64,000 nt of DNA from Nitrosococcus watsonii C-113 (GTDB taxonomy: Bacteria; Pseudomonadota; Gammaproteobacteria; Nitrosococcales; Nitrosococcaceae), in the NCBI RefSeq assembly GCF_000143085.1, contig NC_014315.1:2882001-2946000 (forward strand). The letters are read 5' to 3'. How positions within the stretch are numbered: the first letter of the stretch is position 1; each line of letters begins with the position of its first letter. Under the pieces are notes generated by a model. That model did no database searches and had not been told where the DNA came from. It was given only the letters and a program-made list of their open reading frames with translations. Position numbers and translations under genes: made by a program. Positions 1-64,000 of this stretch are shown in pieces.

Positions 1-180
1 CTCCCGCAACTGCTGGGCCGCCGCCCGTAATAAATGGCAACGCTCCGAAAGATCGCGGGCAGCCCAATGAGGACTTACCTCTTGGGCCTGCTGAAGGGCG
101 CTATCAATAGCCTCCTGATCCCAAGCATCAAAGGTTTTGAGGGATTGGCCGGTGGCGGGATTAACGGATTCAAAAGCCAT
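1..180 (-). CDS. NAD(P)-dependent aldehyde dehydrogenase, N-terminal fragment (truncated by window edge)
   Basis: Only the first 60 residues lie in the window; the gene runs off the left edge. The N-terminus reads MAFESVNPATGQSLKTFDAW. The 'NPATG' signature followed by an amphipathic helical stretch is typical of the succinate-semialdehyde dehydrogenase branch (GabD/Sad-like) of the aldehyde dehydrogenase superfamily. These enzymes oxidise aldehydes to acids in the cytoplasm with NAD(P)+. The start is an ATG at 180-178 with an AAGGAG ribosome site 8 bases upstream (complement of 189-194). The catalytic Cys and Glu are outside the window, so substrate assignment is tentative. It is divergent from the NDUFA9-like gene at 386. 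Confidence 0.75.
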   Translation of the reverse strand, partial: MAFESVNPATGQSLKTFDAWDQEAIDSALQQAQEVSPHWAARDLSERCHLLRAAAQQLRE

Positions 181-324
181 GCTGAGTTCTCCTTAAGGCG
201 AAAAAAACAATCCAATTTATCAGTATAGAAGGCTAGACTGCCGCCTGGCTAAAAGGAAACAGGACTTATGTTCGCAACATATTGAATAGCAGGGTAATCT
301 TTAGATGATGTAAAGTAATCGCGT

Positions 325-330
325 TATAAT
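325..330 (+). promoter_or_regulatory. Candidate sigma70 -10 box for the NDUFA9-like gene
   Basis: A perfect TATAAT lies in the 205-base divergent gap between the aldehyde dehydrogenase and the gene at 386. The region 17-18 bases upstream (TTAGAT/TAGATG) is a poor -35 match, so this is only a candidate. Nothing else in 181-385 looks like a gene. Confidence 0.3.
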
Positions 331-385
331 TGAGCCCATCCTGACTTTAATCTTGAACTAAGCGTAACGGAGCACAACTATACTG

Positions 386-1357
386 ATGAACATACAGACC
401 GTCTGCATCCTGGGAGGTACAGGCTTCGTGGGCCGGTGGCTAAGCGCCCACTTGGTGGAGCAAGGCTATAAGGTGCGGGTACTTACCCGGCACTGGCAGC
501 GGCACCGTGATCTACTCGTCCTGCCGGGCTTGCGGCTTAAGGAAACCGATGTTCACGATCCGGCCCAGCTTGCGGCTCAATTTAAGGGCTGCCAGAGCGT
601 CATTAACTTAATTGGCATCCTCAATGAAAAAAGATATAACGACGGCCATGGCTTTCGCCAGGTGCACGCCGATCTCCCAGAAAAAGTGGCCCAGGCTTGT
701 CTAGATGCGGACATCAAGCGGCTGCTGCACATGAGCGCACTCAACGCCGACGCTAACCAGGGCGCTAGTTATTATCTGCGCAGCAAAGGGGAAGGGGAAA
801 ACCGCGTTCTAGCCTTAGCGAAGCAGGGACTTGAAGTGACGATCTTCCAGCCTTCTGTTATTTTTGGCCCTGGAGACAGCTTTTTCAACCGTTTCGGTAC
901 TTTGCTCAAACTTTCACCCTTTATCTTTCCCTTGGCTTGCCCAGAGGCTCGCTTTGCTCCCGTCTACGTGGGGGATGTAGCACGAGCCTTCGCCCGCACC
1001 CTCGCGGATAAAGAAGATTTTAGCCAGCGCTATGAGCTATGCGGTCCCAAAATTTATACCCTCAAACAACTGGTTGAATATACGGCCCAGGTACTGGAGC
1101 TCAAACGGCGAGTCATCGGGCTTTCCGATAAACTTAGCCGTATTCAGGCCAGCATCTTTGAGTATGTGCCAGGGAAACCTTTTTCCAAGGATAATTATGC
1201 CTCTTTACAGGCACCCAGTATTTGTCACCAAAATGGACTGCATGAGCTGGGGATTGCGCCCACGGCTATTGATGCCATCGTCCCGGGGTACTTAGGCCAA
1301 GCTAACCAAAGATCCCAGTACCTTGAACTACGGCGGCATGCCCAGCGTGACGAATAA
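386..1357 (+). CDS. NDUFA9-like atypical short-chain dehydrogenase (NAD-dependent epimerase family)
   Basis: 323 aa, cytoplasmic or membrane-peripheral Rossmann protein. A GGTGFVG dinucleotide-binding loop sits at residues 10-16, followed by a basic stretch (RVLTRHWQRHR) that could contact an NADP phosphate. A YYLRSK element at about 129-134 resembles the SDR YxxxK site. The overall pattern (INLIGIL, HMSAL, FGPGDSFFNRF, PVYVGDVA) matches the bacterial 'complex I NDUFA9 subunit family' of atypical SDRs. In bacteria these are not proven complex I subunits, so the substrate is unknown. The ATG at 386 has a GGAG 13 bases upstream, which is wide spacing. The cca gene follows after 27 bases and the two are probably cotranscribed. 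Confidence 0.8.
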   Translation: MNIQTVCILGGTGFVGRWLSAHLVEQGYKVRVLTRHWQRHRDLLVLPGLRLKETDVHDPAQLAAQFKGCQSVINLIGILNEKRYNDGHGFRQVHADLPEKVAQACLDADIKRLLHMSALNADANQGASYYLRSKGEGENRVLALAKQGLEVTIFQPSVIFGPGDSFFNRFGTLLKLSPFIFPLACPEARFAPVYVGDVARAFARTLADKEDFSQRYELCGPKIYTLKQLVEYTAQVLELKRRVIGLSDKLSRIQASIFEYVPGKPFSKDNYASLQAPSICHQNGLHELGIAPTAIDAIVPGYLGQANQRSQYLELRRHAQRDE

Positions 1358-1384
1358 ACCAGTTCGCACCTAGAAGGTCCTGCT

Positions 1385-2596
1385 ATGGAAACTTATCTGG
1401 TAGGCGGCGCCGTCCGTGACAAGCTCCTGGGACGTCCCGTCAAGGAGCGGGACTATGTGGTCGTGGGAACCACCCCAGCTCACCTGCTCGCTCAGGGCTA
1501 CCGTCCGGTGGGAAAGGATTTTCCAGTCTTCCTTCATCCCCAAACCCAAGAGGAATACGCTCTGGCCCGGACCGAGCGGAAGACCGGGCCGGGCTATAAG
1601 GGCTTTGAGGTGCATGCCACTCCTGATGTTACCCTGGAGGAAGATTTGCAACGCCGGGATCTGACTATCAATGCTATTGCCGAGGCCGCCGACGGCAGTC
1701 TTTTAGATCCCTTTGGAGGACAGCAGGATTTAGCGCGGGGAATTTTGCGTCATGTCTCGCCGGCTTTTGCGGAAGATCCGGTTCGTATCCTTCGGGCGGC
1801 CCGCTTTGCCGCCCGCTTTGATTTTAAGGTGGCCCCCGAAACATTGGCCCTTATGGAAGCAATGGTGACCGCCGGCGAGGCTGATCACTTAGTGCCCGAA
1901 AGGGTGTGGAAGGAACTAGAACGGGCCTTGGGTGAGTCCTATCCCAGGCGCTTTTTTGAAATCCTTAGGGCTTGCGGGGCTCTGGCACGGATTTTCCCTG
2001 AAATTGAATGTCTATTCGGTATCCCCCAACCTCGACGCTATCACCCGGAAATTGACACCGGCATCCACACGCTGAAAGTGTTAGAGATAGCCACTCACTT
2101 AAGCTCGGATACCCAAGTCCGTTTCGCTGCTTTAACTCACGATCTGGGCAAGGGGCAAACGCCCCCCCATGAATGGCCTCATCACTATGACCATGGAGAG
2201 CGGGGGGTCGCGCTGGTTCTTACCCTGTGCCAACGCTTGCGAATCCCCAAGGCTTATCAAGCCCTCGCAGTTCAAGTGGCCCGTTACCATAATCTGGTTC
2301 ACCAAGCCCAGGAATTGCGTCCTGGTACAATCCTTAAACTGCTCAATAGAGTCGACGCCTTCCGGCGACCTCCCCGATTTGAGCAGTTTTTACTGGCCTG
2401 TGAAGCGGATGCCCGAGGCCGTTCTGGGCTAGAAAACCGCGCCTATCCCCAGGCTAATCGACTTCGTTTAGCCTTTCGCGCGGCCGCCGCGGTAACAGCC
2501 CGTCCTCTGGTGGCGGCCGGTTTGCAAGGAGAGGCGATTGCAAGAGAACTCCAGCAACAGCGAATAAAAGCTATAAAACAAGCCATCACGCACTGA
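1385..2596 (+). CDS. cca: Multifunctional CCA tRNA nucleotidyltransferase
   Basis: 403 aa. The enzyme adds or repairs the 3'-terminal CCA of tRNAs from CTP and ATP. The N-terminus shows the class II nucleotidyltransferase signature [13 protein letters not shown] (residues 5-17) and the metal-binding ERDYVVVG (21-28). Further on are the neck motifs [10 protein letters not shown] and [15 protein letters not shown]. The C-terminal half carries an HD phosphohydrolase domain with HTLKV and HDLGKG at about residue 245-250. This gives the gammaproteobacterial multifunctional form with phosphatase/phosphodiesterase activity, rather than the short form. Length is normal (E. coli 412 aa). The start ATG has GAAGG just upstream. 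It sits in line with the upstream SDR gene and the downstream ATPase. Confidence 0.95.
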
Positions 2597-2652
2597 ACAA
2601 GGTTAGTTCAATCAAACACACTCAAGCTTGCTTGCTTAACAAGGAGAAATAT

Positions 2653-4236
2653 ATGGCTAAACAGCTAGACACGCTGATTGAACGCCTGCAGCAACCTGGA
2701 ATTTACCATCATGCCGTGGAGAACCTGACCGTCATTGAGACCCACATTTCCTGGGTAGTACTGACTGGACCCTATGCTTACAAAATCAAAAAACCCCTTA
2801 ATCTGGGTTTTCTTGATTTTTCTACCTTGGACAAGCGCCGTCACTATTGTGACGAAGAGCTGCGAATCAACCGGCGGCTTGCGCCCGAAATTTACCTGGA
2901 AGTAGTGCCTATCACCGGCAGTACGGCCCAGCCCCACCTCGGAGGAACCGGCACCCCGATAGAATACGCGGTCAAGATGATCCAATTCCCCCAGCAGACC
3001 CGCTTGGACTACTGCTTGCAACGGGGTGAATTATCCCCGAAGCGGGTGGAAGATTTAGCTGGCAAAGTTGCTGCCTTTCATCAAAAGGTTGCAATCGCTC
3101 CACGGGACAGCCCTTATGGTGCGCCCGAAGCCATAGAGCAGCCTGCCCTGGAAAATTTTCAACAGATGGAGATTTTCCTTAAGGAAGCGGAAGATCAAAA
3201 AAAATTGGCGTGCCTCCGGCGCTGGACGGAGGAAAAATGGCAACAACTACAACCAGAATTCACCGATCGCCAAAAAGCGGGCTTTGTCCGGGAATGTCAC
3301 GGTGATCTGCATCTGGGGAATATCGCCCTAAGAGAGGATCAATTCATTATCTTTGATGGGATTGAGTTTAACGAGAACCTGCGCTGGATCGATGTCATGA
3401 ACGAGCTTGCCTTCCTGCTCATGGATTTGGAAAAGCGGGGCCGTCCAGATTTGGCCCACCGTTGTTTGAATAGCTACCTGGAGCGCAGCGGCGACTATCC
3501 AGGCTTGGCGGTGCTTGCTTACTACCAGGTTTATCGCGCTCTGGTCCGGGCGAAAGTCACCGCTATCCGCCTAGGACAAATGCCTCCAGACATCCAAGCT
3601 ATTAAGGAACACTGCCGCGATTATCTGAATCTGGCTTTACACTATATCCAGCCGGCCAGACCTTTTTTGCTCATTACCCATGGCTTTTCTGGTAGCGGCA
3701 AAACCACCTTGAGCCAGCCTCTCATCGAACGATTCGGTATCATTCATTTACGCTCGGATATTGAACGCAAGCGTCGCCATGGTTTGCAACCTCGGAATCG
3801 GTACAATAAAGGGATTGGCATCGGGATGTATTCCCCAGCATCCACCCATGAGACTTATCAGCACCTTCAGCAACTTGCCCAAGCAGTCCTGAAAGCAGGC
3901 TACCCTCTCATTGTGGATGGGGCTTTTCTTAAGCAGCAACAACGCCAAATCTTCCAGGATCTAGCTAATAAGCTTGGCATACCCTTTACTATTTTGGATT
4001 TTCATTGCGATCCTCGGCTGCTACCGCAACGGATACGGGAGCGCCAGCATAAGAATCAGGATGCCTCCGACGCTGATCTCGCTGTTCTGGAACATCAACA
4101 AGCCACTCATGAGCCCTTGACCAAGGCGGAGCAAGCAATCACCCTGGCAATTGATACTTCCCAGGCTGAGGCCATGGAGACAGTCATCCAGCAACTCCAA
4201 GTCCTCACCGGGGAAAAAACCCTTAAAGCCGAATAG
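2653..4236 (+). CDS. Two-domain kinase-like protein: APH-like domain plus P-loop ATPase (COG2187/COG0645 type)
   Basis: 527 aa. The first ~330 residues resemble an aminoglycoside-phosphotransferase-like kinase fold, with ECHGDLHLGNIAL acting as the catalytic HGDLHxxN loop and FDGIEF as the metal-binding loop. The C-terminal part is a P-loop kinase with Walker A GFSGSGKTTLS at about residue 340. Both families phosphorylate small molecules, but the substrate of the fused form is not known. I chose the ATG at 2653 because AAGGAG lies 6 bases upstream at 2641-2646; a TTG 21 bases earlier opens the frame but has no such site. The gene ends 11 bases from the end of the convergent hydantoinase gene. 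Confidence 0.8.
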   Translation: MAKQLDTLIERLQQPGIYHHAVENLTVIETHISWVVLTGPYAYKIKKPLNLGFLDFSTLDKRRHYCDEELRINRRLAPEIYLEVVPITGSTAQPHLGGTGTPIEYAVKMIQFPQQTRLDYCLQRGELSPKRVEDLAGKVAAFHQKVAIAPRDSPYGAPEAIEQPALENFQQMEIFLKEAEDQKKLACLRRWTEEKWQQLQPEFTDRQKAGFVRECHGDLHLGNIALREDQFIIFDGIEFNENLRWIDVMNELAFLLMDLEKRGRPDLAHRCLNSYLERSGDYPGLAVLAYYQVYRALVRAKVTAIRLGQMPPDIQAIKEHCRDYLNLALHYIQPARPFLLITHGFSGSGKTTLSQPLIERFGIIHLRSDIERKRRHGLQPRNRYNKGIGIGMYSPASTHETYQHLQQLAQAVLKAGYPLIVDGAFLKQQQRQIFQDLANKLGIPFTILDFHCDPRLLPQRIRERQHKNQDASDADLAVLEHQQATHEPLTKAEQAITLAIDTSQAEAMETVIQQLQVLTGEKTLKAE

Positions 4237-4247
4237 GGAGAAATTTG

Positions 4248-7200
4248 TTATGGTTCCCGGGAGCCATATCCTCCCCCTCCCGGCGTTTCGATAACAAACA
4301 CATCTCCCGGCTGCATTTCAATACTCCCCGTGCTAGATAACATTTCCCTAGTGCCGTTTGCCCGGAGCACGTAATTGCACCCCACCGTCCCTGGTTGACC
4401 CCCGGCCAGCCCAAAGGGGGGCACTTGCCGGCGGTTAGAAAGAATGGAAGCCGTCATGGCCTCACGAAATTTAATCCGCCGCACTACACCATCACCGCCC
4501 CGATACCGGCCACCGCCACCGGAGTCTGCACGGATATAAAATCCATCGACCAGCACGGGAAAACGCCACTCCAAGACTTCCGGATCGGTCAGGCGGGTAT
4601 TGGTCATATGGGTATGCACCGCGGAAGTGCCGTCGAAGTTCGGCCCCGCCCCGCTGCCACCGCAAATAGTCTCATAATACTGATAGCGCTCATTACCGAA
4701 GGTGAAGTTATTCATGGTCCCCTGGGCCGCCGCCATGACCCCCAAAGCACCATACAAAGCATCAACGATGCACTGGGAGGTTTCCACATTGCCAGCAACA
4801 ACTGCGGCCGGGTAACGAGGATTGAGCAGACAACCTTCAGGGATCATCATTTCCAGTGGCCTAAGACCGCCAGCGTTGAGGGGAATATCTTCCTCCACCA
4901 GGGTGCGGAAAACATACAGCACCGCTGCCTGGCAAATCGCCACCGGGGCGTTAAAATTGTTCGCTTGCTGCGGCGAAGTGCCGGTAAAATCCAAGCTGGC
5001 GGAACGCTGCTGCCGGTTAATGGTAATAGCCACATGGATACGACTCCCATTATCCATTTGGTAGCTAAATTCGCCGGATTTGAAGGCGGCTAGAACCTGC
5101 CTGACTTGCTCCTCGGCATTGTTTTGGATATGCCCCATATAGGCATGTACTACTCCTAGGCCAAAGTGTTTCACCATTTGCCGCAGTTCATGGATGCCCT
5201 TTTCATTGGCGGCAACCTGGGCGCGTAAATCAGCCAGATTTTGTTTAAAATTACGCACCGGATAAGGGCCTGAGGTCAGCAGTTCAACGAGTTCTTCTTC
5301 TCGAAAACAGCCCTGATCGACCAGCTTGAAATTGTCGATGATCACGCCCTCTTCCGCGATGGTTTTACTATCGGGAGGGATAGAGCCGGGAGTCATGCCG
5401 CCAATATCCGCCTGATGCCCCCGGGAACCCACATAGAACAAGATCTCGGTACCTTGCTCATCGAACACCGGGGTGATCACCGTCACATCCGGCAGGTGGG
5501 TGCCGCCGTCGTAGGGGGCGTTCAAGACATACACATCCCCAGGACGGATGTGACCCCTATTGCGGCGAATCACCGTTTGTACCGACTCCCCCATGGAACC
5601 CAGATGCACCGGAATATGGGGGGCATTGGCCACTAGCTGACCGTCCTTATCGAACACCGCGCAGGAGAAATCCAAGCGTTCCTTGATATTTACCGAGTAA
5701 GCGGTATTAGCCAAAGTAACGCCCATCTGTTCGGCAATAGCCATGAATAGATTATTAAACACCTCCAGCATCACCGGGTCCACCTCGGTACCCACGGCGA
5801 AACGTACGGGCAACGGCTCCATCCGCGTCAAGATCAGATGATTGCCTTTGGTGACTTCAGCCTGCCAGCCATGTTCAATGACCGTGGTGGCATGGCTCTC
5901 GATGACAAGGGCTGGGCCACTAATACAGGCACCAGCTCCCAGCCCCTCGCGCTTGTAAACCGAGGTAGAATAACGGCTACCATTGGCATATATGGCGACG
6001 GCATCTATCGGCCTCGCCGGCTCCCGGTAGGGGAACGTCCCCCTGATCTTATCTTCGGCTGCCTGAGTGCCGCCAATGATCTCCACGGCTACTGCTTCCA
6101 CAACATGACCTTTCTCAAGCATGATGAAACCGAAGTATTGCCGATGGGCTTGCTCAAAATCCGCACGGATCGCCTGAAGATCGCCAAAACTGACGATGAG
6201 CGCAGTATCGCTGCCTTCATAGCGCAGATGGACCTTTCTTTCTACCCGAATAGATCTCTCTCCGGCACCCTGTTGCCGCATTTCCATGCGACCCTCAGTC
6301 TCCAATTCCTGAAACGCCGCTTCCATAGGGGCGACGAGCGAGGCAGAAAGGAGGGCTTCGATAGGCTGTTGCTTAATCACCCGCAATTCAGCCAAACCCA
6401 TCCCATAGGCTGAAAGCACACCCGCCAGCGGATGAATAAACACGGTCTTTATCCCCAGGGCGTCGGCCACTCCGCAAGCGTGCTGCCCCCCCGCAGCCCC
6501 AAAGCAGCATAGGGCGTATTCGGTAACGTCGTAGCCACGCTGGGTGGAGATTTGCTTGATGGCATTGGCCATGTTCTCAATCTCGATCTTCAGAAATCCC
6601 TCGGCGACCTCCACTGCCGAGAGGCTTTTCCCAGTAGCAGCCTTGATTTCAGTAGCCAGGGTTTCAAATTTCTGCCGCACGATGTCCCGGTCAATAGGCT
6701 GATTCTGATTGGGTCCGAAAACCTGGGGGAAATATGCTGGCTGAATTTTACCCACCATGACATTACAATCGGTAATGGTAATTGGCCCCCCTCGCCGGTA
6801 GCAGGCCGGCCCCGGATTGGCGCCGGCCGACTGGGGCCCCACCCGGAAACGCGCCCCATCGAATTGGCAAATGGAACCGCCGCCAGCCGCCACGGTATGG
6901 ATACGCAGCATCGGCGCGCGCATGCGCACTCCAGCCACTTCTGTTTCGAAGGCGCGCTCGTATCCGCCATCATAGTGAGCGACATCGGTGGAAGTGCCAC
7001 CCATGTCAAAGCTGATGATCTTGTGAAACCCTGCGCTGATGGCGGTCCGCACCGCGCCGACGATGCCCCCGGCCGGCCCTGACAAGATGCTATCCTTGCC
7101 CTGGAAGAAATGAGCGTCAACCAGACCGCCATTAGATTGCATAAACAGCAGGTGGGTATCCCCCAGTTCCCGAGTCACATGGTCCACATAGCGCCTGAGA

Positions 7201-7943
7201 ATGGGCGACAAATAGGCATCAACCACGGTGGTATCACCCCGGCCAACAAGCTTCATCGAAGGGCTGGCCTCATGGGAGAGGGAGACTTGAGTGTAGCCTA
7301 TCTTTCGGGCCAATTCCGCTACCCGCTGCTCGTGCTCGTGATAGCGATAGCCATGCAAAAAAACGATGGCCACCGTGCGGATACCCTCCCGATAGGCTGT
7401 CTCCAAAGGTTGGCGGGCACTGTCCAGGTTAAGGGGAGTGAGCACTTCACCCTGGGCCGAAAGACGCTCCTCAACCTCGACCACCCGCTCATAGAGCAAC
7501 TCCGGCAGGAGGATATGACGAGCAAATAGCTTCGGCCGGCTCTGATAACCGATGCGCAGTGCATCCCGGAAGCCTTGGGTAATCAGAAGCAGAGTGCGCT
7601 CCCCCCGGCGTTCCAAGAGGGCATTGGTGGCCACGGTGGTGCCCATCCGCACTTCCTGGATCTGCGCGCCGGGAAGGGGTTGATCCCTAGCTACGCCGAG
7701 AAGATCCCGGATTCCTTGCAAGGCTGCATCCGAATAATGTTCAGGATTCTCTGATAAGAGTTTACGGGTTAACAGGCGGCCGTCCGGCCGCCGCGCCACG
7801 ATGTCGGTGAAAGTCCCGCCCCGATCAATCCAAAACTGCCAAAGGCGTTGCTTTTTCCAAGATTGTGGCCTATCCACCTTACCGGACGGCAACACGATTC
7901 GCTTGAAATACGTAAGCAATTCCCTCATATAATATGATCCCAT
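4248..7943 (-). CDS. Single-chain hydantoinase/5-oxoprolinase (HyuA-HyuB fusion)
   Basis: About 1231 aa. The N-terminal half is a HyuA-type ATPase domain with the phosphate loops [12 protein letters not shown] near the start and [17 protein letters not shown]. The C-terminal half (from about residue 735, [12 protein letters not shown] onward) is HyuB, with [18 protein letters not shown] and a [14 protein letters not shown] glycine-rich stretch near the end. Full-length fusion of both halves at about 1200-1290 aa is the pattern of ATP-dependent 5-oxoprolinase, which opens 5-oxoproline to glutamate; an N-methylhydantoinase-like role is possible. The start is uncertain. ATG codons at 7943 and 7928 lie before the first conserved motif, and neither has a strong ribosome site. 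A longer frame reaching 8069 would overlap htpX and is unlikely. Confidence 0.85.
7902..7930 (+). promoter_or_regulatory. Candidate sigma32 (heat-shock) promoter of htpX
   Basis: CTTGAAA at 7902-7908 is followed after 14 bases by CCTCATAT at 7923-7930. This matches the RpoH consensus CTTGAAA-N(13-15)-CCCCATNT at all but one position. A sigma70-like TATAAT also overlaps at 7928-7933, with TTGAAA 19 bases upstream. The htpX ATG is at 7972. HtpX is a known heat-shock protease in E. coli, which fits. The element overlaps the 5' end of the divergent hydantoinase gene. Confidence 0.5.
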
Positions 7944-7971
7944 CAGCACTTCTTGTAAGGAGCTTTTATCA

Positions 7972-8856
7972 ATGATAAAACGCGTGCTACTTTTTCTGGC
8001 GACTAACCTTGCGGTCCTGCTGGTGCTTAGCATTTCCATGCGGCTTCTCGGAATTGAGAGCCTGCTCAATCAGCAAGGGACCGATCTTAACCTTAACGCT
8101 CTGCTCATATTCGCCGCAATCATTGGCTTTAGCGGCTCTTTAATCTCCCTGGCAATCTCTAAGTTTACCGCTAAGCGCCTCACCGGCGCCCAGGTGATTG
8201 AACGCCCCCGTAACGCCACTGAGACTTGGCTGCTAGAGACCGTTCAGCGTCACGCCCGAACCGTGGGGATAGATATGCCAGAGGTGGCCATTTACCACTC
8301 GCCGCAACCTAATGCCTTTGCCACCGGCTGGAATCGTGATGCCGCCCTGGTGGCCGTGAGCAGTGGTCTTTTGGAGCGCATGAATCAAGAGGAAGTAGAG
8401 GCGGTATTAGGCCATGAAATTAGTCATGTAGCGAACGGCGATATGGTGACCTTGGCTTTGATTCAGGGTGTTGTCAACACATTCGTAATTTTTCTCGCCC
8501 GAATTATCGGCCACTTAGTAGATCGGGTTGTCTTTAAAACCGAGCGCGGTTATGGCCCCGCTTTTTTCATTACCACTCTCATCGCGCAAATGGTGCTTGC
8601 CATCCTTGCCAGCCTCATTGTCCTGTGGTTTAGCCGCCAACGTGAATTTCGGGCAGATGCGGGAGGGGCACGGCTGGCGGGCAAGGAAAAAATGATCGCA
8701 GCGCTGGAACGGCTAGGCAGGATGGCCCAGGAGGGTCTTCCAGATCAGCTTCAGGCTTTTGGTATAGCGGGGGGGAGATCTCAAGGATGGAAGCGCCTAT
8801 TCATGTCCCATCCGCCCATTGAAGAGCGGATCGCCGCACTTCGAACCGAACGCTAA
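7972..8856 (+). CDS. htpX: Membrane zinc metalloprotease HtpX (M48B)
   Basis: 294 aa. HtpX is an inner-membrane protease that degrades misfolded membrane proteins together with FtsH. Two N-terminal membrane segments (about residues 4-24 and 35-58) precede the zinc site [10 protein letters not shown] at about 143-152. Two further membrane segments follow (about 158-178 and 196-216), and then the third zinc-ligand region [13 protein letters not shown] tail with the conserved [12 protein letters not shown] ends the protein. Length matches E. coli HtpX (293 aa). The ATG at 7972 has AAGGAG a few bases upstream. A heat-shock-like promoter lies 40 bases before the start. Confidence 0.95.
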
Positions 8857-8893
8857 TAAGAGAAGTTAACTCTTGGAGCTAGAAAAATTAAGA

Positions 8894-11020
8894 TTAGATA
8901 CCGCCAGAAAACTCATAGCTTAGAAACTCATTGGGTTCCTGAATATAATGGCCTTGGGCATAATCCACGCCAAATTGCCAAAGCAGGGCTAGCGTATTAG
9001 CATCGGAAACGAATTCAGCGATGGTGGGCTTACCGACCTCCTTGGCCATTTCAATGATGGTTTTAACAGCCTCCTGGTTCTGCTCATCTTGGAGAAGGTT
9101 TTCTATGAAAGCGCCGTTAATTTTAAGATAATCCACTTTAATATGTTTCAAACAATTGGATGTATCCAACCCTGTACCAACATGCTCCAGGGCAAACTGG
9201 CACCCTAAAGCTCGAAGTCCCTCAGCAAGTTGCTGCACTCGTTTTAAATAATTGAGGGCGGAACGCTCGCTGATTTCAAAAATTAGCGAGCGGGCATCCA
9301 GCCCGCTCTCTTGCAAATGTTTCTTAAGCCAAGGCAAGAGTTTTTTGTCATGGATAGAAGGATCAGACAATTTAACAAAAAACCGGGTAAGTTGGCCTAC
9401 TTGATGTCGGCTGTGCAAAACACTAATGGCCTTGGCAATTACCCAACGATCAATCTCGCCCATCAATTTAAGCTGAGCGGCTGGTTCCAGGAATATTTCT
9501 GGAAGCACATAATTGCCGGCTTCATCGATCATGCGCAACAAAACTTCATAAATCTCTTCGGTCTCCCCGTGGAGGCTAACTATAGGTTGATGGAGCAGAG
9601 AAAAACCATCCTTATTCATAGCCTCCCAGAGTTGAGCTTCCCATCGCTTTATTTTTTCCTGATCGGTAAGGTCCTCGATCACCGGCCTATAACGCTCAAT
9701 CCGATTGCCACCTGCCTCCTGAGCTTTAAGGCATGCTTTATGGGCTCGCTCTAGTATTTGCTGGACCCCCGGCGCGCTTTCTCCTATTCGGCAAATCCCG
9801 ATGCTGCAAGTCACATTGACACTACGTTCACCTATCTCCACTAAATGCTGATCCACGGCCTGACGCAACTGTTCAGCCAAAGCGTCCTCTTGCTCATCAC
9901 TTCCATGGGGAAGTAAAAGAGTAAAAATATCATCTCCAAAACGAGCCAGAATGACTTTTTCATCACAATATTGTTGTAGAATTCGAGCCACATCAACAAC
10001 GACCAAATCGCTGGCTCCAATCCCAACCCGCGCCCTGACGCGATTGAATTGATCGATGGCGATATAGAGCAAACCACTCTCCCTATCTCCCGCCCTGGCT
10101 GCAAGTACCCGTTTTTCTATTAATTCCAGATAATGGGGGCGGCTAAAAAGGCCGGTTAATATATCTCGTTGCTGAACCTGCTTAATCTTTTCCTCCGCAG
10201 CAGGATCGGAAGTTTCATCTCGAATGACAATTTGGGTGCAAAACTCACCTTCAATACTCGCGGGAGTCAATTCCCAGGCCGCGGTAAAAGTATGGCCATC
10301 CGCTTTGCGCGCCTGCAGGGTAAAACGGGCATTTTCCCCCTCGCTAGCGCCATATTCCTTAAGAAAAACTTTAAAACGGCCGTGCTCCTCGGGAGCTATC
10401 ATATCCAGTAGGGGCATCCCCTCGATTTCATCAAGTTCATGACAGCCAAACAACTCCAGGTAAGCCCGGTTCGCATAAATATGCATGCCTTCATGCACAT
10501 AGCCTATCGCATCCCGGGAGCTCTCTAGCAAGGCGCGGACCCGGCGCTCGCTTTCCTCTAAAACCATCTCACTATGGCGGCGCACCCGGCGGTTTTCCAG
10601 ATCCTGGAGTTCGCGCCTAATAACAGATTGAAGACGGAGGGGTCGGCTCTTAAACACTACATCCCGTACACCGGCAGCATACATTTCATCGATATCATCG
10701 GAGTCAATTTTTTCATCCACTATAATAATAAGCGGGATATCCTTCTCCGATTGCAGAAGGATCTGAGCTACCTGCGCTACACTGAATTGCGGCAGCATGG
10801 CTGCGCAAACGATAATATCCCAACTTTGCTCCTCTACTGCCCCCCGAAATTCTTCTACTTCCTCCACCCGAGAGGCTCGCGCCGCAAATCCCAGCTTGCG
10901 CAACAGGTTCGTCACCATTTCCGCATCCTCAAAGGAGGCATCCACAATCAATAACCGCACCGTATTATGGGGACTTAACATTGGATTTTCAGTGCTCTCA
11001 GTCGGTGTAATTAGATTCAC
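8894..11020 (-). CDS. FimX-like degenerate c-di-GMP effector (REC-PAS-GGDEF-EAL)
   Basis: 708 aa if the GTG at 11020 is used; an ATG at 10981 (MLSPHN) is equally possible. Domains in order: receiver-like (about 20-140) that lacks a phosphoacceptor Asp (IIVCAAMLP where D is expected); PAS (about 165-280); GGDEF (about 285-440) with GDDIF in place of GGDEF; EAL (about 460-700) with EVL in place of EAL. In the EAL domain DDFG has become EHVG at about residue 611 and KIDG has become KING. Catalytic residues for both synthesis and hydrolysis are therefore missing, as in Pseudomonas FimX, which binds c-di-GMP and controls type IV pilus assembly. That role is inferred from architecture; no pilus genes are in the window. 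It follows plsC on the same strand by 15 bases. Confidence 0.75.
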   Translation of the reverse strand: MNLITPTESTENPMLSPHNTVRLLIVDASFEDAEMVTNLLRKLGFAARASRVEEVEEFRGAVEEQSWDIIVCAAMLPQFSVAQVAQILLQSEKDIPLIIIVDEKIDSDDIDEMYAAGVRDVVFKSRPLRLQSVIRRELQDLENRRVRRHSEMVLEESERRVRALLESSRDAIGYVHEGMHIYANRAYLELFGCHELDEIEGMPLLDMIAPEEHGRFKVFLKEYGASEGENARFTLQARKADGHTFTAAWELTPASIEGEFCTQIVIRDETSDPAAEEKIKQVQQRDILTGLFSRPHYLELIEKRVLAARAGDRESGLLYIAIDQFNRVRARVGIGASDLVVVDVARILQQYCDEKVILARFGDDIFTLLLPHGSDEQEDALAEQLRQAVDQHLVEIGERSVNVTCSIGICRIGESAPGVQQILERAHKACLKAQEAGGNRIERYRPVIEDLTDQEKIKRWEAQLWEAMNKDGFSLLHQPIVSLHGETEEIYEVLLRMIDEAGNYVLPEIFLEPAAQLKLMGEIDRWVIAKAISVLHSRHQVGQLTRFFVKLSDPSIHDKKLLPWLKKHLQESGLDARSLIFEISERSALNYLKRVQQLAEGLRALGCQFALEHVGTGLDTSNCLKHIKVDYLKINGAFIENLLQDEQNQEAVKTIIEMAKEVGKPTIAEFVSDANTLALLWQFGVDYAQGHYIQEPNEFLSYEFSGGI

Positions 11021-11035
11021 CCCCTATTAGGATAT

Positions 11036-11836
11036 TTAATGGAATTCCGTAAGACTTGGCGGGTCGATTGCCTTCATGGTTCTTTCTATCCAATCGTGCG
11101 CTTCCTGATTAACTTGAGTCGCGGATTTACCTTGAGTCTCGATAGTGGGACCAATGACAACCTCAATAACCCCAGGATATTTAATAAACCCACCGCGCGG
11201 CCAGTAACGTCCCGCATTATGGGCCACCGGCACCACGGGATAGCCAGTAGCTTGGGCCAAGGCAGCGCCCCCGACACCAAAACGACCCATAATGCCAGGC
11301 GGCATCCGAGTCCCCTCCGGGAAAACTACCACCCAGCGGCCCGCGGCAAGACGTTGTCGCCCCTGTTGTATAATTTGTCTAAGAGCTCGGCGCCCCGCCT
11401 TACGATCAACCGCGATGGGCTCCAGCAAGGCGAGACCCCAGCCAAAGAAGGGAATCCATAAAAGCTCCCGCTTCAACACCCAGATCTGGGGTGGAAAAAT
11501 CTGTTGCAAGGCAATCGTCTCCCAGGCTGATTGGTGCTTGCAGAGTACCACCGCAGGTCCGGGAGGAATATGTTCCGTACCTCGAACGCGGAAGCTAAGT
11601 CCACAGGTTTTCTTAAGCCACCAAAAATTAAAGCGGCCCCATTGGATAAGAAAATGGTAACGATAGCGAAAAGGCAAAAAAAACAAGCATAAACCCACTA
11701 GACCGAAGATAGGGGTAGAGAAAAACTGTCCCAAGCTGAAGGCAAAGGAGCGCCAAAGTAATTGCTGCCGAACCACCAAGGCTGGAAAAGAAGTTCTACT
11801 CATGGCGCGGCTGGATTTCGGGGCTTGCTTATCCAT
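11036..11836 (-). CDS. plsC: 1-acyl-sn-glycerol-3-phosphate acyltransferase
   Basis: 266 aa. The enzyme transfers an acyl chain to lysophosphatidic acid in phospholipid synthesis at the inner membrane. A hydrophobic N-terminal anchor (FFSTPIFGLVGLCLFFLPF region, about residues 38-58) precedes the acyltransferase motif I KHQSAWE (an HX4E variant of HX4D, common in bacterial PlsC). Motif III VVFPEGTRM follows at about 170 and a VPVAHNAGRYWPR block after that. The start ATG at 11836 overlaps the end of gmhB by 8 bases, so the two genes are translationally coupled. Confidence 0.9.
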   Translation of the reverse strand: MDKQAPKSSRAMSRTSFPALVVRQQLLWRSFAFSLGQFFSTPIFGLVGLCLFFLPFRYRYHFLIQWGRFNFWWLKKTCGLSFRVRGTEHIPPGPAVVLCKHQSAWETIALQQIFPPQIWVLKRELLWIPFFGWGLALLEPIAVDRKAGRRALRQIIQQGRQRLAAGRWVVVFPEGTRMPPGIMGRFGVGGAALAQATGYPVVPVAHNAGRYWPRGGFIKYPGVIEVVIGPTIETQGKSATQVNQEAHDWIERTMKAIDPPSLTEFH

Positions 11837-12368
11837 ACTTTAGCAATGCATCAGCAACTGAAGCTAGATCATCGTAAATCTCTACCCCCATCGGCAGATC
11901 AGGGTTTTCCGCCGTCCTCCTACCTTTTCCCGTACGCACTAACAGGGGGGTAGCACCCACCGCTTGGGCCGCCTGCAAATCTCGTAAGGAGTCGCCAACT
12001 ACGGGTACCCCTTTTAATTGAATACGCAGGCGCCGAGCGAGATCATGGAATAAACCTGGGCGGGGCTTACGGCAGCTGCAATCTTCCTCGGGGGCGTGGG
12101 GGCAAAATAAAATTGCCTCGATGCCACCTCCCATCTGCGCCAGAAGATGATGCATCTTACTGTGAATTCGGTTGAGGCTAGGGACATCAAAAAAACCTCG
12201 CCCTATCCCTGATTGGTTGGTGGCAACGATAATTTGATAACCCGCCTGATTAAGCCGAACGATAGCTTCCAGGCTGTGAGGAATCGGTATCCACTCGGCC
12301 GGGCATTTGATATATTCGTCAGAATCTTCATTGATGACCCCATCCCGATCTAAAATAACCAAGCGCAT
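11829..12368 (-). CDS. gmhB: D-glycero-beta-D-manno-heptose 1,7-bisphosphate 7-phosphatase
   Basis: 179 aa HAD-superfamily phosphatase of ADP-heptose synthesis for LPS inner core. Catalytic loop DRDGVINED (residues 7-15), motif II ATNQSGIGRG, and a zinc-binding loop CPHAPEEDCSCRKPRPG typical of GmhB, then VGDSLRDLQAA for Mg2+ binding. Length and motifs are normal. The ATG at 12368 has a GAGGAG site about 8 bases upstream. It lies between glyS and plsC, an order found in many gammaproteobacteria. Confidence 0.95.
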   Translation of the reverse strand: MRLVILDRDGVINEDSDEYIKCPAEWIPIPHSLEAIVRLNQAGYQIIVATNQSGIGRGFFDVPSLNRIHSKMHHLLAQMGGGIEAILFCPHAPEEDCSCRKPRPGLFHDLARRLRIQLKGVPVVGDSLRDLQAAQAVGATPLLVRTGKGRRTAENPDLPMGVEIYDDLASVADALLKYG

Positions 12369-12428
12369 GGCTATTCTCCTCTTGACTTATTCAAGCAGTC
12401 TTACCCTCCTCCCATCCCCCAAGCAAAA

Positions 12429-14504
12429 TCAAACCTGCAAGCGGGAAATATCCGCCACCTGAAGGAACAATGTTTGCAGGCGCTCTAGTAAAGCTAAACG
12501 GTTAGCACGCAGTTTCGGATCTTCCACCATGACCATCACCTCGTCAAAAAATTGATCTACCGCGCTCCGCAAACCGGCTAGAGCCGTCAGCGTAGCACGG
12601 TGATCCTGCCTCTCTAATAAGGGCACCACTTCCCGTTCCAAGCCGTACATCTGGGCTGCAAGAGTCTGCTCCGCGGAGTCTTGCAGTAGATCAGATTCAA
12701 TTTGTGCTGGCAGTCTTTCCCCGCTCTTGCGCAAAATATTTCGGATTCGTTTATTGGCCGCTGATAAAGATTCGGCCTCTGGCAGCTTGCGGAAAGAAGC
12801 CACCGCTTTGAGACGGCGATCAAAATCCAGAGGCTGGTCCGGCCTCACAGCTAAAACCGCTTCGATTTCATCAGGCCGAAAGCCCGCTTCCAAATAATAA
12901 CCCCGAAGACGCTCTAGTAAGTAAGCATAGACGTGGGCTGCGGTATTGTTCTCAGTTAAACGATCATGATAAGTTTCACAAGCTAACTTGAGTAAAGAAG
13001 GCAGATCCAGCGCAAGCTCGGACTCGATAATAATACGCAATACACCCAGGGCAGCCCGGCGCAAACCATAGGGGTCTTTATCACCACTGGGAGGTGTGCC
13101 GGTACCAAATAATCCCACCAAGGTATCTAAGCGATCTGCCAAACTTAATGCCTGGCCAGGGGCAGTGCATGGCAGCACATCACCAGCAAAGCGGGGCAGA
13201 TATTGCTCTCTAAGCGCTTCGGCAACCTCTTGAGGTTCTTTGTCGTGGAGGGCGTAATAGCGCCCCATGCTCCCTTGTAGCTCCGGAAATTCGGTAACCA
13301 TCTCGGTCACCAGGTCGCACTTGGACAATAATCCAGCACGCCTAGCCCAATCCCCATTGCCGCCAATATCCTTAGCAATGTGCCCGGCAAGTTTAGCCAG
13401 CCGCTCAGTTCTCTCGAAAACGGTGCCTAATTTCTCTTGGAAGGTAATTTTTTTGAGTCTCTCGCGGCGGCTAACCAGAGATTCCTTGCGATCAGTGGTA
13501 TAGAAAAAGGCTGCATCGGTAAGACGGGGTCGAATGACTCGCTCATTACCTTCTACCACGGCCTCTGGACATTGGCTCTCGATATTGCATACGGTAATAA
13601 AACAGGGTAGCAAGTGTCCTTGTTCATCCTGTACCGGAAAATACTTCTGGTGATCTTGCATAGTGGCAATGAGCACCTCTTCCGGCAGTTTGAGAAAATC
13701 CTCATCAAACCGGCCAGCCAAGGCCATAGGCCATTCCACCAGGCCCGTCACTTCATCTAACAAAGCTTCCTCAATCAGGGCTTTTCCGCCCATCTGCTGG
13801 GCAGCTGCCACTACCTGGGCATAGATAGCCTCCCGGCGGGCAGTAAAATCAGCCAGTACCTTACCTTCGGTTTCCAGCAAAGACGCATAAACAGCAGGCT
13901 CTGTCAGATAGAGGGATTCGGGATGATGAAAACGATGTCCCCAAGTCTCCCGACCCGCTTGGACACCCAGCAAAGTCGCCGGGATCACCTCTTCGCCAAA
14001 AAGTAGGACGAGCCAATGAACCGGGCGTATGAATTCCCCTGGGAGATCGCTCCAGCGCATGGGCTTGGGAATAGGTAACCCGTGGAGGACCTGGGCCAGG
14101 ATAGTCGGCAATAATTCGCGGGTGGGCGCCCCCTGCCGCCGTTGCCGGTATACTAGCCAAGCCCCTTTCTCATTCTTCAAACTCTCTAGGGCCTCTACCG
14201 GCACCCCGCAGCTACCGGCAAAGCCTCGAGCTGCGGCGGTAGGCTTACCCTCTTCGTTAACGGCTGCTGCCAATGCTGGCCCTCGGCGCTCCAACACCTG
14301 TTCAGGTTGGGAAACGGTCAGAGCCTGTACCCATACCGCCAAGCGACGCGGCGCGCCATAGCCTTTTAAATCCGCATAGATTAATCCCGCCGCCTGTAGT
14401 CCGCGACCAAGTTCTTGAAGCAAACTCTCGGATAGCTTGCGCAGGGCCTTAGGAGGTAACTCTTCGGTGCCAATCTCGATTAAAAGATCCCGGGTCTCAG
14501 TCAC
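12429..14504 (-). CDS. glyS: Glycine--tRNA ligase beta subunit
   Basis: 691 aa, the large subunit of the bacterial alpha2beta2 glycyl-tRNA synthetase. It provides tRNA recognition with the GlyQ alpha subunit. The N-terminus [18 protein letters not shown] is diagnostic. [12 protein letters not shown], the HD-like central domain ([23 protein letters not shown]) and the C-terminal anticodon-binding DALR region ([18 protein letters not shown]) are all present. Start is GTG at 14504 with AAGGAG upstream, overlapping the last 8 bases of glyQ. Length is normal (E. coli 689 aa). Confidence 0.97.
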
Positions 14505-15441
14505 AGGCTATCTCCTTACCAACGCCCGCTAATATGGGAAAACCCAAAGCCTGGCGCCGCGCCAGATAAGCCTCGGCCACCGCCCGCGCCAGCGCCCGAA
14601 CTCGCAAGATGTAACGTTGGCGCTCAGTCACGGAAATGGCATGGCGGGCATCCAAAAGATTAAAAGTATGAGAAGCTTTCAGCATCATTTCATAGGCAGG
14701 TAAAGAAAGTTCAGCTTCAACCAAGCGCTTGCTTTCTGCCTCGCAGCTGCCAAACCAGGCAAATAAGCTCTTTGTATCGGCTTGCTCAAAATTATAGATC
14801 GACATCTCGACTTCATTCTGATGAAAAACATCCCCATAAGTCACTCGCCCGAATGGGCCCTCCGTCCAAACCAAATCGAAGACACTGCCAACCCCCTGCA
14901 AATACATCGCAATCCGCTCTAGGCCGTAGGTAATTTCACCCGTCACTGGACGGCACTCTAACCCTCCCGCCTGCTGGAAGTAAGTAAACTGGGTAATCTC
15001 CATACCATTCAGCCACACTTCCCAGCCCAACCCCCAGGCACCGAGGGTTGGGGACTCCCAATTGTCTTCCACAAAGCGGATATCATGCACCAGAGGCGAT
15101 ATCCCCAACATCCGCAACGATCCTAAATAGAGTTCTTGGATTTCCAGAGGCGACGGCTTGAGCACCACTTGATATTGATAATAGTGCTGAAGCCGATTCG
15201 GGTTATCCCCATAACGCCCATCCGTGGGGCGGCGCGAAGGTTGGACATAGGCGGCGTTCCAAGGCTCCGGGCCAAGAGCGCGTAAAAAAGTAGCCGGATG
15301 AAAGGTTCCTGCCCCCATTTCCATATCATAGGGCTGAAGAAGCACGCACCCCTGCTCGGCCCAATATTGTTGCAGCCGCAAGATAAGTTCCTGAAAGGTT
15401 GCAGGCATGGTGCCTGCGATATCGCGGGACTTGCTGGTCAA
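14497..15441 (-). CDS. glyQ: Glycine--tRNA ligase alpha subunit
   Basis: About 314 aa from a TTG start, or 303 aa from the ATG at 15408. The TTG at 15441 has GGGGAG 5 bases upstream, while the ATG lacks a clear ribosome site. Key motifs match E. coli GlyQ closely: [18 protein letters not shown], the block [39 protein letters not shown] and [14 protein letters not shown]. This subunit carries the catalytic core that forms glycyl-adenylate. It heads the glyQ-glyS-gmhB-plsC run and is separated from tamB by about 130 bases. Confidence 0.95.
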
Positions 15442-15569
15442 AGGATCTCCCCTTTCTTTTTCCGTGGTGGCTTTTAATTTAAGTAAGCAAGTATATCGTC
15501 CCGAAAAATTCAAACAGCAACGATGACAGGACTTTTACTCATGGACAAAGCTGCATAACTTTCATCTTC

Positions 15570-18500
15570 TCACCGCTCCAGGCTGTAGAATAGATCGGCG
15601 CCAGTTTCAAGACCTGTTTCGGCTCGTATGCTCCAATTTTTACTCAAGGTATAGCGTATGCGAAAAGAACTAAAACGCTCAAATAACCCGATTCCATAAC
15701 CAATGTAAAGGCTGGGCGAGAGCTGCTTGCCTAGCATCAGCATCTCGCTTTGGGTCTGCCCGTTACCATTATCAGCGGATTCAATCCCCACGTCTTCCAA
15801 ACCAAAGATTTTTCCGATCCGTTTAGCAAGGAGGTTTCCACCGGATAAGCCAAGAGAAGTTGCGGCTTTGGCCAATAATTCCCCGTCATCCCCAGAAGCT
15901 CCCGTCAAGGGCCGCCCCAAGACCAAATAGGCCAGAATATTGCTCTCATCCATTGACGGCTCAGAAAATAAAGTGAGGACGGGTTCACTGGCAGCCCCCC
16001 GGATGCGTGCTCCAACAACGATGTTACCATTATCTACTTCACGCACGGCTTCTACATTCAGCCTGGGATCGTCAACAGGCCCGGCAAAAACCACCTGGCC
16101 CCGCCGAATATGTAACTGCTGCCCATAAGCTTTATATTCGCCCTTAACGATCTCGAGCTCACCGCTTCCCCGGGTAGGCTTCCCGGGAGTTTCCGTCACC
16201 AATAGGCTACCGGTTACTCCTCCTTTAAATCCAAAGGCCCGCACTGCGATATCATCGCCCAAAATAATTCTGACTCGGGCATAAATAGGCACAGCCTTTT
16301 TTTCAGCTTCCTTTTCCTGGGATATGATCACTACATCTTGGGAAACAGGCACCCCCCCTCTGCTCTCAATATCCTTGATCACTAGAGTGGCCTCTGGTAT
16401 GACAACTTCCCCTTCCGCGCGAATGCCTTCTTCTGCCTTTGTGATCTGCAACTGGGGTGAGACCAATACCCTGATATCCGAGGTCCCCATGGCTTCAAAA
16501 CGTTCTCCGGTCACCGTCACCTTAGCGGGCCAACCCGCCTCGGGTTCCAGGCGAACCTGGCCATTAATAGCTAGCTGGCCCTCCCCCGAGTGTACCCCAC
16601 CCGTGAAAACGAGCCTATCTTGCTCACTCGCCTCCATCCGCAGCCGGATCTTCGTCAACTTTAATCCAAGGGGAACAACCTGGGCGCGTCCTTCTTCAAG
16701 CACCACTTCTCCCCGCAGTCGAGGTACAGCAACGCGTCCCCCCAAAGTCAGATTCGCTCGCAACCGTCCTTGAACCGCCTGCAACTCTGGCAGCAAAGTC
16801 TCCAAAAAGGCGAGATCATTAAAGGCCATTGAGACCTGGCCTTCTAAAGGCAATTGCCCCATGGCGGTCAGATCCAAAGGGGCGGAAGGCAGGCGCAAGG
16901 ATGCCTTGACTGGCGCTACGCTAGGATCGGCTAAAAGTAACTCAAAGCTTGCTTCTCCTCCGCGTTCTTCCACATTAAGTCTGGCCTCCGCACCTTGGTA
17001 AGGAAAACGCAAAGACTGTCCCTCGGGGGTCACTTGGGTCAACTGCCCCCCGGAAACCGCAAACTGCATCCGGGCTTGAGCTAATAGGTGGCTCTCTCCC
17101 TGGACCTGTGCTTCACCGGCAACCATCCCTTCCAGCGCTGTTTTTTCCGGTAAAAGCGGCCCTAGCATTGCTAGCGGGAAATTCGCTAGCTTGAAACTTC
17201 CTTGCCAAGGTCCTTCTTCCTGCCAACCGCCGCCCAGGCAAAGCTGGGCAGACTGCCGCTGCCAACACCAGGGAGCAAGATCAACTTGGCTGCGACTCAG
17301 CATAAGAGGGGTGGAGCCCGGCGCCTCCCAGCGGCCTATAAGTGAGTCTGTAAGCTCAGTCTTGGTAATTTCCCCCCGCCAAACCTCCTCTTTCTCTTTC
17401 CAGGAACCCTGGACTCCAAGGTCCAGGGAACGCTCCGGCGCCTTCACTGCCAGACTCAGTTTATGGTGCAATGGCGTGCCGCCCCCCTCAATAGCCACAG
17501 AGCGGAGAGTCTGGTCTGCCAAAATGAGATTCGAAGCATCGATCCGCACCCGCGATGAGTGCTTCCCCTGTAAGTCCACATCCACATTAGCCTGTACCGA
17601 TTTCACTTGATAATCCTGATAGGCTAAGGCTTGCCCCTGGAGTCGAAAGGTAAGCTCCGGGCGTGTAAGCGGCCCTCCCGCATGGCCCTTTACCAGCAAA
17701 TCCCCCTGAGCCTCTGGCAGCAATTGGGAAAGATCCGGGGAAGAGAGATACCACTTTAGCGCCAGCTGCTCACTCACTGTTCCCCCCAGAGAAAGCCGGG
17801 AATCTCCCGAGCGTAATTTTAAATCGGCGATACGCCAGGTATTATCTTGTCGTTGAACCCTTCCTTGGGCCGCTACTGGATAGCCCCGCAGGGAGCCAGA
17901 AAGGGTGTGGAGATCAAGCGTGATATCCTGGGCGTTCTCCTCTAAAACACCGTTAGTATCAGTGCTAAAAGACAGCACACCCGGCCATTCCGGCCATTGC
18001 TTCGCCAAATTAAGCGACTCTCCGGTTAATTGCAGCTCCCAAGCCAAGTCGGGAGTCCAGCGGAAATGACCCGTTCCGCTCAAATCCCCATCCAACAATT
18101 GTCCCCGTAGCTTCTCTAGCTCAAATTGGGTGGTATCACCCGTGCCCAGCAAATGCCACTCGCTGACAGGGATATCCTGACCGGCAAGGGCACTATGCAA
18201 CTGCAACCGGTAGGCGGCAGGAGAGCCCTTCAAAGTCAATTGACCCCGGTTGCTGGAGACTTGAGCTACCCCTGTCAGGGGCCAAGCCATAGCTTGCCAT
18301 TGCCCCGCAAGGCTCATGTGAGGCTGGTCTTCTGCCATCATCACCTCCCCACGGAGCGCCAACCGAGCAGGCCCTTCAACTTGCCGTAGGGTCAGCCGCT
18401 CCAGGAGCCAATGTCCCATGGCAAGCTGTTCGACCGAGAGATTGCCCCTAAGCGTGCCTGCTTGCGCCTCCTGAAGCTGATAGGAAGCTTGCGCCTTAAA

Positions 18501-19358
18501 CTGTTTTAAACTTCCTGCTCCCTTAAGGTCCAGGCTAACGCGTATCGCCGGCCACTGGGCGGATAAATGCTGCAATTCGACTCCGGGAACCTCCAGCGCC
18601 GCAACCCAGCGAGGCTGTTCCAATAGATCAAAAAGCCTGCTTCGGAATTGCAGATGGAAGGGAGCCTGCACTGTTTGGTATAGGGTCAGCTGGCGAAGAT
18701 CTCCTTTTACTTTACCCACGCCAGTGAGCTTCCCCAGCTCGGGAACCGGCGCTCCCCAAGCCAGGGCGAACGCCATGGGATAAGCCTCCTGAAAAGCAAT
18801 CTCTCCACTCACCCGCACCCGTCCTTGAGGGGCAGCAACCCCCAATTCGCCTACTTGTAAGGTTTGGCCATCAAAATCCCCATTGAAAACAACAGCATCA
18901 ATAACCACCGGGGACGATTCGAGAGGAGTTAAGGAAATATTTTGAAGCCGGACATCTTCCGCCTTGACTTTTAAAGGGAGCTGCACTTCGGGAAGCACTA
19001 TCGGCTCTTGCGAGGCCGTAGACTCCCCTGGGCGTTCTTGGCGCCAGCTAACTTCTCGAAGATGAAGCTGTTCCACCCAGAAGGTTGCCTCCAACAAGGC
19101 TGCCGGCCGCCAGGCAAAGTGAAAGTACCCGATTTCAAGAATAAAATCCGGAGTCTGGTAGCGTAATCCAGTCAGGGTAAGCGCCTTCCCCAAAGTCCCC
19201 TCAACCTGGTGGGTTTCTAACTCTCCCGGAACCACCCGGGCCACTTGGGATAATAGTTGCCGAGTTCCCACCTCGGTCAAAGTCAAATAGGCAAGCCCCC
19301 CTACCAGCAGCACTAAAAACAGCAGAATAAAAACGCCAATCGAGCGCAGTAGCTTCAC
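15570..19358 (-). CDS. tamB: Translocation and assembly module subunit TamB
   Basis: 1262 aa. TamB is a long periplasm-spanning protein anchored in the inner membrane. Together with TamA it inserts some outer-membrane proteins and may move phospholipids. A single N-terminal membrane anchor (FILLFLVLLVGGLAYLTL, about residues 10-27) is followed by a long beta-rich region. The C-terminal DUF490/TamB domain (about 900-1262) includes GDDIAVRAFGFKGGVTGSLL, LNVEAVREVDNGNIVVG and a terminal beta-barrel-like RYTLSKNWSIRAETG. The GTG start overlaps the tamA stop as GTGA (19355-19358), giving strict coupling. Length is similar to E. coli TamB (1259 aa). Confidence 0.93.
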   Translation of the reverse strand: MKLLRSIGVFILLFLVLLVGGLAYLTLTEVGTRQLLSQVARVVPGELETHQVEGTLGKALTLTGLRYQTPDFILEIGYFHFAWRPAALLEATFWVEQLHLREVSWRQERPGESTASQEPIVLPEVQLPLKVKAEDVRLQNISLTPLESSPVVIDAVVFNGDFDGQTLQVGELGVAAPQGRVRVSGEIAFQEAYPMAFALAWGAPVPELGKLTGVGKVKGDLRQLTLYQTVQAPFHLQFRSRLFDLLEQPRWVAALEVPGVELQHLSAQWPAIRVSLDLKGAGSLKQFKAQASYQLQEAQAGTLRGNLSVEQLAMGHWLLERLTLRQVEGPARLALRGEVMMAEDQPHMSLAGQWQAMAWPLTGVAQVSSNRGQLTLKGSPAAYRLQLHSALAGQDIPVSEWHLLGTGDTTQFELEKLRGQLLDGDLSGTGHFRWTPDLAWELQLTGESLNLAKQWPEWPGVLSFSTDTNGVLEENAQDITLDLHTLSGSLRGYPVAAQGRVQRQDNTWRIADLKLRSGDSRLSLGGTVSEQLALKWYLSSPDLSQLLPEAQGDLLVKGHAGGPLTRPELTFRLQGQALAYQDYQVKSVQANVDVDLQGKHSSRVRIDASNLILADQTLRSVAIEGGGTPLHHKLSLAVKAPERSLDLGVQGSWKEKEEVWRGEITKTELTDSLIGRWEAPGSTPLMLSRSQVDLAPWCWQRQSAQLCLGGGWQEEGPWQGSFKLANFPLAMLGPLLPEKTALEGMVAGEAQVQGESHLLAQARMQFAVSGGQLTQVTPEGQSLRFPYQGAEARLNVEERGGEASFELLLADPSVAPVKASLRLPSAPLDLTAMGQLPLEGQVSMAFNDLAFLETLLPELQAVQGRLRANLTLGGRVAVPRLRGEVVLEEGRAQVVPLGLKLTKIRLRMEASEQDRLVFTGGVHSGEGQLAINGQVRLEPEAGWPAKVTVTGERFEAMGTSDIRVLVSPQLQITKAEEGIRAEGEVVIPEATLVIKDIESRGGVPVSQDVVIISQEKEAEKKAVPIYARVRIILGDDIAVRAFGFKGGVTGSLLVTETPGKPTRGSGELEIVKGEYKAYGQQLHIRRGQVVFAGPVDDPRLNVEAVREVDNGNIVVGARIRGAASEPVLTLFSEPSMDESNILAYLVLGRPLTGASGDDGELLAKAATSLGLSGGNLLAKRIGKIFGLEDVGIESADNGNGQTQSEMLMLGKQLSPSLYIGYGIGLFERFSSFRIRYTLSKNWSIRAETGLETGADLFYSLER

Positions 19359-21121
19359 AAATCAGGGCCTAAATTAACATGAAGACGGAAAGGGGTACCA
19401 GGTTTAGAAAGGGCGAAGGCAAAATCCACCCGGATAGGACCCACTGGAGAAATCCAGCGGACACCCACCCCTGCTCCCTGTTGTACCTCCAGCGAAGAAA
19501 AATCATTAAAGGCATTGCCCGCATCATAAAAAGCAGCGGCAGCCCACTTATCCAAAAAACGATATTCGTACTCCACGCTCCCCACGAGAAGATTTTTTCC
19601 GCCTATCACTCGATCCCTCTCGTTAATGGCGCCCAAAGAACTGAAGGCATAACCACGTATACTCTGATCGCCCCCAGCAAAATAACGCACCGAAGGAGGA
19701 AGGTTGGCAAAATCCGAGACCCAAGTGGTGCCCGCATCCCCCCGGACTAGCAAACGGCTACGGCGGCCCAAACTCCGGATGATCTTGCCTTGCAAGGTAA
19801 ACTGGAGAAAAGTGTTGTTGGAAAGAAGTTCCTGCGCAGCGCCCTGTAATTCTAAACTTACTCGGTGACCTCGCTGGGGATAAACAGGATCGTCGGCCTG
19901 CCTCCGAAACCAGGTAATTCCTGGAATCAAAAGCTTAGCTAGACCTGAATCGCCACCGACGTCAAAATCCTCTAACCGGTAGTCTAAAAACAAGGTTTCC
20001 TGCCAGCCACCTGGCCGGGCAACAATCCGCCGAATTCCAAACAGCGCAATGTGGCTATTGCTAGTGACCGTTGAACGTCGGCCAATACTCGAAGCAATAC
20101 TGACTCGATCAGTACGGGGATTGCCGATCGGAATAACATAGCTTGCATCGAAAGTTTGGTTAATTTTAGAAGTATTCAAGGCAAAGTTGAAACGATGCCC
20201 ATAACGGTTAATATACCGATTCTCCCATCCCAGATTAAGTCGTGGCCCCGTATTTGTTCCAAAACCTACTCCTACTGAATAGCGATTGTGTTTCTCTGCT
20301 TGCAAGTAGACCGATATAGGCACTTCCAAGTTTGCCGCTCGTTGCGGGTGAGGTTCTACTTCTACTACCGCAAAGTAATCACTATCCACCAACGCTGTCT
20401 GTAGTTCAACGACCTTTGAACTCCGATAAAATTCTCCTTCCTGGAAAGGCACATAGCGAGCTAAGAGCTGAGGACGCACGACAGTTTCGGTAAAGGTAAC
20501 CGGACCAAACCGGTAACGGGGGCCCGTATCAAAACGTAAAACAGCACCAGATGAGTACGTATCCAGGTTTATTCGCAACGCCTGCTGGGTAAAATTTGCC
20601 TGGAAATAACCGCGTTCGCTAGCTAATCGCTGCAAGGCCGACTTCCCCTGTTCATAATGGGTTTGATTTAAGAATTCTCCCTCTTTAATAGGAAAATCCT
20701 GTTGTAATGCCTGGAAAGCAGGATCTTCCGCCCCCTCTCCCGTGACTGTTAAATCCACCTTTCCCACTCTCATCCGGGGACCCGGGTCGATGCGATAGCG
20801 GGCTAGCCATTTCTTAGGACGCTGCTGCAGTTCCGCCTCGATCTGGGGCTGATAGTAACCATACACTTCAAGGGCTGTTTTAATTTCACCCTCCGCCTTG
20901 CCATAAAGGCGATGAATGACTCCCTCGGCTAATTGAGCATCCTTCTTCTGGTGGGCAATACTCAGATAAGCCATAACATTTTCCAGGACTTCTCCTTTAA
21001 CACCCTCCACTTTTGTTTCAAGATAGACTTGAGACCAAGCCGCTCCAATCTTCAGGGAAAAAAATAAGAGACAGAAAAAAAACCGCACTGGGACCGCCCA
21101 CACTAGTTTATTAATTCTCAA
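19355..21121 (-). CDS. tamA: Autotransporter assembly complex outer-membrane protein TamA
   Basis: 588 aa Omp85-family protein. A signal peptide (VRFFFCLLFFSLKIGAAWS, about residues 12-30) leads to three POTRA domains (about 35-280) and a 16-strand barrel. The conserved lid/L6 motif appears in GGDQSIRGYAF, followed by AAAFYDAGNAF and the last strand GPIRVDFAFALSKPG. The C-terminus LHVNLGPDL lacks the usual terminal Phe but is typical of TamA. The start is TTG at 21121 with an AAAGGGA ribosome site about 8 bases upstream. The tamA-tamB pair is transcribed away from the TonB-like gene. Confidence 0.93.
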   Translation of the reverse strand: MRINKLVWAVPVRFFFCLLFFSLKIGAAWSQVYLETKVEGVKGEVLENVMAYLSIAHQKKDAQLAEGVIHRLYGKAEGEIKTALEVYGYYQPQIEAELQQRPKKWLARYRIDPGPRMRVGKVDLTVTGEGAEDPAFQALQQDFPIKEGEFLNQTHYEQGKSALQRLASERGYFQANFTQQALRINLDTYSSGAVLRFDTGPRYRFGPVTFTETVVRPQLLARYVPFQEGEFYRSSKVVELQTALVDSDYFAVVEVEPHPQRAANLEVPISVYLQAEKHNRYSVGVGFGTNTGPRLNLGWENRYINRYGHRFNFALNTSKINQTFDASYVIPIGNPRTDRVSIASSIGRRSTVTSNSHIALFGIRRIVARPGGWQETLFLDYRLEDFDVGGDSGLAKLLIPGITWFRRQADDPVYPQRGHRVSLELQGAAQELLSNNTFLQFTLQGKIIRSLGRRSRLLVRGDAGTTWVSDFANLPPSVRYFAGGDQSIRGYAFSSLGAINERDRVIGGKNLLVGSVEYEYRFLDKWAAAAFYDAGNAFNDFSSLEVQQGAGVGVRWISPVGPIRVDFAFALSKPGTPFRLHVNLGPDL

Positions 21122-21447
21122 AGATAAATCCCTTTAAAATGCGATCCTGTAGTTTACAAATCTACGGTGTCGTCGCTCAATATGAGATACTTAAAGTGCG
21201 CCGAGAAACAGTTTAAAATATCTTTTAGAATAGCGGGTGCGTCCTTTGAACAACGCTTAGTCCGGTCTTTGGCATGAAATATGCTATTTTTTAAAAGCGG
21301 GTTTTTAAGTAACTTACAATAAGATTACTTCAACTAATATTAACGTAAACAATCCCCTCTTGTATCTGGAATTGGATACCTATATTACCCCAATATCAGT
21401 GTTCAACTGATGCATAGTAAACCAAACCGACTGATAGAAAAATAGAA
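21122..21447. other. Divergent intergenic region between tamA and the TonB-like gene
   Basis: 326 bases, AT-rich, without a convincing gene. It must hold promoters for both sides. Two short inverted repeats stand out: GTATC-N8-GATAC at 21362-21379, and ATCAGT-GTTCA-ACTGAT at 21395-21411, the latter 36 bases before the ATG of the TonB-like gene. AAGTAA-N12-TTACTT occurs around 21307-21330. I recognise no specific regulator site. Confidence 0.4.
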
Positions 21448-22356
21448 ATGCTCTCTCCAAGCGCCATGGTCCCCACCATAAACTACCCATTGATTTTGAC
21501 CTTACTTCTCTCAGCCCTATTTCATGGAATATTGCTATTAGGTCTGGATGAACTAAAGTTCTTTCCTCCCTCTACGCCAACCCCCCTCCCTTTGGAAATT
21601 ATTCTTGTTCCCTTCAAGCAAGAAGAAGCTCCGAAAAAACCAACCCCTCTTACCCAAACCAACAGGATTGACAAGGACGAAAAGGAGGAAAAACATCCAC
21701 CAGCGCCGGAGGCTCCTTCCCCTTTAGCCACCCCTCCACAGGTACACTCCACTCCCACAATTCAGCCCGCGCCGACAGCTCCTGCTAAGCAAAGACGTCC
21801 TCCGCCCAAACAGGCAGCCGGACCTCCCTTGCTCACCCAAAAACAGGTGACTCTTGCCACCAGCAAGCCACAACAGTTACCGGCGCTCACCTCCCCAGAA
21901 GTTCCGGAAACGATCTCTCCTCCCCGTCCCTCGGCCCGAGAACTCATCGCTGCCCTAGAAGGACAACTTGCTAGGGAAATTCAGCGTTATGCCAATCAGC
22001 CTCGTAAGCGACACCTGGACTCCAGCACCACGGAATATGCGGCGACCGCCTACCTAGATGCCTGGCGCAAGAAAATAGAACGGGTCGGAAGAATGAATTA
22101 TCCAGAGGAAGCCAAGCGGCGGGGACTCTCGGGAAGTCTCATCCTCGTAGTCGATCTTAATCCGAATGGGACGGTAGCCAACATTGTGATGCGCCACTCT
22201 TCCGGCCATCAGGCATTAGATAAGGCGGCTATCCGAATCGTACGCTTAGCCGCCCCCTTCGCTAACGTGCCTGACAACGTACTCCGAGGCCACGATATAC
22301 TTTCTATTACCCGGACCTGGCAATTCCACAGTGGGAAAGATTTTAGTTCTCGCTAA
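21448..22356 (+). CDS. TonB-family energy transducer-like protein
   Basis: 302 aa. One N-terminal membrane anchor (LILTLLLSALFHGILLLGL, about residues 15-33) precedes a proline- and lysine-rich periplasmic linker (about 45-165). The C-terminal TonB domain (about 215-300) contains YPEEAKRRGLSGSLILVV, DLNPNGTV and LDKAAIRIVRLAAPFA. TonB proteins pass proton-motive force from ExbBD to outer-membrane receptors. No exbB, exbD or receptor gene lies nearby. It precedes yqgE, the neighbourhood seen in several gammaproteobacteria (including Pseudomonas), where the role of this TonB homologue is less clear. The ATG at 21448 lacks a strong ribosome site. Confidence 0.8.
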   Translation: MLSPSAMVPTINYPLILTLLLSALFHGILLLGLDELKFFPPSTPTPLPLEIILVPFKQEEAPKKPTPLTQTNRIDKDEKEEKHPPAPEAPSPLATPPQVHSTPTIQPAPTAPAKQRRPPPKQAAGPPLLTQKQVTLATSKPQQLPALTSPEVPETISPPRPSARELIAALEGQLAREIQRYANQPRKRHLDSSTTEYAATAYLDAWRKKIERVGRMNYPEEAKRRGLSGSLILVVDLNPNGTVANIVMRHSSGHQALDKAAIRIVRLAAPFANVPDNVLRGHDILSITRTWQFHSGKDFSSR

Positions 22357-22386
22357 GACCGGGGTCGCAAGAAAAATGTTGCTTGG

Positions 22387-22392
22387 TATAAT
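22387..22392 (+). promoter_or_regulatory. Candidate -10 box close to the yqgE start
   Basis: A perfect TATAAT preceded by TTGG lies only 11 bases before the yqgE ATG. If used, transcription would start within about 5 bases of the start codon, giving a nearly leaderless mRNA. No good -35 is visible, so this may be chance. Confidence 0.22.
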
Positions 22393-22403
22393 GATGCTTA
22401 ATC

Positions 22404-22967
22404 ATGAAAACAATGTGCTATTTCCGTAATCATTTCTTGATAGCCATGCCCGCTTTGAATGATGCCAATTTTGCCCGCACGGTCACTCTCATCTGCGAGC
22501 ATAACCAGGATGGCGCCATGGGGATCATTATCAACCGCCCTTTGAGTATCACGCTTGACCAAATGCTGCAGCATATAAAAGTCAAAGACTACCCTCAAGC
22601 AGTAGGAGAGATGCCCGTGTTTCTGGGTGGCCCTGTCCAGCAGGAACGGGGGTTTGTGTTGCACCGTCCCATTGGCCACTGGGAAACCACGCTCAAGATT
22701 GGTGATGAAGTGGGCATGACCACCTCCCGTGATATCCTGGACGCTATTACCCAAGGGAAAGGCCCTCCACAAACTCTCATCGCTCTGGGTTACGCTGGCT
22801 GGGGACCTCATCAACTGGAACAAGAGTTAGCGGAAAATGCCTGGTTAAGCACCCCCGCCAGCAGTACGGTTGTTTTCGATACTCCCTACCAACAACGCTG
22901 GGAAGCAGCGGCGGCCCTGGCAGGCGTTGACCTTTCCCGTCTCTCCGGAGAAATTGGACACGCATGA
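22404..22967 (+). CDS. yqgE: YqgE/AlgH family protein
   Basis: 187 aa. It belongs to the UPF0301/DUF179 family, whose molecular function is unknown; the Pseudomonas homologue AlgH was linked to alginate regulation. The family opening NHFLIAMPALNDANFARTV (residues 10-28) and ICEHNQDGAMGIIINRPL (31-48) are clear, as are VFLGGPVQQERGFVLH and ALGYAGWGPHQLEQEL. The TGA stop overlaps the ATG of ruvX (ATGA at 22964-22967), so the pair is translationally coupled. The yqgE-ruvX pairing is standard in gammaproteobacteria. Confidence 0.92.
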   Translation: MKTMCYFRNHFLIAMPALNDANFARTVTLICEHNQDGAMGIIINRPLSITLDQMLQHIKVKDYPQAVGEMPVFLGGPVQQERGFVLHRPIGHWETTLKIGDEVGMTTSRDILDAITQGKGPPQTLIALGYAGWGPHQLEQELAENAWLSTPASSTVVFDTPYQQRWEAAAALAGVDLSRLSGEIGHA

Positions 22968-23422
22968 GCGCAACCCTTGATACCCCCTTTCCCTCAAAAC
23001 CCCGGATCGCCCTCGGCTTTGACTTTGGGTTACGCTATATTGGGGTCGCTGTAGGTCAAGAAATAACCCATAGCGCTAACCCTTTAACAACCCTGAAAGC
23101 CCATGAAGGCAATCCCGACTGGAACCAAATTACTCAACTCATCAGGCAATGGAACCCTGACTTGCTGATTGTCGGGTTACCGCTTAATATGGACCAATCG
23201 GAACAGTTTTTGACTAAAGCAGCCCGCCGCTTTGGTCGTCGTTTGCACGGCCGGTATGGTCTGACCATAGAATGGATTGATGAGCGTTTATCTACCGTTG
23301 AGGCCCGGGAGCGGTTAAATATTAAGTCTTCCGCCTCTGGTCGCCGCCAAGGCATCGATCAGATGGCCGCCCAATGTATCTTGCAGACTTGGCTAACAGA
23401 ACAGCAAACTATCCATCACTAA
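22964..23422 (+). CDS. ruvX: Putative pre-16S rRNA nuclease / Holliday junction resolvase-like YqgF
   Basis: 152 aa RNase H-fold protein. The first catalytic region reads LGFDFGLRYIGVAVG (Asp at about residue 20). VGLPLNMDQSEQ and IEWIDERLSTVEA follow, and a C-terminal Asp lies in GIDQMAAQCIL. This is the YqgF family, which processes the 5' end of 16S rRNA in E. coli. Length is normal (E. coli 138 aa plus a short N-terminal extension). It is coupled to yqgE and lies 28 bases before pyrR. Confidence 0.92.
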   Translation: MSATLDTPFPSKPRIALGFDFGLRYIGVAVGQEITHSANPLTTLKAHEGNPDWNQITQLIRQWNPDLLIVGLPLNMDQSEQFLTKAARRFGRRLHGRYGLTIEWIDERLSTVEARERLNIKSSASGRRQGIDQMAAQCILQTWLTEQQTIHH

Positions 23423-23450
23423 CATTACGGCTTTTCTGCGTGAGGTCCCT

Positions 23451-23987
23451 ATGAATATCCCGCAGCCCGTTTCATTAAATGTAAACGTTTTATTCCGCAA
23501 TCTAGCCATAGATCTGAGTCAGCGGATGGCTGAACAACAGCGGAATAAACCAGCCATGATTGGCATTCATACAGGGGGGGTATGGGTTGCAGAACGTTTA
23601 TTGACTCAGGAATTAGATAACCTCGTCTCTGATCCCTTGGGTGTGCTTAACATTGCCTACTATCGGGATGATTTTACCCGCATCGGCATGCATCCCCAAG
23701 TACAACCCTCTCAATTGCCCTTTTCCGTAGCCAATCGGCATATCATCCTGGTAGATGATGTCCTCTATACTGGGCGAACGGTAAGGGCGGCGTTAAACGA
23801 AATTTTTGACTACGGCCGCCCAGCCAGCGTCACGCTCGCCGTCCTGGTAGAACGCGCCGGCCGGGAATTACCGATACAAGCGGATGTGGTCGGCCATCAA
23901 TTGGATTTAGCGCCCAACGAGCAGGTCAAATTAACTGGCCCAGACCCTCTGCAGTTCAGTATCCAATATGTTGACCCCACGGAATGA
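23451..23987 (+). CDS. pyrR: Bifunctional pyr operon regulator / uracil phosphoribosyltransferase PyrR
   Basis: 178 aa. The PRPP-binding loop [17 protein letters not shown] (about residues 100-116) is diagnostic, followed by a [21 protein letters not shown]-like block that matches PyrR. In Firmicutes PyrR is an RNA-binding attenuation protein. In Pseudomonas-type operons it precedes pyrB and its regulatory role is less certain. I see no attenuator hairpin in the 28 bases before it, so RNA-based control is not obvious here. It overlaps pyrB by 4 bases (ATGA). Confidence 0.93.
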
Positions 23988-24958
23988 GCAACCTGCAACT
24001 GGATCAGAAAGGCCAATTACGCCATTTCCTTAGCATCCAGGGGTTAAACCGGGAGTTACTGACCCGAATTTTGGATACAGCCGAGTCTTTTTCCAGCATC
24101 GGCGCCCAGCAGGTAAAAAAGGTCCCCCTATTGCGGGGAAAAACCATTGTCAATCTCTTTTTTGAAAGCAGTACCCGAACCTTAAGCACCTTCGAGCTGG
24201 CCGCTAAACGTCTATCGGCGGATGTTATGAATTTGAATGTACGCACCTCCTCGACCCAGAAAGGGGAAAGTCTACTGGACACCCTCCGCAGCCTGGAGGC
24301 CATGCATTGCGACATGTTCGTGGTCCGCCACTCTGATAGCGGCGCCGCCTACTTTATTGCTCGTCATGTTCCTTCCCATGTCAGCGTCATCAACGCCGGG
24401 GATGGCTGCCATTCCCACCCTTCCCAGGCCATGCTGGATATGTTTACTATCCGCCGCCACAAGGGCTCGTTTCCCAATCTGCGGGTAGCAATCATCGGCG
24501 ATATCCTCCACTCTCGGGTAGCCCGCTCCGAAATTCATGCCTTGGCGACCTTGGGCACGGGAGAAATCCGGGTGATTGCCCCCCGAACACTGCTGCCGCG
24601 CAACGTGGACTCATTAGGCGTTCACATCTTTCATGATATGCGGGTGGGACTTAAAGGGGTGGATGTGGTGATCATGCTGCGGCTCCAACGGGAACGCATG
24701 GAAGGGGCACGGCTACCCAGTGAGCGGGAATATTTTCAGCTCTATGGCTTAACCGAAGAAAAACTCGCCCTGGCCCAACCAGAGGCTATCGTGATGCATC
24801 CAGGGCCTATTAACCGCGGTATAGAAATCGAATCGGCTGTGGCCGATGGTCCCCGCTCGGTCATCCTGGAGCAGATCAGCCATGGTATTGCCATTCGCAT
24901 GGCGGTCATGGCCATGACCATGCAGATACCAGTCCCTGAAACCAAGGAGGTTCGCTAG
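23984..24958 (+). CDS. pyrB: Aspartate carbamoyltransferase catalytic subunit
   Basis: 324 aa. The enzyme catalyses the committed pyrimidine step, carbamoyl phosphate plus aspartate to carbamoyl aspartate. The carbamoyl-phosphate loop [12 protein letters not shown] (about 66-77), the 80s-loop Ser/Lys [19 protein letters not shown] and the C-terminal [11 protein letters not shown] are all present. In pseudomonads this longer PyrB forms a dodecamer with an inactive dihydroorotase-like PyrC' rather than with PyrI. The neighbouring gene has exactly those features. The last stop base is shared with the GTG of the next gene. Confidence 0.96.
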
Positions 24959-26247
24959 TGCGGACACTCATCCGGGGCGGGCGCCTCATCGACCCCTATA
25001 ACGGAATAGACGGGCTCCAGGATCTTTATCTGGCTGAAGGCCGGGTGATAGCCATTGGCAGCGCTCCCGAAGACTTTAGGGTCGAGCAAACAATTGATGC
25101 CCAAGACCAAATTGTGTGCCCAGGGTTGATTGACTTACAAGCACGCTTACGGGAACCGGGCCAGGAACAAAAAGGAACCATTGCTACGGAAACCCTAGCT
25201 GCCGCTAAAGGCGGTATCACCACCCTCTGTTGTCCGCCGGATACCCTTGCCATCATTGATACTCCTGCCGTGGTCGATCTCATTGCCCACCGGGAAGCCC
25301 AGTACCAACGAACCCGCATTCTACCCTTGGGCGCCCTCACCCAAGGACTGCAAGGATTACAATTGGCGGAAATGGGCATTTTGCAGGAAGCAGGCTGCGT
25401 GGGAGTCAGCAATGGCCTGATGCCCATTACCAATAGCCAGGTCATGCGGCAGGCCATGGAATATGCAGCCACCCTGGGAATCACCCTTTTCCTTTATCCC
25501 CGCGATCCTTGGCTCGGCATTGAAGGCTGCTGTCATGAAGGGATCGTCAGCGCCCGCCTCGGTTTAGCGGGCATTCCCGAAACCGCGGAGACCGTCTCCC
25601 TGGCGCGGGATCTGTTGCTCATTGAGCAAACTGGCGTGCAAGCCCATTTTTGCCATCTTTCCAGCGCCCGGGCGGTGCGAATGGTCCGGCAAGCGCAAAC
25701 CGAAGGATTGCCAATAAGCGCGGACGTAACAGCTTATCATCTCCACCTAACTGAACACGACATTGGAGAATTTGACAGCCAGTGCCACGTCATCCCGCCC
25801 CTGCGCACCCTGCGGGATCGGGATGCCCTCCACGAAGGTCTGCGGGAGGGTACTTTCAGCGCCATTTGCTCCGATCATCAACCCCATGAGGTCGATGCCA
25901 AGCTGGGCGCTTTTCCTATTACCGAACCGGGAATCTCGGGACTGGAAACTTTGCTGCCCCTTTCTTTGCGGCTAACCCAGGACGATATACTAACGCTTCC
26001 CGAAGTTATTGCCTATCTTACCTGTCAGCCCGCCCAGGTGCTGGGTATTGAAGGTGGCCATTTAGCGCCGGGACAACGGGCGGATATTTGTATATTTGAT
26101 CCCCACTGCCATTGGATCTTCAAGCCTGAAGAAATGGCTAGCCAGGGAAAAAATACTCCCTTTGGAGGCTGGGAATTTCAAGGACGGGTCACTTATACCC
26201 TCCTGGAAGGGCGGGTGGTTTTTGCGGCGGCAGCCGAAACACTATGA
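24958..26247 (+). CDS. pyrC': Catalytically inactive dihydroorotase-like subunit (PyrC')
   Basis: 429 aa amidohydrolase-fold protein. In active type I dihydroorotases the first metal motif is DxHxHxR. Here it reads DLQARLREPG at about residues 57-66, so both metal-binding histidines are gone. A second metal-site histidine region reads LYPRD at about 178, with Tyr where His is expected. HLSS (about 232) and SDHQPHE (about 304) survive. This matches Pseudomonas PyrC', which has no dihydroorotase activity but is needed to assemble ATCase. The GTG start shares one base with the pyrB stop. An active PyrC must be encoded elsewhere. It overlaps pyrK by 4 bases. Confidence 0.88.
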   Translation: MRTLIRGGRLIDPYNGIDGLQDLYLAEGRVIAIGSAPEDFRVEQTIDAQDQIVCPGLIDLQARLREPGQEQKGTIATETLAAAKGGITTLCCPPDTLAIIDTPAVVDLIAHREAQYQRTRILPLGALTQGLQGLQLAEMGILQEAGCVGVSNGLMPITNSQVMRQAMEYAATLGITLFLYPRDPWLGIEGCCHEGIVSARLGLAGIPETAETVSLARDLLLIEQTGVQAHFCHLSSARAVRMVRQAQTEGLPISADVTAYHLHLTEHDIGEFDSQCHVIPPLRTLRDRDALHEGLREGTFSAICSDHQPHEVDAKLGAFPITEPGISGLETLLPLSLRLTQDDILTLPEVIAYLTCQPAQVLGIEGGHLAPGQRADICIFDPHCHWIFKPEEMASQGKNTPFGGWEFQGRVTYTLLEGRVVFAAAAETL

Positions 26248-27119
26248 CGCCTAAATCCCACCGGAACACCATCCTGGTAGAAGAGGGAAAGATTTTGGCC
26301 CAGGATGCCCACCCAGGGGAGCAATATGTGCTGTGGGTTGCCGCCCCTAGCATCGCTTCTTGCGCTACCCCAGGCAGCTTCGCCCACCTCCAGTGTGATT
26401 CTAGCCTTCCCATGCGGCGTCCCTTTTCCATCATGCGAGCCGATGCCGAGCATGGCTGGATCGAGTTTCTTTACAAAGTGGTGGGGCAGGGCACACGGCT
26501 GCTCGCCCAGCGAAAGCCGGGTGAGCAGATCAACATCCTAGGCCCCATCGGGCAACCCTTTCAGGTGAACCCAGACTATCCCCGGCCCTTGCTCCTTGGC
26601 GGCGGGGTAGGTATCCCTCCCATGGTGTTTTTGGCCGATACTCTGCGCCAAACCGAGCATTTCAATCCCTTGGTGCTCATGGGCTCGGAAATTCCTTTCC
26701 CCTTCCGGCAACGGCCTTCCCAATTTCTAATACCAGGGCTACCAGAGGGAGTGATCGGCGCTATGCCTCTCTTAGAGGATTGGAAAATTCCCAGCCGATT
26801 GGCCAGCCTTCAAGGCTATCCTGGCTGCTTCGAAGGCTTTATTACTGACCTGGCTCGCCATTGGCTCCACACGCTTACCCCAGCCCAACAGCGAGAAGTT
26901 GCTATATATGCCTGTGGCCCCCACCCTATGCTGGCGGCCACGGCGCAACTTGCGCGGGAATTTGGCTTTCCTTGCCAAGTCTCCCTGGAAGAATTCATGG
27001 CCTGTGCCGTGGGCGGTTGCGCTGGCTGCGTAGTCAAGGTCCAGACCCGGCAAGGACCCGCCATGAAGCGAGTCTGCGTGGATGGACCCGTATTTGATGC
27101 CGAGGCGGTGTTTATATGA
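26244..27119 (+). CDS. pyrK: Dihydroorotate dehydrogenase electron-transfer subunit-like protein (PyrK family)
   Basis: 291 aa ferredoxin-reductase-like protein. The FAD-binding barrel contains MRRPFSIMRAD (about residues 55-65). The nucleotide-binding part has LLLGGGVGIPPMVFLAD and IYACGPHPML. A C-terminal [2Fe-2S] site is visible as CAVGGCAGC plus a later VC in RVCVDGPVF, four cysteines in all. PyrK normally passes electrons from the class 1B PyrD to NAD+, but no pyrD lies next to it here. It is coupled by ATGA overlaps to pyrC' upstream and to the E1-like gene downstream, so it is expressed with the pyrimidine genes. Confidence 0.85.
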   Translation: MTPKSHRNTILVEEGKILAQDAHPGEQYVLWVAAPSIASCATPGSFAHLQCDSSLPMRRPFSIMRADAEHGWIEFLYKVVGQGTRLLAQRKPGEQINILGPIGQPFQVNPDYPRPLLLGGGVGIPPMVFLADTLRQTEHFNPLVLMGSEIPFPFRQRPSQFLIPGLPEGVIGAMPLLEDWKIPSRLASLQGYPGCFEGFITDLARHWLHTLTPAQQREVAIYACGPHPMLAATAQLAREFGFPCQVSLEEFMACAVGGCAGCVVKVQTRQGPAMKRVCVDGPVFDAEAVFI

Positions 27120-27889
27120 ATGACCAGCAGCTCCTACGCTACAGTCGGCAAATTTTACTGCCTCAGATTGATATCGAGGGCCAGCAAAAATTGCTCGATT
27201 CCCGGGTTCTAGTGGTGGGCGTGGGCGGTTTAGGATCACCCATCGCCTTGTATCTAGCTGGAGCCGGGGTAGGACGATTGACTCTCGTTGATCCCGATGA
27301 GGTAGAGCTTTCTAATCTGCAACGGCAAATTTTGCATGACGGCAACGTTATTGGCTTACCCAAGGTAGAATCGGCACGCCGCCGCCTGCAGGCCCTGAAC
27401 CCCGAGGTGGAAGTGCGGGCAATAGCCGCCCGGTTGGAAGGAAAAGGCTTAGAAGCAGCGGTTGCCCAAGCGGACGTAATCGTGGATGGGAGCGATAATT
27501 TCGCTACCCGCTTTGCCCTTAATATAGCTTGCGTCCGAATAGGCCGGCCCTTGGTTTCTGGCGCCGCCATTCGCATGGAAGGACAGGTGGCGGTGTTTGA
27601 TAGCCGGCAACCGGATGGGGCCTGCTACCATTGCTTGTTTCGGGAAGATGAGAAGAGCGAAGAGGAGAGCTGTTCCCAAACCGGCGTGCTAGCCCCCTTG
27701 CTAGGGATTATCGGCAGCGTCCAAGCGATGGAAGCCCTAAAGTTGCTATTGGGTATAGGGCAAAGCCTACATAATCGGCTACTGCTGCTAGATGGGCTGA
27801 ATATGCGCTGGCGCGAAATCAGAATTCATCAAGATCCCCAGTGCCCCATCTGTAACGGCCCGCAAAAGAAATGGCGAGCGTTGGCCTAA
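27116..27889 (+). CDS. HesA/MoeB/ThiF-family adenylyltransferase (E1-like)
   Basis: 257 aa. The N-terminal RYSRQILLPQIDIEGQQKL and the ATP-binding loop VVGVGGLGSPIALYLAGAG (about 35-52) are typical of MoeB/ThiF enzymes. These adenylate the C-terminal Gly-Gly of sulfur-carrier or ubiquitin-like proteins. DPDEVELSNLQRQ supplies the Asp and Arg contacts. Two CxxC pairs (CYHC at about 173 and CPIC near the end) can bind zinc. There is no rhodanese domain. It could be the molybdopterin synthase activator or serve another sulfur carrier. It is coupled to a JAMM peptidase, which favours the second idea, but no carrier gene lies in the window. Confidence 0.85.
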   Translation: MNDQQLLRYSRQILLPQIDIEGQQKLLDSRVLVVGVGGLGSPIALYLAGAGVGRLTLVDPDEVELSNLQRQILHDGNVIGLPKVESARRRLQALNPEVEVRAIAARLEGKGLEAAVAQADVIVDGSDNFATRFALNIACVRIGRPLVSGAAIRMEGQVAVFDSRQPDGACYHCLFREDEKSEEESCSQTGVLAPLLGIIGSVQAMEALKLLLGIGQSLHNRLLLLDGLNMRWREIRIHQDPQCPICNGPQKKWRALA

Positions 27890-28293
27890 TGGCAGCAGTA
27901 GCACTTCCCCGCCCCTTGGTGAATCAACTGCTGCACCAGGCGCAGGCCAAGCCCCAGCAGGAAATATGCGGACTGATCGGTGCCCGTAACGGCCTCCCTT
28001 TTCGCTGCTACCCCATGAATAATATTGCGCCGGAACCACAACGGCATTTTCTCATGGACCCCCAGGGCCAAATCGCGGCCATGCGCCGTATGCGTGAGGA
28101 AGGCGAAGAATTATTTGGCATCTACCATTCCCATCCCGAAACTGCTCCTTTGCCCTCAAAAAGCGATCTTGCCCAAGCAGCTTACCCGGGTGTGCTATAT
28201 TTGATTATTTCCTTAAATACGAAAGGCGTACTGGAGATGCGGGGTTTCCGGTTACAGGGGGAAGTATATGAGGAGATCGAGCTACAATTATAG
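27889..28293 (+). CDS. JAMM/MPN+ zinc metallopeptidase (M67 family)
   Basis: 134 aa. The JAMM motif is complete: a Glu in QQEICGLIG (about residue 25), then YHSHPETAPLPSKSDLAQA (about 79-97) with HxHP...S..D. Prokaryotic relatives such as Mec cleave cysteine or peptides from the C-terminus of sulfur carriers (CysO in Mycobacterium). The start ATG overlaps the stop of the E1-like gene as TAATG at 27887-27891, and I prefer it to an in-frame ATG 18 bases earlier. The E1-like plus JAMM pair suggests a sulfur-carrier activation and release cycle. This is inference; the carrier is not seen. Confidence 0.85.
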   Translation: MAAVALPRPLVNQLLHQAQAKPQQEICGLIGARNGLPFRCYPMNNIAPEPQRHFLMDPQGQIAAMRRMREEGEELFGIYHSHPETAPLPSKSDLAQAAYPGVLYLIISLNTKGVLEMRGFRLQGEVYEEIELQL

Positions 28294-28299
28294 TTTATG

Positions 28300-28318
28300 C
28301 TCCTCAGATGCAGAGGAG
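28300..28318 (+). promoter_or_regulatory. Hairpin that includes the ribosome-binding site of the next gene
   Basis: CTCCTC (28300-28305), a 7-base loop AGATGCA, and GAGGAG (28313-28318) form a perfect 6-bp stem just after the JAMM gene. No T-run follows, so it is not a typical terminator. The right arm is the Shine-Dalgarno site for the TTG start at 28326, so folding would hide it. Confidence 0.4.
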
Positions 28319-28325
28319 ATCCTAA

Positions 28326-29132
28326 TTGATATTTCCCCTGCTTAGCCATTTTATTATCCAAATGGGATCAGTCACGATGAAAAAACTGATAATGCTTAGC
28401 TTGCTGGGCGGGTTTCTTTTGGGAAACGTCACCTATCCTAACTTGACGGGCCACCTGTCCGCTGATTTGATTCTGGGCGATAATACTTTTCCTGCCTTAA
28501 GAATATGGGACTTTGTTGATCGCTTGATCAATCCCCATCTCTTTGTTTCCAATACTGCTCGCTCTGAAGGAGACACCCCTACCTACCTTTATACCTATAT
28601 CCCTGCTGACGTTTCAGGTACTCACACGCCCCTTGCCGCGGCCGTCCGTTCAGAAGGAACGGCAGAGGCGGCAGGCGCTTTTTTTTATGGGGAGACCGAA
28701 GGTCCGGGTCCTGCCTTTGGCGCCAACAGTCTTGCCGCTACCTATTCAGGCGCTCCGGCCATCGGAGTTGAAGTCAATGGATTAAATTTTTCCGGCGACC
28801 CCCAGGCCCCGGTGCGGGGCATTGACATTGTCAATGGCGGAAATGCGGCTACGCAATGGGCGTTAGGAATTGAGACCTCAGCTAGCCAGCCCCAAGGAAA
28901 ACCCAAAGTCGGCATTATGCTAGCCGGCTCTGCCCAGGGCTTTCCCCACGCTCCCGCAAGCGAAAGCGGACTGGTGATTGATCATATTGATTCCGGTGAA
29001 GCCATCCGTATTCAAGCCGGTGATCGCATCAGCTTTAATAACGAAGGCACCATTTACATGAAATACAATCCGGCGGCCCAGCAAATCGAATTTTATAATC
29101 AGGATCAATTAAAGTTCGCAATTCCTATGTAA
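28326..29132 (+). CDS. Unrecognised probable exported protein
   Basis: 268 aa from TTG at 28326 (AGAGGAG 7 bases upstream), or 251 aa from the ATG at 28377 (MKKLIMLSLLGGFLLG). The second form would have a standard signal peptide and mature chain starting near TYPNLTG; it has only a weak GGGA ribosome site. I do not recognise a family. The body is rich in Gly, Ala and Pro. The C-terminal 40 residues (DRISFNNEGTIYMKYN, then IEFYNQDQLKFAIPM) look like repeated short beta strands, as in beta-helical surface or tail proteins. No cysteine is visible. It follows the JAMM gene by 32 bases but its function need not be linked. Confidence 0.6.
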   Translation: MIFPLLSHFIIQMGSVTMKKLIMLSLLGGFLLGNVTYPNLTGHLSADLILGDNTFPALRIWDFVDRLINPHLFVSNTARSEGDTPTYLYTYIPADVSGTHTPLAAAVRSEGTAEAAGAFFYGETEGPGPAFGANSLAATYSGAPAIGVEVNGLNFSGDPQAPVRGIDIVNGGNAATQWALGIETSASQPQGKPKVGIMLAGSAQGFPHAPASESGLVIDHIDSGEAIRIQAGDRISFNNEGTIYMKYNPAAQQIEFYNQDQLKFAIPM

Positions 29133-29217
29133 TTGAAATTAGCTCTATGGGCCAAGACCCTCTTTGAATATTCTTAATAAAGTTTGAAAAAATCTTCTCT
29201 TAACTAAGGAATAAGCG

Positions 29218-29946
29218 ATGAGCTTTGGAAATATCGTGGGACAGTTACTACAGAACATGAGCAGTCAGAGTCATTCCAGGCTAGAACGCACGACTAGCTC
29301 GGAGGGCCTGGGTGGTCTAATGGATATTGCGCAAAACTTTCTTAGCAATAAACAGGCGGGTAACATGACGGGTGGGCAAGCTAGCGGCCTTGGCGCCCTG
29401 GCGGGGGCCCTGCTTGGCGGCGGTAGCAGCGCGGCAACGGGTGCGCTTGGCGGAAGTGCCATGGCGATTTTAGGCACATTAGCAGTCAGCGCGCTTCAAA
29501 ACTGGCAAAACAATACCCCGGCTTCAGCGGCAGGCCCCGCTTCTGAAGCGCCCCAATCTCTGCCGCAAGAGCAAATCGAGGCGCTAGCCGCGCCCCAAAC
29601 GGAACGGCTTATGATTAAAGCCATGATTACCGCGGCTAAGGCAGATGGGCAGCTTGATCAGAAAGAAATGGATAATATCTTCGGCAAGATTGGCGCTGAC
29701 GGCATAACCGATGAAGAGCGACGGCTCGTCATGGAAGAACTAGGCCGTCCCATGGATTTGCAAGCATTAGTTTCAATGGTGCCAAATGAAGCGGTTGCCG
29801 CCCAAGTTTATGCCGCTTCACTGTTCGCCATCGACATTGATACCGAGGCTGAAAGAGCTTATCTGCGGCAGCTGGCCCAGGCTCTGAAACTGGATGGGGG
29901 AACCGTTAGCCGTCTCCACGAACTGACAGGCTCGCCTATGGCGTAA
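29218..29946 (+). CDS. DUF533 / TerB-like protein (YebE family)
   Basis: 242 aa. The N-terminal half has a Gly/Ala-rich segment (LGALAGALLGGGSSAATGALGG region, about 60-85) that may insert into or lie along the membrane. The C-terminal ~120 residues form a TerB-like helical domain: MIKAMITAAKADGQLDQKEMDNIF, then YAASLFAIDIDTEAERAYL. This is the architecture of YebE, an E. coli inner-membrane protein of unknown function in the Cpx envelope-stress regulon. AAGGA lies 7 bases before the ATG. The gene converges on the ClC channel gene with an 11-base gap. Confidence 0.82.
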   Translation: MSFGNIVGQLLQNMSSQSHSRLERTTSSEGLGGLMDIAQNFLSNKQAGNMTGGQASGLGALAGALLGGGSSAATGALGGSAMAILGTLAVSALQNWQNNTPASAAGPASEAPQSLPQEQIEALAAPQTERLMIKAMITAAKADGQLDQKEMDNIFGKIGADGITDEERRLVMEELGRPMDLQALVSMVPNEAVAAQVYAASLFAIDIDTEAERAYLRQLAQALKLDGGTVSRLHELTGSPMA

Positions 29947-29956
29947 TCCATACTAA

Positions 29957-31675
29957 CTAACCGTAATAAGATTCAATGTCTTGTCGGCTTAACACGCCAC
30001 ACGTCCGCAGGCTAGTTGGCCCTATACGCTGCTCCACATACAGCATTTTAGCTTGACTGCTGTCAAGAATCGCCAGGGCTTCCTGAAGCGTGGCATAGAA
30101 AGGAACAGGCCGAATATCCTCCCGGGCTGCTGGAATTTCCATGAGATTAAGAGGATCGTCTTTCTCGTCGTTCAAGGCTCGGGCCACATCAGCAGCCTGC
30201 ACCACGGAGCGAGGCTGGAAATCTCGTTTTATCAATACCCAGCGGGGATTTTGCGCGAGGGCTCGAAGCGCGGTTTCCCGATCAACCACAACGGGGAGTT
30301 CCACAAAATGGCGCTCCATCACACTGGCCACACCAGCTTGACGAAGTCTGAGAGAAAGAGGCGCATAATGATAATCCAAGCCCCGGGCCCGCAACAACAT
30401 CAAAAATAGGGCCTCCTGACCAAACACCTCCCGCGCCACGAGATTCGCCACGACTACCGCCAGCATTCCCGGAAAAAGAATATGGGGGTTAGCGGTGAGT
30501 TCTACCAAAGCCATAAGCGCTGCCAGGGGTGCTTGCAACGTTGCGCTCATCATAGCAGCCATCCCCACTATGGCGTAGAGAGCAATAGGGGATGCTTCTT
30601 GCGGGAGCAAAGCCGTACCGATAACCCCCAGCGCGCCACCTGCCGCGGTACCAATAACCAGGGTAGGGCCAATGAGCCCTCCTGGTATGCCGAGACCCAC
30701 GCAGGCGGTGGTAGCCAACAATTTAACGACGGTGATGGCGACCAGAGCGCCCAGGCCAAATTGGCCAAGAAATATGGCGTTTACCGTATCGTAACCCAGG
30801 CCCATGATCTCAGGGACAGGGATACTGCAAAAACCCACCACCAGCCCAGCGGCGGTGCAACGCTGCCAGACAGGCCGATGTCCCCCTAATCCGGAAAAAA
30901 AGCCCATTAACCAGTTATAAGCAGCCGCCAGGATTCCCACGACGAAACCGATCAAAATCAGATAAGGGAAATCAAGCAGGGAATGCATTTCAGTGGGAGG
31001 CACAAAAAAAGCTGTAGAGGGTCCAAATACAACCCAAGCGATGGCAGCCCCTACTACGGCGGCCAGGATAATAGGCGCCACCCCCGCAAGATGATATTGC
31101 ATCATAATGACTTCCATCGAAAAAATCACACCTGCCAGGGGGGTATTAAAAGAGGCCGCGATAGCCGCCGCGATACCGCAGGCCACCAAAGTGCGGAGGG
31201 CATTGTTGGGTAATTCCAACCATTGCCCCAGCAAGCTGCCACTAGCGGCCCCCAAATGCACGCTAGGGCCTTCCCGCCCTACCGAATGACCACAGATAAG
31301 GGAAAGCGCGGCAGTGACAAATTGTTGCAGAGTATTACGCCAAGGCAGGCGGCCTTGATAATAGGCAATCCGCTCCAAAACATGGACGACCCCTACCGCC
31401 CGGTAAGTATGGGCCAGTTCTTGTAGCAACCCGATGCCTAGCCCGCCAACAACGGGAAGCAATAGTCGGTCGAGCCAGCCAAGACTTTCAAAATCATCGA
31501 CCCGGTGGCTAGGAAGAAAAGCGATCTGATCCATATCCACTGCTAGCCGAAAAGCCACGGTAACCCCTCCCGCTAGTAACCCGGTTAGTAAGCCAAGAAG
31601 AGAGAGCTGGAGCAAAGCCTCCGCCGAGGCGACGCGTATTCGCAGGTTTTCTAAGGGGATTTTTAGGTTAAACAA
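29957..31675 (-). CDS. ClC-family chloride channel/antiporter with C-terminal CBS-like region
   Basis: 572 aa. Around ten membrane helices occupy about residues 20-440. The ion-path motifs are present: GREGPSVHLGAASG (about 133-146) with the gating Glu in GREGP, and GIPGGLIGPTLVIG (about 323-336). The last ~120 residues (from about 455) look like CBS-type regulatory sequence. Such proteins exchange chloride for protons or conduct chloride across the inner membrane. The start appears to be TTG at 31675; no better codon precedes the first helix and no good ribosome site is visible, so the start is uncertain. Confidence 0.88.
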   Translation of the reverse strand: MFNLKIPLENLRIRVASAEALLQLSLLGLLTGLLAGGVTVAFRLAVDMDQIAFLPSHRVDDFESLGWLDRLLLPVVGGLGIGLLQELAHTYRAVGVVHVLERIAYYQGRLPWRNTLQQFVTAALSLICGHSVGREGPSVHLGAASGSLLGQWLELPNNALRTLVACGIAAAIAASFNTPLAGVIFSMEVIMMQYHLAGVAPIILAAVVGAAIAWVVFGPSTAFFVPPTEMHSLLDFPYLILIGFVVGILAAAYNWLMGFFSGLGGHRPVWQRCTAAGLVVGFCSIPVPEIMGLGYDTVNAIFLGQFGLGALVAITVVKLLATTACVGLGIPGGLIGPTLVIGTAAGGALGVIGTALLPQEASPIALYAIVGMAAMMSATLQAPLAALMALVELTANPHILFPGMLAVVVANLVAREVFGQEALFLMLLRARGLDYHYAPLSLRLRQAGVASVMERHFVELPVVVDRETALRALAQNPRWVLIKRDFQPRSVVQAADVARALNDEKDDPLNLMEIPAAREDIRPVPFYATLQEALAILDSSQAKMLYVEQRIGPTSLRTCGVLSRQDIESYYG

Positions 31676-32207
31676 GGGGGTTTGTAAAGCTAACTAGAAA
31701 ATGCACCGTTAGGCTAAGAAATTATCAGCTAGATCAAAATCGGCTTGAAAACCGATCAATCTTACAACCGAACGTTGGTGCATAAAGAGCAATGGATGGC
31801 GTAAATTACATCACTGCCCATCATGGAATGCCATCGATTTTCAAAAGCTACAGCGAATAAAGATACATCCGCGGAAATTGAGACCAGCCAGCAGTTGCCC
31901 GTTGTTCATCATTGCTATCGCCAACCCCAAAGCTGACGTATTTATAATACCTATACCCATTTACGGGAGCAAATAAAATAATTTCATGAAGCCAGGACGC
32001 AACTGCTTTTATTGTCCAAATTTACCCCAGGTGCCCACGTTCGATGAGGTGAATATTTACTTGCAATTCCCAGGGCCGACTTCAATTAACCATGCCCAGA
32101 ATGGCCAGCCAAACCGCAATGTCAAGAGGATACCCCGAGTTTTTTCTCTGTCCAGAGCGGAAAAATATTGCTGGGGAAACAACGCGCTAGCCGCGCTACA
32201 CGATGGC
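31676..32207. other. 532-base gap between the ClC gene and rsmI
   Basis: No convincing gene. A short open frame at 31986-32234 (+, 82 codons) runs into the 3' end of rsmI and has no good ribosome site or recognisable sequence. A TATAAT lies at 31943-31948. An ATCGG-N8-CCGAT inverted repeat at 31739-31756, read on the minus strand, is followed by TTTTG and could be a weak terminator for rsmI. I looked for RNase P RNA and tRNA signatures and saw none. Confidence 0.35.
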
Positions 32208-33056
32208 TCAATGTTTTTTAGCTGCCTGTTGTAACTCCAATGCCCATTGATAAAGGCGGTTTTTTTTAAAACCAGTAATATCAACCGCTAGGGTAACCGC
32301 TTGCTTCAAGGGTAAAACTGCCACCAGAGGCTGCAGTACCCGTAGGGCCTCCTGCTGCATAGCGTCTTGTTTTTTTTCCGCGCCATGGACCAATAATACC
32401 AACTCCCCCCGTCCCGACTCTGGCGTTTGCCTAGCCCAGTTGAAAAGAAAAGAAAGCGTACCCCCCTGGACTGTCTCATAGCGCTTAGTCAATTCCCGGG
32501 CGACTACCGCCTCCCTATCCGCCCCAAAGACTTCTATCATCGCCTGGAGAGTCTCCAGCAAACGGCGGGGTGTTTCATAAAAAATCAGCGTGCGGCTCTC
32601 CTCAGCTAATTGCAGCAATCGAGTCTGTCGGGCACCCGTTTTGGCAGGTAAAAAACCCTCGAACACAAAGCGATCCGAAGGCAGCCCCGCTACCGATAAG
32701 GCGGCCACCAAAGCGCAGGGACCAGGAACAGGCAGCACCTCTATCCCTGCTTGCCGTGCCTGCCGAACAACCCGGTAGCCAGGATCGCTAATCAGCGGTG
32801 TCCCAGCATCGCTGATCAGCGCCACCGAAAGCCCCTCCCGGCAACGGGCGATCAAAAGCTCGGCCCGACGCCGTTCGTTATACTCATGCAACGAGATCAT
32901 CGTCGTGGCAATGCCAAAATGACGTAATAAAGCCGCGCTGTGACGGGTATCCTCAGCGGCAATCAGATCTGCCTCCCGCAGGATCTGTTGAGCCCGGGGG
33001 CTGAAGTCTCCCAAATTGCCAATAGGCGTCGCCACGACATACAGAGTACCGTTCAT
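32208..33056 (-). CDS. rsmI: 16S rRNA (cytidine(1402)-2'-O)-methyltransferase
   Basis: 282 aa. RsmI uses SAM to methylate the ribose of C1402 in the decoding centre. The tetrapyrrole-methylase fold is clear from VVATPIGNLGDFSPRA (about residues 7-22), AEDTRHSAALLRHF (33-46), ISDAGTPLISDPGY (about 80-93) and PVPGPCALVAALSVAGL (about 106-122). Length matches E. coli RsmI (286 aa). It is divergent from lpoA across an 83-base gap, the standard arrangement in gammaproteobacteria. Confidence 0.96.
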   Translation of the reverse strand: MNGTLYVVATPIGNLGDFSPRAQQILREADLIAAEDTRHSAALLRHFGIATTMISLHEYNERRRAELLIARCREGLSVALISDAGTPLISDPGYRVVRQARQAGIEVLPVPGPCALVAALSVAGLPSDRFVFEGFLPAKTGARQTRLLQLAEESRTLIFYETPRRLLETLQAMIEVFGADREAVVARELTKRYETVQGGTLSFLFNWARQTPESGRGELVLLVHGAEKKQDAMQQEALRVLQPLVAVLPLKQAVTLAVDITGFKKNRLYQWALELQQAAKKH

Positions 33057-33100
33057 ATCATGAAAGATCAGATAGACTGCCTCTAGGCTACTTTACAGGT

Positions 33101-33120
33101 AACAGTTAATATTAACCGTT
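33101..33120. promoter_or_regulatory. 20-bp near-perfect palindrome in the rsmI/lpoA divergent gap
   Basis: The core GTTAATATTAAC is a perfect 12-bp palindrome flanked by AAC(A) and (C)GTT, so 9 of 10 pairs match. It is centred between the two divergent genes, 20 bases before the lpoA ATG. This is the form of a dimeric repressor operator, but I recognise no specific regulator. Confidence 0.4.
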
Positions 33121-33139
33121 TTAAGTAGATTGATGTGAC

Positions 33140-35029
33140 ATGTATTCCCTTATTCCCATGGTGATCTCTTTTCGAAAAGCAGGTCATTGCCTGCCGTTAA
33201 TGGGCCTTGCCATCCTGCTTGGGCTAACCGCCTGCACTACACCGCCTACCAAGGTTTCCCCCCAGGCGCCATCATCGGAACTTGCTCAGGCTAAGGCCCT
33301 GGCAGCCGAGGGGCGCTATCGTGCCGCCGCTGCAGCGTATACCCAATTGGCGGCTAGCGCGCAATCGCCACAACGCCAAGATTACCAATTACACGCTGCC
33401 GCTGCCCTGCTCCAAGGCAATTATCAGCAAGAAGCAAACATGCTCCTTGATAGTATTACACTCGAAGATTTAGAGTCGCCCTTGAAACTCCGCTATCATC
33501 TTCTGGCGGCCCAGCTTGCAATAGCAGAAGGAGAAGTAAAAAGAGCCTTGCTCCTTTTAGAAGGCATCGAAACTTTAGGACCAAGCCTAGAGCAACAAGC
33601 CGCCCTCCATCGGCTCCGGGCGCAAGCCTATGAGCTTGAAGATAACCTTCTTGCCGCAGCCCGCGAACGAGTCCAATTAGAACCTCTGCTCTCCAATGCC
33701 CAGGCCCTGCAGGAAAATCAGCTCGCCCTGTGGGGTCTGCTTATGAAGCTCACTCCCGACATCCTAGCAACGTTGCCTAAAGAATCTATCTCCCCTGTGT
33801 TCGATGGCTGGTTGAAACTTGCGCAACTTTTTCAGCGCTACCCATTAGGTTCGCCCGGTTTACAGCAAGCAATAGAGGACTGGCGAGCGCGCTACCCTGG
33901 GCACCCTGCCTCCTTGCCTCTGCTCCAGGCCGAAATGGCCACTCTCCCCACGATGGCCTACCGACCCTCTATCGCTTTATTACTCCCCACGGAAGGTCCG
34001 TTTGCGGCTTCCGCCAAAGCGGTGCAAAATGGCTTTTTTGCAGCCTACTACGATGATAATAGTGGCTGGGCATCTAACATTCGTTTTTATGAAGTCACAA
34101 TTGACTCTGACACCGGCCACAGCAATGTCGATAGTATTTATCAGCAAGCACAGGCAGAAGGCGCCAGTTTCGTGGTGGGACCGCTAGTTAAGCAATCATT
34201 GGCGCAGCTTGCCGCAACCGGCGACTTGCTCTTACCCACCCTGGCTCTTAACTACCTGGACAAATCCCATGGAACCGTGGAAAATCTCTATCAATTCACC
34301 CTTTCCCCAGAGGATGAGGCCCGAGAGGTCGCTGAGAGAGCCTGGCATGACGGGCACCGCAATGCTTTAGCCCTCATCCCCGATACCCAATGGGGACAGC
34401 GGGTAGAAGATGCTTTTGCCGAGCGATGGGAAAGTCTAGGCGGCACCCTAGTGGGATTTCAAGCTTACGATCCCGAACAAGAAGATTACTCCCTGCTGAT
34501 TCAACGTTTGCTCAACATTAATGAAAAACAATCCCGTCAACAAGTACGCCAGGAGTTCACCTTGGAGCCGCAGCGGCACCATGAGGCTGATTTTATTTTC
34601 CTTGCTGCCTTTCCACGACAAGCCCGCCTCTTAGTCCCCCAGCTCCAGTTCCATCAAGCAAAGGAACTGCCTGTCTATAGTTCTTCCCATATCTATTCGG
34701 GGTACCCCGATCCGGAAAATGATCTGGATCTAAACGGCGTGTTATTCTGTGACATTCCATGGGTACTCGATAAAAACGCACACGACGATCCCAGTTACCA
34801 AAGCCTGGCCACTGCTTATCCAAAGAATTTTGAACAACTAAAGCGATTCTATGCCTTAGGCGTCGATGCTTACCGAATCATCCCCCATTTAAAGATCCTC
34901 CAGCAGAGTCAGGATATGACTTTTGATGGAGCTACGGGAACATTACAGATGGATACTGGACGACACTTGCGCCGCGCGCTAGATTGGGCCCAGTTTAAAA
35001 AAGGACAGCCCCAGCCGGTGGCTAAATAA
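33140..35029 (+). CDS. lpoA: Penicillin-binding protein activator LpoA
   Basis: 629 aa outer-membrane lipoprotein that stimulates the transpeptidase activity of PBP1A. The N-terminus carries a lipoprotein signal ending LLGLTAC (Cys at about residue 32). A helical TPR-like N-terminal domain (about 40-270, e.g. AAAAYTQLAASA) precedes a periplasmic-binding-protein-like C-terminal domain (about 275-625), with IALLLPTEGPFAASA, VVGPLVKQSL and LGVDAYRIIPHL. Length is close to E. coli LpoA (678 aa). The ATG at 33140 or 33158 could be used. It leads the lpoA-yraN-diaA-dolP group. Confidence 0.93.
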   Translation: MYSLIPMVISFRKAGHCLPLMGLAILLGLTACTTPPTKVSPQAPSSELAQAKALAAEGRYRAAAAAYTQLAASAQSPQRQDYQLHAAAALLQGNYQQEANMLLDSITLEDLESPLKLRYHLLAAQLAIAEGEVKRALLLLEGIETLGPSLEQQAALHRLRAQAYELEDNLLAAARERVQLEPLLSNAQALQENQLALWGLLMKLTPDILATLPKESISPVFDGWLKLAQLFQRYPLGSPGLQQAIEDWRARYPGHPASLPLLQAEMATLPTMAYRPSIALLLPTEGPFAASAKAVQNGFFAAYYDDNSGWASNIRFYEVTIDSDTGHSNVDSIYQQAQAEGASFVVGPLVKQSLAQLAATGDLLLPTLALNYLDKSHGTVENLYQFTLSPEDEAREVAERAWHDGHRNALALIPDTQWGQRVEDAFAERWESLGGTLVGFQAYDPEQEDYSLLIQRLLNINEKQSRQQVRQEFTLEPQRHHEADFIFLAAFPRQARLLVPQLQFHQAKELPVYSSSHIYSGYPDPENDLDLNGVLFCDIPWVLDKNAHDDPSYQSLATAYPKNFEQLKRFYALGVDAYRIIPHLKILQQSQDMTFDGATGTLQMDTGRHLRRALDWAQFKKGQPQPVAK

Positions 35030-35047
35030 TTCCCTTTCTAAAACGAG

Positions 35048-35422
35048 ATGAAGCCAGTTACTAGCCGGGACAAGGGAGAGCAGGCAGAACAACTAGCCTG
35101 CCATTATCTGCAAACGCAAGGGCTACGCCTAGCCCAGCGTAATTATCACTGCCGCCTTGGCGAAATTGATCTCATTATGGAAGACCGAGAGAGTTTGGTT
35201 TTTATAGAGGTGCGCTGCCGCCGCAAGGGACGCTTTGGAAATGCCATAGATAGCATCACTCCAGCCAAACAGGCCCGCCTCATTGCAGCGGCACAACACT
35301 ACCTTCAACGAACCGGCAGGACTCAAAATAAACCCTGTCGCTTTGACGTCGTGGGAATCACACCTGAAAAAGGAGTGAATAACATTACGTGGCTGCGGGA
35401 TGCTTTTCGAGTAGAATCATAG
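35048..35422 (+). CDS. yraN: UPF0102 nuclease-like protein YraN
   Basis: 124 aa, normal length for the family. It has a restriction-endonuclease-like fold with RDKGEQAEQLACHYLQ (about residues 5-20), RNYHCRLGEIDLIMED (about 29-44) and FIEVRCRRKGRFG (about 50-62). The E..D..ExK-type residues are kept. The function is not established. It follows lpoA by 18 bases, as in most gammaproteobacteria. Confidence 0.93.
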   Translation: MKPVTSRDKGEQAEQLACHYLQTQGLRLAQRNYHCRLGEIDLIMEDRESLVFIEVRCRRKGRFGNAIDSITPAKQARLIAAAQHYLQRTGRTQNKPCRFDVVGITPEKGVNNITWLRDAFRVES

Positions 35423-35543
35423 GAAAGCTTTACAGGTACATACTTGGAGGCGTATTTTCCCAAAATGCTGTTGCGGCAAAAAAGCTACGCATGCCATAAA
35501 ATTCTTTATTCTTTATTTAATGGCACCTCATTCTGGTAGGTAA

Positions 35544-36803
<1,260 letters not shown>

Positions 36804-36814
<11 letters not shown>

Positions 36815-38213
36815 CGCTCCGACCACCACGCCAGAATTCCTGGCGGCCCTTATCCAAATCGTGGGCAAGCAACGGGTTCGTTTCAATCCAGCCGATTGCT
36901 GGCCCTATGGTTATGACAACAGCCGCCGGCACGCCTTGCCCGAATGGGTTGTCTTCGCCCTCACCCACGAAGAAGTTCGCGCCCTTGTCCGTCTCTGTAA
37001 TCAAGCCCACGTCCCCATCGTTCCCCGCGGACGGGGGACCGGCACGACGGGCGCGACAGTGCCGATCGGTGGCGGTCTAGTGCTTTCCCTAGAGCGTATG
37101 AACCGCATCCGTATGCTTGATCCTACTAACCGGGCGATGGTGGTAGAACCTGGCGTTACCAATCAAGAAGTTCAAATAGCAGCCAGCCAGCAGGGATTTT
37201 TTTGGCCCCCAGACCCCACCAGCGCCGCTTTCTGCACCATTGGCGGCAACCTCGCCTATAATTCCTCCGGCCCGCGTGCGGTAAAATATGGCACTCCCCG
37301 GGAAAATGTGCTGGCTCTTCGGGCCGTTACCGGTACCGGAGAAGAGATTCGCTGCGGCACCTATACCACTAAAGGGGTCGTGGGCTACGATCTTACCCGG
37401 CTGCTTATCGGCTCGGAGGGAACCCTTGCGATTATTACCGAGGCAACCCTTAGATTAACGCCCTTACCCGAAGCTAAACGAACCCTCCGTGCCGCCTATA
37501 AGGATACGGAAAGCGCGGGTCAAGCGGTAGCGAATCTAATGAGCCAGCCCCTCACTCCCTGCGCCCTGGAATTGATGGACCGTCAGGCGGTAACTCTGGT
37601 GCAAGCACAAGGTGGGATCGAACTGCCTCGGGGGACGGGAGCATTACTCATGATTGAGGTGGACGGTCCAACTGCGGCCATGGAAGACGCCGTCGCGAAA
37701 CTCAAAAAAGTAGCCGCTAACGGAGGGCTGCTAGAAATTGTCGCGGCACGCACCCCCCAAGAGAGCAAACAGTTATGGGCAGCCCGCAAGGCTCTTTCGC
37801 CCGCCCTGCGCACGCTGGCTCCCAAAAAAATCAATGAGGATGTAGTGGTTCCCGTCTCCTACTTACCGGCGCTTATTAGCGGCCTTGAAAGGCTGGCCAA
37901 GGAATTTGCCATCATGATTGTCAATTTTGGCCATGCAGGTAACGGTAATCTCCACGTTAATTTATTGACCGATCCGGATGATCCTGGCGAAAGGGAGCGC
38001 ACAAAACAATGCCTAGAGCATGTTTTTGAACTGGTTTTAAGCCTCAAAGGCTCCCTTTCCGGGGAACACGGAGTAGGATTGGAAAAGCGCGATTTCGTGG
38101 CCCGAGAGCTCGATCCTGCCGCACTGAAGCTAATGGGACACATTAAGGCCCAGTTCGACCCCCAGGGGATACTCAATCCACAAAAGACGCTCCCCTTAAA
38201 ATCATCACCTTAG
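36804..38213 (+). CDS. FAD-linked oxidase, GlcD/D-lactate dehydrogenase-like
   Basis: About 469 aa from a TTG at 36804 (MNNSAPTT). The frame is open from 36732 inside dolP, and no start has a good ribosome site. FAD-binding-4 domain (about 45-220): PIVPRGRGTGTTGATVPIGGG, DPTSAAFCTIGGNLAYNSSG and GTYTTKGVVGYDLTRLLIGSEGT-type loops. FAD-oxidase C domain (about 230-465): IVNFGHAGNGNLHVNLL and SLSGEHGVGLEKR. This family oxidises 2-hydroxy acids such as glycolate or D-lactate. No glcE or glcF lies beside it, so a stand-alone D-lactate or 2-hydroxyacid dehydrogenase is more likely than glycolate oxidase. Confidence 0.85.
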
Positions 38214-38223
38214 ATTAAATACC

Positions 38224-38532
38224 TTGAGACTCATTTATTGCGCACCGAATCTTTTGCTGGTGAAACATTTTCAAAATTTACTGGACTCTCACGGGATTGC
38301 CTGTATCGTAAAAAATGAAAACCTTAATAGCGCAGCTGGCGAGCTCCCTCCCACGGAATGTTGGCCAGAACTTTGGCTTACTGACGAGACAAACTACGAC
38401 AAAGCTACCCGGCTTTTACTCCCCAATGGGGATGGGAAGATTCAGCCACCTTGGACCTGCCCCCGCTGTGACGAATGGTTAGAAGGACAGTTCGATCAGT
38501 GCTGGAACTGTGGCGAATACCGGATTAGCTAG
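38224..38532 (+). CDS. DUF2007 (putative signal-transducing) protein with zinc ribbon
   Basis: 102 aa. The N-terminal ~65 residues (MRLIYCAPNLLLVKHFQNLL, then HGIACIVKNE and WPELWLTD) match the small alpha/beta DUF2007 domain. The C-terminus has a CPRC...CWNC zinc ribbon (four cysteines at about 80-97). Start is TTG at 38224, without a clear ribosome site; it is the only candidate before the conserved part. It follows the FAD oxidase by 10 bases. Function unknown. Confidence 0.75.
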   Translation: MRLIYCAPNLLLVKHFQNLLDSHGIACIVKNENLNSAAGELPPTECWPELWLTDETNYDKATRLLLPNGDGKIQPPWTCPRCDEWLEGQFDQCWNCGEYRIS

Positions 38533-38628
38533 AGAATTCCTCAGATATTGCAATTATCTTCCGCCCGGAAATATATCTTCTTAAAGTTCCTCCCTTTAAA
38601 CACGATAAACATAATTGAACGCCTAACC

Positions 38629-38660
38629 GTTGTTTTGTGTGAACGTAAACGCAAAACAAC
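38629..38660. promoter_or_regulatory. Perfect 9-bp inverted repeat upstream of the HD-GYP gene
   Basis: GTTGTTTTG at 38629-38637 and CAAAACAAC at 38652-38660 are perfect complements separated by 14 bases. The repeat ends 41 bases before the ATG at 38702. It could be an operator or fold as a hairpin in the leader RNA. The 169-base gap has no other visible signal. Confidence 0.4.
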
Positions 38661-38701
38661 TAGAAGCCATTAGATTAACCTCTTTACGTACCTCTTACCC
38701 C

Positions 38702-39919
38702 ATGGAAAAACAAGTTAGCTGCGAGTACCTAAAACCTGGAATGTATGTTTCCCAACTAGATCGTCCTTGGGTGGAGACGCCTTTCTTGTTTCAAGGCTTT
38801 TTCATCAAAAGCTCCGAGGACATGGATGAGCTTCGGAAGCATTGCCGCTATGTATATATAGACGTGGAGCGAGGGGTAGATGCTGAGCAAGAGACGGGCC
38901 CTGCTTCCGACCAAAAAATTGCTGCTAAACCGGCGCTCTGCCCCAACCAGGCGGTTACCTATGAGGACACCGCTTCCTTTGAGGAAGAATTCCCTACCGC
39001 CAAAAAAAATTACCAGCAAGCCTGTACGCTGATGAATTCCATTATGGACGAAGTACGTGCGGGTAGGAAATTAAATACTGCTGCGGCGCGGGAGATCGTC
39101 AACAAAACAATGCCCGGTATCCTGCGTAACCCTAATACCTTCATGTGGTTATCCCGGCTTAAGAAGCAAGACACCTATACGTATGCTCATTGCGTCGATG
39201 CTTGCACATTGGCCATCGTCTTTGGCCGCCATCTGGGTTTGCCACGGGAAGAGTTAGAAATCCTCGCCCAGGGAACACTCCTCGCCGACATCGGTAAAAT
39301 GAAAATCCCACCAGCTTTATTACAAAAAAAGACCCGCCTTATCCCAGAAGAGTTCGCTCTCATTAAAAGGCATGTCCACTATACGGTGGAAATTTTAAAA
39401 AAAACCGAAGGAATCAGCGAAGAAGTTATCGAGGTCGCTTATCACCACCATGAACGCCATAATGGCAGCGGCTATCCTCAGGGGTTAGGGGGCGACAATA
39501 TACCTTTGTACGCCCGAATAGCAGCTATTGCTGACTGTTATGATGCCATGACTAGCAACCGCCCTTACGCTAGGGCACTATCTCCCCATACCGCGATCCA
39601 AAAATTGTATGAATTTCGCAACGTCGATTTTCAGGACGAACTAGTAGAGCAGTTTGTGCAATGCCTTGGAGCCTATCCGGTAGGAACTCTCGTTGAGCTA
39701 AGTACAGGGCAAATTGGGGTCGTGCTGGCGCAAAACCGAGTCCGGCGCCTGCGCCCCCAAGTGATGATACTGCTCGATGCTGATAAAAAGACCTGCAGTT
39801 CTTACTCTGTTATCAACCTACTCCATGAACTTGATGATGAGAAAGGTAATCCTCTCATGATCACAAATGTTCTGGAAGCGGGCGCCTATGGCATCAACCC
39901 CAGGGATTTTTATCTATAA
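38702..39919 (+). CDS. DUF3391/HD-GYP protein with a degenerate HD motif
   Basis: 405 aa from ATG at 38702 (MEKQVSCEYLKPGMYV). The N-terminal DUF3391 domain (about 1-130) has LDRPWVETPFLFQGF. The HD-GYP domain (about 160-370) has HHHERHNGSGYPQGLGG at about 247-263, where HHxxxxxGxGYP is intact. The HD pair itself, expected as LLHDIGK, reads LLADIGK, with Ala at residue 195 (codon GCC at 39284). The His that binds the metal pair is therefore lost. HD-GYP enzymes hydrolyse c-di-GMP; this copy may have reduced or no activity. No good ribosome site is visible. An EAL protein follows by 21 bases. Confidence 0.85.
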   Translation: MEKQVSCEYLKPGMYVSQLDRPWVETPFLFQGFFIKSSEDMDELRKHCRYVYIDVERGVDAEQETGPASDQKIAAKPALCPNQAVTYEDTASFEEEFPTAKKNYQQACTLMNSIMDEVRAGRKLNTAAAREIVNKTMPGILRNPNTFMWLSRLKKQDTYTYAHCVDACTLAIVFGRHLGLPREELEILAQGTLLADIGKMKIPPALLQKKTRLIPEEFALIKRHVHYTVEILKKTEGISEEVIEVAYHHHERHNGSGYPQGLGGDNIPLYARIAAIADCYDAMTSNRPYARALSPHTAIQKLYEFRNVDFQDELVEQFVQCLGAYPVGTLVELSTGQIGVVLAQNRVRRLRPQVMILLDADKKTCSSYSVINLLHELDDEKGNPLMITNVLEAGAYGINPRDFYL

Positions 39920-39940
39920 GCGCCCTTATTTCTTGCAACC

Positions 39941-41242
39941 ATGTCCCTTCCAAATCTGCCTCAACCCCAGCGGGATACGGTGTTGGCAAGGCTGCGCCAC
40001 CATCTGCAATCACCCCATCCCCAACTGTTGGGCCTGCTCACTATCAAGCTGTGCCGTTTCCGGGAGATCAACACCACTTTTGGCTACCAGGCAGGAGACT
40101 CGCTCTTAGCCCAGTTTGCAGAGCACATTCGCGAGCATATCCGCCCCCAGGATGAGCTCGTTCGGGTTGGAGATGCAGAATTTAGCCTCATTTTGCCCTC
40201 CCTCCATACCGGAGGCCAGGCGTTGCTAGCCGCCAACCGGGTATGGGCGCTGGCTCAACAATACCCCTTTACCGTCAATGGCCATACGCCGTTGCCCCAC
40301 GTTGCCATGGGTATCGCCCTTTGCCCCGAGCATGAAAAAGAGCCCGAATCACTGTTGCGGGCAGCCGATCTAGCCTTGGCGGAGGCGCAAAAGACGGGCA
40401 ACCCCTATCACATTTACCATTCCCGGTTGCTGGAAGTAGCAAGGGACGATCTCGTACTGGAAGAAGAATTAGAGCATGCCCTTGAAAACGATGAATTCAG
40501 GCTGTTTTTCCAGCCTAAAATAGCCTTCTCCACCAATCAGATAATGGGAACAGAAGCCCTGATCCGCTGGCAGCATCCCACCCAAGGAATGATCCCTCCC
40601 GGCAAGTTCATACCTCTAATAGAAAAAACCGCGCTTATCGAACCGGTGACCTTATGGGTGCTCAATACTGCCCTGCGCTACTGCGCGGAATGGGCTAAAA
40701 AAGGGGCTCCTCTCTCCGTGGCCGTTAATTTTCCGCCTACCTTATTAATAAACCCGGAGATCGTCGAGCTAGTAAGGCAAGCTCTCCAGATATGGGGAAC
40801 TCGCCAGGGGGGGCTTATCCTCGAGGTTACGGAAAGCGCCGTGATGACGGATCCCAAACGCAGCCTTGAAACGCTCCAGCACCTTTCGAACCTTGGCGTT
40901 AAACTGGCCATTGACGATTTTGGAACTGGCTACTCCTCGTTAGCCTACCTAAAAAACATGCCTGTCAACGAGCTTAAAATTGATAAATCTTTCGTGGACG
41001 AAATGGCTGCTAACCAAAACGATAGCCTTATCGTACAAGCCGTGACTGATCTGGGACATAATTTTGATTTGCAGGTAACGGCCGAAGGCATCGAGGATCA
41101 GGCTACCCTAGAAGGACTTCGGGACATAGGTTGCGACTATGGGCAAGGTTATTTCCTTGGACGCCCCATGGCACCTCAAAATTTGGAAAATTGGATGCAA
41201 GAATCGCCCTGGGGCACGGCTATCAAAGCAACTACGGCATAG
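39941..41242 (+). CDS. GGDEF/EAL protein with degenerate GGDEF and intact EAL
   Basis: 433 aa, no membrane segment or sensor domain visible. The short GGDEF domain (about 5-165) has GDAEF where GGDEF is expected (RVGDAEF, about 85-91), so cyclase activity is unlikely. The EAL domain (about 180-425) keeps TEALIRWQHP, LEVTESAVM, IDDFGTGYSSL, LKIDKSF, TAEGIED and YGQGYFLGRP, so c-di-GMP phosphodiesterase activity is expected. It probably forms an operon with the HD-GYP gene 21 bases upstream. Confidence 0.87.
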   Translation: MSLPNLPQPQRDTVLARLRHHLQSPHPQLLGLLTIKLCRFREINTTFGYQAGDSLLAQFAEHIREHIRPQDELVRVGDAEFSLILPSLHTGGQALLAANRVWALAQQYPFTVNGHTPLPHVAMGIALCPEHEKEPESLLRAADLALAEAQKTGNPYHIYHSRLLEVARDDLVLEEELEHALENDEFRLFFQPKIAFSTNQIMGTEALIRWQHPTQGMIPPGKFIPLIEKTALIEPVTLWVLNTALRYCAEWAKKGAPLSVAVNFPPTLLINPEIVELVRQALQIWGTRQGGLILEVTESAVMTDPKRSLETLQHLSNLGVKLAIDDFGTGYSSLAYLKNMPVNELKIDKSFVDEMAANQNDSLIVQAVTDLGHNFDLQVTAEGIEDQATLEGLRDIGCDYGQGYFLGRPMAPQNLENWMQESPWGTAIKATTA

Positions 41243-41343
41243 GACGCCGCTTCGTAAGAACCGAAGATTGTCCTTACCCTCTCGGGGACGGCTCCCACCC
41301 TCCTCGCAAGATCGGCCGTCTTTAGCATGGACAGACATGGCGC

Positions 41344-42003
41344 TTACGGGGAATTTCCCCCAATGACATCAGCCCCTTCCGGGGGAGTAAAAACAAACAG
41401 GGAAGGGTCAAGAGAAGGATTGATTTCAAGTTTGGAAAAAACAAGCCGGGTGGTGCGGCCAAAACTGTCGTGCAGTTCCATTTGGCGCAAACCATCATCA
41501 TCAAATCCCAGCAGTAACCGCTCGAAGGCAGCCTCCTTATCACGAGGCCGCAGTTCCACCCAAGCCAGGTGGTTACCAGAGGGGAGATTGCTGATGCTGA
41601 AATTCTCTACGGGTAGGCGCTTACCGGATAGCAGCAAGGCGGGTGTATCTCCCAGCGCCGACGCTTGGTTTTTAACCGTTACCTGCGCCAGGTCGGGATC
41701 ATAAAACCAGACATGTTCCCCATCTGCCACGATCGTCTGGGAAAAAGGTTTATGATAGTCCCAACGGAATTTACCAGGGCGTTGCAGGAAAAAAACGCCT
41801 CGGCTCTCCTCCATAGGCTGATTACGCTCATCTAGCAAGATCTGCTGAAATTCAGCGCGCAGGCTATGGGTCTTTTGCAGGAAAGTGTCTAGGCGGGCTC
41901 CAGGTTCCTCCGCGCGCAGAGTAAAAACCAGACTACCCAATATCATCCCTAACAGGGCTCCTTGAAACCCTAGCCTGCTTCGATAGAAATTTTTAATAAA
42001 CAC
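41344..42003 (-). CDS. lolA: Outer-membrane lipoprotein carrier protein LolA
   Basis: 219 aa periplasmic chaperone that carries lipoproteins from LolCDE to LolB. The signal peptide (LGFQGALLGMILGSLVFTLRA, here about 11-31, cleaved near RAEEP) is followed by SLRAEFQQILLDERNQPM. Next come the typical LolA blocks FFLQRPGKFRWDYHKPFSQ and IVADGEHVWFYDPDLAQVTV. Start is GTG at 42003 with AAGGCG upstream. It lies 11 bases after ftsK on the same strand, the classic ftsK-lolA order. A long GACGGC...GCCGTC repeat at 41287-41320 lies just beyond its end. Confidence 0.93.
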   Translation of the reverse strand: MFIKNFYRSRLGFQGALLGMILGSLVFTLRAEEPGARLDTFLQKTHSLRAEFQQILLDERNQPMEESRGVFFLQRPGKFRWDYHKPFSQTIVADGEHVWFYDPDLAQVTVKNQASALGDTPALLLSGKRLPVENFSISNLPSGNHLAWVELRPRDKEAAFERLLLGFDDDGLRQMELHDSFGRTTRLVFSKLEINPSLDPSLFVFTPPEGADVIGGNSP

Positions 42004-42014
42004 TCGCTTTCGCC

Positions 42015-44465
42015 TTAATTCTCTGGCGGAGGAGGCGCCAAGACTTCCCGGCTTCCATTGGCTTGCATGGTGCTCACGACACCACTATGCTCCATGGCTT
42101 CGACTAACCGCGCCGCTCGATTATAGCCAATCCGCAGCCGCCGCTGAACCCCTGAGACCGAAGCCCGCTGGGTTTCGGTAACCACTCGCACCGCTTGGTC
42201 GTAGAGAGGGTCATTTTCCGCTTCCAAGCTCCCGATCGATCCATTAGCGCCTTCCCCAAGCTCATCTATTCCTTGGGTGATTTCCTCCAGATATTGGGGC
42301 GCCCCCTGCTGCTTAAGAAACTCTACTACATTATGAACTTCGTGATCATCCACAAAAACGCCATGTATCCGTCCAGGCATGGCTGTTCCTGGCGGCAGAT
42401 AGAGCATATCTCCCTGTCCCAGCAGTTGCTCTGCCCCCATTTGATCCAGGATAGTTCTAGAATCCACCCGCGATGCAACTTGAAAAGCCATTCGGGCTGG
42501 AATGTTGGCCTTGATGAGGCCCGTAATCACATCCACGGAAGGCCGTTGGGTAGCGAGAATCAAATGAATACCGGAGGCGCGGGCCTTTTGAGCCAGGCGG
42601 GCAATTAATTCCTCCACTTTTTTCCCTACCACCATCATCATATCCGCAAGCTCATCTATGACGACAACGATTAAAGGTAGAGGCTCTAACAACAAAGGTT
42701 CCTCATGGGGAGGAGATGAAGACAAGGGGTCCTTCAACGGCTCGCCTGCTCTAATGGCCTCGCGTACTTTACGATTAAATCCAGCCAGATTACGAACCCC
42801 CAAGGCCGCCATTAACCGGTAGCGCCGTTCCATCTCCGCCACGCACCAACGCAAAGCATGTCCAGCTTCACTCATATCAATGACCACGGGAGCCAACAGG
42901 TGGGGAATGCCTTCATAGACCGAGAGCTCCAGCATTTTAGGATCAATCAGAATTAAGCGTACCTGTTGGGGAGTAGCCTTGTACAGAAGACTTAAAATCA
43001 TGGCGTTAATGGCCACGGATTTACCCGATCCGGTGGCCCCCGCCACCAGCAAGTGGGGCATCTTGGCAAGATCCGCAACGACCGGATGACCGCTGATATC
43101 CTTACCCAGAGCTAGGGTCAGAGAGGCCCGGCTTTCAAGATAAGCAGCGCTATGCAGAACTTCCGAAAGGTACACGATTTCCCGAGTCTCATTAGGAATC
43201 TCTAGGCCCACCACCGGCTTGCCAGGGATAACCTCGACTACCCGAACGCTCAATACCGATAATGCCCGGGCTAAATCCTTCGCCAGTCCAGAGATTCGAC
43301 TGACCTTAACTCCCGGTGCCGGCCGCAATTCAAAACTGGTAATAACCGGTCCCGGATGGACGGCCACTACGTGTACCTCCACTCCAAAATCTTTCAGCTT
43401 CTCTTCTACTTGGCAGGACAAACGCTCAAGCGTTTCCTTAGTATAGCCTCCCTGGAAGGAAGAAGGCTTATCCAGCAAGGAGAGGACCGGAAGTCCTTCT
43501 CCTGCTGAAGGTTGAAACACAGGCGGAGGCTGTTGCCGTGCTTGCCGCGGGCTTATCTCCGTCCGTGGCTTCACTTCCCTTCCGATTGGAGCAGCTTCCT
43601 TAATCGGGGCAGGGTTCTCTTTGATTGAAGCAAGCATTCTAGGTGGAGCGGGCTCCTCCCGCATGGAAGCTACCTCCCCGCCTGGAATTGCTGCTAACTC
43701 GCCTATAACCGGTTCAATACGTACTTTGCTTCGTTGCTTCTCAAGCCTAGACTTACTCTCCTTTTTCTCATCAGGCGCCCTTTTTATTTCCGGCATCTTG
43801 GGCAAGTGAGTTAACTGCCCGCTAATTAACTTGCCCCAATGCCCTATATGCCCAAACAGCTCTAAGGTATAGCGGCCGGTGATATCCATCAGCCACACCC
43901 AGGAAAGGCCTGTCAACAAGGTCACACCGGTAAGCAACAAGGCTAATAATAATAAGATTGTCCCCAAAGAGCCAAACATACCCAGCAGGCCATATCCTAC
44001 TATTTTGCCTAGAATACCTCCCTCAGCCACCGGCAGACTTCCTGGAGACGCAGGGAAATGCAGCGCAGCAAGACCGCAGGCCGCACCCAAAGCCAAAATA
44101 AATCCAGCAATCCTTACTACCCAAAACTGAAGCAAATCCCGATCTTGGCTTCCTCCGCTACGGGTCAGCAAAAAATAGCCACTGTAAATCATCGTAGCCG
44201 GCAGCAAATAAGCTGGATGGCCCAACAAATAGAGGAGAAGATCAGCGAGCCAAGCCCCAACCTTTCCTCCTTTGTTATGCACTACCTCAGTGCTGCCGGT
44301 GTGGGACCAACCGGGATCGGTGGCAGTATAAGTTGATAAAGACAGCAATAAATAAGCTGCCAATGCCAAGCATACGATAAACGCCACTTCTTTAAGGCGA
44401 TGACGGATATGAATGCTAACCGGGGTACGCTTGGAACGTTTAGTGATGGGAGAAGCTTGAGCCAT
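42015..44465 (-). CDS. ftsK: DNA translocase FtsK
   Basis: 816 aa. FtsK pumps chromosome ends through the closing septum and activates XerCD at dif. Four or five N-terminal membrane helices (about 27-200) anchor it at the division site. A linker rich in Lys, Glu and Pro (about 220-320) is short compared with E. coli. The motor (about 340-740) has Walker [13 protein letters not shown] and Walker [16 protein letters not shown]. The C-terminal winged-helix gamma domain (about 750-810, [33 protein letters not shown]-type) reads KOPS. It is followed by lolA and preceded by a 229-base gap to ald. Confidence 0.96.
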
Positions 44466-44694
44466 AATATTTAATGGGGTTGCAATACTAAAAACCGAAG
44501 ACTTGTCAAATCCTAATAAATATACTTTCCTATTCCTGCCAAAACCCTATCGGCGATAGACGGAGCGTCTGCTCGACCTTATTTAGCAAAAAAGTTAGTA
44601 CCTTTTTAACAGAAGCATCCTATAAGGGTCCTATTATCGTAAGAGCGGCGGCGCTCCGTAAATAACTATCTATCTCTTTCCTCGTCCGCTTGAA

Positions 44695-45768
44695 CTAGGC
44701 GCTGGCCGTGAGGGACTCCCGTACCGCGGCGTGGACCACTGCTCCCGCCTTAATGTTGATTCCGGCCGCCAGTGCAGGGTGGTTGTTCCAGCCTTTTCGG
44801 GACAATATAAGCACATAGGGCAAAAGTGCCGAAGATAATGCTTGAGAAGCACTGCGGGGAACGGCACCGGGCATATTCGTCACTGCAAAAGGGACTACCT
44901 CCTCCCAAATATAGGTAGGCTCGATATAGGTAGTGGGGCGGGTGGTTTCAACACACCCCCCTTGGTCAACAGAAATATCCACTACTATACTGCCTGGTCG
45001 CATGCCACGCACCATTTCCGCACTCACCAACCGCGGCGTTCGCGCTCCGGCTTGCAATACCGCGCCGATAAGCAAATCCGCACCCGCAATAGCTTCTTTT
45101 AACCGCTCTTGGTAAGGATAAAGGGCCGTTACATTCTGACCCAGATGATACATTTGAGCCAATCGGTCACGGCGGCGCTCAAACACAATAACCTCACTGC
45201 CCAAAGCCGCAGCAACCGCAACAGCGCTCCGCCCAGCCGTCCCCGCCCCCAAAATGACTACCCGCCCGCGGGAAACTCCAGGGAGTCCGCCTAGCAGCAA
45301 ACCTTTCCCTCCCTGGGATCTGTGTAATAAGGTGGCGCCAATTTGAATGCTCAAACGACCGGCAATATCACTCATGGGTATCAATAGCGGCAATTCATCG
45401 CCCACTGCCACGGTCTCAAAAGCCACAGCCGTCAAGCCAATCTCCACCAAGCACTGAGCTAATTTGGGTTCCGCCGCTAAATGCAGAAAAGAGAATAATA
45501 AATGGTCAGCACGGAGCAGATCCAACTCCGGGCCTATGGGCTCTTTAACCTTGACGATGAGCTCTACAGTATCATAAAGAGAGCGAGCATCAGGGAGAAG
45601 AGTAACCCCGGCGGCCTGATAGGCATCATCAGGATAACCGCTCGGATCGCCCGCGGCGCGCTCAATAAACACTTCATGTCCCTGTTGCACGAGTTCCGCT
45701 GTCGCCTCGGGTACTAAAGCAACCCGTCCTTCCAACGTCTTGATCTCTCGCGGGATACCTATGCGCAT
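44695..45768 (-). CDS. ald: Alanine dehydrogenase
   Basis: 357 aa. The enzyme interconverts L-alanine and pyruvate plus ammonium with NAD+. The opening MRIGIPREIKTLEGRVAL-type block has the substrate-binding Arg and Lys. VKVKEPIGPE, FSFLHLAAE and the Rossmann loop VVILGAGTAGRSAVAVAAALG (about 168-188) follow. DISVDQGGCVETTRPTT carries the family signature Asp region. Length is close to the usual ~370 aa. AAAGGAG lies 5 bases before the ATG. It is transcribed toward ftsK and away from trxB. The GAGCG-GCG-type repeat near 44645 may be its terminator. Confidence 0.93.
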   Translation of the reverse strand: MRIGIPREIKTLEGRVALVPEATAELVQQGHEVFIERAAGDPSGYPDDAYQAAGVTLLPDARSLYDTVELIVKVKEPIGPELDLLRADHLLFSFLHLAAEPKLAQCLVEIGLTAVAFETVAVGDELPLLIPMSDIAGRLSIQIGATLLHRSQGGKGLLLGGLPGVSRGRVVILGAGTAGRSAVAVAAALGSEVIVFERRRDRLAQMYHLGQNVTALYPYQERLKEAIAGADLLIGAVLQAGARTPRLVSAEMVRGMRPGSIVVDISVDQGGCVETTRPTTYIEPTYIWEEVVPFAVTNMPGAVPRSASQALSSALLPYVLILSRKGWNNHPALAAGINIKAGAVVHAAVRESLTASA

Positions 45769-45846
45769 ACGCTCTCCTTTACCTCTTTAATGACTACGCG
45801 TAATATCTAAGGTTTACCATAAATTAATGTTCTGCCGCTCAATTAA

Positions 45847-46812
<966 letters not shown>

Positions 46813-47069
46813 ACTTCCGTTTAATTCGCACTGCTATCTCTGTTAACAGCGCCGCCTGAAATCCAGAAAGGTTTGAAAATACCGTCACCCTTCCCAAGCA
46901 AAGAAACGAGTCGGCAAAAACCCTGGCTGCCATAGAAAAATCACTGCCAGAGATGATGACTATCTCAAGGCGCGAATTTGCCGGACTGATAAGAGACCGT
47001 AGAGGAACAACATTGAAATGAACCACCTAAAGCTCTAATGGTTTATTCCGCCTGCTTCCAATAACCTCC

Positions 47070-47903
47070 ATGCCGCCGAACACTGTTTTAGTAAGAGATT
47101 ACCAGCGCCCTTTCTTAAAATGGGCAGGCAATAAATATCGCCTCTTAACGCGGATTATCTCCGTGCTTCCCCCAGGGAAACGCCTCATCGAACCTTTTGC
47201 CGGATCGGCAGCCCTTTTTCTTAATGCGGAATATGAACATTATTGGGTTAATGATATTAATCCCGATCTCATTGCACTTTACCAAATCCTTCAACAGGAG
47301 GGTAAAGAATTTATCCACTACGCAGGCCGTCTTTTTACCCCCCCTAATAATACGCCCAAAACTTATTACAAGCTGCGAGCACGCTTCAACACCACCGCCG
47401 ATCTTACCGAGAAAGCAGCTCTCTTTGTGTACTTAAACCGCCATGGCTACAATGGTCTTTGCCGCTATAGCCGTTCGGGCATTTTTAATGTCCCTTTTGG
47501 CCGCTATCAACGGCCTTATTTTCCCTCTAAGGAAATGATGGCTTTCCACATCAAAGCTAGGCGGGCTAAGTTTACCTGCCTGGATTTCCGCAAAGTCCTT
47601 GCCCGTATTAGGCGCGGTACCATCGTTTACGCTGATCCGCCTTATACCCCTCTAAGTCAGACAGCTTGTTTTACCCACTATAGCGGTAACGGCTTTGGCC
47701 CCCAGGAACAGAAGGCATTAACTCAAAGCGCGCAGCGGCTCGCTAAACGGGGAATTCCCGTTCTAATTTCTAACCATGACACCCCGTCCGTCCGCCAAGC
47801 CTATTGTAACGCCCAATTAACGGACTTTTCTGTCACACGATTGATTAGTTGCAAAGGCGCTCAACGCACGCCGGCGAATGAAGTTCTCGCTCTTTTTATC
47901 TAG
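47070..47903 (+). CDS. dam: DNA adenine methylase (GATC-specific, Dam type)
   Basis: 277 aa, the same length as E. coli Dam (278). Motif I FLKWAGNKYRLL (residues 15-26), IEPFAGSAALFLN, YLNRHGYNGLCRYSRSG, NVPFGRYQRPYFP and catalytic motif IV DPPYTPLSQTA align closely with E. coli Dam. Close similarity argues for N6-adenine methylation of GATC. No restriction endonuclease gene is adjacent, so it is an orphan methylase of the mismatch-repair/replication kind. The MutL encoded at 60155 fits that reading. It has no strong ribosome site and no terminator is obvious after it. Confidence 0.92.
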   Translation: MPPNTVLVRDYQRPFLKWAGNKYRLLTRIISVLPPGKRLIEPFAGSAALFLNAEYEHYWVNDINPDLIALYQILQQEGKEFIHYAGRLFTPPNNTPKTYYKLRARFNTTADLTEKAALFVYLNRHGYNGLCRYSRSGIFNVPFGRYQRPYFPSKEMMAFHIKARRAKFTCLDFRKVLARIRRGTIVYADPPYTPLSQTACFTHYSGNGFGPQEQKALTQSAQRLAKRGIPVLISNHDTPSVRQAYCNAQLTDFSVTRLISCKGAQRTPANEVLALFI

Positions 47904-48528
47904 GCTTTCCCTTCATCAGGAGAGATAGCAAAGCACACCTACTGGCCCATGTAGGGGTTAGTGGGTTCACTTCTTCAGGCTACGGGGTATACATGCCCCT
48001 CAGCGGCCTATTATACCGGGCACCCGATATCCCACCCTAGCGGCCTCGATACCTAAAAGCCTCATTTCTCAGCCCCATAGCGCTGGCCAAGCGGGACGAC
48101 AGTCCCCCTTTGGGCTATGGCTCCTTCCCTGAGGGTCTTATTCAACACACCCCTTAGTCCGCCTTCTGTACAGAGAAGTTGACAAGGGGGAGGGGAGAGG
48201 TAAGGGATTGAATTGAGGTCGATTGTTAGTGTTTTTAGGGGGTGGGGGGTAGAAGTGTTACATAGCTGAAACAAGGAGCGAGGGGGAGCGGGGGGAGGAG
48301 AGGGTCTTTCCGGGGTGCGGGGGATAGGAATGGTGTGTAGTAACAAGGGCTTAGAAGGTTTGGCATGGACTTAGCAATGTCTAGGGGCAGACAAGGGATG
48401 TCAAGGACAGAGCTTCCCACAGAAAAAGGGGATACCTGATGAGTAAACACGCTTGAGAAGGGCGTAGCAGGGCCAACACGGCGCAGGGACAGGCGCACCC
48501 AGACAACCAATGCTAAGGAGCACATTTG
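47904..48528. other. 625-base non-coding region with a G-rich tract before the first tandem paralogue
   Basis: No gene that I can support. From about 48180 to 48330 the plus strand is strongly purine- and G-rich, unlike its surroundings. A TTGACA at 48179 has no matching -10. Open frames on the minus strand here are Pro/Leu-rich readings of the G-rich tract and not convincing. The right end carries the ribosome site AAGGAG (48515-48520) of the paralogue at 48529. Confidence 0.4.
48282..48323 (+). promoter_or_regulatory. G-quadruplex motif upstream of paralogue 1
   Basis: Five G-runs (5, 6, 3, 4 and 5 G) are separated by loops of 3, 6, 7 and 3 bases, satisfying the usual G3+N1-7 rule. It lies on the coding strand about 205-245 bases before the ATG of paralogue 1. 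Whether it is transcribed is unknown. Confidence 0.45.
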
Positions 48529-49680
48529 ATGAAACACACTACCCTTATGATGAGCGCGGTTGTAGCCGCCTCCATGCTAAGCACCTCCGCCCTGGCGCTA
48601 GACCGGGCCAATACCTCCGAGAAAGGCAGCCTCTTGGTGTTCCCGAAAATCGATGTGAGTGGAGAGCGCAATACGATTATTCGTCTCCAAAATGATTACT
48701 CCGATTCGGTGAGTTTGAAGTGCTACTGGAAAAACGGCACCAAGCACTTTGCTGATTTTCAAATCAAGCTGACCAAGTTTCAACCCATCTGGCTCAGCGC
48801 CCGGGATGGCAACGGGACCTACCAAGTGCCGCCCTTTCCCACCGCCACCAACCAGCGCTACCTGGATAAAATAGGTCTCAGTGGTGGTGAACATGCCACC
48901 CCCAGCAAGGTCTCCTTGCCCGAGAACGCCACCCATACCGGCGAGCTGCAATGCTGGGCGGTGGATAGCGCCGGGGCCAGTGAAATTCGCTGGAACCATC
49001 TGGTTGGCACCGCCACCGTGGTCGATGCCTCCCAGGGAACCGCCTATGAGTACAACGCCTGGGGCTTCCGCTGCCTGGTGGGCGACAATGGGGAGGCATG
49101 CGTGGTCGCCGATGCGGGTCAACTGGACCTCAATGGCAGCGAATACGAAGCCTGCCCCAAAAAGCTCATTAGTCAATTTACCCCAGCGGGCAGAGAGATG
49201 GGTGGGTTTGATGTCCAGCGCAATGAGCTGACCCTGGCCTCCTGCAATCAGGACCTGACCGAAGAGCAGCAATACCACTTCAGCTTTTTGAAGTTTAACG
49301 TCTGGAACGAGCAGGAAGTTAAATACACCGGCGCCTACCAGTGCATAGACAGCTGGCATCAGGGGCTGCTCGATGAGATGCAGAACAATGGGCGTAACTT
49401 CTCCGCCGCCAGCCTCAAAAGCGATGTGGCCCGCTTCAAGGTCAAGGCGATGAAGGGCAGCGTCTGTGAGCGTGCCGATAACCGCAAGACCTTCAACATT
49501 GACGAGAGCATTGTCACCGAAGAGGCCGGGCTGCTCGGGGTCATGGCCACCACCTACGGCATCGGGGAAGAGGTGGGCATCGCCCAAACAGGCACCACAC
49601 TGCACATGCTCGGTCAGATGGAGGGCTTTATCCTCTACGATCCCGCCGATGGGGAGATTGAGGAGCGTCCCGCTCGCTAA
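48529..49680 (+). CDS. Exported eight-cysteine protein, tandem paralogue 1
   Basis: 383 aa, no family that I recognise. A signal peptide ends in ALA at residue 23, so the mature protein begins LDRANTSEKGSLLVFPKID. Eight cysteines occur in LKCYWKN, LQCWAV, FRCLVG, EACVVAD, EACPKK, ASCNQD, YQCIDSW and SVCERA, all shared with paralogues 2 and 3. Many Trp/Tyr residues are also kept (IRWNHL, NVWNEQE, KYTGA). An export to periplasm or outside with four possible disulfides is inferred. The C-terminus is EIEERPAR. AAGGAG lies 8 bases before the ATG; a TTG just before it is not needed. Its upstream region differs from that of the other two copies. Confidence 0.85.
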   Translation: MKHTTLMMSAVVAASMLSTSALALDRANTSEKGSLLVFPKIDVSGERNTIIRLQNDYSDSVSLKCYWKNGTKHFADFQIKLTKFQPIWLSARDGNGTYQVPPFPTATNQRYLDKIGLSGGEHATPSKVSLPENATHTGELQCWAVDSAGASEIRWNHLVGTATVVDASQGTAYEYNAWGFRCLVGDNGEACVVADAGQLDLNGSEYEACPKKLISQFTPAGREMGGFDVQRNELTLASCNQDLTEEQQYHFSFLKFNVWNEQEVKYTGAYQCIDSWHQGLLDEMQNNGRNFSAASLKSDVARFKVKAMKGSVCERADNRKTFNIDESIVTEEAGLLGVMATTYGIGEEVGIAQTGTTLHMLGQMEGFILYDPADGEIEERPAR

Positions 49681-49731
49681 GGCCAGCGCTCAACTAGAAC
49701 TAGAATCCATCTAGCATACATCTTTTATCCA

Positions 49732-49767
49732 GGGGTCCGCCATACCAGGCAGACCCCTTCTTTTATA
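49732..49767 (+). terminator. Intrinsic terminator after paralogue 1
   Basis: GGGGTC-C-GCC loop GGC-A-GACCCC forms an imperfect GC-rich stem (49732-49757), followed by TTCTTTTAT. It lies 52 bases after the stop codon. Confidence 0.75.
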
Positions 49768-49861
49768 GGGGCCGTTAACACCGCTAGGCTCCCTCCGATA
49801 CAGCGCCTTGGGCTGCCCGGCGATAGAACAGGCTTGTCCCTGTACCCCCCCCTTAACGCCC

Positions 49862-50124
49862 ACGAGCTTTCATCAAAACGCTACTCAGCAGCCCTCCTCC
49901 CTCTCACCCCCCTTAGCATCCTCAAGTTTTCCCGCTATTGGCAGATAACCCTCTTACGGGATGAGGGTGTTGACCGCCCAGGACCCACGGCACGGAAAGG
50001 GGAAACAATTATTTTCCCCAACGCCTCAAGTCCCTCATCCCCAGTCCGATATAAATAGGGAAAGGATAGCGCCCGAAGGCGCCAATCAAGACACAACCAT
50101 GCTAAATGCTAAGGAGCACGATTG
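49862..50124 (+). repeat. Leader repeat, copy 1 (upstream of paralogue 2)
   Basis: These 263 bases match 51646-51908 with a constant offset of 1784, no gaps and two substitutions (near 49912 and at 49968). Weaker similarity extends left to about 49780. Inside are: CCCTC (49949-49953); GGGATGAGGG (49958-49967) and its perfect complement CCCTCATCCC (50032-50041); GGGGAAA/TTTCCCC (49999-50019); a TATAAAT at 50050-50056; GCGCC-CGAA-GGCGC (50069-50082); and AAGGAG before the ATG. GAGGG at 49963-49967 can pair with either CCCTC or the distal arm. If TATAAAT is the -10, the GCGCC hairpin would lie near the mRNA 5' end. Confidence 0.85.
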
Positions 50125-51417
50125 ATGAAACGTTATACGCTAATACTCGGCACCGCAGTGGCCGCCTCTTTGTTAAGCACCCCCCTCCTGGCCCTGGACC
50201 GGGCCAATACCTCCCAAAAAGGCAGTTTGCTGGTGTTCCCGAAAGTGGATGTGAGCGGGAATCACAACACCCTTATTCGTATCCAGAATGACTATTCCGA
50301 CTCCGTGAGCCTGAAATGCTACTGGAAAAATGGCACCAAGTTCTTGAGAGATTTTCAACTTGAACTGACCAAGTTTCAGCCCATCTGGATCAGCGCCAAG
50401 GACGGGGGTGGCACCTACGCTGTACCGCCGTTTCCTGTGTACCAGCCCGCAGTTGAGGGCCAGGACGCGGTTCCATACCAGCCTGAGGAGACAGACCCCG
50501 ATACTGGTGCGGTTATCACGCCTTCCCAACCGGCCCAGCCCGCGATTCCAGCCCAGCCCGCACAGAATATCAATCAAGACTATCTGGATAAAATAGGTTA
50601 TACCATAGACGAGAATGGCGACATCTCCCCTTCCGGTTCCAGCGAAGTCGGGCTGCCAGCCAATGCCACAACGGCAGGCGAGCTGCAATGCTGGGCGGTA
50701 GGCGCCGGGGGCGAAATTCGCTGGAACCATCTGGCTGGCTCGGCCACCGTGGTGGACGCCACCAAGGGAACGGCCTACGACTACAACGCCTGGGGTTTCC
50801 GCTGCCTGGTGGGGGGCAATGGCGAGGAATGCGTGGTAGCCGATGCGGGTCGACTAGACCTGGATGGCGCCGAATACGAAGCCTGCCCGAAAAAACTCAT
50901 GGGCCATTTTAGCCCGGCGGACGAGGAGATAGTGGATGGCGTTTTTGTGACCCAAAATGAACTGACCATTGCCTCCTGTAATCAGGATCTGGATGTGGCG
51001 AACCAGCAGTTTCATTTCACCATGCTAAGTTTTAACGTCTGGAACGAGCAGGAAGTTAAATACACCGGCGCCTCTCAGTGCATGGACAGCTGGCATTCTG
51101 GACTGCTTGGTGAGATGCAGAACAATGGCGAGCACTTCACCGCCGAGAGCCTTATGAGCAAGGTAGCCCGCTTCAAGGTCAAGGGGTTCAAGAGCACGAC
51201 CTGCGAGCAGGCGGATGACGAAGACACCTATGAGGTTGACGAGAGTATCGTCACCGAAGACGCGGGGCTGCTCGGGGTCATGGCCACCACCTACGAGTTT
51301 GGAACAGGGACTGGCTTTTACGACGAGACAGGCACCTCCCTGCGCGGGGTAGGCAACATGAACGGCTTTATCGCCTACGATTCAGATGGGGAAATTGAGG
51401 AGCGTTCCGCCCGCTAA
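50125..51417 (+). CDS. Exported eight-cysteine protein, tandem paralogue 2
   Basis: 430 aa, the longest of the three. The signal peptide (TAVAASLLSTPLLA) is cleaved after residue 23, giving LDRANTSQKGSLLVFPKVD. All eight cysteines of paralogue 1 are kept in the same contexts. The extra length is one insertion between PPFP and GELQCWAV, about residues 108-190, rich in Pro, Gln and Ala (for example PAQPAIPAQPAQ). It ends EIEERSAR. The first ~90 bases are nearly identical to paralogue 3, after which the two diverge. It has its own leader and a strong terminator, so it is a separate transcription unit. Function unknown. Confidence 0.85.
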   Translation: MKRYTLILGTAVAASLLSTPLLALDRANTSQKGSLLVFPKVDVSGNHNTLIRIQNDYSDSVSLKCYWKNGTKFLRDFQLELTKFQPIWISAKDGGGTYAVPPFPVYQPAVEGQDAVPYQPEETDPDTGAVITPSQPAQPAIPAQPAQNINQDYLDKIGYTIDENGDISPSGSSEVGLPANATTAGELQCWAVGAGGEIRWNHLAGSATVVDATKGTAYDYNAWGFRCLVGGNGEECVVADAGRLDLDGAEYEACPKKLMGHFSPADEEIVDGVFVTQNELTIASCNQDLDVANQQFHFTMLSFNVWNEQEVKYTGASQCMDSWHSGLLGEMQNNGEHFTAESLMSKVARFKVKGFKSTTCEQADDEDTYEVDESIVTEDAGLLGVMATTYEFGTGTGFYDETGTSLRGVGNMNGFIAYDSDGEIEERSAR

Positions 51418-51480
51418 GCTACCCCTCAGCTCTCAAGCAGCGCTGGCGGTCAAGAACAACGCTGATATTCAACCAACCAC

Positions 51481-51510
51481 GGGCCCGCCTCAAAGGCGGG
51501 CCTTTTCTTG
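51481..51510 (+). terminator. Strong intrinsic terminator after paralogue 2
   Basis: A perfect 9-bp stem GGCCCGCCT / AGGCGGGCC with a CAA triloop (51482-51502) is followed by TTTTCTTG. It lies 64 bases after the stop codon. Confidence 0.9.
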
Positions 51511-51645
51511 TGTGTAGCTCCTTCACCGGTCACTGCGAATGCCTGCGAAAAGCGTCAACCGCTAAGTTGGCCTCCCTGCTACCGCACGCCTTTTGGGCTT
51601 TCCCGGCGCCAGCCTGGCCGACCTCCTGCCCCCCCCGTAACGCCT

Positions 51646-51908
51646 ACGAGCTTTCATCAAAACGCTACTCAGCAGCCCTCCTCCCTCTCACCCCCGTTAG
51701 CATCCTCAAGTTTTCCCGCTATTGGCAGATAACCCTCTTACGGGATGAGGGCGTTGACCGCCCAGGACCCACGGCACGGAAAGGGGAAACAATTATTTTC
51801 CCCAACGCCTCAAGTCCCTCATCCCCAGTCCGATATAAATAGGGAAAGGATAGCGCCCGAAGGCGCCAATCAAGACACAACCATGCTAAATGCTAAGGAG
51901 CACGATTG
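51646..51908 (+). repeat. Leader repeat, copy 2 (upstream of paralogue 3)
   Basis: Near-identical to 49862-50124 (261 of 263 bases by eye). All pairing elements are kept: GGGATGAGGG at 51742-51751, CCCTCATCCC at 51816-51825, GGGGAAA/TTTCCCC at 51783-51803, TATAAAT at 51834-51840 and GCGCC-CGAA-GGCGC at 51853-51866. The sequence to the left, back to terminator 2, is related to the copy-1 flank but has several differences. Confidence 0.85.
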
Positions 51909-53138
51909 ATGAAACGTTATACGCTAATACTCGGCACAGCAGTGGCCGCCTCTTTGTTAAGCACCCCCCTCCTGGCCCTGGACCGGGCCAATACCTCCGA
52001 GAGAGGCAGCTTGCTGGTGTTCCCGAAAGTGGATGTGAGCGAGAATCACAATACCCTTATTCGTCTCGAGAACGATTATTTCGAACCCGTGAACCTGAAA
52101 TGCTACTGGAAAAATGGCACCAAGTTCTTAACCGACTTTCAGCTGGAGCTGAAAGAAAACCAGCCCATCTGGATCAGCGCCAAGGACGGAAAAGGCACCT
52201 ACGCTGTACCGCCGTTTCCCCAATCCAGCAATTGGGACTATGTATCTACGGTAGATGACGATGAGGATCATGGCGAGTCTTATTTCTCCAGCCCAGTTCA
52301 GTTACCAGACGATGCCGCGCAGAAGGGCGAGCTGCAATGCTGGGCGGTGAACGGGGCCGGGGACAGCGAAATCCGCTGGAACCATCTGGCCGGCTCAGCC
52401 ACCGTGATGGACACTGCCGATAACACCGCCTTTGAGTACAACGCCTGGAATTTCCGCTGCCTGGTCGGTAACACAGGGGACGAATGCGTGATAGCCGATA
52501 TCGGCAAGCTGGACCTGGATGGCGCCGAATACGAAGCCTGCCCGAAGAAACTCGTCGGTCATTTTAGCCCGAAAGAGACCGATCTTGTTAAGAGCGAATT
52601 GGGGGCTGATACTCTTGGGGACCTTCAGGTAACCCAAAATGAGCTGACCATTGCCTCCTGCAATCAGGATCTGACCCAGGACCAGCAGTTCCACTTCACC
52701 AAGCTGAAATTTAATGTCTGGAACGAGCAGGAAACCAAATACACCGGCGCCTATCAGTGTATGGATAGCTGGCACTCAGTATTGCTCGATGGTGGCATTC
52801 AGAACAATGGTGACCACTTCACCGCCAATAGCCTCCGGACCGATGTGGCCCGCTTTAAGGTCAAGGGGATGAAAAGCAGCGTCTGCGAACGCCCGAGTAT
52901 CCAACCGTCTGGCTACTTCCCCTTCTCTGCTGAGGCCATTGTGACCGAAGAGACCGGGCTGCTAGGGGTTCTGGCCACCAACTACGATATTGTGGCTGTG
53001 GATGACGCCGAAGCAGAACCACCAACCACAAAAACAGCAAAAGGCGCGACAGGCTCCCCACTGCACATGTTGGGTAAAATGAGCGGCTTTATCACCTACG
53101 ACCCAGCAGAACCGATTGAGGAGCGTCCTGCCCGCTAA
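51909..53138 (+). CDS. Exported eight-cysteine protein, tandem paralogue 3
   Basis: 409 aa. The signal peptide is nearly the same as in paralogue 2; the mature start is LDRANTSERGSLLVFPKVD. All eight cysteines are in register with the other copies. The variable segment between PPFP and GELQCW is short and acidic (VDDDEDHGE). A second variable segment lies before the C-terminus (DDAEAEPPTTKTAKG). It ends PIEERPAR. Its RNA-level signals match paralogue 2: same leader, same AAGGAG ribosome site, own terminator. Expression control is therefore probably shared, while the protein surfaces differ. Confidence 0.85.
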   Translation: MKRYTLILGTAVAASLLSTPLLALDRANTSERGSLLVFPKVDVSENHNTLIRLENDYFEPVNLKCYWKNGTKFLTDFQLELKENQPIWISAKDGKGTYAVPPFPQSSNWDYVSTVDDDEDHGESYFSSPVQLPDDAAQKGELQCWAVNGAGDSEIRWNHLAGSATVMDTADNTAFEYNAWNFRCLVGNTGDECVIADIGKLDLDGAEYEACPKKLVGHFSPKETDLVKSELGADTLGDLQVTQNELTIASCNQDLTQDQQFHFTKLKFNVWNEQETKYTGAYQCMDSWHSVLLDGGIQNNGDHFTANSLRTDVARFKVKGMKSSVCERPSIQPSGYFPFSAEAIVTEETGLLGVLATNYDIVAVDDAEAEPPTTKTAKGATGSPLHMLGKMSGFITYDPAEPIEERPAR

Positions 53139-53182
53139 GGCTAACGCCCCCTCAAACTTTAACAACACTGACCCTTCCTCCA

Positions 53183-53214
53183 GGGGCCCGCCTTAAAGGC
53201 AGGCCCCTTTTCTT
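53183..53214 (+). terminator. Intrinsic terminator after paralogue 3
   Basis: GGGGCC-C-GCCTT...AAGGC-A-GGCCCC (53183-53206) gives a long GC-rich stem with one internal C/A mismatch, followed by TTTTCTT. Confidence 0.85.
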
Positions 53215-53320
53215 ATGGCTCTAAAAAAGCGCCGTAGCTCCACGGAATTGGTATCCCGTGACTCCCGATGCAACGCCTCTAACCTTTTCCAGCAACATAC
53301 AATTTCTGGCACGCCAGGCG

Positions 53321-54568
53321 CTAGCTAGCACCACGGGCCTGCAAGTGAGCTAGACGCACCGGCGCAGGAGGATGAGAATCATAAACCGCCGAATGGAGGG
53401 GATCGGGAGTTAAGGTGCCTGCATTTTCTTGATAAAGTTTGACTAAGGCCTGGGCTAACGCCTGACTATGGGTCATGTTAACGGCGAACTCATCCGCTTC
53501 AAATTCATAACGGCGGGAGAGATAAGTCAATAAAGGGTGAAGAAAAAAGGTGAGCACCGGCGCTACCAACATAAACAATGCCAAAGCCATATAGTGAGAA
53601 GGATAGCCAACGCCTAGGCCCTGGTAAAAGGCGGGCTGGGCACTCAGCCAACCTAATAAGGCCAGCCCGGCAAAGCTAAGCAGCGCCATCATGCTTAAAT
53701 TTTTAAAAATATGGCGACGCTTAAAATGGCCTAGCTCATGGGCTAATACGGCCTCAATTTGTTCCGGATTGAGGGACTCCAGTAAAGTATCGAAAAAAAC
53801 GATCCGCTTATTGTTCCCAAGCCCGGTGAAATAAGCATTACCATGCCCGGAACGGCGCGAGCCGTCCATCACAAAAATGCCCTGGCTTTTAAAACCACAG
53901 CGGGCCAGCAAGCCCTCGACCCGCTGTCTGAGGCTCTCATCCGGCAGGGGTGTAAACGTATTAAACAGAGGGGCAATAAAGGCAGGATAAGCCCACATCA
54001 TCAAAAAAACGAAACCTAACCATGACAGCCACAGATACAGCCACCAGTAATTCCCCGCATGCTCCATCAGCCACAGAGCACCCGCCGCAAGGGGAACACC
54101 CAGCATGAGCATTAGCGCTCCCTGTTTGAGGAAATCCTGAAAAAATAGCGTCCCTGTCATCCGATTAAAGCCAAATTTTTGTTCTAGCACAAAAGTTCGA
54201 TAAATTCTCACCGGCAGCTCAAGTAAGGTTCCGATCAACACAAAACTGAGCAGTACGGCAACCCCCGTCCCAAGGTCACTCCAACCCAGCTTCCGCCACA
54301 GACTATCCAGCCATGTCAGCCCCCCGCCCAGGGTCCACAGCAACACAATCGCAATGCCTAATCCCTTGCTAGCGATACCTACCTGGAGCTTGGCTACCGT
54401 ATAGTCAGCCGCTTTTTGATGGGCTGCCAGTGAAATATGATCCTGAAAAAGCAAGGGAACCTGGGCCCGATGTAACCGCACATGGCGAAACTGGCGGCGC
54501 GCCAACCATACTTCCAAGATCCACATCAAACCGAGAAAAGCTAAAAACAGAACACTATAGAGATTCAT
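53321..54568 (-). CDS. Ste24-type M48 metallopeptidase (CaaX protease 1-like)
   Basis: 415 aa from the ATG at 54568 (MNLYSVLFLAFLG); upstream in-frame starts exist but add no conserved sequence. Multiple membrane helices flank a zinc site VLAHELGHFKRRHI (about residues 273-286), with the third ligand region YEFEADEFAVNM at about 347-358. FGFNRMTGTLFFQDFLKQ and VMDGSRRSGHGNAYFTGLG are hallmarks of the Ste24 subfamily. Bacteria lack CaaX prenylation, so it likely acts in membrane-protein quality control. It is the second M48 peptidase in the window. It is divergent from orn. Confidence 0.9.
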   Translation of the reverse strand: MNLYSVLFLAFLGLMWILEVWLARRQFRHVRLHRAQVPLLFQDHISLAAHQKAADYTVAKLQVGIASKGLGIAIVLLWTLGGGLTWLDSLWRKLGWSDLGTGVAVLLSFVLIGTLLELPVRIYRTFVLEQKFGFNRMTGTLFFQDFLKQGALMLMLGVPLAAGALWLMEHAGNYWWLYLWLSWLGFVFLMMWAYPAFIAPLFNTFTPLPDESLRQRVEGLLARCGFKSQGIFVMDGSRRSGHGNAYFTGLGNNKRIVFFDTLLESLNPEQIEAVLAHELGHFKRRHIFKNLSMMALLSFAGLALLGWLSAQPAFYQGLGVGYPSHYMALALFMLVAPVLTFFLHPLLTYLSRRYEFEADEFAVNMTHSQALAQALVKLYQENAGTLTPDPLHSAVYDSHPPAPVRLAHLQARGAS

Positions 54569-54657
54569 GGCAATCATCTTAAATTGAAACCTGTGAGGGA
54601 GAGTAGCTTCTGATAGAATGCGGTGCAAGTTATCTTACATTGATTGGCGACCCAGCT

Positions 54658-55209
54658 ATGACCCAGGACTCCAGCAACTTAATCTGGCTAGATCTAGAAA
54701 TGAGCGGTCTTAATACGACCCAGGACGTTATCCTCGAAATCGCAACCGTAGTGACGGATAGTCAACTTAACGTTATCGAGGAAGGGCCCGTGATTGCTAT
54801 CCATCAAAAAAACACCATTTTAGATAATATGGACGAATGGAATACCCGCCAACATCATAAATCCGGTCTGGTCGAACGGGTACGCCAAAGCCTCATCAAC
54901 GAAGCAACCGCCGAGCAGCAGACGCTAGCATTTTTAAACCGCCATACCCCTGCCAATAGTTCACCCATGTGTGGCAACAGCATTTGCCAGGATCGGCGTT
55001 TCCTGGCCCGTTACATGCCAAAATTGGAGGCCCATTTCCACTACCGCAACTTGGACGTCAGCACCCTTAAAGAACTGGCTAAACGTTGGGCACCAGAGAT
55101 CGCTAAGGGGTTCAAAAAAGAAAATACTCATCTTGCCCTAGCCGATGTCCATGAATCCATCCAGGAACTGCTTTATTATCGAACCCATTTCCTGCACTTG
55201 CCAGATTAA
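54658..55209 (+). CDS. orn: Oligoribonuclease
   Basis: 183 aa DEDDh 3'-5' exoribonuclease that degrades dinucleotides, including pGpG from c-di-GMP breakdown. DEDD residues: LDLEMSGL (Asp/Glu, about 11-18), [10 protein letters not shown] (Asp at about 110), and the final H..D in [11 protein letters not shown] (about 158-168). [12 protein letters not shown] is typical. The ATG at 54658 gives the family-standard N-terminus; a TTG 18 bases earlier is unlikely. It converges on queG with 3 bases between the stops. Confidence 0.96.
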
Positions 55210-55212
55210 CAG

Positions 55213-56319
55213 TTAATCCCTCTCTTCCTGGCGGATTGGAACGGCTCTTTTGCGTCGTTGCTCTTCCAAAGCCCACATTACATGTTCCCGCACTAAAGGC
55301 GACGGATGATCAGCGCGGGAACGGAGAGCATGAACAATCTCTGGGCGGGGCGCGGCGTTGCCCAAAGCCACGGCAATATTGCGCAGCCAACCCACATACC
55401 CAATGCGGCGAATCGCCGAACCTTCGGTTCGGGATAAAAATTCCTCCTCGCTCCAGGCGAACAAATCCAGCAATTGAGGGGCTTCCAGTCCATGTCGAGG
55501 GTGGAAATCCTGCTCCCCGGTTACCTGGGCATAACGATTCCAGGGACAAATGAGCTGGCAATCATCACAGCCGTAGATCCGATTGCCGATCAAAGGCCGC
55601 AGAGATTCTGGAATAGCGCCGCGCAGCTCTATAGTCAGATAGGAAATACAGCGGCGCGCATCCAGCTGATAAGGCGCCACAATGGCCTGGGTAGGACAAA
55701 TATCGATACACGCCCGGCAACTTCCGCAATGGCTGGTTGTTGCCCCATCCAGCGGCAAAGGTAAATCGGTATAGATTTCTCCGAGAAAAAACCATGAGCC
55801 AACATCACGGGCCAGAAGATTGGTATGCTTGCCGATCCAGCCTAGTCCCGCCTTTGCCGCCAACGCCTTTTCCATCACCGGAGCACTGTCGCTAAAAACC
55901 CGATAACCAAAAGGCCCAATAGCCGCTTCAATTTGCTTTGCCAATTGCTGGAGCCGCTTCCGCAATACTTTATGGTAATCCCGCCCCAACGCATAACGGG
56001 AAATATAACCACGGGAATCATCTTTCAGAATATGCCAAGGATTATCCTCCGTCTCAGGCCAGTAATCCATCCGTGCTGAAATAACTCGCAGGGTTCCCGG
56101 AACCAATTCCTCGGGGCGGGTACGCTTGAGACCATGCCGGGCCATATAGTCCATCTCTCCATGGCGTCCAGTCTGAAGCCAGGCCAATAAATGCTGTTCA
56201 GCCTCCCCCAATTCAATATCGGCGATACCTACCTGCTGAAAACCTAGCTGACAACCCCACTGCTTGATGTCAGCGGCTAGGGTATGAAGATCGGGCCCCG
56301 TTTTTTCTACTCCATGCAT
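55213..56319 (-). CDS. queG: Epoxyqueuosine reductase
   Basis: 368 aa. QueG makes the last step of queuosine synthesis in tRNA using cobalamin and two [4Fe-4S] clusters. The catalytic region YISRYALGRDYHKVLRKRL (about 105-123) and SDSAPVMEKALAAKAGLGWIG-type loops are present. Two cluster motifs follow: CGSCRACIDICPTQAI (about 190-205) and CDDCQLICPWN (about 243-253). Length is normal (E. coli 379 aa). It is convergent with orn and divergent from nnr. Confidence 0.95.
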   Translation of the reverse strand: MHGVEKTGPDLHTLAADIKQWGCQLGFQQVGIADIELGEAEQHLLAWLQTGRHGEMDYMARHGLKRTRPEELVPGTLRVISARMDYWPETEDNPWHILKDDSRGYISRYALGRDYHKVLRKRLQQLAKQIEAAIGPFGYRVFSDSAPVMEKALAAKAGLGWIGKHTNLLARDVGSWFFLGEIYTDLPLPLDGATTSHCGSCRACIDICPTQAIVAPYQLDARRCISYLTIELRGAIPESLRPLIGNRIYGCDDCQLICPWNRYAQVTGEQDFHPRHGLEAPQLLDLFAWSEEEFLSRTEGSAIRRIGYVGWLRNIAVALGNAAPRPEIVHALRSRADHPSPLVREHVMWALEEQRRKRAVPIRQEERD

Positions 56320-56670
56320 GACGTTTATAGTTTCATTGCTGATGATGGCTTCCCCGTTGTCGAGAAGGACTGCCCGTTTCTTAAGCTATTACGGAGTTTT
56401 TACCTGCCTTACGCAAGCATCTACTGGCTGCCTTTCCATCTTATTTGAAGTTTAAATGATGAGCTTCCTATGGATGTCAGAGCCAACCTACGCTTGTAGC
56501 CTCGCCCGATCCGGGCAAGGGTTTCCCCTGGATTTTTGCTACTATAGGCTGGATTCCTACCCTAGCTCAGGGTAGAACCACCCGTACATAGTATTAAACG
56601 CTGGTAAGTACTGACCCATAAGATCCCTGCTCCTCATTTCAAAATAACAACATCCATCGAGGTACCCCAA
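56320..56670. other. 351-base divergent gap between queG and nnr
   Basis: No gene seen. Two short hairpins stand out: GCCCG-ATC-CGGGC at 56504-56516 and CTACCCT-AGCTC-AGGGTAG at 56557-56575. Neither is followed by a T-run. Start-proximal GAGG at 56660-56663 serves nnr. I looked for a tRNA around the second hairpin and found no cloverleaf. Confidence 0.4.
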
Positions 56671-58167
56671 ATGGCTATTCTCCCCCTTAATTTATACACA
56701 GCTGCCCAAGTACGTGAATTGGACAGGCGCACCATTGAAGAGTTTGGCATACCTGGCGCCACGTTAATGGAACGGGCTGGTAAGGCTTCCCTAGAACAAC
56801 TACGCACACACTGGCCACAAGCACAACGCTTAGTGATTGTCTGCGGGGTCGGCAACAATGGTGGCGACGGCTATGTCCTGGCCCGCCTAGCCCGTAAGGC
56901 CGAAATGTATGTATCCATCTATCAGCTAGGCGATGATAGCAAGCTCGGTCCCGATGCCCAAGCCGCACGGCAAATGCTATTAGACAGCGGTATGGAAATC
57001 CTTCCCTTCCAACCCCAAGCACTCCGCTCCGCGGATGTGGTCATAGATGCTATTTTCGGCACAGGACTCAGCCGGGGAGTCACGGGCCAGTGGGCCGAAG
57101 CTATCGAAGCCATCAATGCCTGTGGACAACCGGTGTTTGCCATGGATATCCCCTCTGGGCTCCATGCCGATACCGGGAATATCCTGGGTGTCGCCATCCA
57201 AGCCCACGTGACCGCTACCTTTGGGGGTCTCAAACAAGGGATGTTCACCTATCTGGGTCCGGATTACTGTGGCGAGATTACATTCGACTCCCTTAGTATT
57301 CCTCCCGAAGCCTATCATGGGGTAGCACCTTCGGCCCGCCGCATTATCCTGGAAGATCACATCACCAAACTCCCTTCCCGTGCCAAGGCAGGCCATAAAG
57401 GCGATTACGGTCATGTTGTTATCATTGGAGGCGAAAGAGGAATGCCAGGGGCCGCACGCATGGCGGGGGAAGCAGCTTATCGGGTAGGGGCGGGGCTGGT
57501 CAGTATCGCCACCCGGGAGAAACATGCCTCCCTACTCAACCTAGCCCGCCCAGAATTAATGTGCTACGGGGTAGAAAGCGCTGAAGAGTTAAAACTGTTG
57601 CTGAACAAGGCCACTACCATTGTCGTTGGCCCAGGCCTAGGCCAGGATCTTTGGGGTCAAACGATGCTCGCCGAGGCGCTTAACCATTCCCATCCTCTGG
57701 TAGTGGATGCGGATGCCCTTAATCTGCTAGCCAGTCAGCCCCATCAGCATAACCGTTGGATCATGACCCCCCATCCCGGCGAAGCATCACGGCTGCTGAA
57801 TATTAATATTGAAGAAATACAAGCAGACCGTTTTGCCGCGGTCCAAGCCCTTCAACAACGCTACGGCGGGGTTGCGGTACTCAAAGGAAACGGGTCTCTG
57901 GTATGTGCCACGAATCATCCCCTAGGGCTATGCACGGCGGGCAATCCAGGCATGGCCAGCGGTGGTATGGGGGATGTCCTCTCCGGGGCCATCGCCGGCC
58001 TGCTGGCGCAAGGACTGACCCTGAGTGATGCAGCCCATTTAGGGGTAACGATCCATGCTATGGCTGGCGATCGCGCTGCCCGTGAAGGAGGTGAACGGGG
58101 TCTGCTAGCAGGCGATTTAATGGAACATTTGCGACGACTGGCCAACCTTCAACAAATGGGCCAATGA
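56671..58167 (+). CDS. nnr: Bifunctional NAD(P)H-hydrate epimerase / ADP-dependent NAD(P)H-hydrate dehydratase
   Basis: 498 aa. It repairs damaged hydrated NADH and NADPH. The N-terminal YjeF epimerase domain (about 1-215) has GVGNNGGDGYVLARL, DAIFGTGLSR and MDIPSGLHADTG. The C-terminal dehydratase domain (about 225-490, ribokinase-like) has HKGDYGHVVIIGG, VVGPGLGQD, MTPHPGEASRLL and GNPGMASGGMGDVLSG. Length matches E. coli YjeF/Nnr (515 aa). The stop overlaps the tsaE start as ATGA. Confidence 0.96.
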   Translation: MAILPLNLYTAAQVRELDRRTIEEFGIPGATLMERAGKASLEQLRTHWPQAQRLVIVCGVGNNGGDGYVLARLARKAEMYVSIYQLGDDSKLGPDAQAARQMLLDSGMEILPFQPQALRSADVVIDAIFGTGLSRGVTGQWAEAIEAINACGQPVFAMDIPSGLHADTGNILGVAIQAHVTATFGGLKQGMFTYLGPDYCGEITFDSLSIPPEAYHGVAPSARRIILEDHITKLPSRAKAGHKGDYGHVVIIGGERGMPGAARMAGEAAYRVGAGLVSIATREKHASLLNLARPELMCYGVESAEELKLLLNKATTIVVGPGLGQDLWGQTMLAEALNHSHPLVVDADALNLLASQPHQHNRWIMTPHPGEASRLLNINIEEIQADRFAAVQALQQRYGGVAVLKGNGSLVCATNHPLGLCTAGNPGMASGGMGDVLSGAIAGLLAQGLTLSDAAHLGVTIHAMAGDRAAREGGERGLLAGDLMEHLRRLANLQQMGQ

Positions 58168-58631
58168 TGGAAGTCATTTTAGTCAACGAGGAAGCTACCC
58201 TCGCCTTAGGGACTCGCTTGGGCACTGCCTGTAGAAAGGAAGGGGCCATTATTTTTCTTCAGGGAGCCCTAGGAGCCGGGAAAACCACCCTGGCCCGGGG
58301 GATTTTGCAAGCCCTTGGGCACCAGGGAACGGTCAAGAGTCCCACTTATACTTTGGTTGAACCCTATCTCTTAAACCAACAGCTCATCTATCATTTTGAT
58401 CTTTATCGCTTAACCGATCCACGGGAGTTGGAATTCATGGGTATCCAAGATTATTTCGCTCCGGGGGTCATCGCTCTTGTGGAATGGCCAGAGCGGGCGT
58501 TTGACTGGCTTCCGCCTGCGGATCTCCAGATGTCCCTGGAGCACCTTGGTAGCAGAGGCCGATCAGTCCGCCTGGAGGCTAAAACGGAACGGGGGCAACA
58601 TTTGCTTCACCCTAACTATAATAGAAATTAA
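58164..58631 (+). CDS. tsaE: tRNA threonylcarbamoyladenosine biosynthesis ATPase TsaE
   Basis: 155 aa. TsaE powers t6A synthesis with TsaB and TsaD. Walker A GALGAGKTTLARG (about residues 33-45), then SPTYTLVEPY and HFDLYRLTDPRELEFMG with the conserved D..R..D, and VALVEWPERA are all present. It is coupled to nnr. This nnr-tsaE-amiC-mutL order is conserved in gammaproteobacteria. Confidence 0.95.
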   Translation: MMEVILVNEEATLALGTRLGTACRKEGAIIFLQGALGAGKTTLARGILQALGHQGTVKSPTYTLVEPYLLNQQLIYHFDLYRLTDPRELEFMGIQDYFAPGVIALVEWPERAFDWLPPADLQMSLEHLGSRGRSVRLEAKTERGQHLLHPNYNRN

Positions 58632-58643
58632 TTGCTAGAAAGC

Positions 58644-58670
58644 TTGACAAGAACACATCCTATCTATAAA
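58644..58670 (+). promoter_or_regulatory. Candidate sigma70 promoter for amiC
   Basis: A perfect TTGACA at 58644-58649 and TATAAA at 58665-58670 are separated by 15 bases, slightly short of the usual 16-18. They lie in the 129-base gap before amiC. Confidence 0.4.
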
Positions 58671-58760
58671 AAAACAATAGAGAATTATTATAAATAAACT
58701 TGCCATTATAACCAAGGATGGTTAAAGATTGGCCCTAAAATAGTCGATATTCCACTTACC

Positions 58761-60152
58761 GTGAAACGAATAATCTACTTTTTACTATGCCTAGTGCCTG
58801 TCCTGGCTTTCGCTAGGGTACAGGTACAAGATGTACGGGTATGGTCCGCTGAGGAAAAAACACGGCTGGTCTTGGATTTAAGCGCCCCCGTGCAGCATCG
58901 GGTTTTCACGCTGGCGAGTCCCCATCGAATTGTGATTGATCTCGCTAATACCCGCTTAACCCAGCCTCTACCGTCCAATAGCCATAACAGCAAGCTGCTC
59001 CGTGGTCTCCGTAGCGCTAATAAGAGCACTGGAATTCTGCGAATAGTCCTTGAGCTATCCCATGCTGCGCGTGCCAAAAGCTTTTCGCTCAAACCCTATA
59101 AAAACCATAGTCACCGCCTAGTCGTTGATTTAACCCGAACTGGCAAGAAAAAATCACAGAAAAATCCCGTGCAAACGGTCACCACCACCCATAAAATTAA
59201 AGCAGGCTCTGACAATAAAACCCCTACAAACAGCGCTCCCCAGAGAGTCAAAAGGGAAAAAAATCAGCCAAAGTCTACTACGATTGTAGCTGCTGCCAGG
59301 GACAAGCCGCGAGACATTGTTATTGCCATCGATGCGGGTCATGGAGGCGAAGATCCAGGGGCTATTGGCCCCCAAGGAACCCAGGAAAAGCAGGTAGTAC
59401 TGGCTATTGCCCAAAAACTTGCCCGGCTGCTGGAGCGAGAGCCAGGCATGCGTCCGGTGATGATACGCACGGGGGATTACTACGTCGGTTTGCGAGAGCG
59501 GATCAATGAAGCCCGTCAGCATAAAGCGGATCTCTTCATTTCCATCCACGCCGATGCTTTCACTCATCCTAAAGCGCGTGGCTCTTCCGTCTATATTCTC
59601 TCTGAAAAAGGGGCCAGCAGTGAGGCTGCACGCTATCTCGCCCAAAGGGAGAATGAATCGGAATTCATCGGTGGTGTGAATTTAAACGAGAAAGGCGATC
59701 TCTTGGCCCGCGTCCTGCTTGACTTATCCCAAACCTCCACCCATGAAGCAAGCCTGGAAATAGCGGATACCCTCCTGGCTGGACTCAAAAATGTTGGCCA
59801 GGTTCACAGCCAGCACGTCCAGCATGCCGGCTTTGCCGTACTCAAATCTCCCGATATTCCCTCGGTACTGATAGAAACCGCTTTTATTTCCAACCCCCAC
59901 GAAGAACGGCAACTGCGCAGCCAACACCATCAACAGCAATTAGCCAACGCGATGATAAATGGCATCCGGTATTATTTCTATAGCAATCCCCTGCCAGATA
60001 CCTTCCTCGCTCAGCGCCGCCACATCATCAACCGCGGCGATACCCTTTCTGGTGTTGCCCAGCATTATGATGTGAGTCTCAATCAACTGCGTTTAGCTAA
60101 TGATCTCAAGGGCGACCGCATCCAGGTAGGAGATATCTTGCTGATTCCCTAA
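58761..60152 (+). CDS. amiC: N-acetylmuramoyl-L-alanine amidase AmiC-type with LysM
   Basis: 463 aa periplasmic amidase that splits septal peptidoglycan in cell separation. A signal peptide (FLLCLVPVLAFA, about residues 7-18) is followed by an AMIN domain (about 20-130) that targets the septum. A basic linker precedes the amidase_3 domain (about 190-410): IAIDAGHGGEDPGAIG with zinc His and Glu, SIHADAF, and SVLIETAFISNPHEE with the catalytic Glu. A C-terminal LysM repeat (about 418-463, INRGDTLSGVAQHYDVSL) binds glycan. Start is GTG at 58761 without a clear ribosome site. mutL follows after 2 bases. Confidence 0.94.
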   Translation: MKRIIYFLLCLVPVLAFARVQVQDVRVWSAEEKTRLVLDLSAPVQHRVFTLASPHRIVIDLANTRLTQPLPSNSHNSKLLRGLRSANKSTGILRIVLELSHAARAKSFSLKPYKNHSHRLVVDLTRTGKKKSQKNPVQTVTTTHKIKAGSDNKTPTNSAPQRVKREKNQPKSTTIVAAARDKPRDIVIAIDAGHGGEDPGAIGPQGTQEKQVVLAIAQKLARLLEREPGMRPVMIRTGDYYVGLRERINEARQHKADLFISIHADAFTHPKARGSSVYILSEKGASSEAARYLAQRENESEFIGGVNLNEKGDLLARVLLDLSQTSTHEASLEIADTLLAGLKNVGQVHSQHVQHAGFAVLKSPDIPSVLIETAFISNPHEERQLRSQHHQQQLANAMINGIRYYFYSNPLPDTFLAQRRHIINRGDTLSGVAQHYDVSLNQLRLANDLKGDRIQVGDILLIP

Positions 60153-60154
60153 AT

Positions 60155-61909
60155 ATGGCGGCTCCTTCTATCCCCCGTATTCAGATTTTGCCTCCGGCTC
60201 TAGCTAATCAGATTGCTGCCGGGGAGGTGGTGGAGCGCCCCGCCTCAGTGCTCAAAGAACTGGTGGAAAACGCTCTGGATGCAGGCGCCCAACGCATCGA
60301 AATTGAAGCAGAAGTGGGAGGCATTGGGCTTATCCGGGTCCGGGACGATGGTTGCGGCATCCACCATGATGATTTGCCTATGGCTTTAAGTCCCCATGCT
60401 ACCAGTAAAATCCACCACGAAGAAGAATTGCTCAACATTACTACTTTGGGCTTCCGTGGCGAAGCCTTGGCAAGTATAGGCGCTGTTTCCCGTCTTAGCC
60501 TCTGTTCCCGGATAGCAGATAGTGAACATGGCTGGTGCGTTCGGGAAAATACACCAGCACAACCCATTGCCCATCCCGTAGGCACCACCGTTGAAGCCCG
60601 TGATCTGTTTTATAATACGCCAGCTCGGCGGCGCTTCCTGCGGGGAGAGAAAACCGAGTTTATACGTTTACGTACAATACAAACACAATTAGCCCTCAGC
60701 CATTTCGAGATAAGCTTCCGAATAAGTTATAACCGGCGTCCTTTTCTCACCCTGCCTGCTTGTGCCCGCCCCCTTGAGCAGTTGAAACGGATTACTGAAC
60801 TCTGCGGACGAACTTTTACTGAGCACAGTATGTACTTCAAGCGGGAAACAGAAGGGCTGTGCCTATGGGGTTGGTTAGGGCATCCCGAATTCGCCCGTAG
60901 CCAAACCGATCTCCAATACTGTTATGTCAACCATCGCATGGTTCGAGATAAGCTATTACGCCATGCAGCTCGCCAAGCTTATGGCGACCGCCTACCCCAA
61001 GGACGCCACCCCAGCTATTTACTATATCTGGAACTACCCACCCATCAAATAGATGTCAATGCCCATCCAACTAAACACGAAGTCCGGTTTCGAGAATCCC
61101 GACGGGTTCATGGTTTTATCGTTCGCACGTTAGCGGAAATACTAGAACGAACCGAACCCGAAGAAGAGCATCGGCTGGTCTCCGGAGAGTTTCAACCCCA
61201 ACTCCATGACATGGGCAACAAAGGACAGGCTGACAAAACGTATCCAATAGTAGCAGAACCTTCAGAAAATTATAGTCCCCTGAAACTTGAGAAACGTACT
61301 TCCCCATCCAAAGAAAGAAACGAAGTTCCATCACGGCTCGGCCAGGTTCAGGCGTTAGTGCTTGGACGCTATCTGCTGGCAGAAAACAAGCAAGGGTTGG
61401 TGCTAGTAGACTTGCCTGTGGCCCGCGCCCATCTAGCTCAAGCGTACCTGCGCACCGCCTATACTACCGGCCATATCATTCGGCAACCTTTACTTCTTCC
61501 TCTCACTTTCCAGCTTTCCCTACAGCAGGCAGCGTGGACAGAGCAACATGCCCCGGAACTGCGGGAACTAGGCCTCGGGCTGCACCAGCTAGGACCTCAA
61601 ACCGTCATTCTGCGGGAGATACCGGCTGCCATCCAGGAGCTCGATCTCAAGGGTTTACTGCTAGCTTTATTCGCCCAAATAACCCGCCAGCAACACATTA
61701 TGCCTGCTAATAAAACCCCGTTGAGAGAACTCATCGTGGATCTTACAGCGCGATATCCTGCTTCAACGGTATCCCGCCCCTCCCTCCAGGAAATGAATGC
61801 TCTCCTGCAAGAGTTGGAAAACCTTTATCAAACTGCACCCAGACTTGATCCCTCCCCTTGGCGGGAATTATCCAAACACGAAATAGAACAATGGTTTCTC
61901 CCAAGCTAG
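60155..61909 (+). CDS. mutL: DNA mismatch repair protein MutL (non-endonuclease type)
   Basis: 584 aa. GHKL ATPase motifs are complete: ELVENALDAGAQRIEI (about 30-45), VRDDGCGI, TLGFRGEALASIGAV and VGTTVEARDLFYNTPARRRFL-type block. The C-terminal dimerisation domain (about 395-580) has LVLVDLPVARAHL at about 415, where endonuclease-type MutL proteins have DQHAxxERxxYE. The metal-binding motif is therefore absent, as in E. coli MutL, which relies on MutH. Length is slightly shorter than E. coli (615 aa) because of a shorter linker. It starts 2 bases after amiC. Confidence 0.96.
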   Translation: MAAPSIPRIQILPPALANQIAAGEVVERPASVLKELVENALDAGAQRIEIEAEVGGIGLIRVRDDGCGIHHDDLPMALSPHATSKIHHEEELLNITTLGFRGEALASIGAVSRLSLCSRIADSEHGWCVRENTPAQPIAHPVGTTVEARDLFYNTPARRRFLRGEKTEFIRLRTIQTQLALSHFEISFRISYNRRPFLTLPACARPLEQLKRITELCGRTFTEHSMYFKRETEGLCLWGWLGHPEFARSQTDLQYCYVNHRMVRDKLLRHAARQAYGDRLPQGRHPSYLLYLELPTHQIDVNAHPTKHEVRFRESRRVHGFIVRTLAEILERTEPEEEHRLVSGEFQPQLHDMGNKGQADKTYPIVAEPSENYSPLKLEKRTSPSKERNEVPSRLGQVQALVLGRYLLAENKQGLVLVDLPVARAHLAQAYLRTAYTTGHIIRQPLLLPLTFQLSLQQAAWTEQHAPELRELGLGLHQLGPQTVILREIPAAIQELDLKGLLLALFAQITRQQHIMPANKTPLRELIVDLTARYPASTVSRPSLQEMNALLQELENLYQTAPRLDPSPWRELSKHEIEQWFLPS

Positions 61910-61930
61910 AAACCCAAAACGAAACTCACC

Positions 61931-64000
61931 CTATTGAGCATGGAACCAAGCGACCTTGCCCTCGGAACACGGAGTTTCGGCAATATGAGGAGTTGGCCGG
62001 CCAATATAATGACCTTGGGCATAATCCACCCCGTATTCATGGAGCAGCGCCAAGGCCTCGGCATCTTCTACAAATTCGGCTACCGCTTTTTTGCCAAGAC
62101 CCCTAGCAACCTCGCTTAGGGCCTTGACAAAAACTTGGTCCTGATGGCTTTTCGCTAACTCACGCACAAACATGCCATCAATTTTGACATAATCGACCGG
62201 CAGCCGCTTGAGATAAAAAAAGGAGGAAAAACCCACCCCAAAATCGTCCACGGCAAAACGGCAGCCATGGGCTTTTATTCTATACATAAAACGCTCGGCA
62301 GCAACCAGATCAGCAACCGCTGCTGTTTCGGTCACCTCAAACATCAATGAGGACGGATTAACACCGGTTGTTCTTAATAAATCTTCTAAGATAGGTACCA
62401 ATTCGGGATCATCCACTACCCGGCCGGAAAGGTTAATGGAAAGCGTCAAATGATATCCTTGCGACCATAATTTCGCCTGTTGGGTAATGGCTTTCCGCAA
62501 AACTAAATGATCGATAGCATGGATCAAGCCCGACTGCTCGGCTACCGGGATAAACTGGGCTGGAGAAATAATCCTGCCCCTATGGTCACGCATACGGAGC
62601 AAAACTTCATAATGGCCTATCGTATGAGTGCGGATATCCAATACCGGCTGGAAATAAAGTAAAAATCGATCTTCCCGCAGGGCTTGCTCAATTTGTTCCT
62701 TCCAATACACTCGCTGCTGCATCCGTTCGCGAACTTGCTCATCGCTCGAAAATAAATGCCAACGTCCTCTTCCTTCCTCTTTGGCCTGATACATGGCCAC
62801 ATCAGCATTAGCCATGAGATCGCGGATAGTGGCGCCATGGAGGGGAAAAAGCGCAATCCCGATACTGAGGGAGATAGAGTGGTTCCCGCCTCTGGCTGAA
62901 AATTCCAATATACTCAATTGATTACAGATATTTTGTGCAATCTGGAGCACGCCTTCAACGTCACACTCACAAATAACCACTGCAAATTCATCACCCCCAA
63001 GACGGGCAACGACATCGCTCCCCCGCACGACTTGGCGTAACTTATCGGCAACCATCCGTAGCAGGGCGTCACCCGCCTGATGACCACTGGTATCGTTGAT
63101 ATATTTAAACTGATCCAAGTCAAAGTAAAGCAAACCTCCCCGGTATCCATGGCGAATGGAAGCCCTAAGAATTCGTTCAAACTCATATTGGAAACGGCGC
63201 CGGTTAAACAATTCGGTTAAGGGATCATGGTCGGCCAGCCAGGCCAATCGTTGCTCCGCCTGCTCCCTCTCAGTCACATCATGTCCCACGCTAAGAACCA
63301 CGGCATCACGGGAAGGGTGAACCGCTAAACGAGAATGGAACCAGGAAATAATACGCTGGCTACCATCCCGGCACTGGATCCCCGTATCCACGCATACCTG
63401 GCCTCGACGGCCAAGCCGAAGTTCTTCTAGCTGCTGGAATAGTTCCGGTGAAACCTTATCGCCCGTCAATAACTCACAGAAGGGTCGACCTGTGATTTCG
63501 TCAGCGCTATAACCGATTATCCTCTGCCCCTGCCGATTTAACATCGTCACTCGTCCAGCGCTATCCTGGGTTAGAATGATAACCTGTGCAGTATTCAATA
63601 AGCCGGTAACAAAGTCTCGCTCTCGCGCTAAGTCATCACCCCGTTCGGCTAAATGACGAGTTCGCTCTTGTATTTGTGCCTGCAACGCCTCTAGCTGGTA
63701 GGAAAGAGTCATAGCGGTATTATTAAGAACATCGATCTCGTCTCGGCCCCAAGCAGGCTGAACCGAATGGCTGAGGCGTTTCCGGACTTTCTCGAAAGCA
63801 TTCTCCGCCAAATAAGGCAAGCTTAAAACAACCCGCTGCAAACGGGCCATTGGCTTCCACAGCAAAAATAACAACAGAATCTCAGAAACTACTAGGCCAA
63901 CCAAACCACCTAGCAAGCTCCGGCGGGTTGCCAGCCGAATATCAGCAAGCGCACGGGTCACATCACTAATGACCACCAACTGCGCCTCTCTATTTTCCAC
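61931..64000 (-). CDS. Membrane GGDEF/EAL c-di-GMP signalling protein (N-terminus beyond window)
   Basis: 689 residues are in view; the N-terminus runs off the right edge. A membrane helix (LGGLVGLVVSEILLLFLLW, about 31-49 of the visible part) is followed by a HAMP/coiled-coil stretch and a PAS/PAC domain (about 130-250). The GGDEF domain has an intact RLGGDEF with the inhibitory RxxD site (RGSD) five residues earlier. The EAL domain has EVL for EAL but keeps the Glu, INLSG, FEVTETAA, VDDFGVGFSSF, KIDG, AEFVED and YAQGHYIGRP, so the metal and catalytic residues look complete. Both activities are possible. It converges on mutL. Confidence 0.9.
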   Translation of the reverse strand: MENREAQLVVISDVTRALADIRLATRRSLLGGLVGLVVSEILLLFLLWKPMARLQRVVLSLPYLAENAFEKVRKRLSHSVQPAWGRDEIDVLNNTAMTLSYQLEALQAQIQERTRHLAERGDDLARERDFVTGLLNTAQVIILTQDSAGRVTMLNRQGQRIIGYSADEITGRPFCELLTGDKVSPELFQQLEELRLGRRGQVCVDTGIQCRDGSQRIISWFHSRLAVHPSRDAVVLSVGHDVTEREQAEQRLAWLADHDPLTELFNRRRFQYEFERILRASIRHGYRGGLLYFDLDQFKYINDTSGHQAGDALLRMVADKLRQVVRGSDVVARLGGDEFAVVICECDVEGVLQIAQNICNQLSILEFSARGGNHSISLSIGIALFPLHGATIRDLMANADVAMYQAKEEGRGRWHLFSSDEQVRERMQQRVYWKEQIEQALREDRFLLYFQPVLDIRTHTIGHYEVLLRMRDHRGRIISPAQFIPVAEQSGLIHAIDHLVLRKAITQQAKLWSQGYHLTLSINLSGRVVDDPELVPILEDLLRTTGVNPSSLMFEVTETAAVADLVAAERFMYRIKAHGCRFAVDDFGVGFSSFFYLKRLPVDYVKIDGMFVRELAKSHQDQVFVKALSEVARGLGKKAVAEFVEDAEALALLHEYGVDYAQGHYIGRPTPHIAETPCSEGKVAWFHAQ

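Follow-up and report, generated by a model that had tools for sequence, protein, structure and literature searches.

A probable recent gene-conversion tract covers the leaders and signal-peptide codons of two diverged tandem paralogues

Results

Two tandem genes, p2 and p3, carry almost the same leader and signal-peptide codons ahead of mature coding regions that differ strongly. In our judgement the shared block is, with good probability, a partial and recent gene-conversion tract that is ordinary in kind, and it fits the process that homogenises a second group of genes in the same family. The preliminary description of this DNA had left two explanations side by side, gene conversion of the 5' region or strong selection on a regulatory leader. 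The first is supported by concerted evolution elsewhere in the family, by a block edge that lies past the start codon, by synonymous sites that are nearly unchanged and by sharp breakpoints.

Family members and loci

The window (the whole 64,000-nucleotide stretch analysed) holds three of the six family genes of a 3.37 Mb host genome. One locus, in the window, carries p1-p2-p3, a second q1-q2 and a third r1; in the sister genome G002 the corresponding loci carry four genes (s1, t1-t2 and u1). We take the genome of the window to be Nitrosococcus watsonii and G002 to be N. oceani. These species are closest relatives with an ANI of 89.3% (PMC7285500). All family comparisons are based on one genome per species. 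Family genes were not found in two further genomes of the genus, and no relatives were found in 369 genomes of the class, in wider scans of genome contigs, in viral contigs or in plasmids. Among the genomes searched, the family was seen only in the two species, both probably Nitrosococcus.

The family proteins start with an apparent signal peptide, and many of their cysteines are invariant. No known domain scored above the Pfam or NCBIfam cut-offs, no PDB entry was matched by sequence, and a structure prediction with a mean pLDDT of 35 was set aside. As read from the sequence, p1, p2 and p3 are each complete, with a leader, an ATG, a stop codon and then a terminator-like hairpin. Antigenic or phase variation from silent cassettes thus found no support, as all three are complete genes and partial copies were not found.

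At the locus equivalent to p1-p2-p3, G002 has a single gene; on the left its flanking DNA corresponds to that of p1, on the right to that of p3. Together with the tree described below, these flanks suggest that p2 and p3 were lost from G002; a later gain in the window genome followed by fast divergence is a possible alternative.

Extent and edges of the block shared by p2 and p3

The features of the region are as follows.

49766 to 49846, plus strand: spacer from the p1 terminator to the block, diverged and with indels, with weak but detectable homology to 51506-51630
49847 to 50124, plus strand: p2 leader, the upstream part of the block, 4 differences in 278 positions from 51631-51908
50125 to 51417, plus strand: paralogue 2 (p2), 430 amino acids
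50125 to 50214, plus strand: 5' coding part of p2 within the block (codons 1-30, signal peptide), one synonymous difference from 51909-51998
50215 to 50345, plus strand: intermediate zone (about codons 31-74), dS about 0.25, compared with 0.04 before it and 0.6-0.9 after it, breakpoint 5/2000
51631 to 51908, plus strand: p3 leader, the block partner, aligned to the p2 leader
51909 to 53138, plus strand: paralogue 3 (p3), 409 amino acids
51909 to 51998, plus strand: 5' coding part of p3 within the block, aligned to p2 codons 1-30

The preliminary description had reported leaders identical at all but two positions, identity continuing through the signal-peptide codons and mature regions that differ much more, and all of this was reproduced. 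The leaders at 49862-50124 (p2) and 51646-51908 (p3) align without gaps and differ at two of 263 positions, 49912 (C/G) and 49968 (T/C); from the ATG to 50214 the only mismatch is at 50154. The proteins are 67% identical overall, and the mature regions differ by several indels. The block is longer than first stated: it runs from about 49847 to 50214 and from 51631 to 51998, with five differences in 368 bases. Its left edge (about 49847/51631) falls at a run of eight C residues, and similarity drops immediately upstream. Its 3' edge is at codon 30, so that the block ignores the start codon and ends about 30 codons inside the coding sequence. Past this edge identity declines stepwise over 60-base intervals (56/60, 55/60, 52/60, 45/60), reaching about 75% before the indels begin.

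The breaks in similarity are abrupt and lie off functional boundaries, at coding nucleotides 90 and 221 and upstream at about 49847. The main breakpoint by a maximum-chi-square-type test was at coding nucleotide 221 (breakpoint 125, 0 of 2000 permutations) with a second at nucleotide 90 (5 of 2000), and a GENECONV-like test placed 18 polymorphic columns in one run (7 of 5000). Both tests were home-made scripts written after max-chi-square and GENECONV, not those programs, and because they were read once the block was known, the permutation counts measure how sharp the block is and are not an independent test of a prediction. Chance and smooth drift are excluded as the source of the block.

The spacers that flank the block upstream, 49766-49846 and 51506-51630, retain weak homology (one of 500 shuffles reached the local alignment score), which makes the block appear as a young island within an old duplication. 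This bears on promoter capture, in which the leader of p2 or p3 was replaced by a copy of the other through illegitimate or one-sided recombination instead of conversion between homologous leaders. Outside p2 and p3 the leader has no relative in the sister genome or the other genomes searched, where p2 and p3 themselves also lack an orthologue, and similarity stops at once upstream of 49847; the isolated leader and this sharp edge are both as capture would have it. The spacer homology, on the other hand, fits homologous leaders that already existed, and the stepwise loss of identity on the 3' side points to more than a single event; we consider capture unlikely.

Strict G-quadruplex motifs number six in the 64 kb window, and two of them are in this gene cluster, at 49838-49861 (minus strand) and 48282-48315 (plus strand). 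The first lies at the left boundary of the block in p2, and the second, in the leader of p1, has not been conserved in the sister species.

Age of the leader and of the gene bodies

The bodies of p2 and p3 are at least as diverged as orthologues of the two species. Beyond codon 75 the dS between p2 and p3 reaches the 0.6-0.9 listed above and dN in the mature coding regions is about 0.24, while whole-gene dS between orthologues is 0.50 for p1-s1 and 0.74 for q2-t2. In the body tree the p2-p3 distance is about 0.52 compared to about 0.25 between species (group 1, q2/t2). The block itself gave the opposite picture. It contains 1 synonymous change in 27, compared to 7 in 26 and 8 in 24 in the orthologue pairs (15 in 50; Fisher p = 0.007), and the leaders differ at 2 of 263 positions compared to at least 30% between orthologous leaders of the family. 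It follows that the genes are much older than the leader they share. In the intermediate zone the count was 6 in 28 (Fisher p = 0.025 against the downstream part and 0.10 against the upstream part, on few sites).

Identical leaders before different bodies are also predicted by a very recent duplication of the whole unit after which p2 or p3 took in a foreign gene body, the case that the preliminary description had named as its refutation. The p2 and p3 bodies are, however, each other's closest relatives and cluster with support of 88/91. No donor was found in the host genome, the sister genome, the 369 class genomes, the genome-contig scans, viral contigs or plasmids, and the GC contents of the bodies (57.8% and 54.9%) lie within the 54-61% spanned by the family. 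We regard such an import as extremely improbable.

Concerted evolution of the group-1 genes

The remaining family gene of the window, p1, belongs to a set, group 1 (p1, q1, r1 and s1, t1, u1), in which the case for concerted evolution is stronger than at the p2/p3 block.

47988 to 49764, plus strand: homogenised unit with p1, 1777 bases, 100% identical to the L031 copy
48529 to 49680, plus strand: paralogue 1 (p1), 383 amino acids, signal peptide and mature secreted Cys-containing protein

The p1 group occupies three dispersed loci, with proteins identical to p1 at G000:C1:2599224-2600372 and 2254135-2255283. Over the 1777 bases p1 and r1 are 100% identical; against the L030 copy, identity is 98% from 48160 on, with the leader at 99.7% and one change in the coding sequence. 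Within a genome the proteins are 100% (p1, q1, r1) or 98-99.5% (s1, t1, u1) identical, compared to about 82% for syntenic copies of the two species, and the DNA of the two sets is 98-100% identical within a genome and about 79% between genomes.

The comparison that the preliminary description had proposed, whether copies within a genome are more alike than orthologues, came out clearly for the leaders of this group: 98.9-100% within genomes as against 68-69% across the two species (28 gap positions). Since the original observation did not mention group 1, this is independent evidence. Judged from these alignments, concerted evolution is the reading of the group-1 leaders. The loci are syntenic, with flanks that are 85-91% identical between species, and the edges of the homogenised unit fall at matching positions in both. 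Because of this synteny and these matching edges, the copies are most likely older than the species split, with homogenisation having occurred separately in each lineage. A mobile element was considered and rejected for the group-1 copies, as they occupy syntenic positions with matching edges in the two genomes and plasmid or viral relatives were not found.

A further observation concerns p3, s1 and t2, which share an unusually long stretch of cross-species DNA identity in the FHFTKLKFNVWNEQ region (alignment columns about 306-326; 0 of 5000 permutations). It suggests another exchange or a local constraint on the DNA.

Leader motifs and candidate regulators

Selection on a regulatory leader fared less well than conversion and is unsupported as the main cause. 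Purifying selection would have to keep the p2 and p3 leaders identical with no recombination. The block does cover the promoter and ribosome-binding-site region, and some motifs in the group-1 leaders are fixed between species. The tract crosses the ATG, however, and its synonymous sites are nearly unchanged where orthologues have changed at 15 of 50, while the group-1 and q2/t2 leaders are only 66-69% identical between species, drifting except in short motifs. The p2/p3 leader showed no excess of RNA structure (z = -1.43; 9 of 100 shuffles fold as well) and no Rfam match, the sole match up to E = 1 being below threshold and located elsewhere (51438-51509), and a consensus scan found no sigma-70 promoter in the block. 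A riboswitch or attenuator-type structured leader was rejected on the same fold and Rfam results. We consider leader constraint, as a cause of the identity, very unlikely.

Two motifs in the group-1 leader persist between the species despite its 68-69% identity. The 18-base palindrome TGTTACATAGCTGAAACA (48256-48273) has six exact occurrences across the two genomes, always before a group-1 gene, and was found nowhere else in either genome with up to two mismatches. A sigma-54-like box, TGGCATGGACTTAGCA (48361-48376), differs by one base in the sister species. Neither motif is present at p2 or p3. Where group-1 leaders do show constraint, it lies in these short motifs, which suggest that a dedicated sigma-54 activator controls p1-type genes. 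Candidate regulators of the group-1 genes are encoded directly upstream of the q1/t1 copy: a sensor kinase and a response regulator of the sigma-54 type (L033:3019-6017 and L030:8979-11909), which we take to resemble a PilS/PilR-type pair. Both regulator ORFs seem shorter or split in L030 relative to L033.

Discussion

The history that we favor for p2 and p3, gene conversion, would run as follows. The two are probably old tandem paralogues whose bodies parted around or before the split of the sister species. Homologous recombination between the tandem copies would then have recently copied about 370 bases of one onto the other, starting where leader homology begins and stopping near codon 30. 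An earlier conversion event probably reached about codon 75, the intermediate zone being what is left of this older and longer tract. Beyond that point the copies, with about 25% mismatch and indels, may be too diverged for conversion to extend or persist. As an outcome, p2 and p3 would have a promoter region, a ribosome-binding site and a signal peptide in common and mature proteins that differ. We infer the conversion mechanism and its direction, as well as shared expression and export as a consequence.

A more elaborate version, in which recurring conversion anchored at the start keeps promoter and signal peptide common to tandem genes with rapidly diversifying mature proteins, and in which the G-rich, quadruplex-capable sequence at 49838-49861 (minus strand) may be the trigger, seems to us unlikely. 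A quadruplex trigger is speculative, given that the sister species has not retained the group-1 motif.

Concerted evolution of duplicated genes by gene conversion in prokaryotes has been described for amo and hao of ammonia oxidisers (Wang and Chen 2018, PMC6053082). As in those genes, paralogues within a genome are closer than syntenic orthologues, and the organisms are again ammonia oxidisers; unlike them, p2 and p3 are homogenised in their 5' part only. In contrast to amo and hao, core pathway genes over long times, the present family is uncharacterised and comes from two species. Segmental gene conversion reportedly also acts on outer-membrane protein paralogues of Helicobacter pylori (babA/babB, hom). 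These H. pylori paralogues have conserved ends and variable middle parts. As with babA/babB and hom, segments here appear to be exchanged between paralogues of exported proteins. Unlike in H. pylori, evidence for population-level switching or antigenic selection is absent from this set of one genome per species.

With conversion, conservation that is higher in non-coding than in coding DNA at p2 and p3 would be explained with no need for a new regulatory element. The bacterial cases of concerted evolution would gain an uncharacterised secreted family that is restricted to a species group. Within that family the full unit appears homogenised in one subgroup and the 5' part alone in another, and the two outcomes can be compared directly in two genomes.
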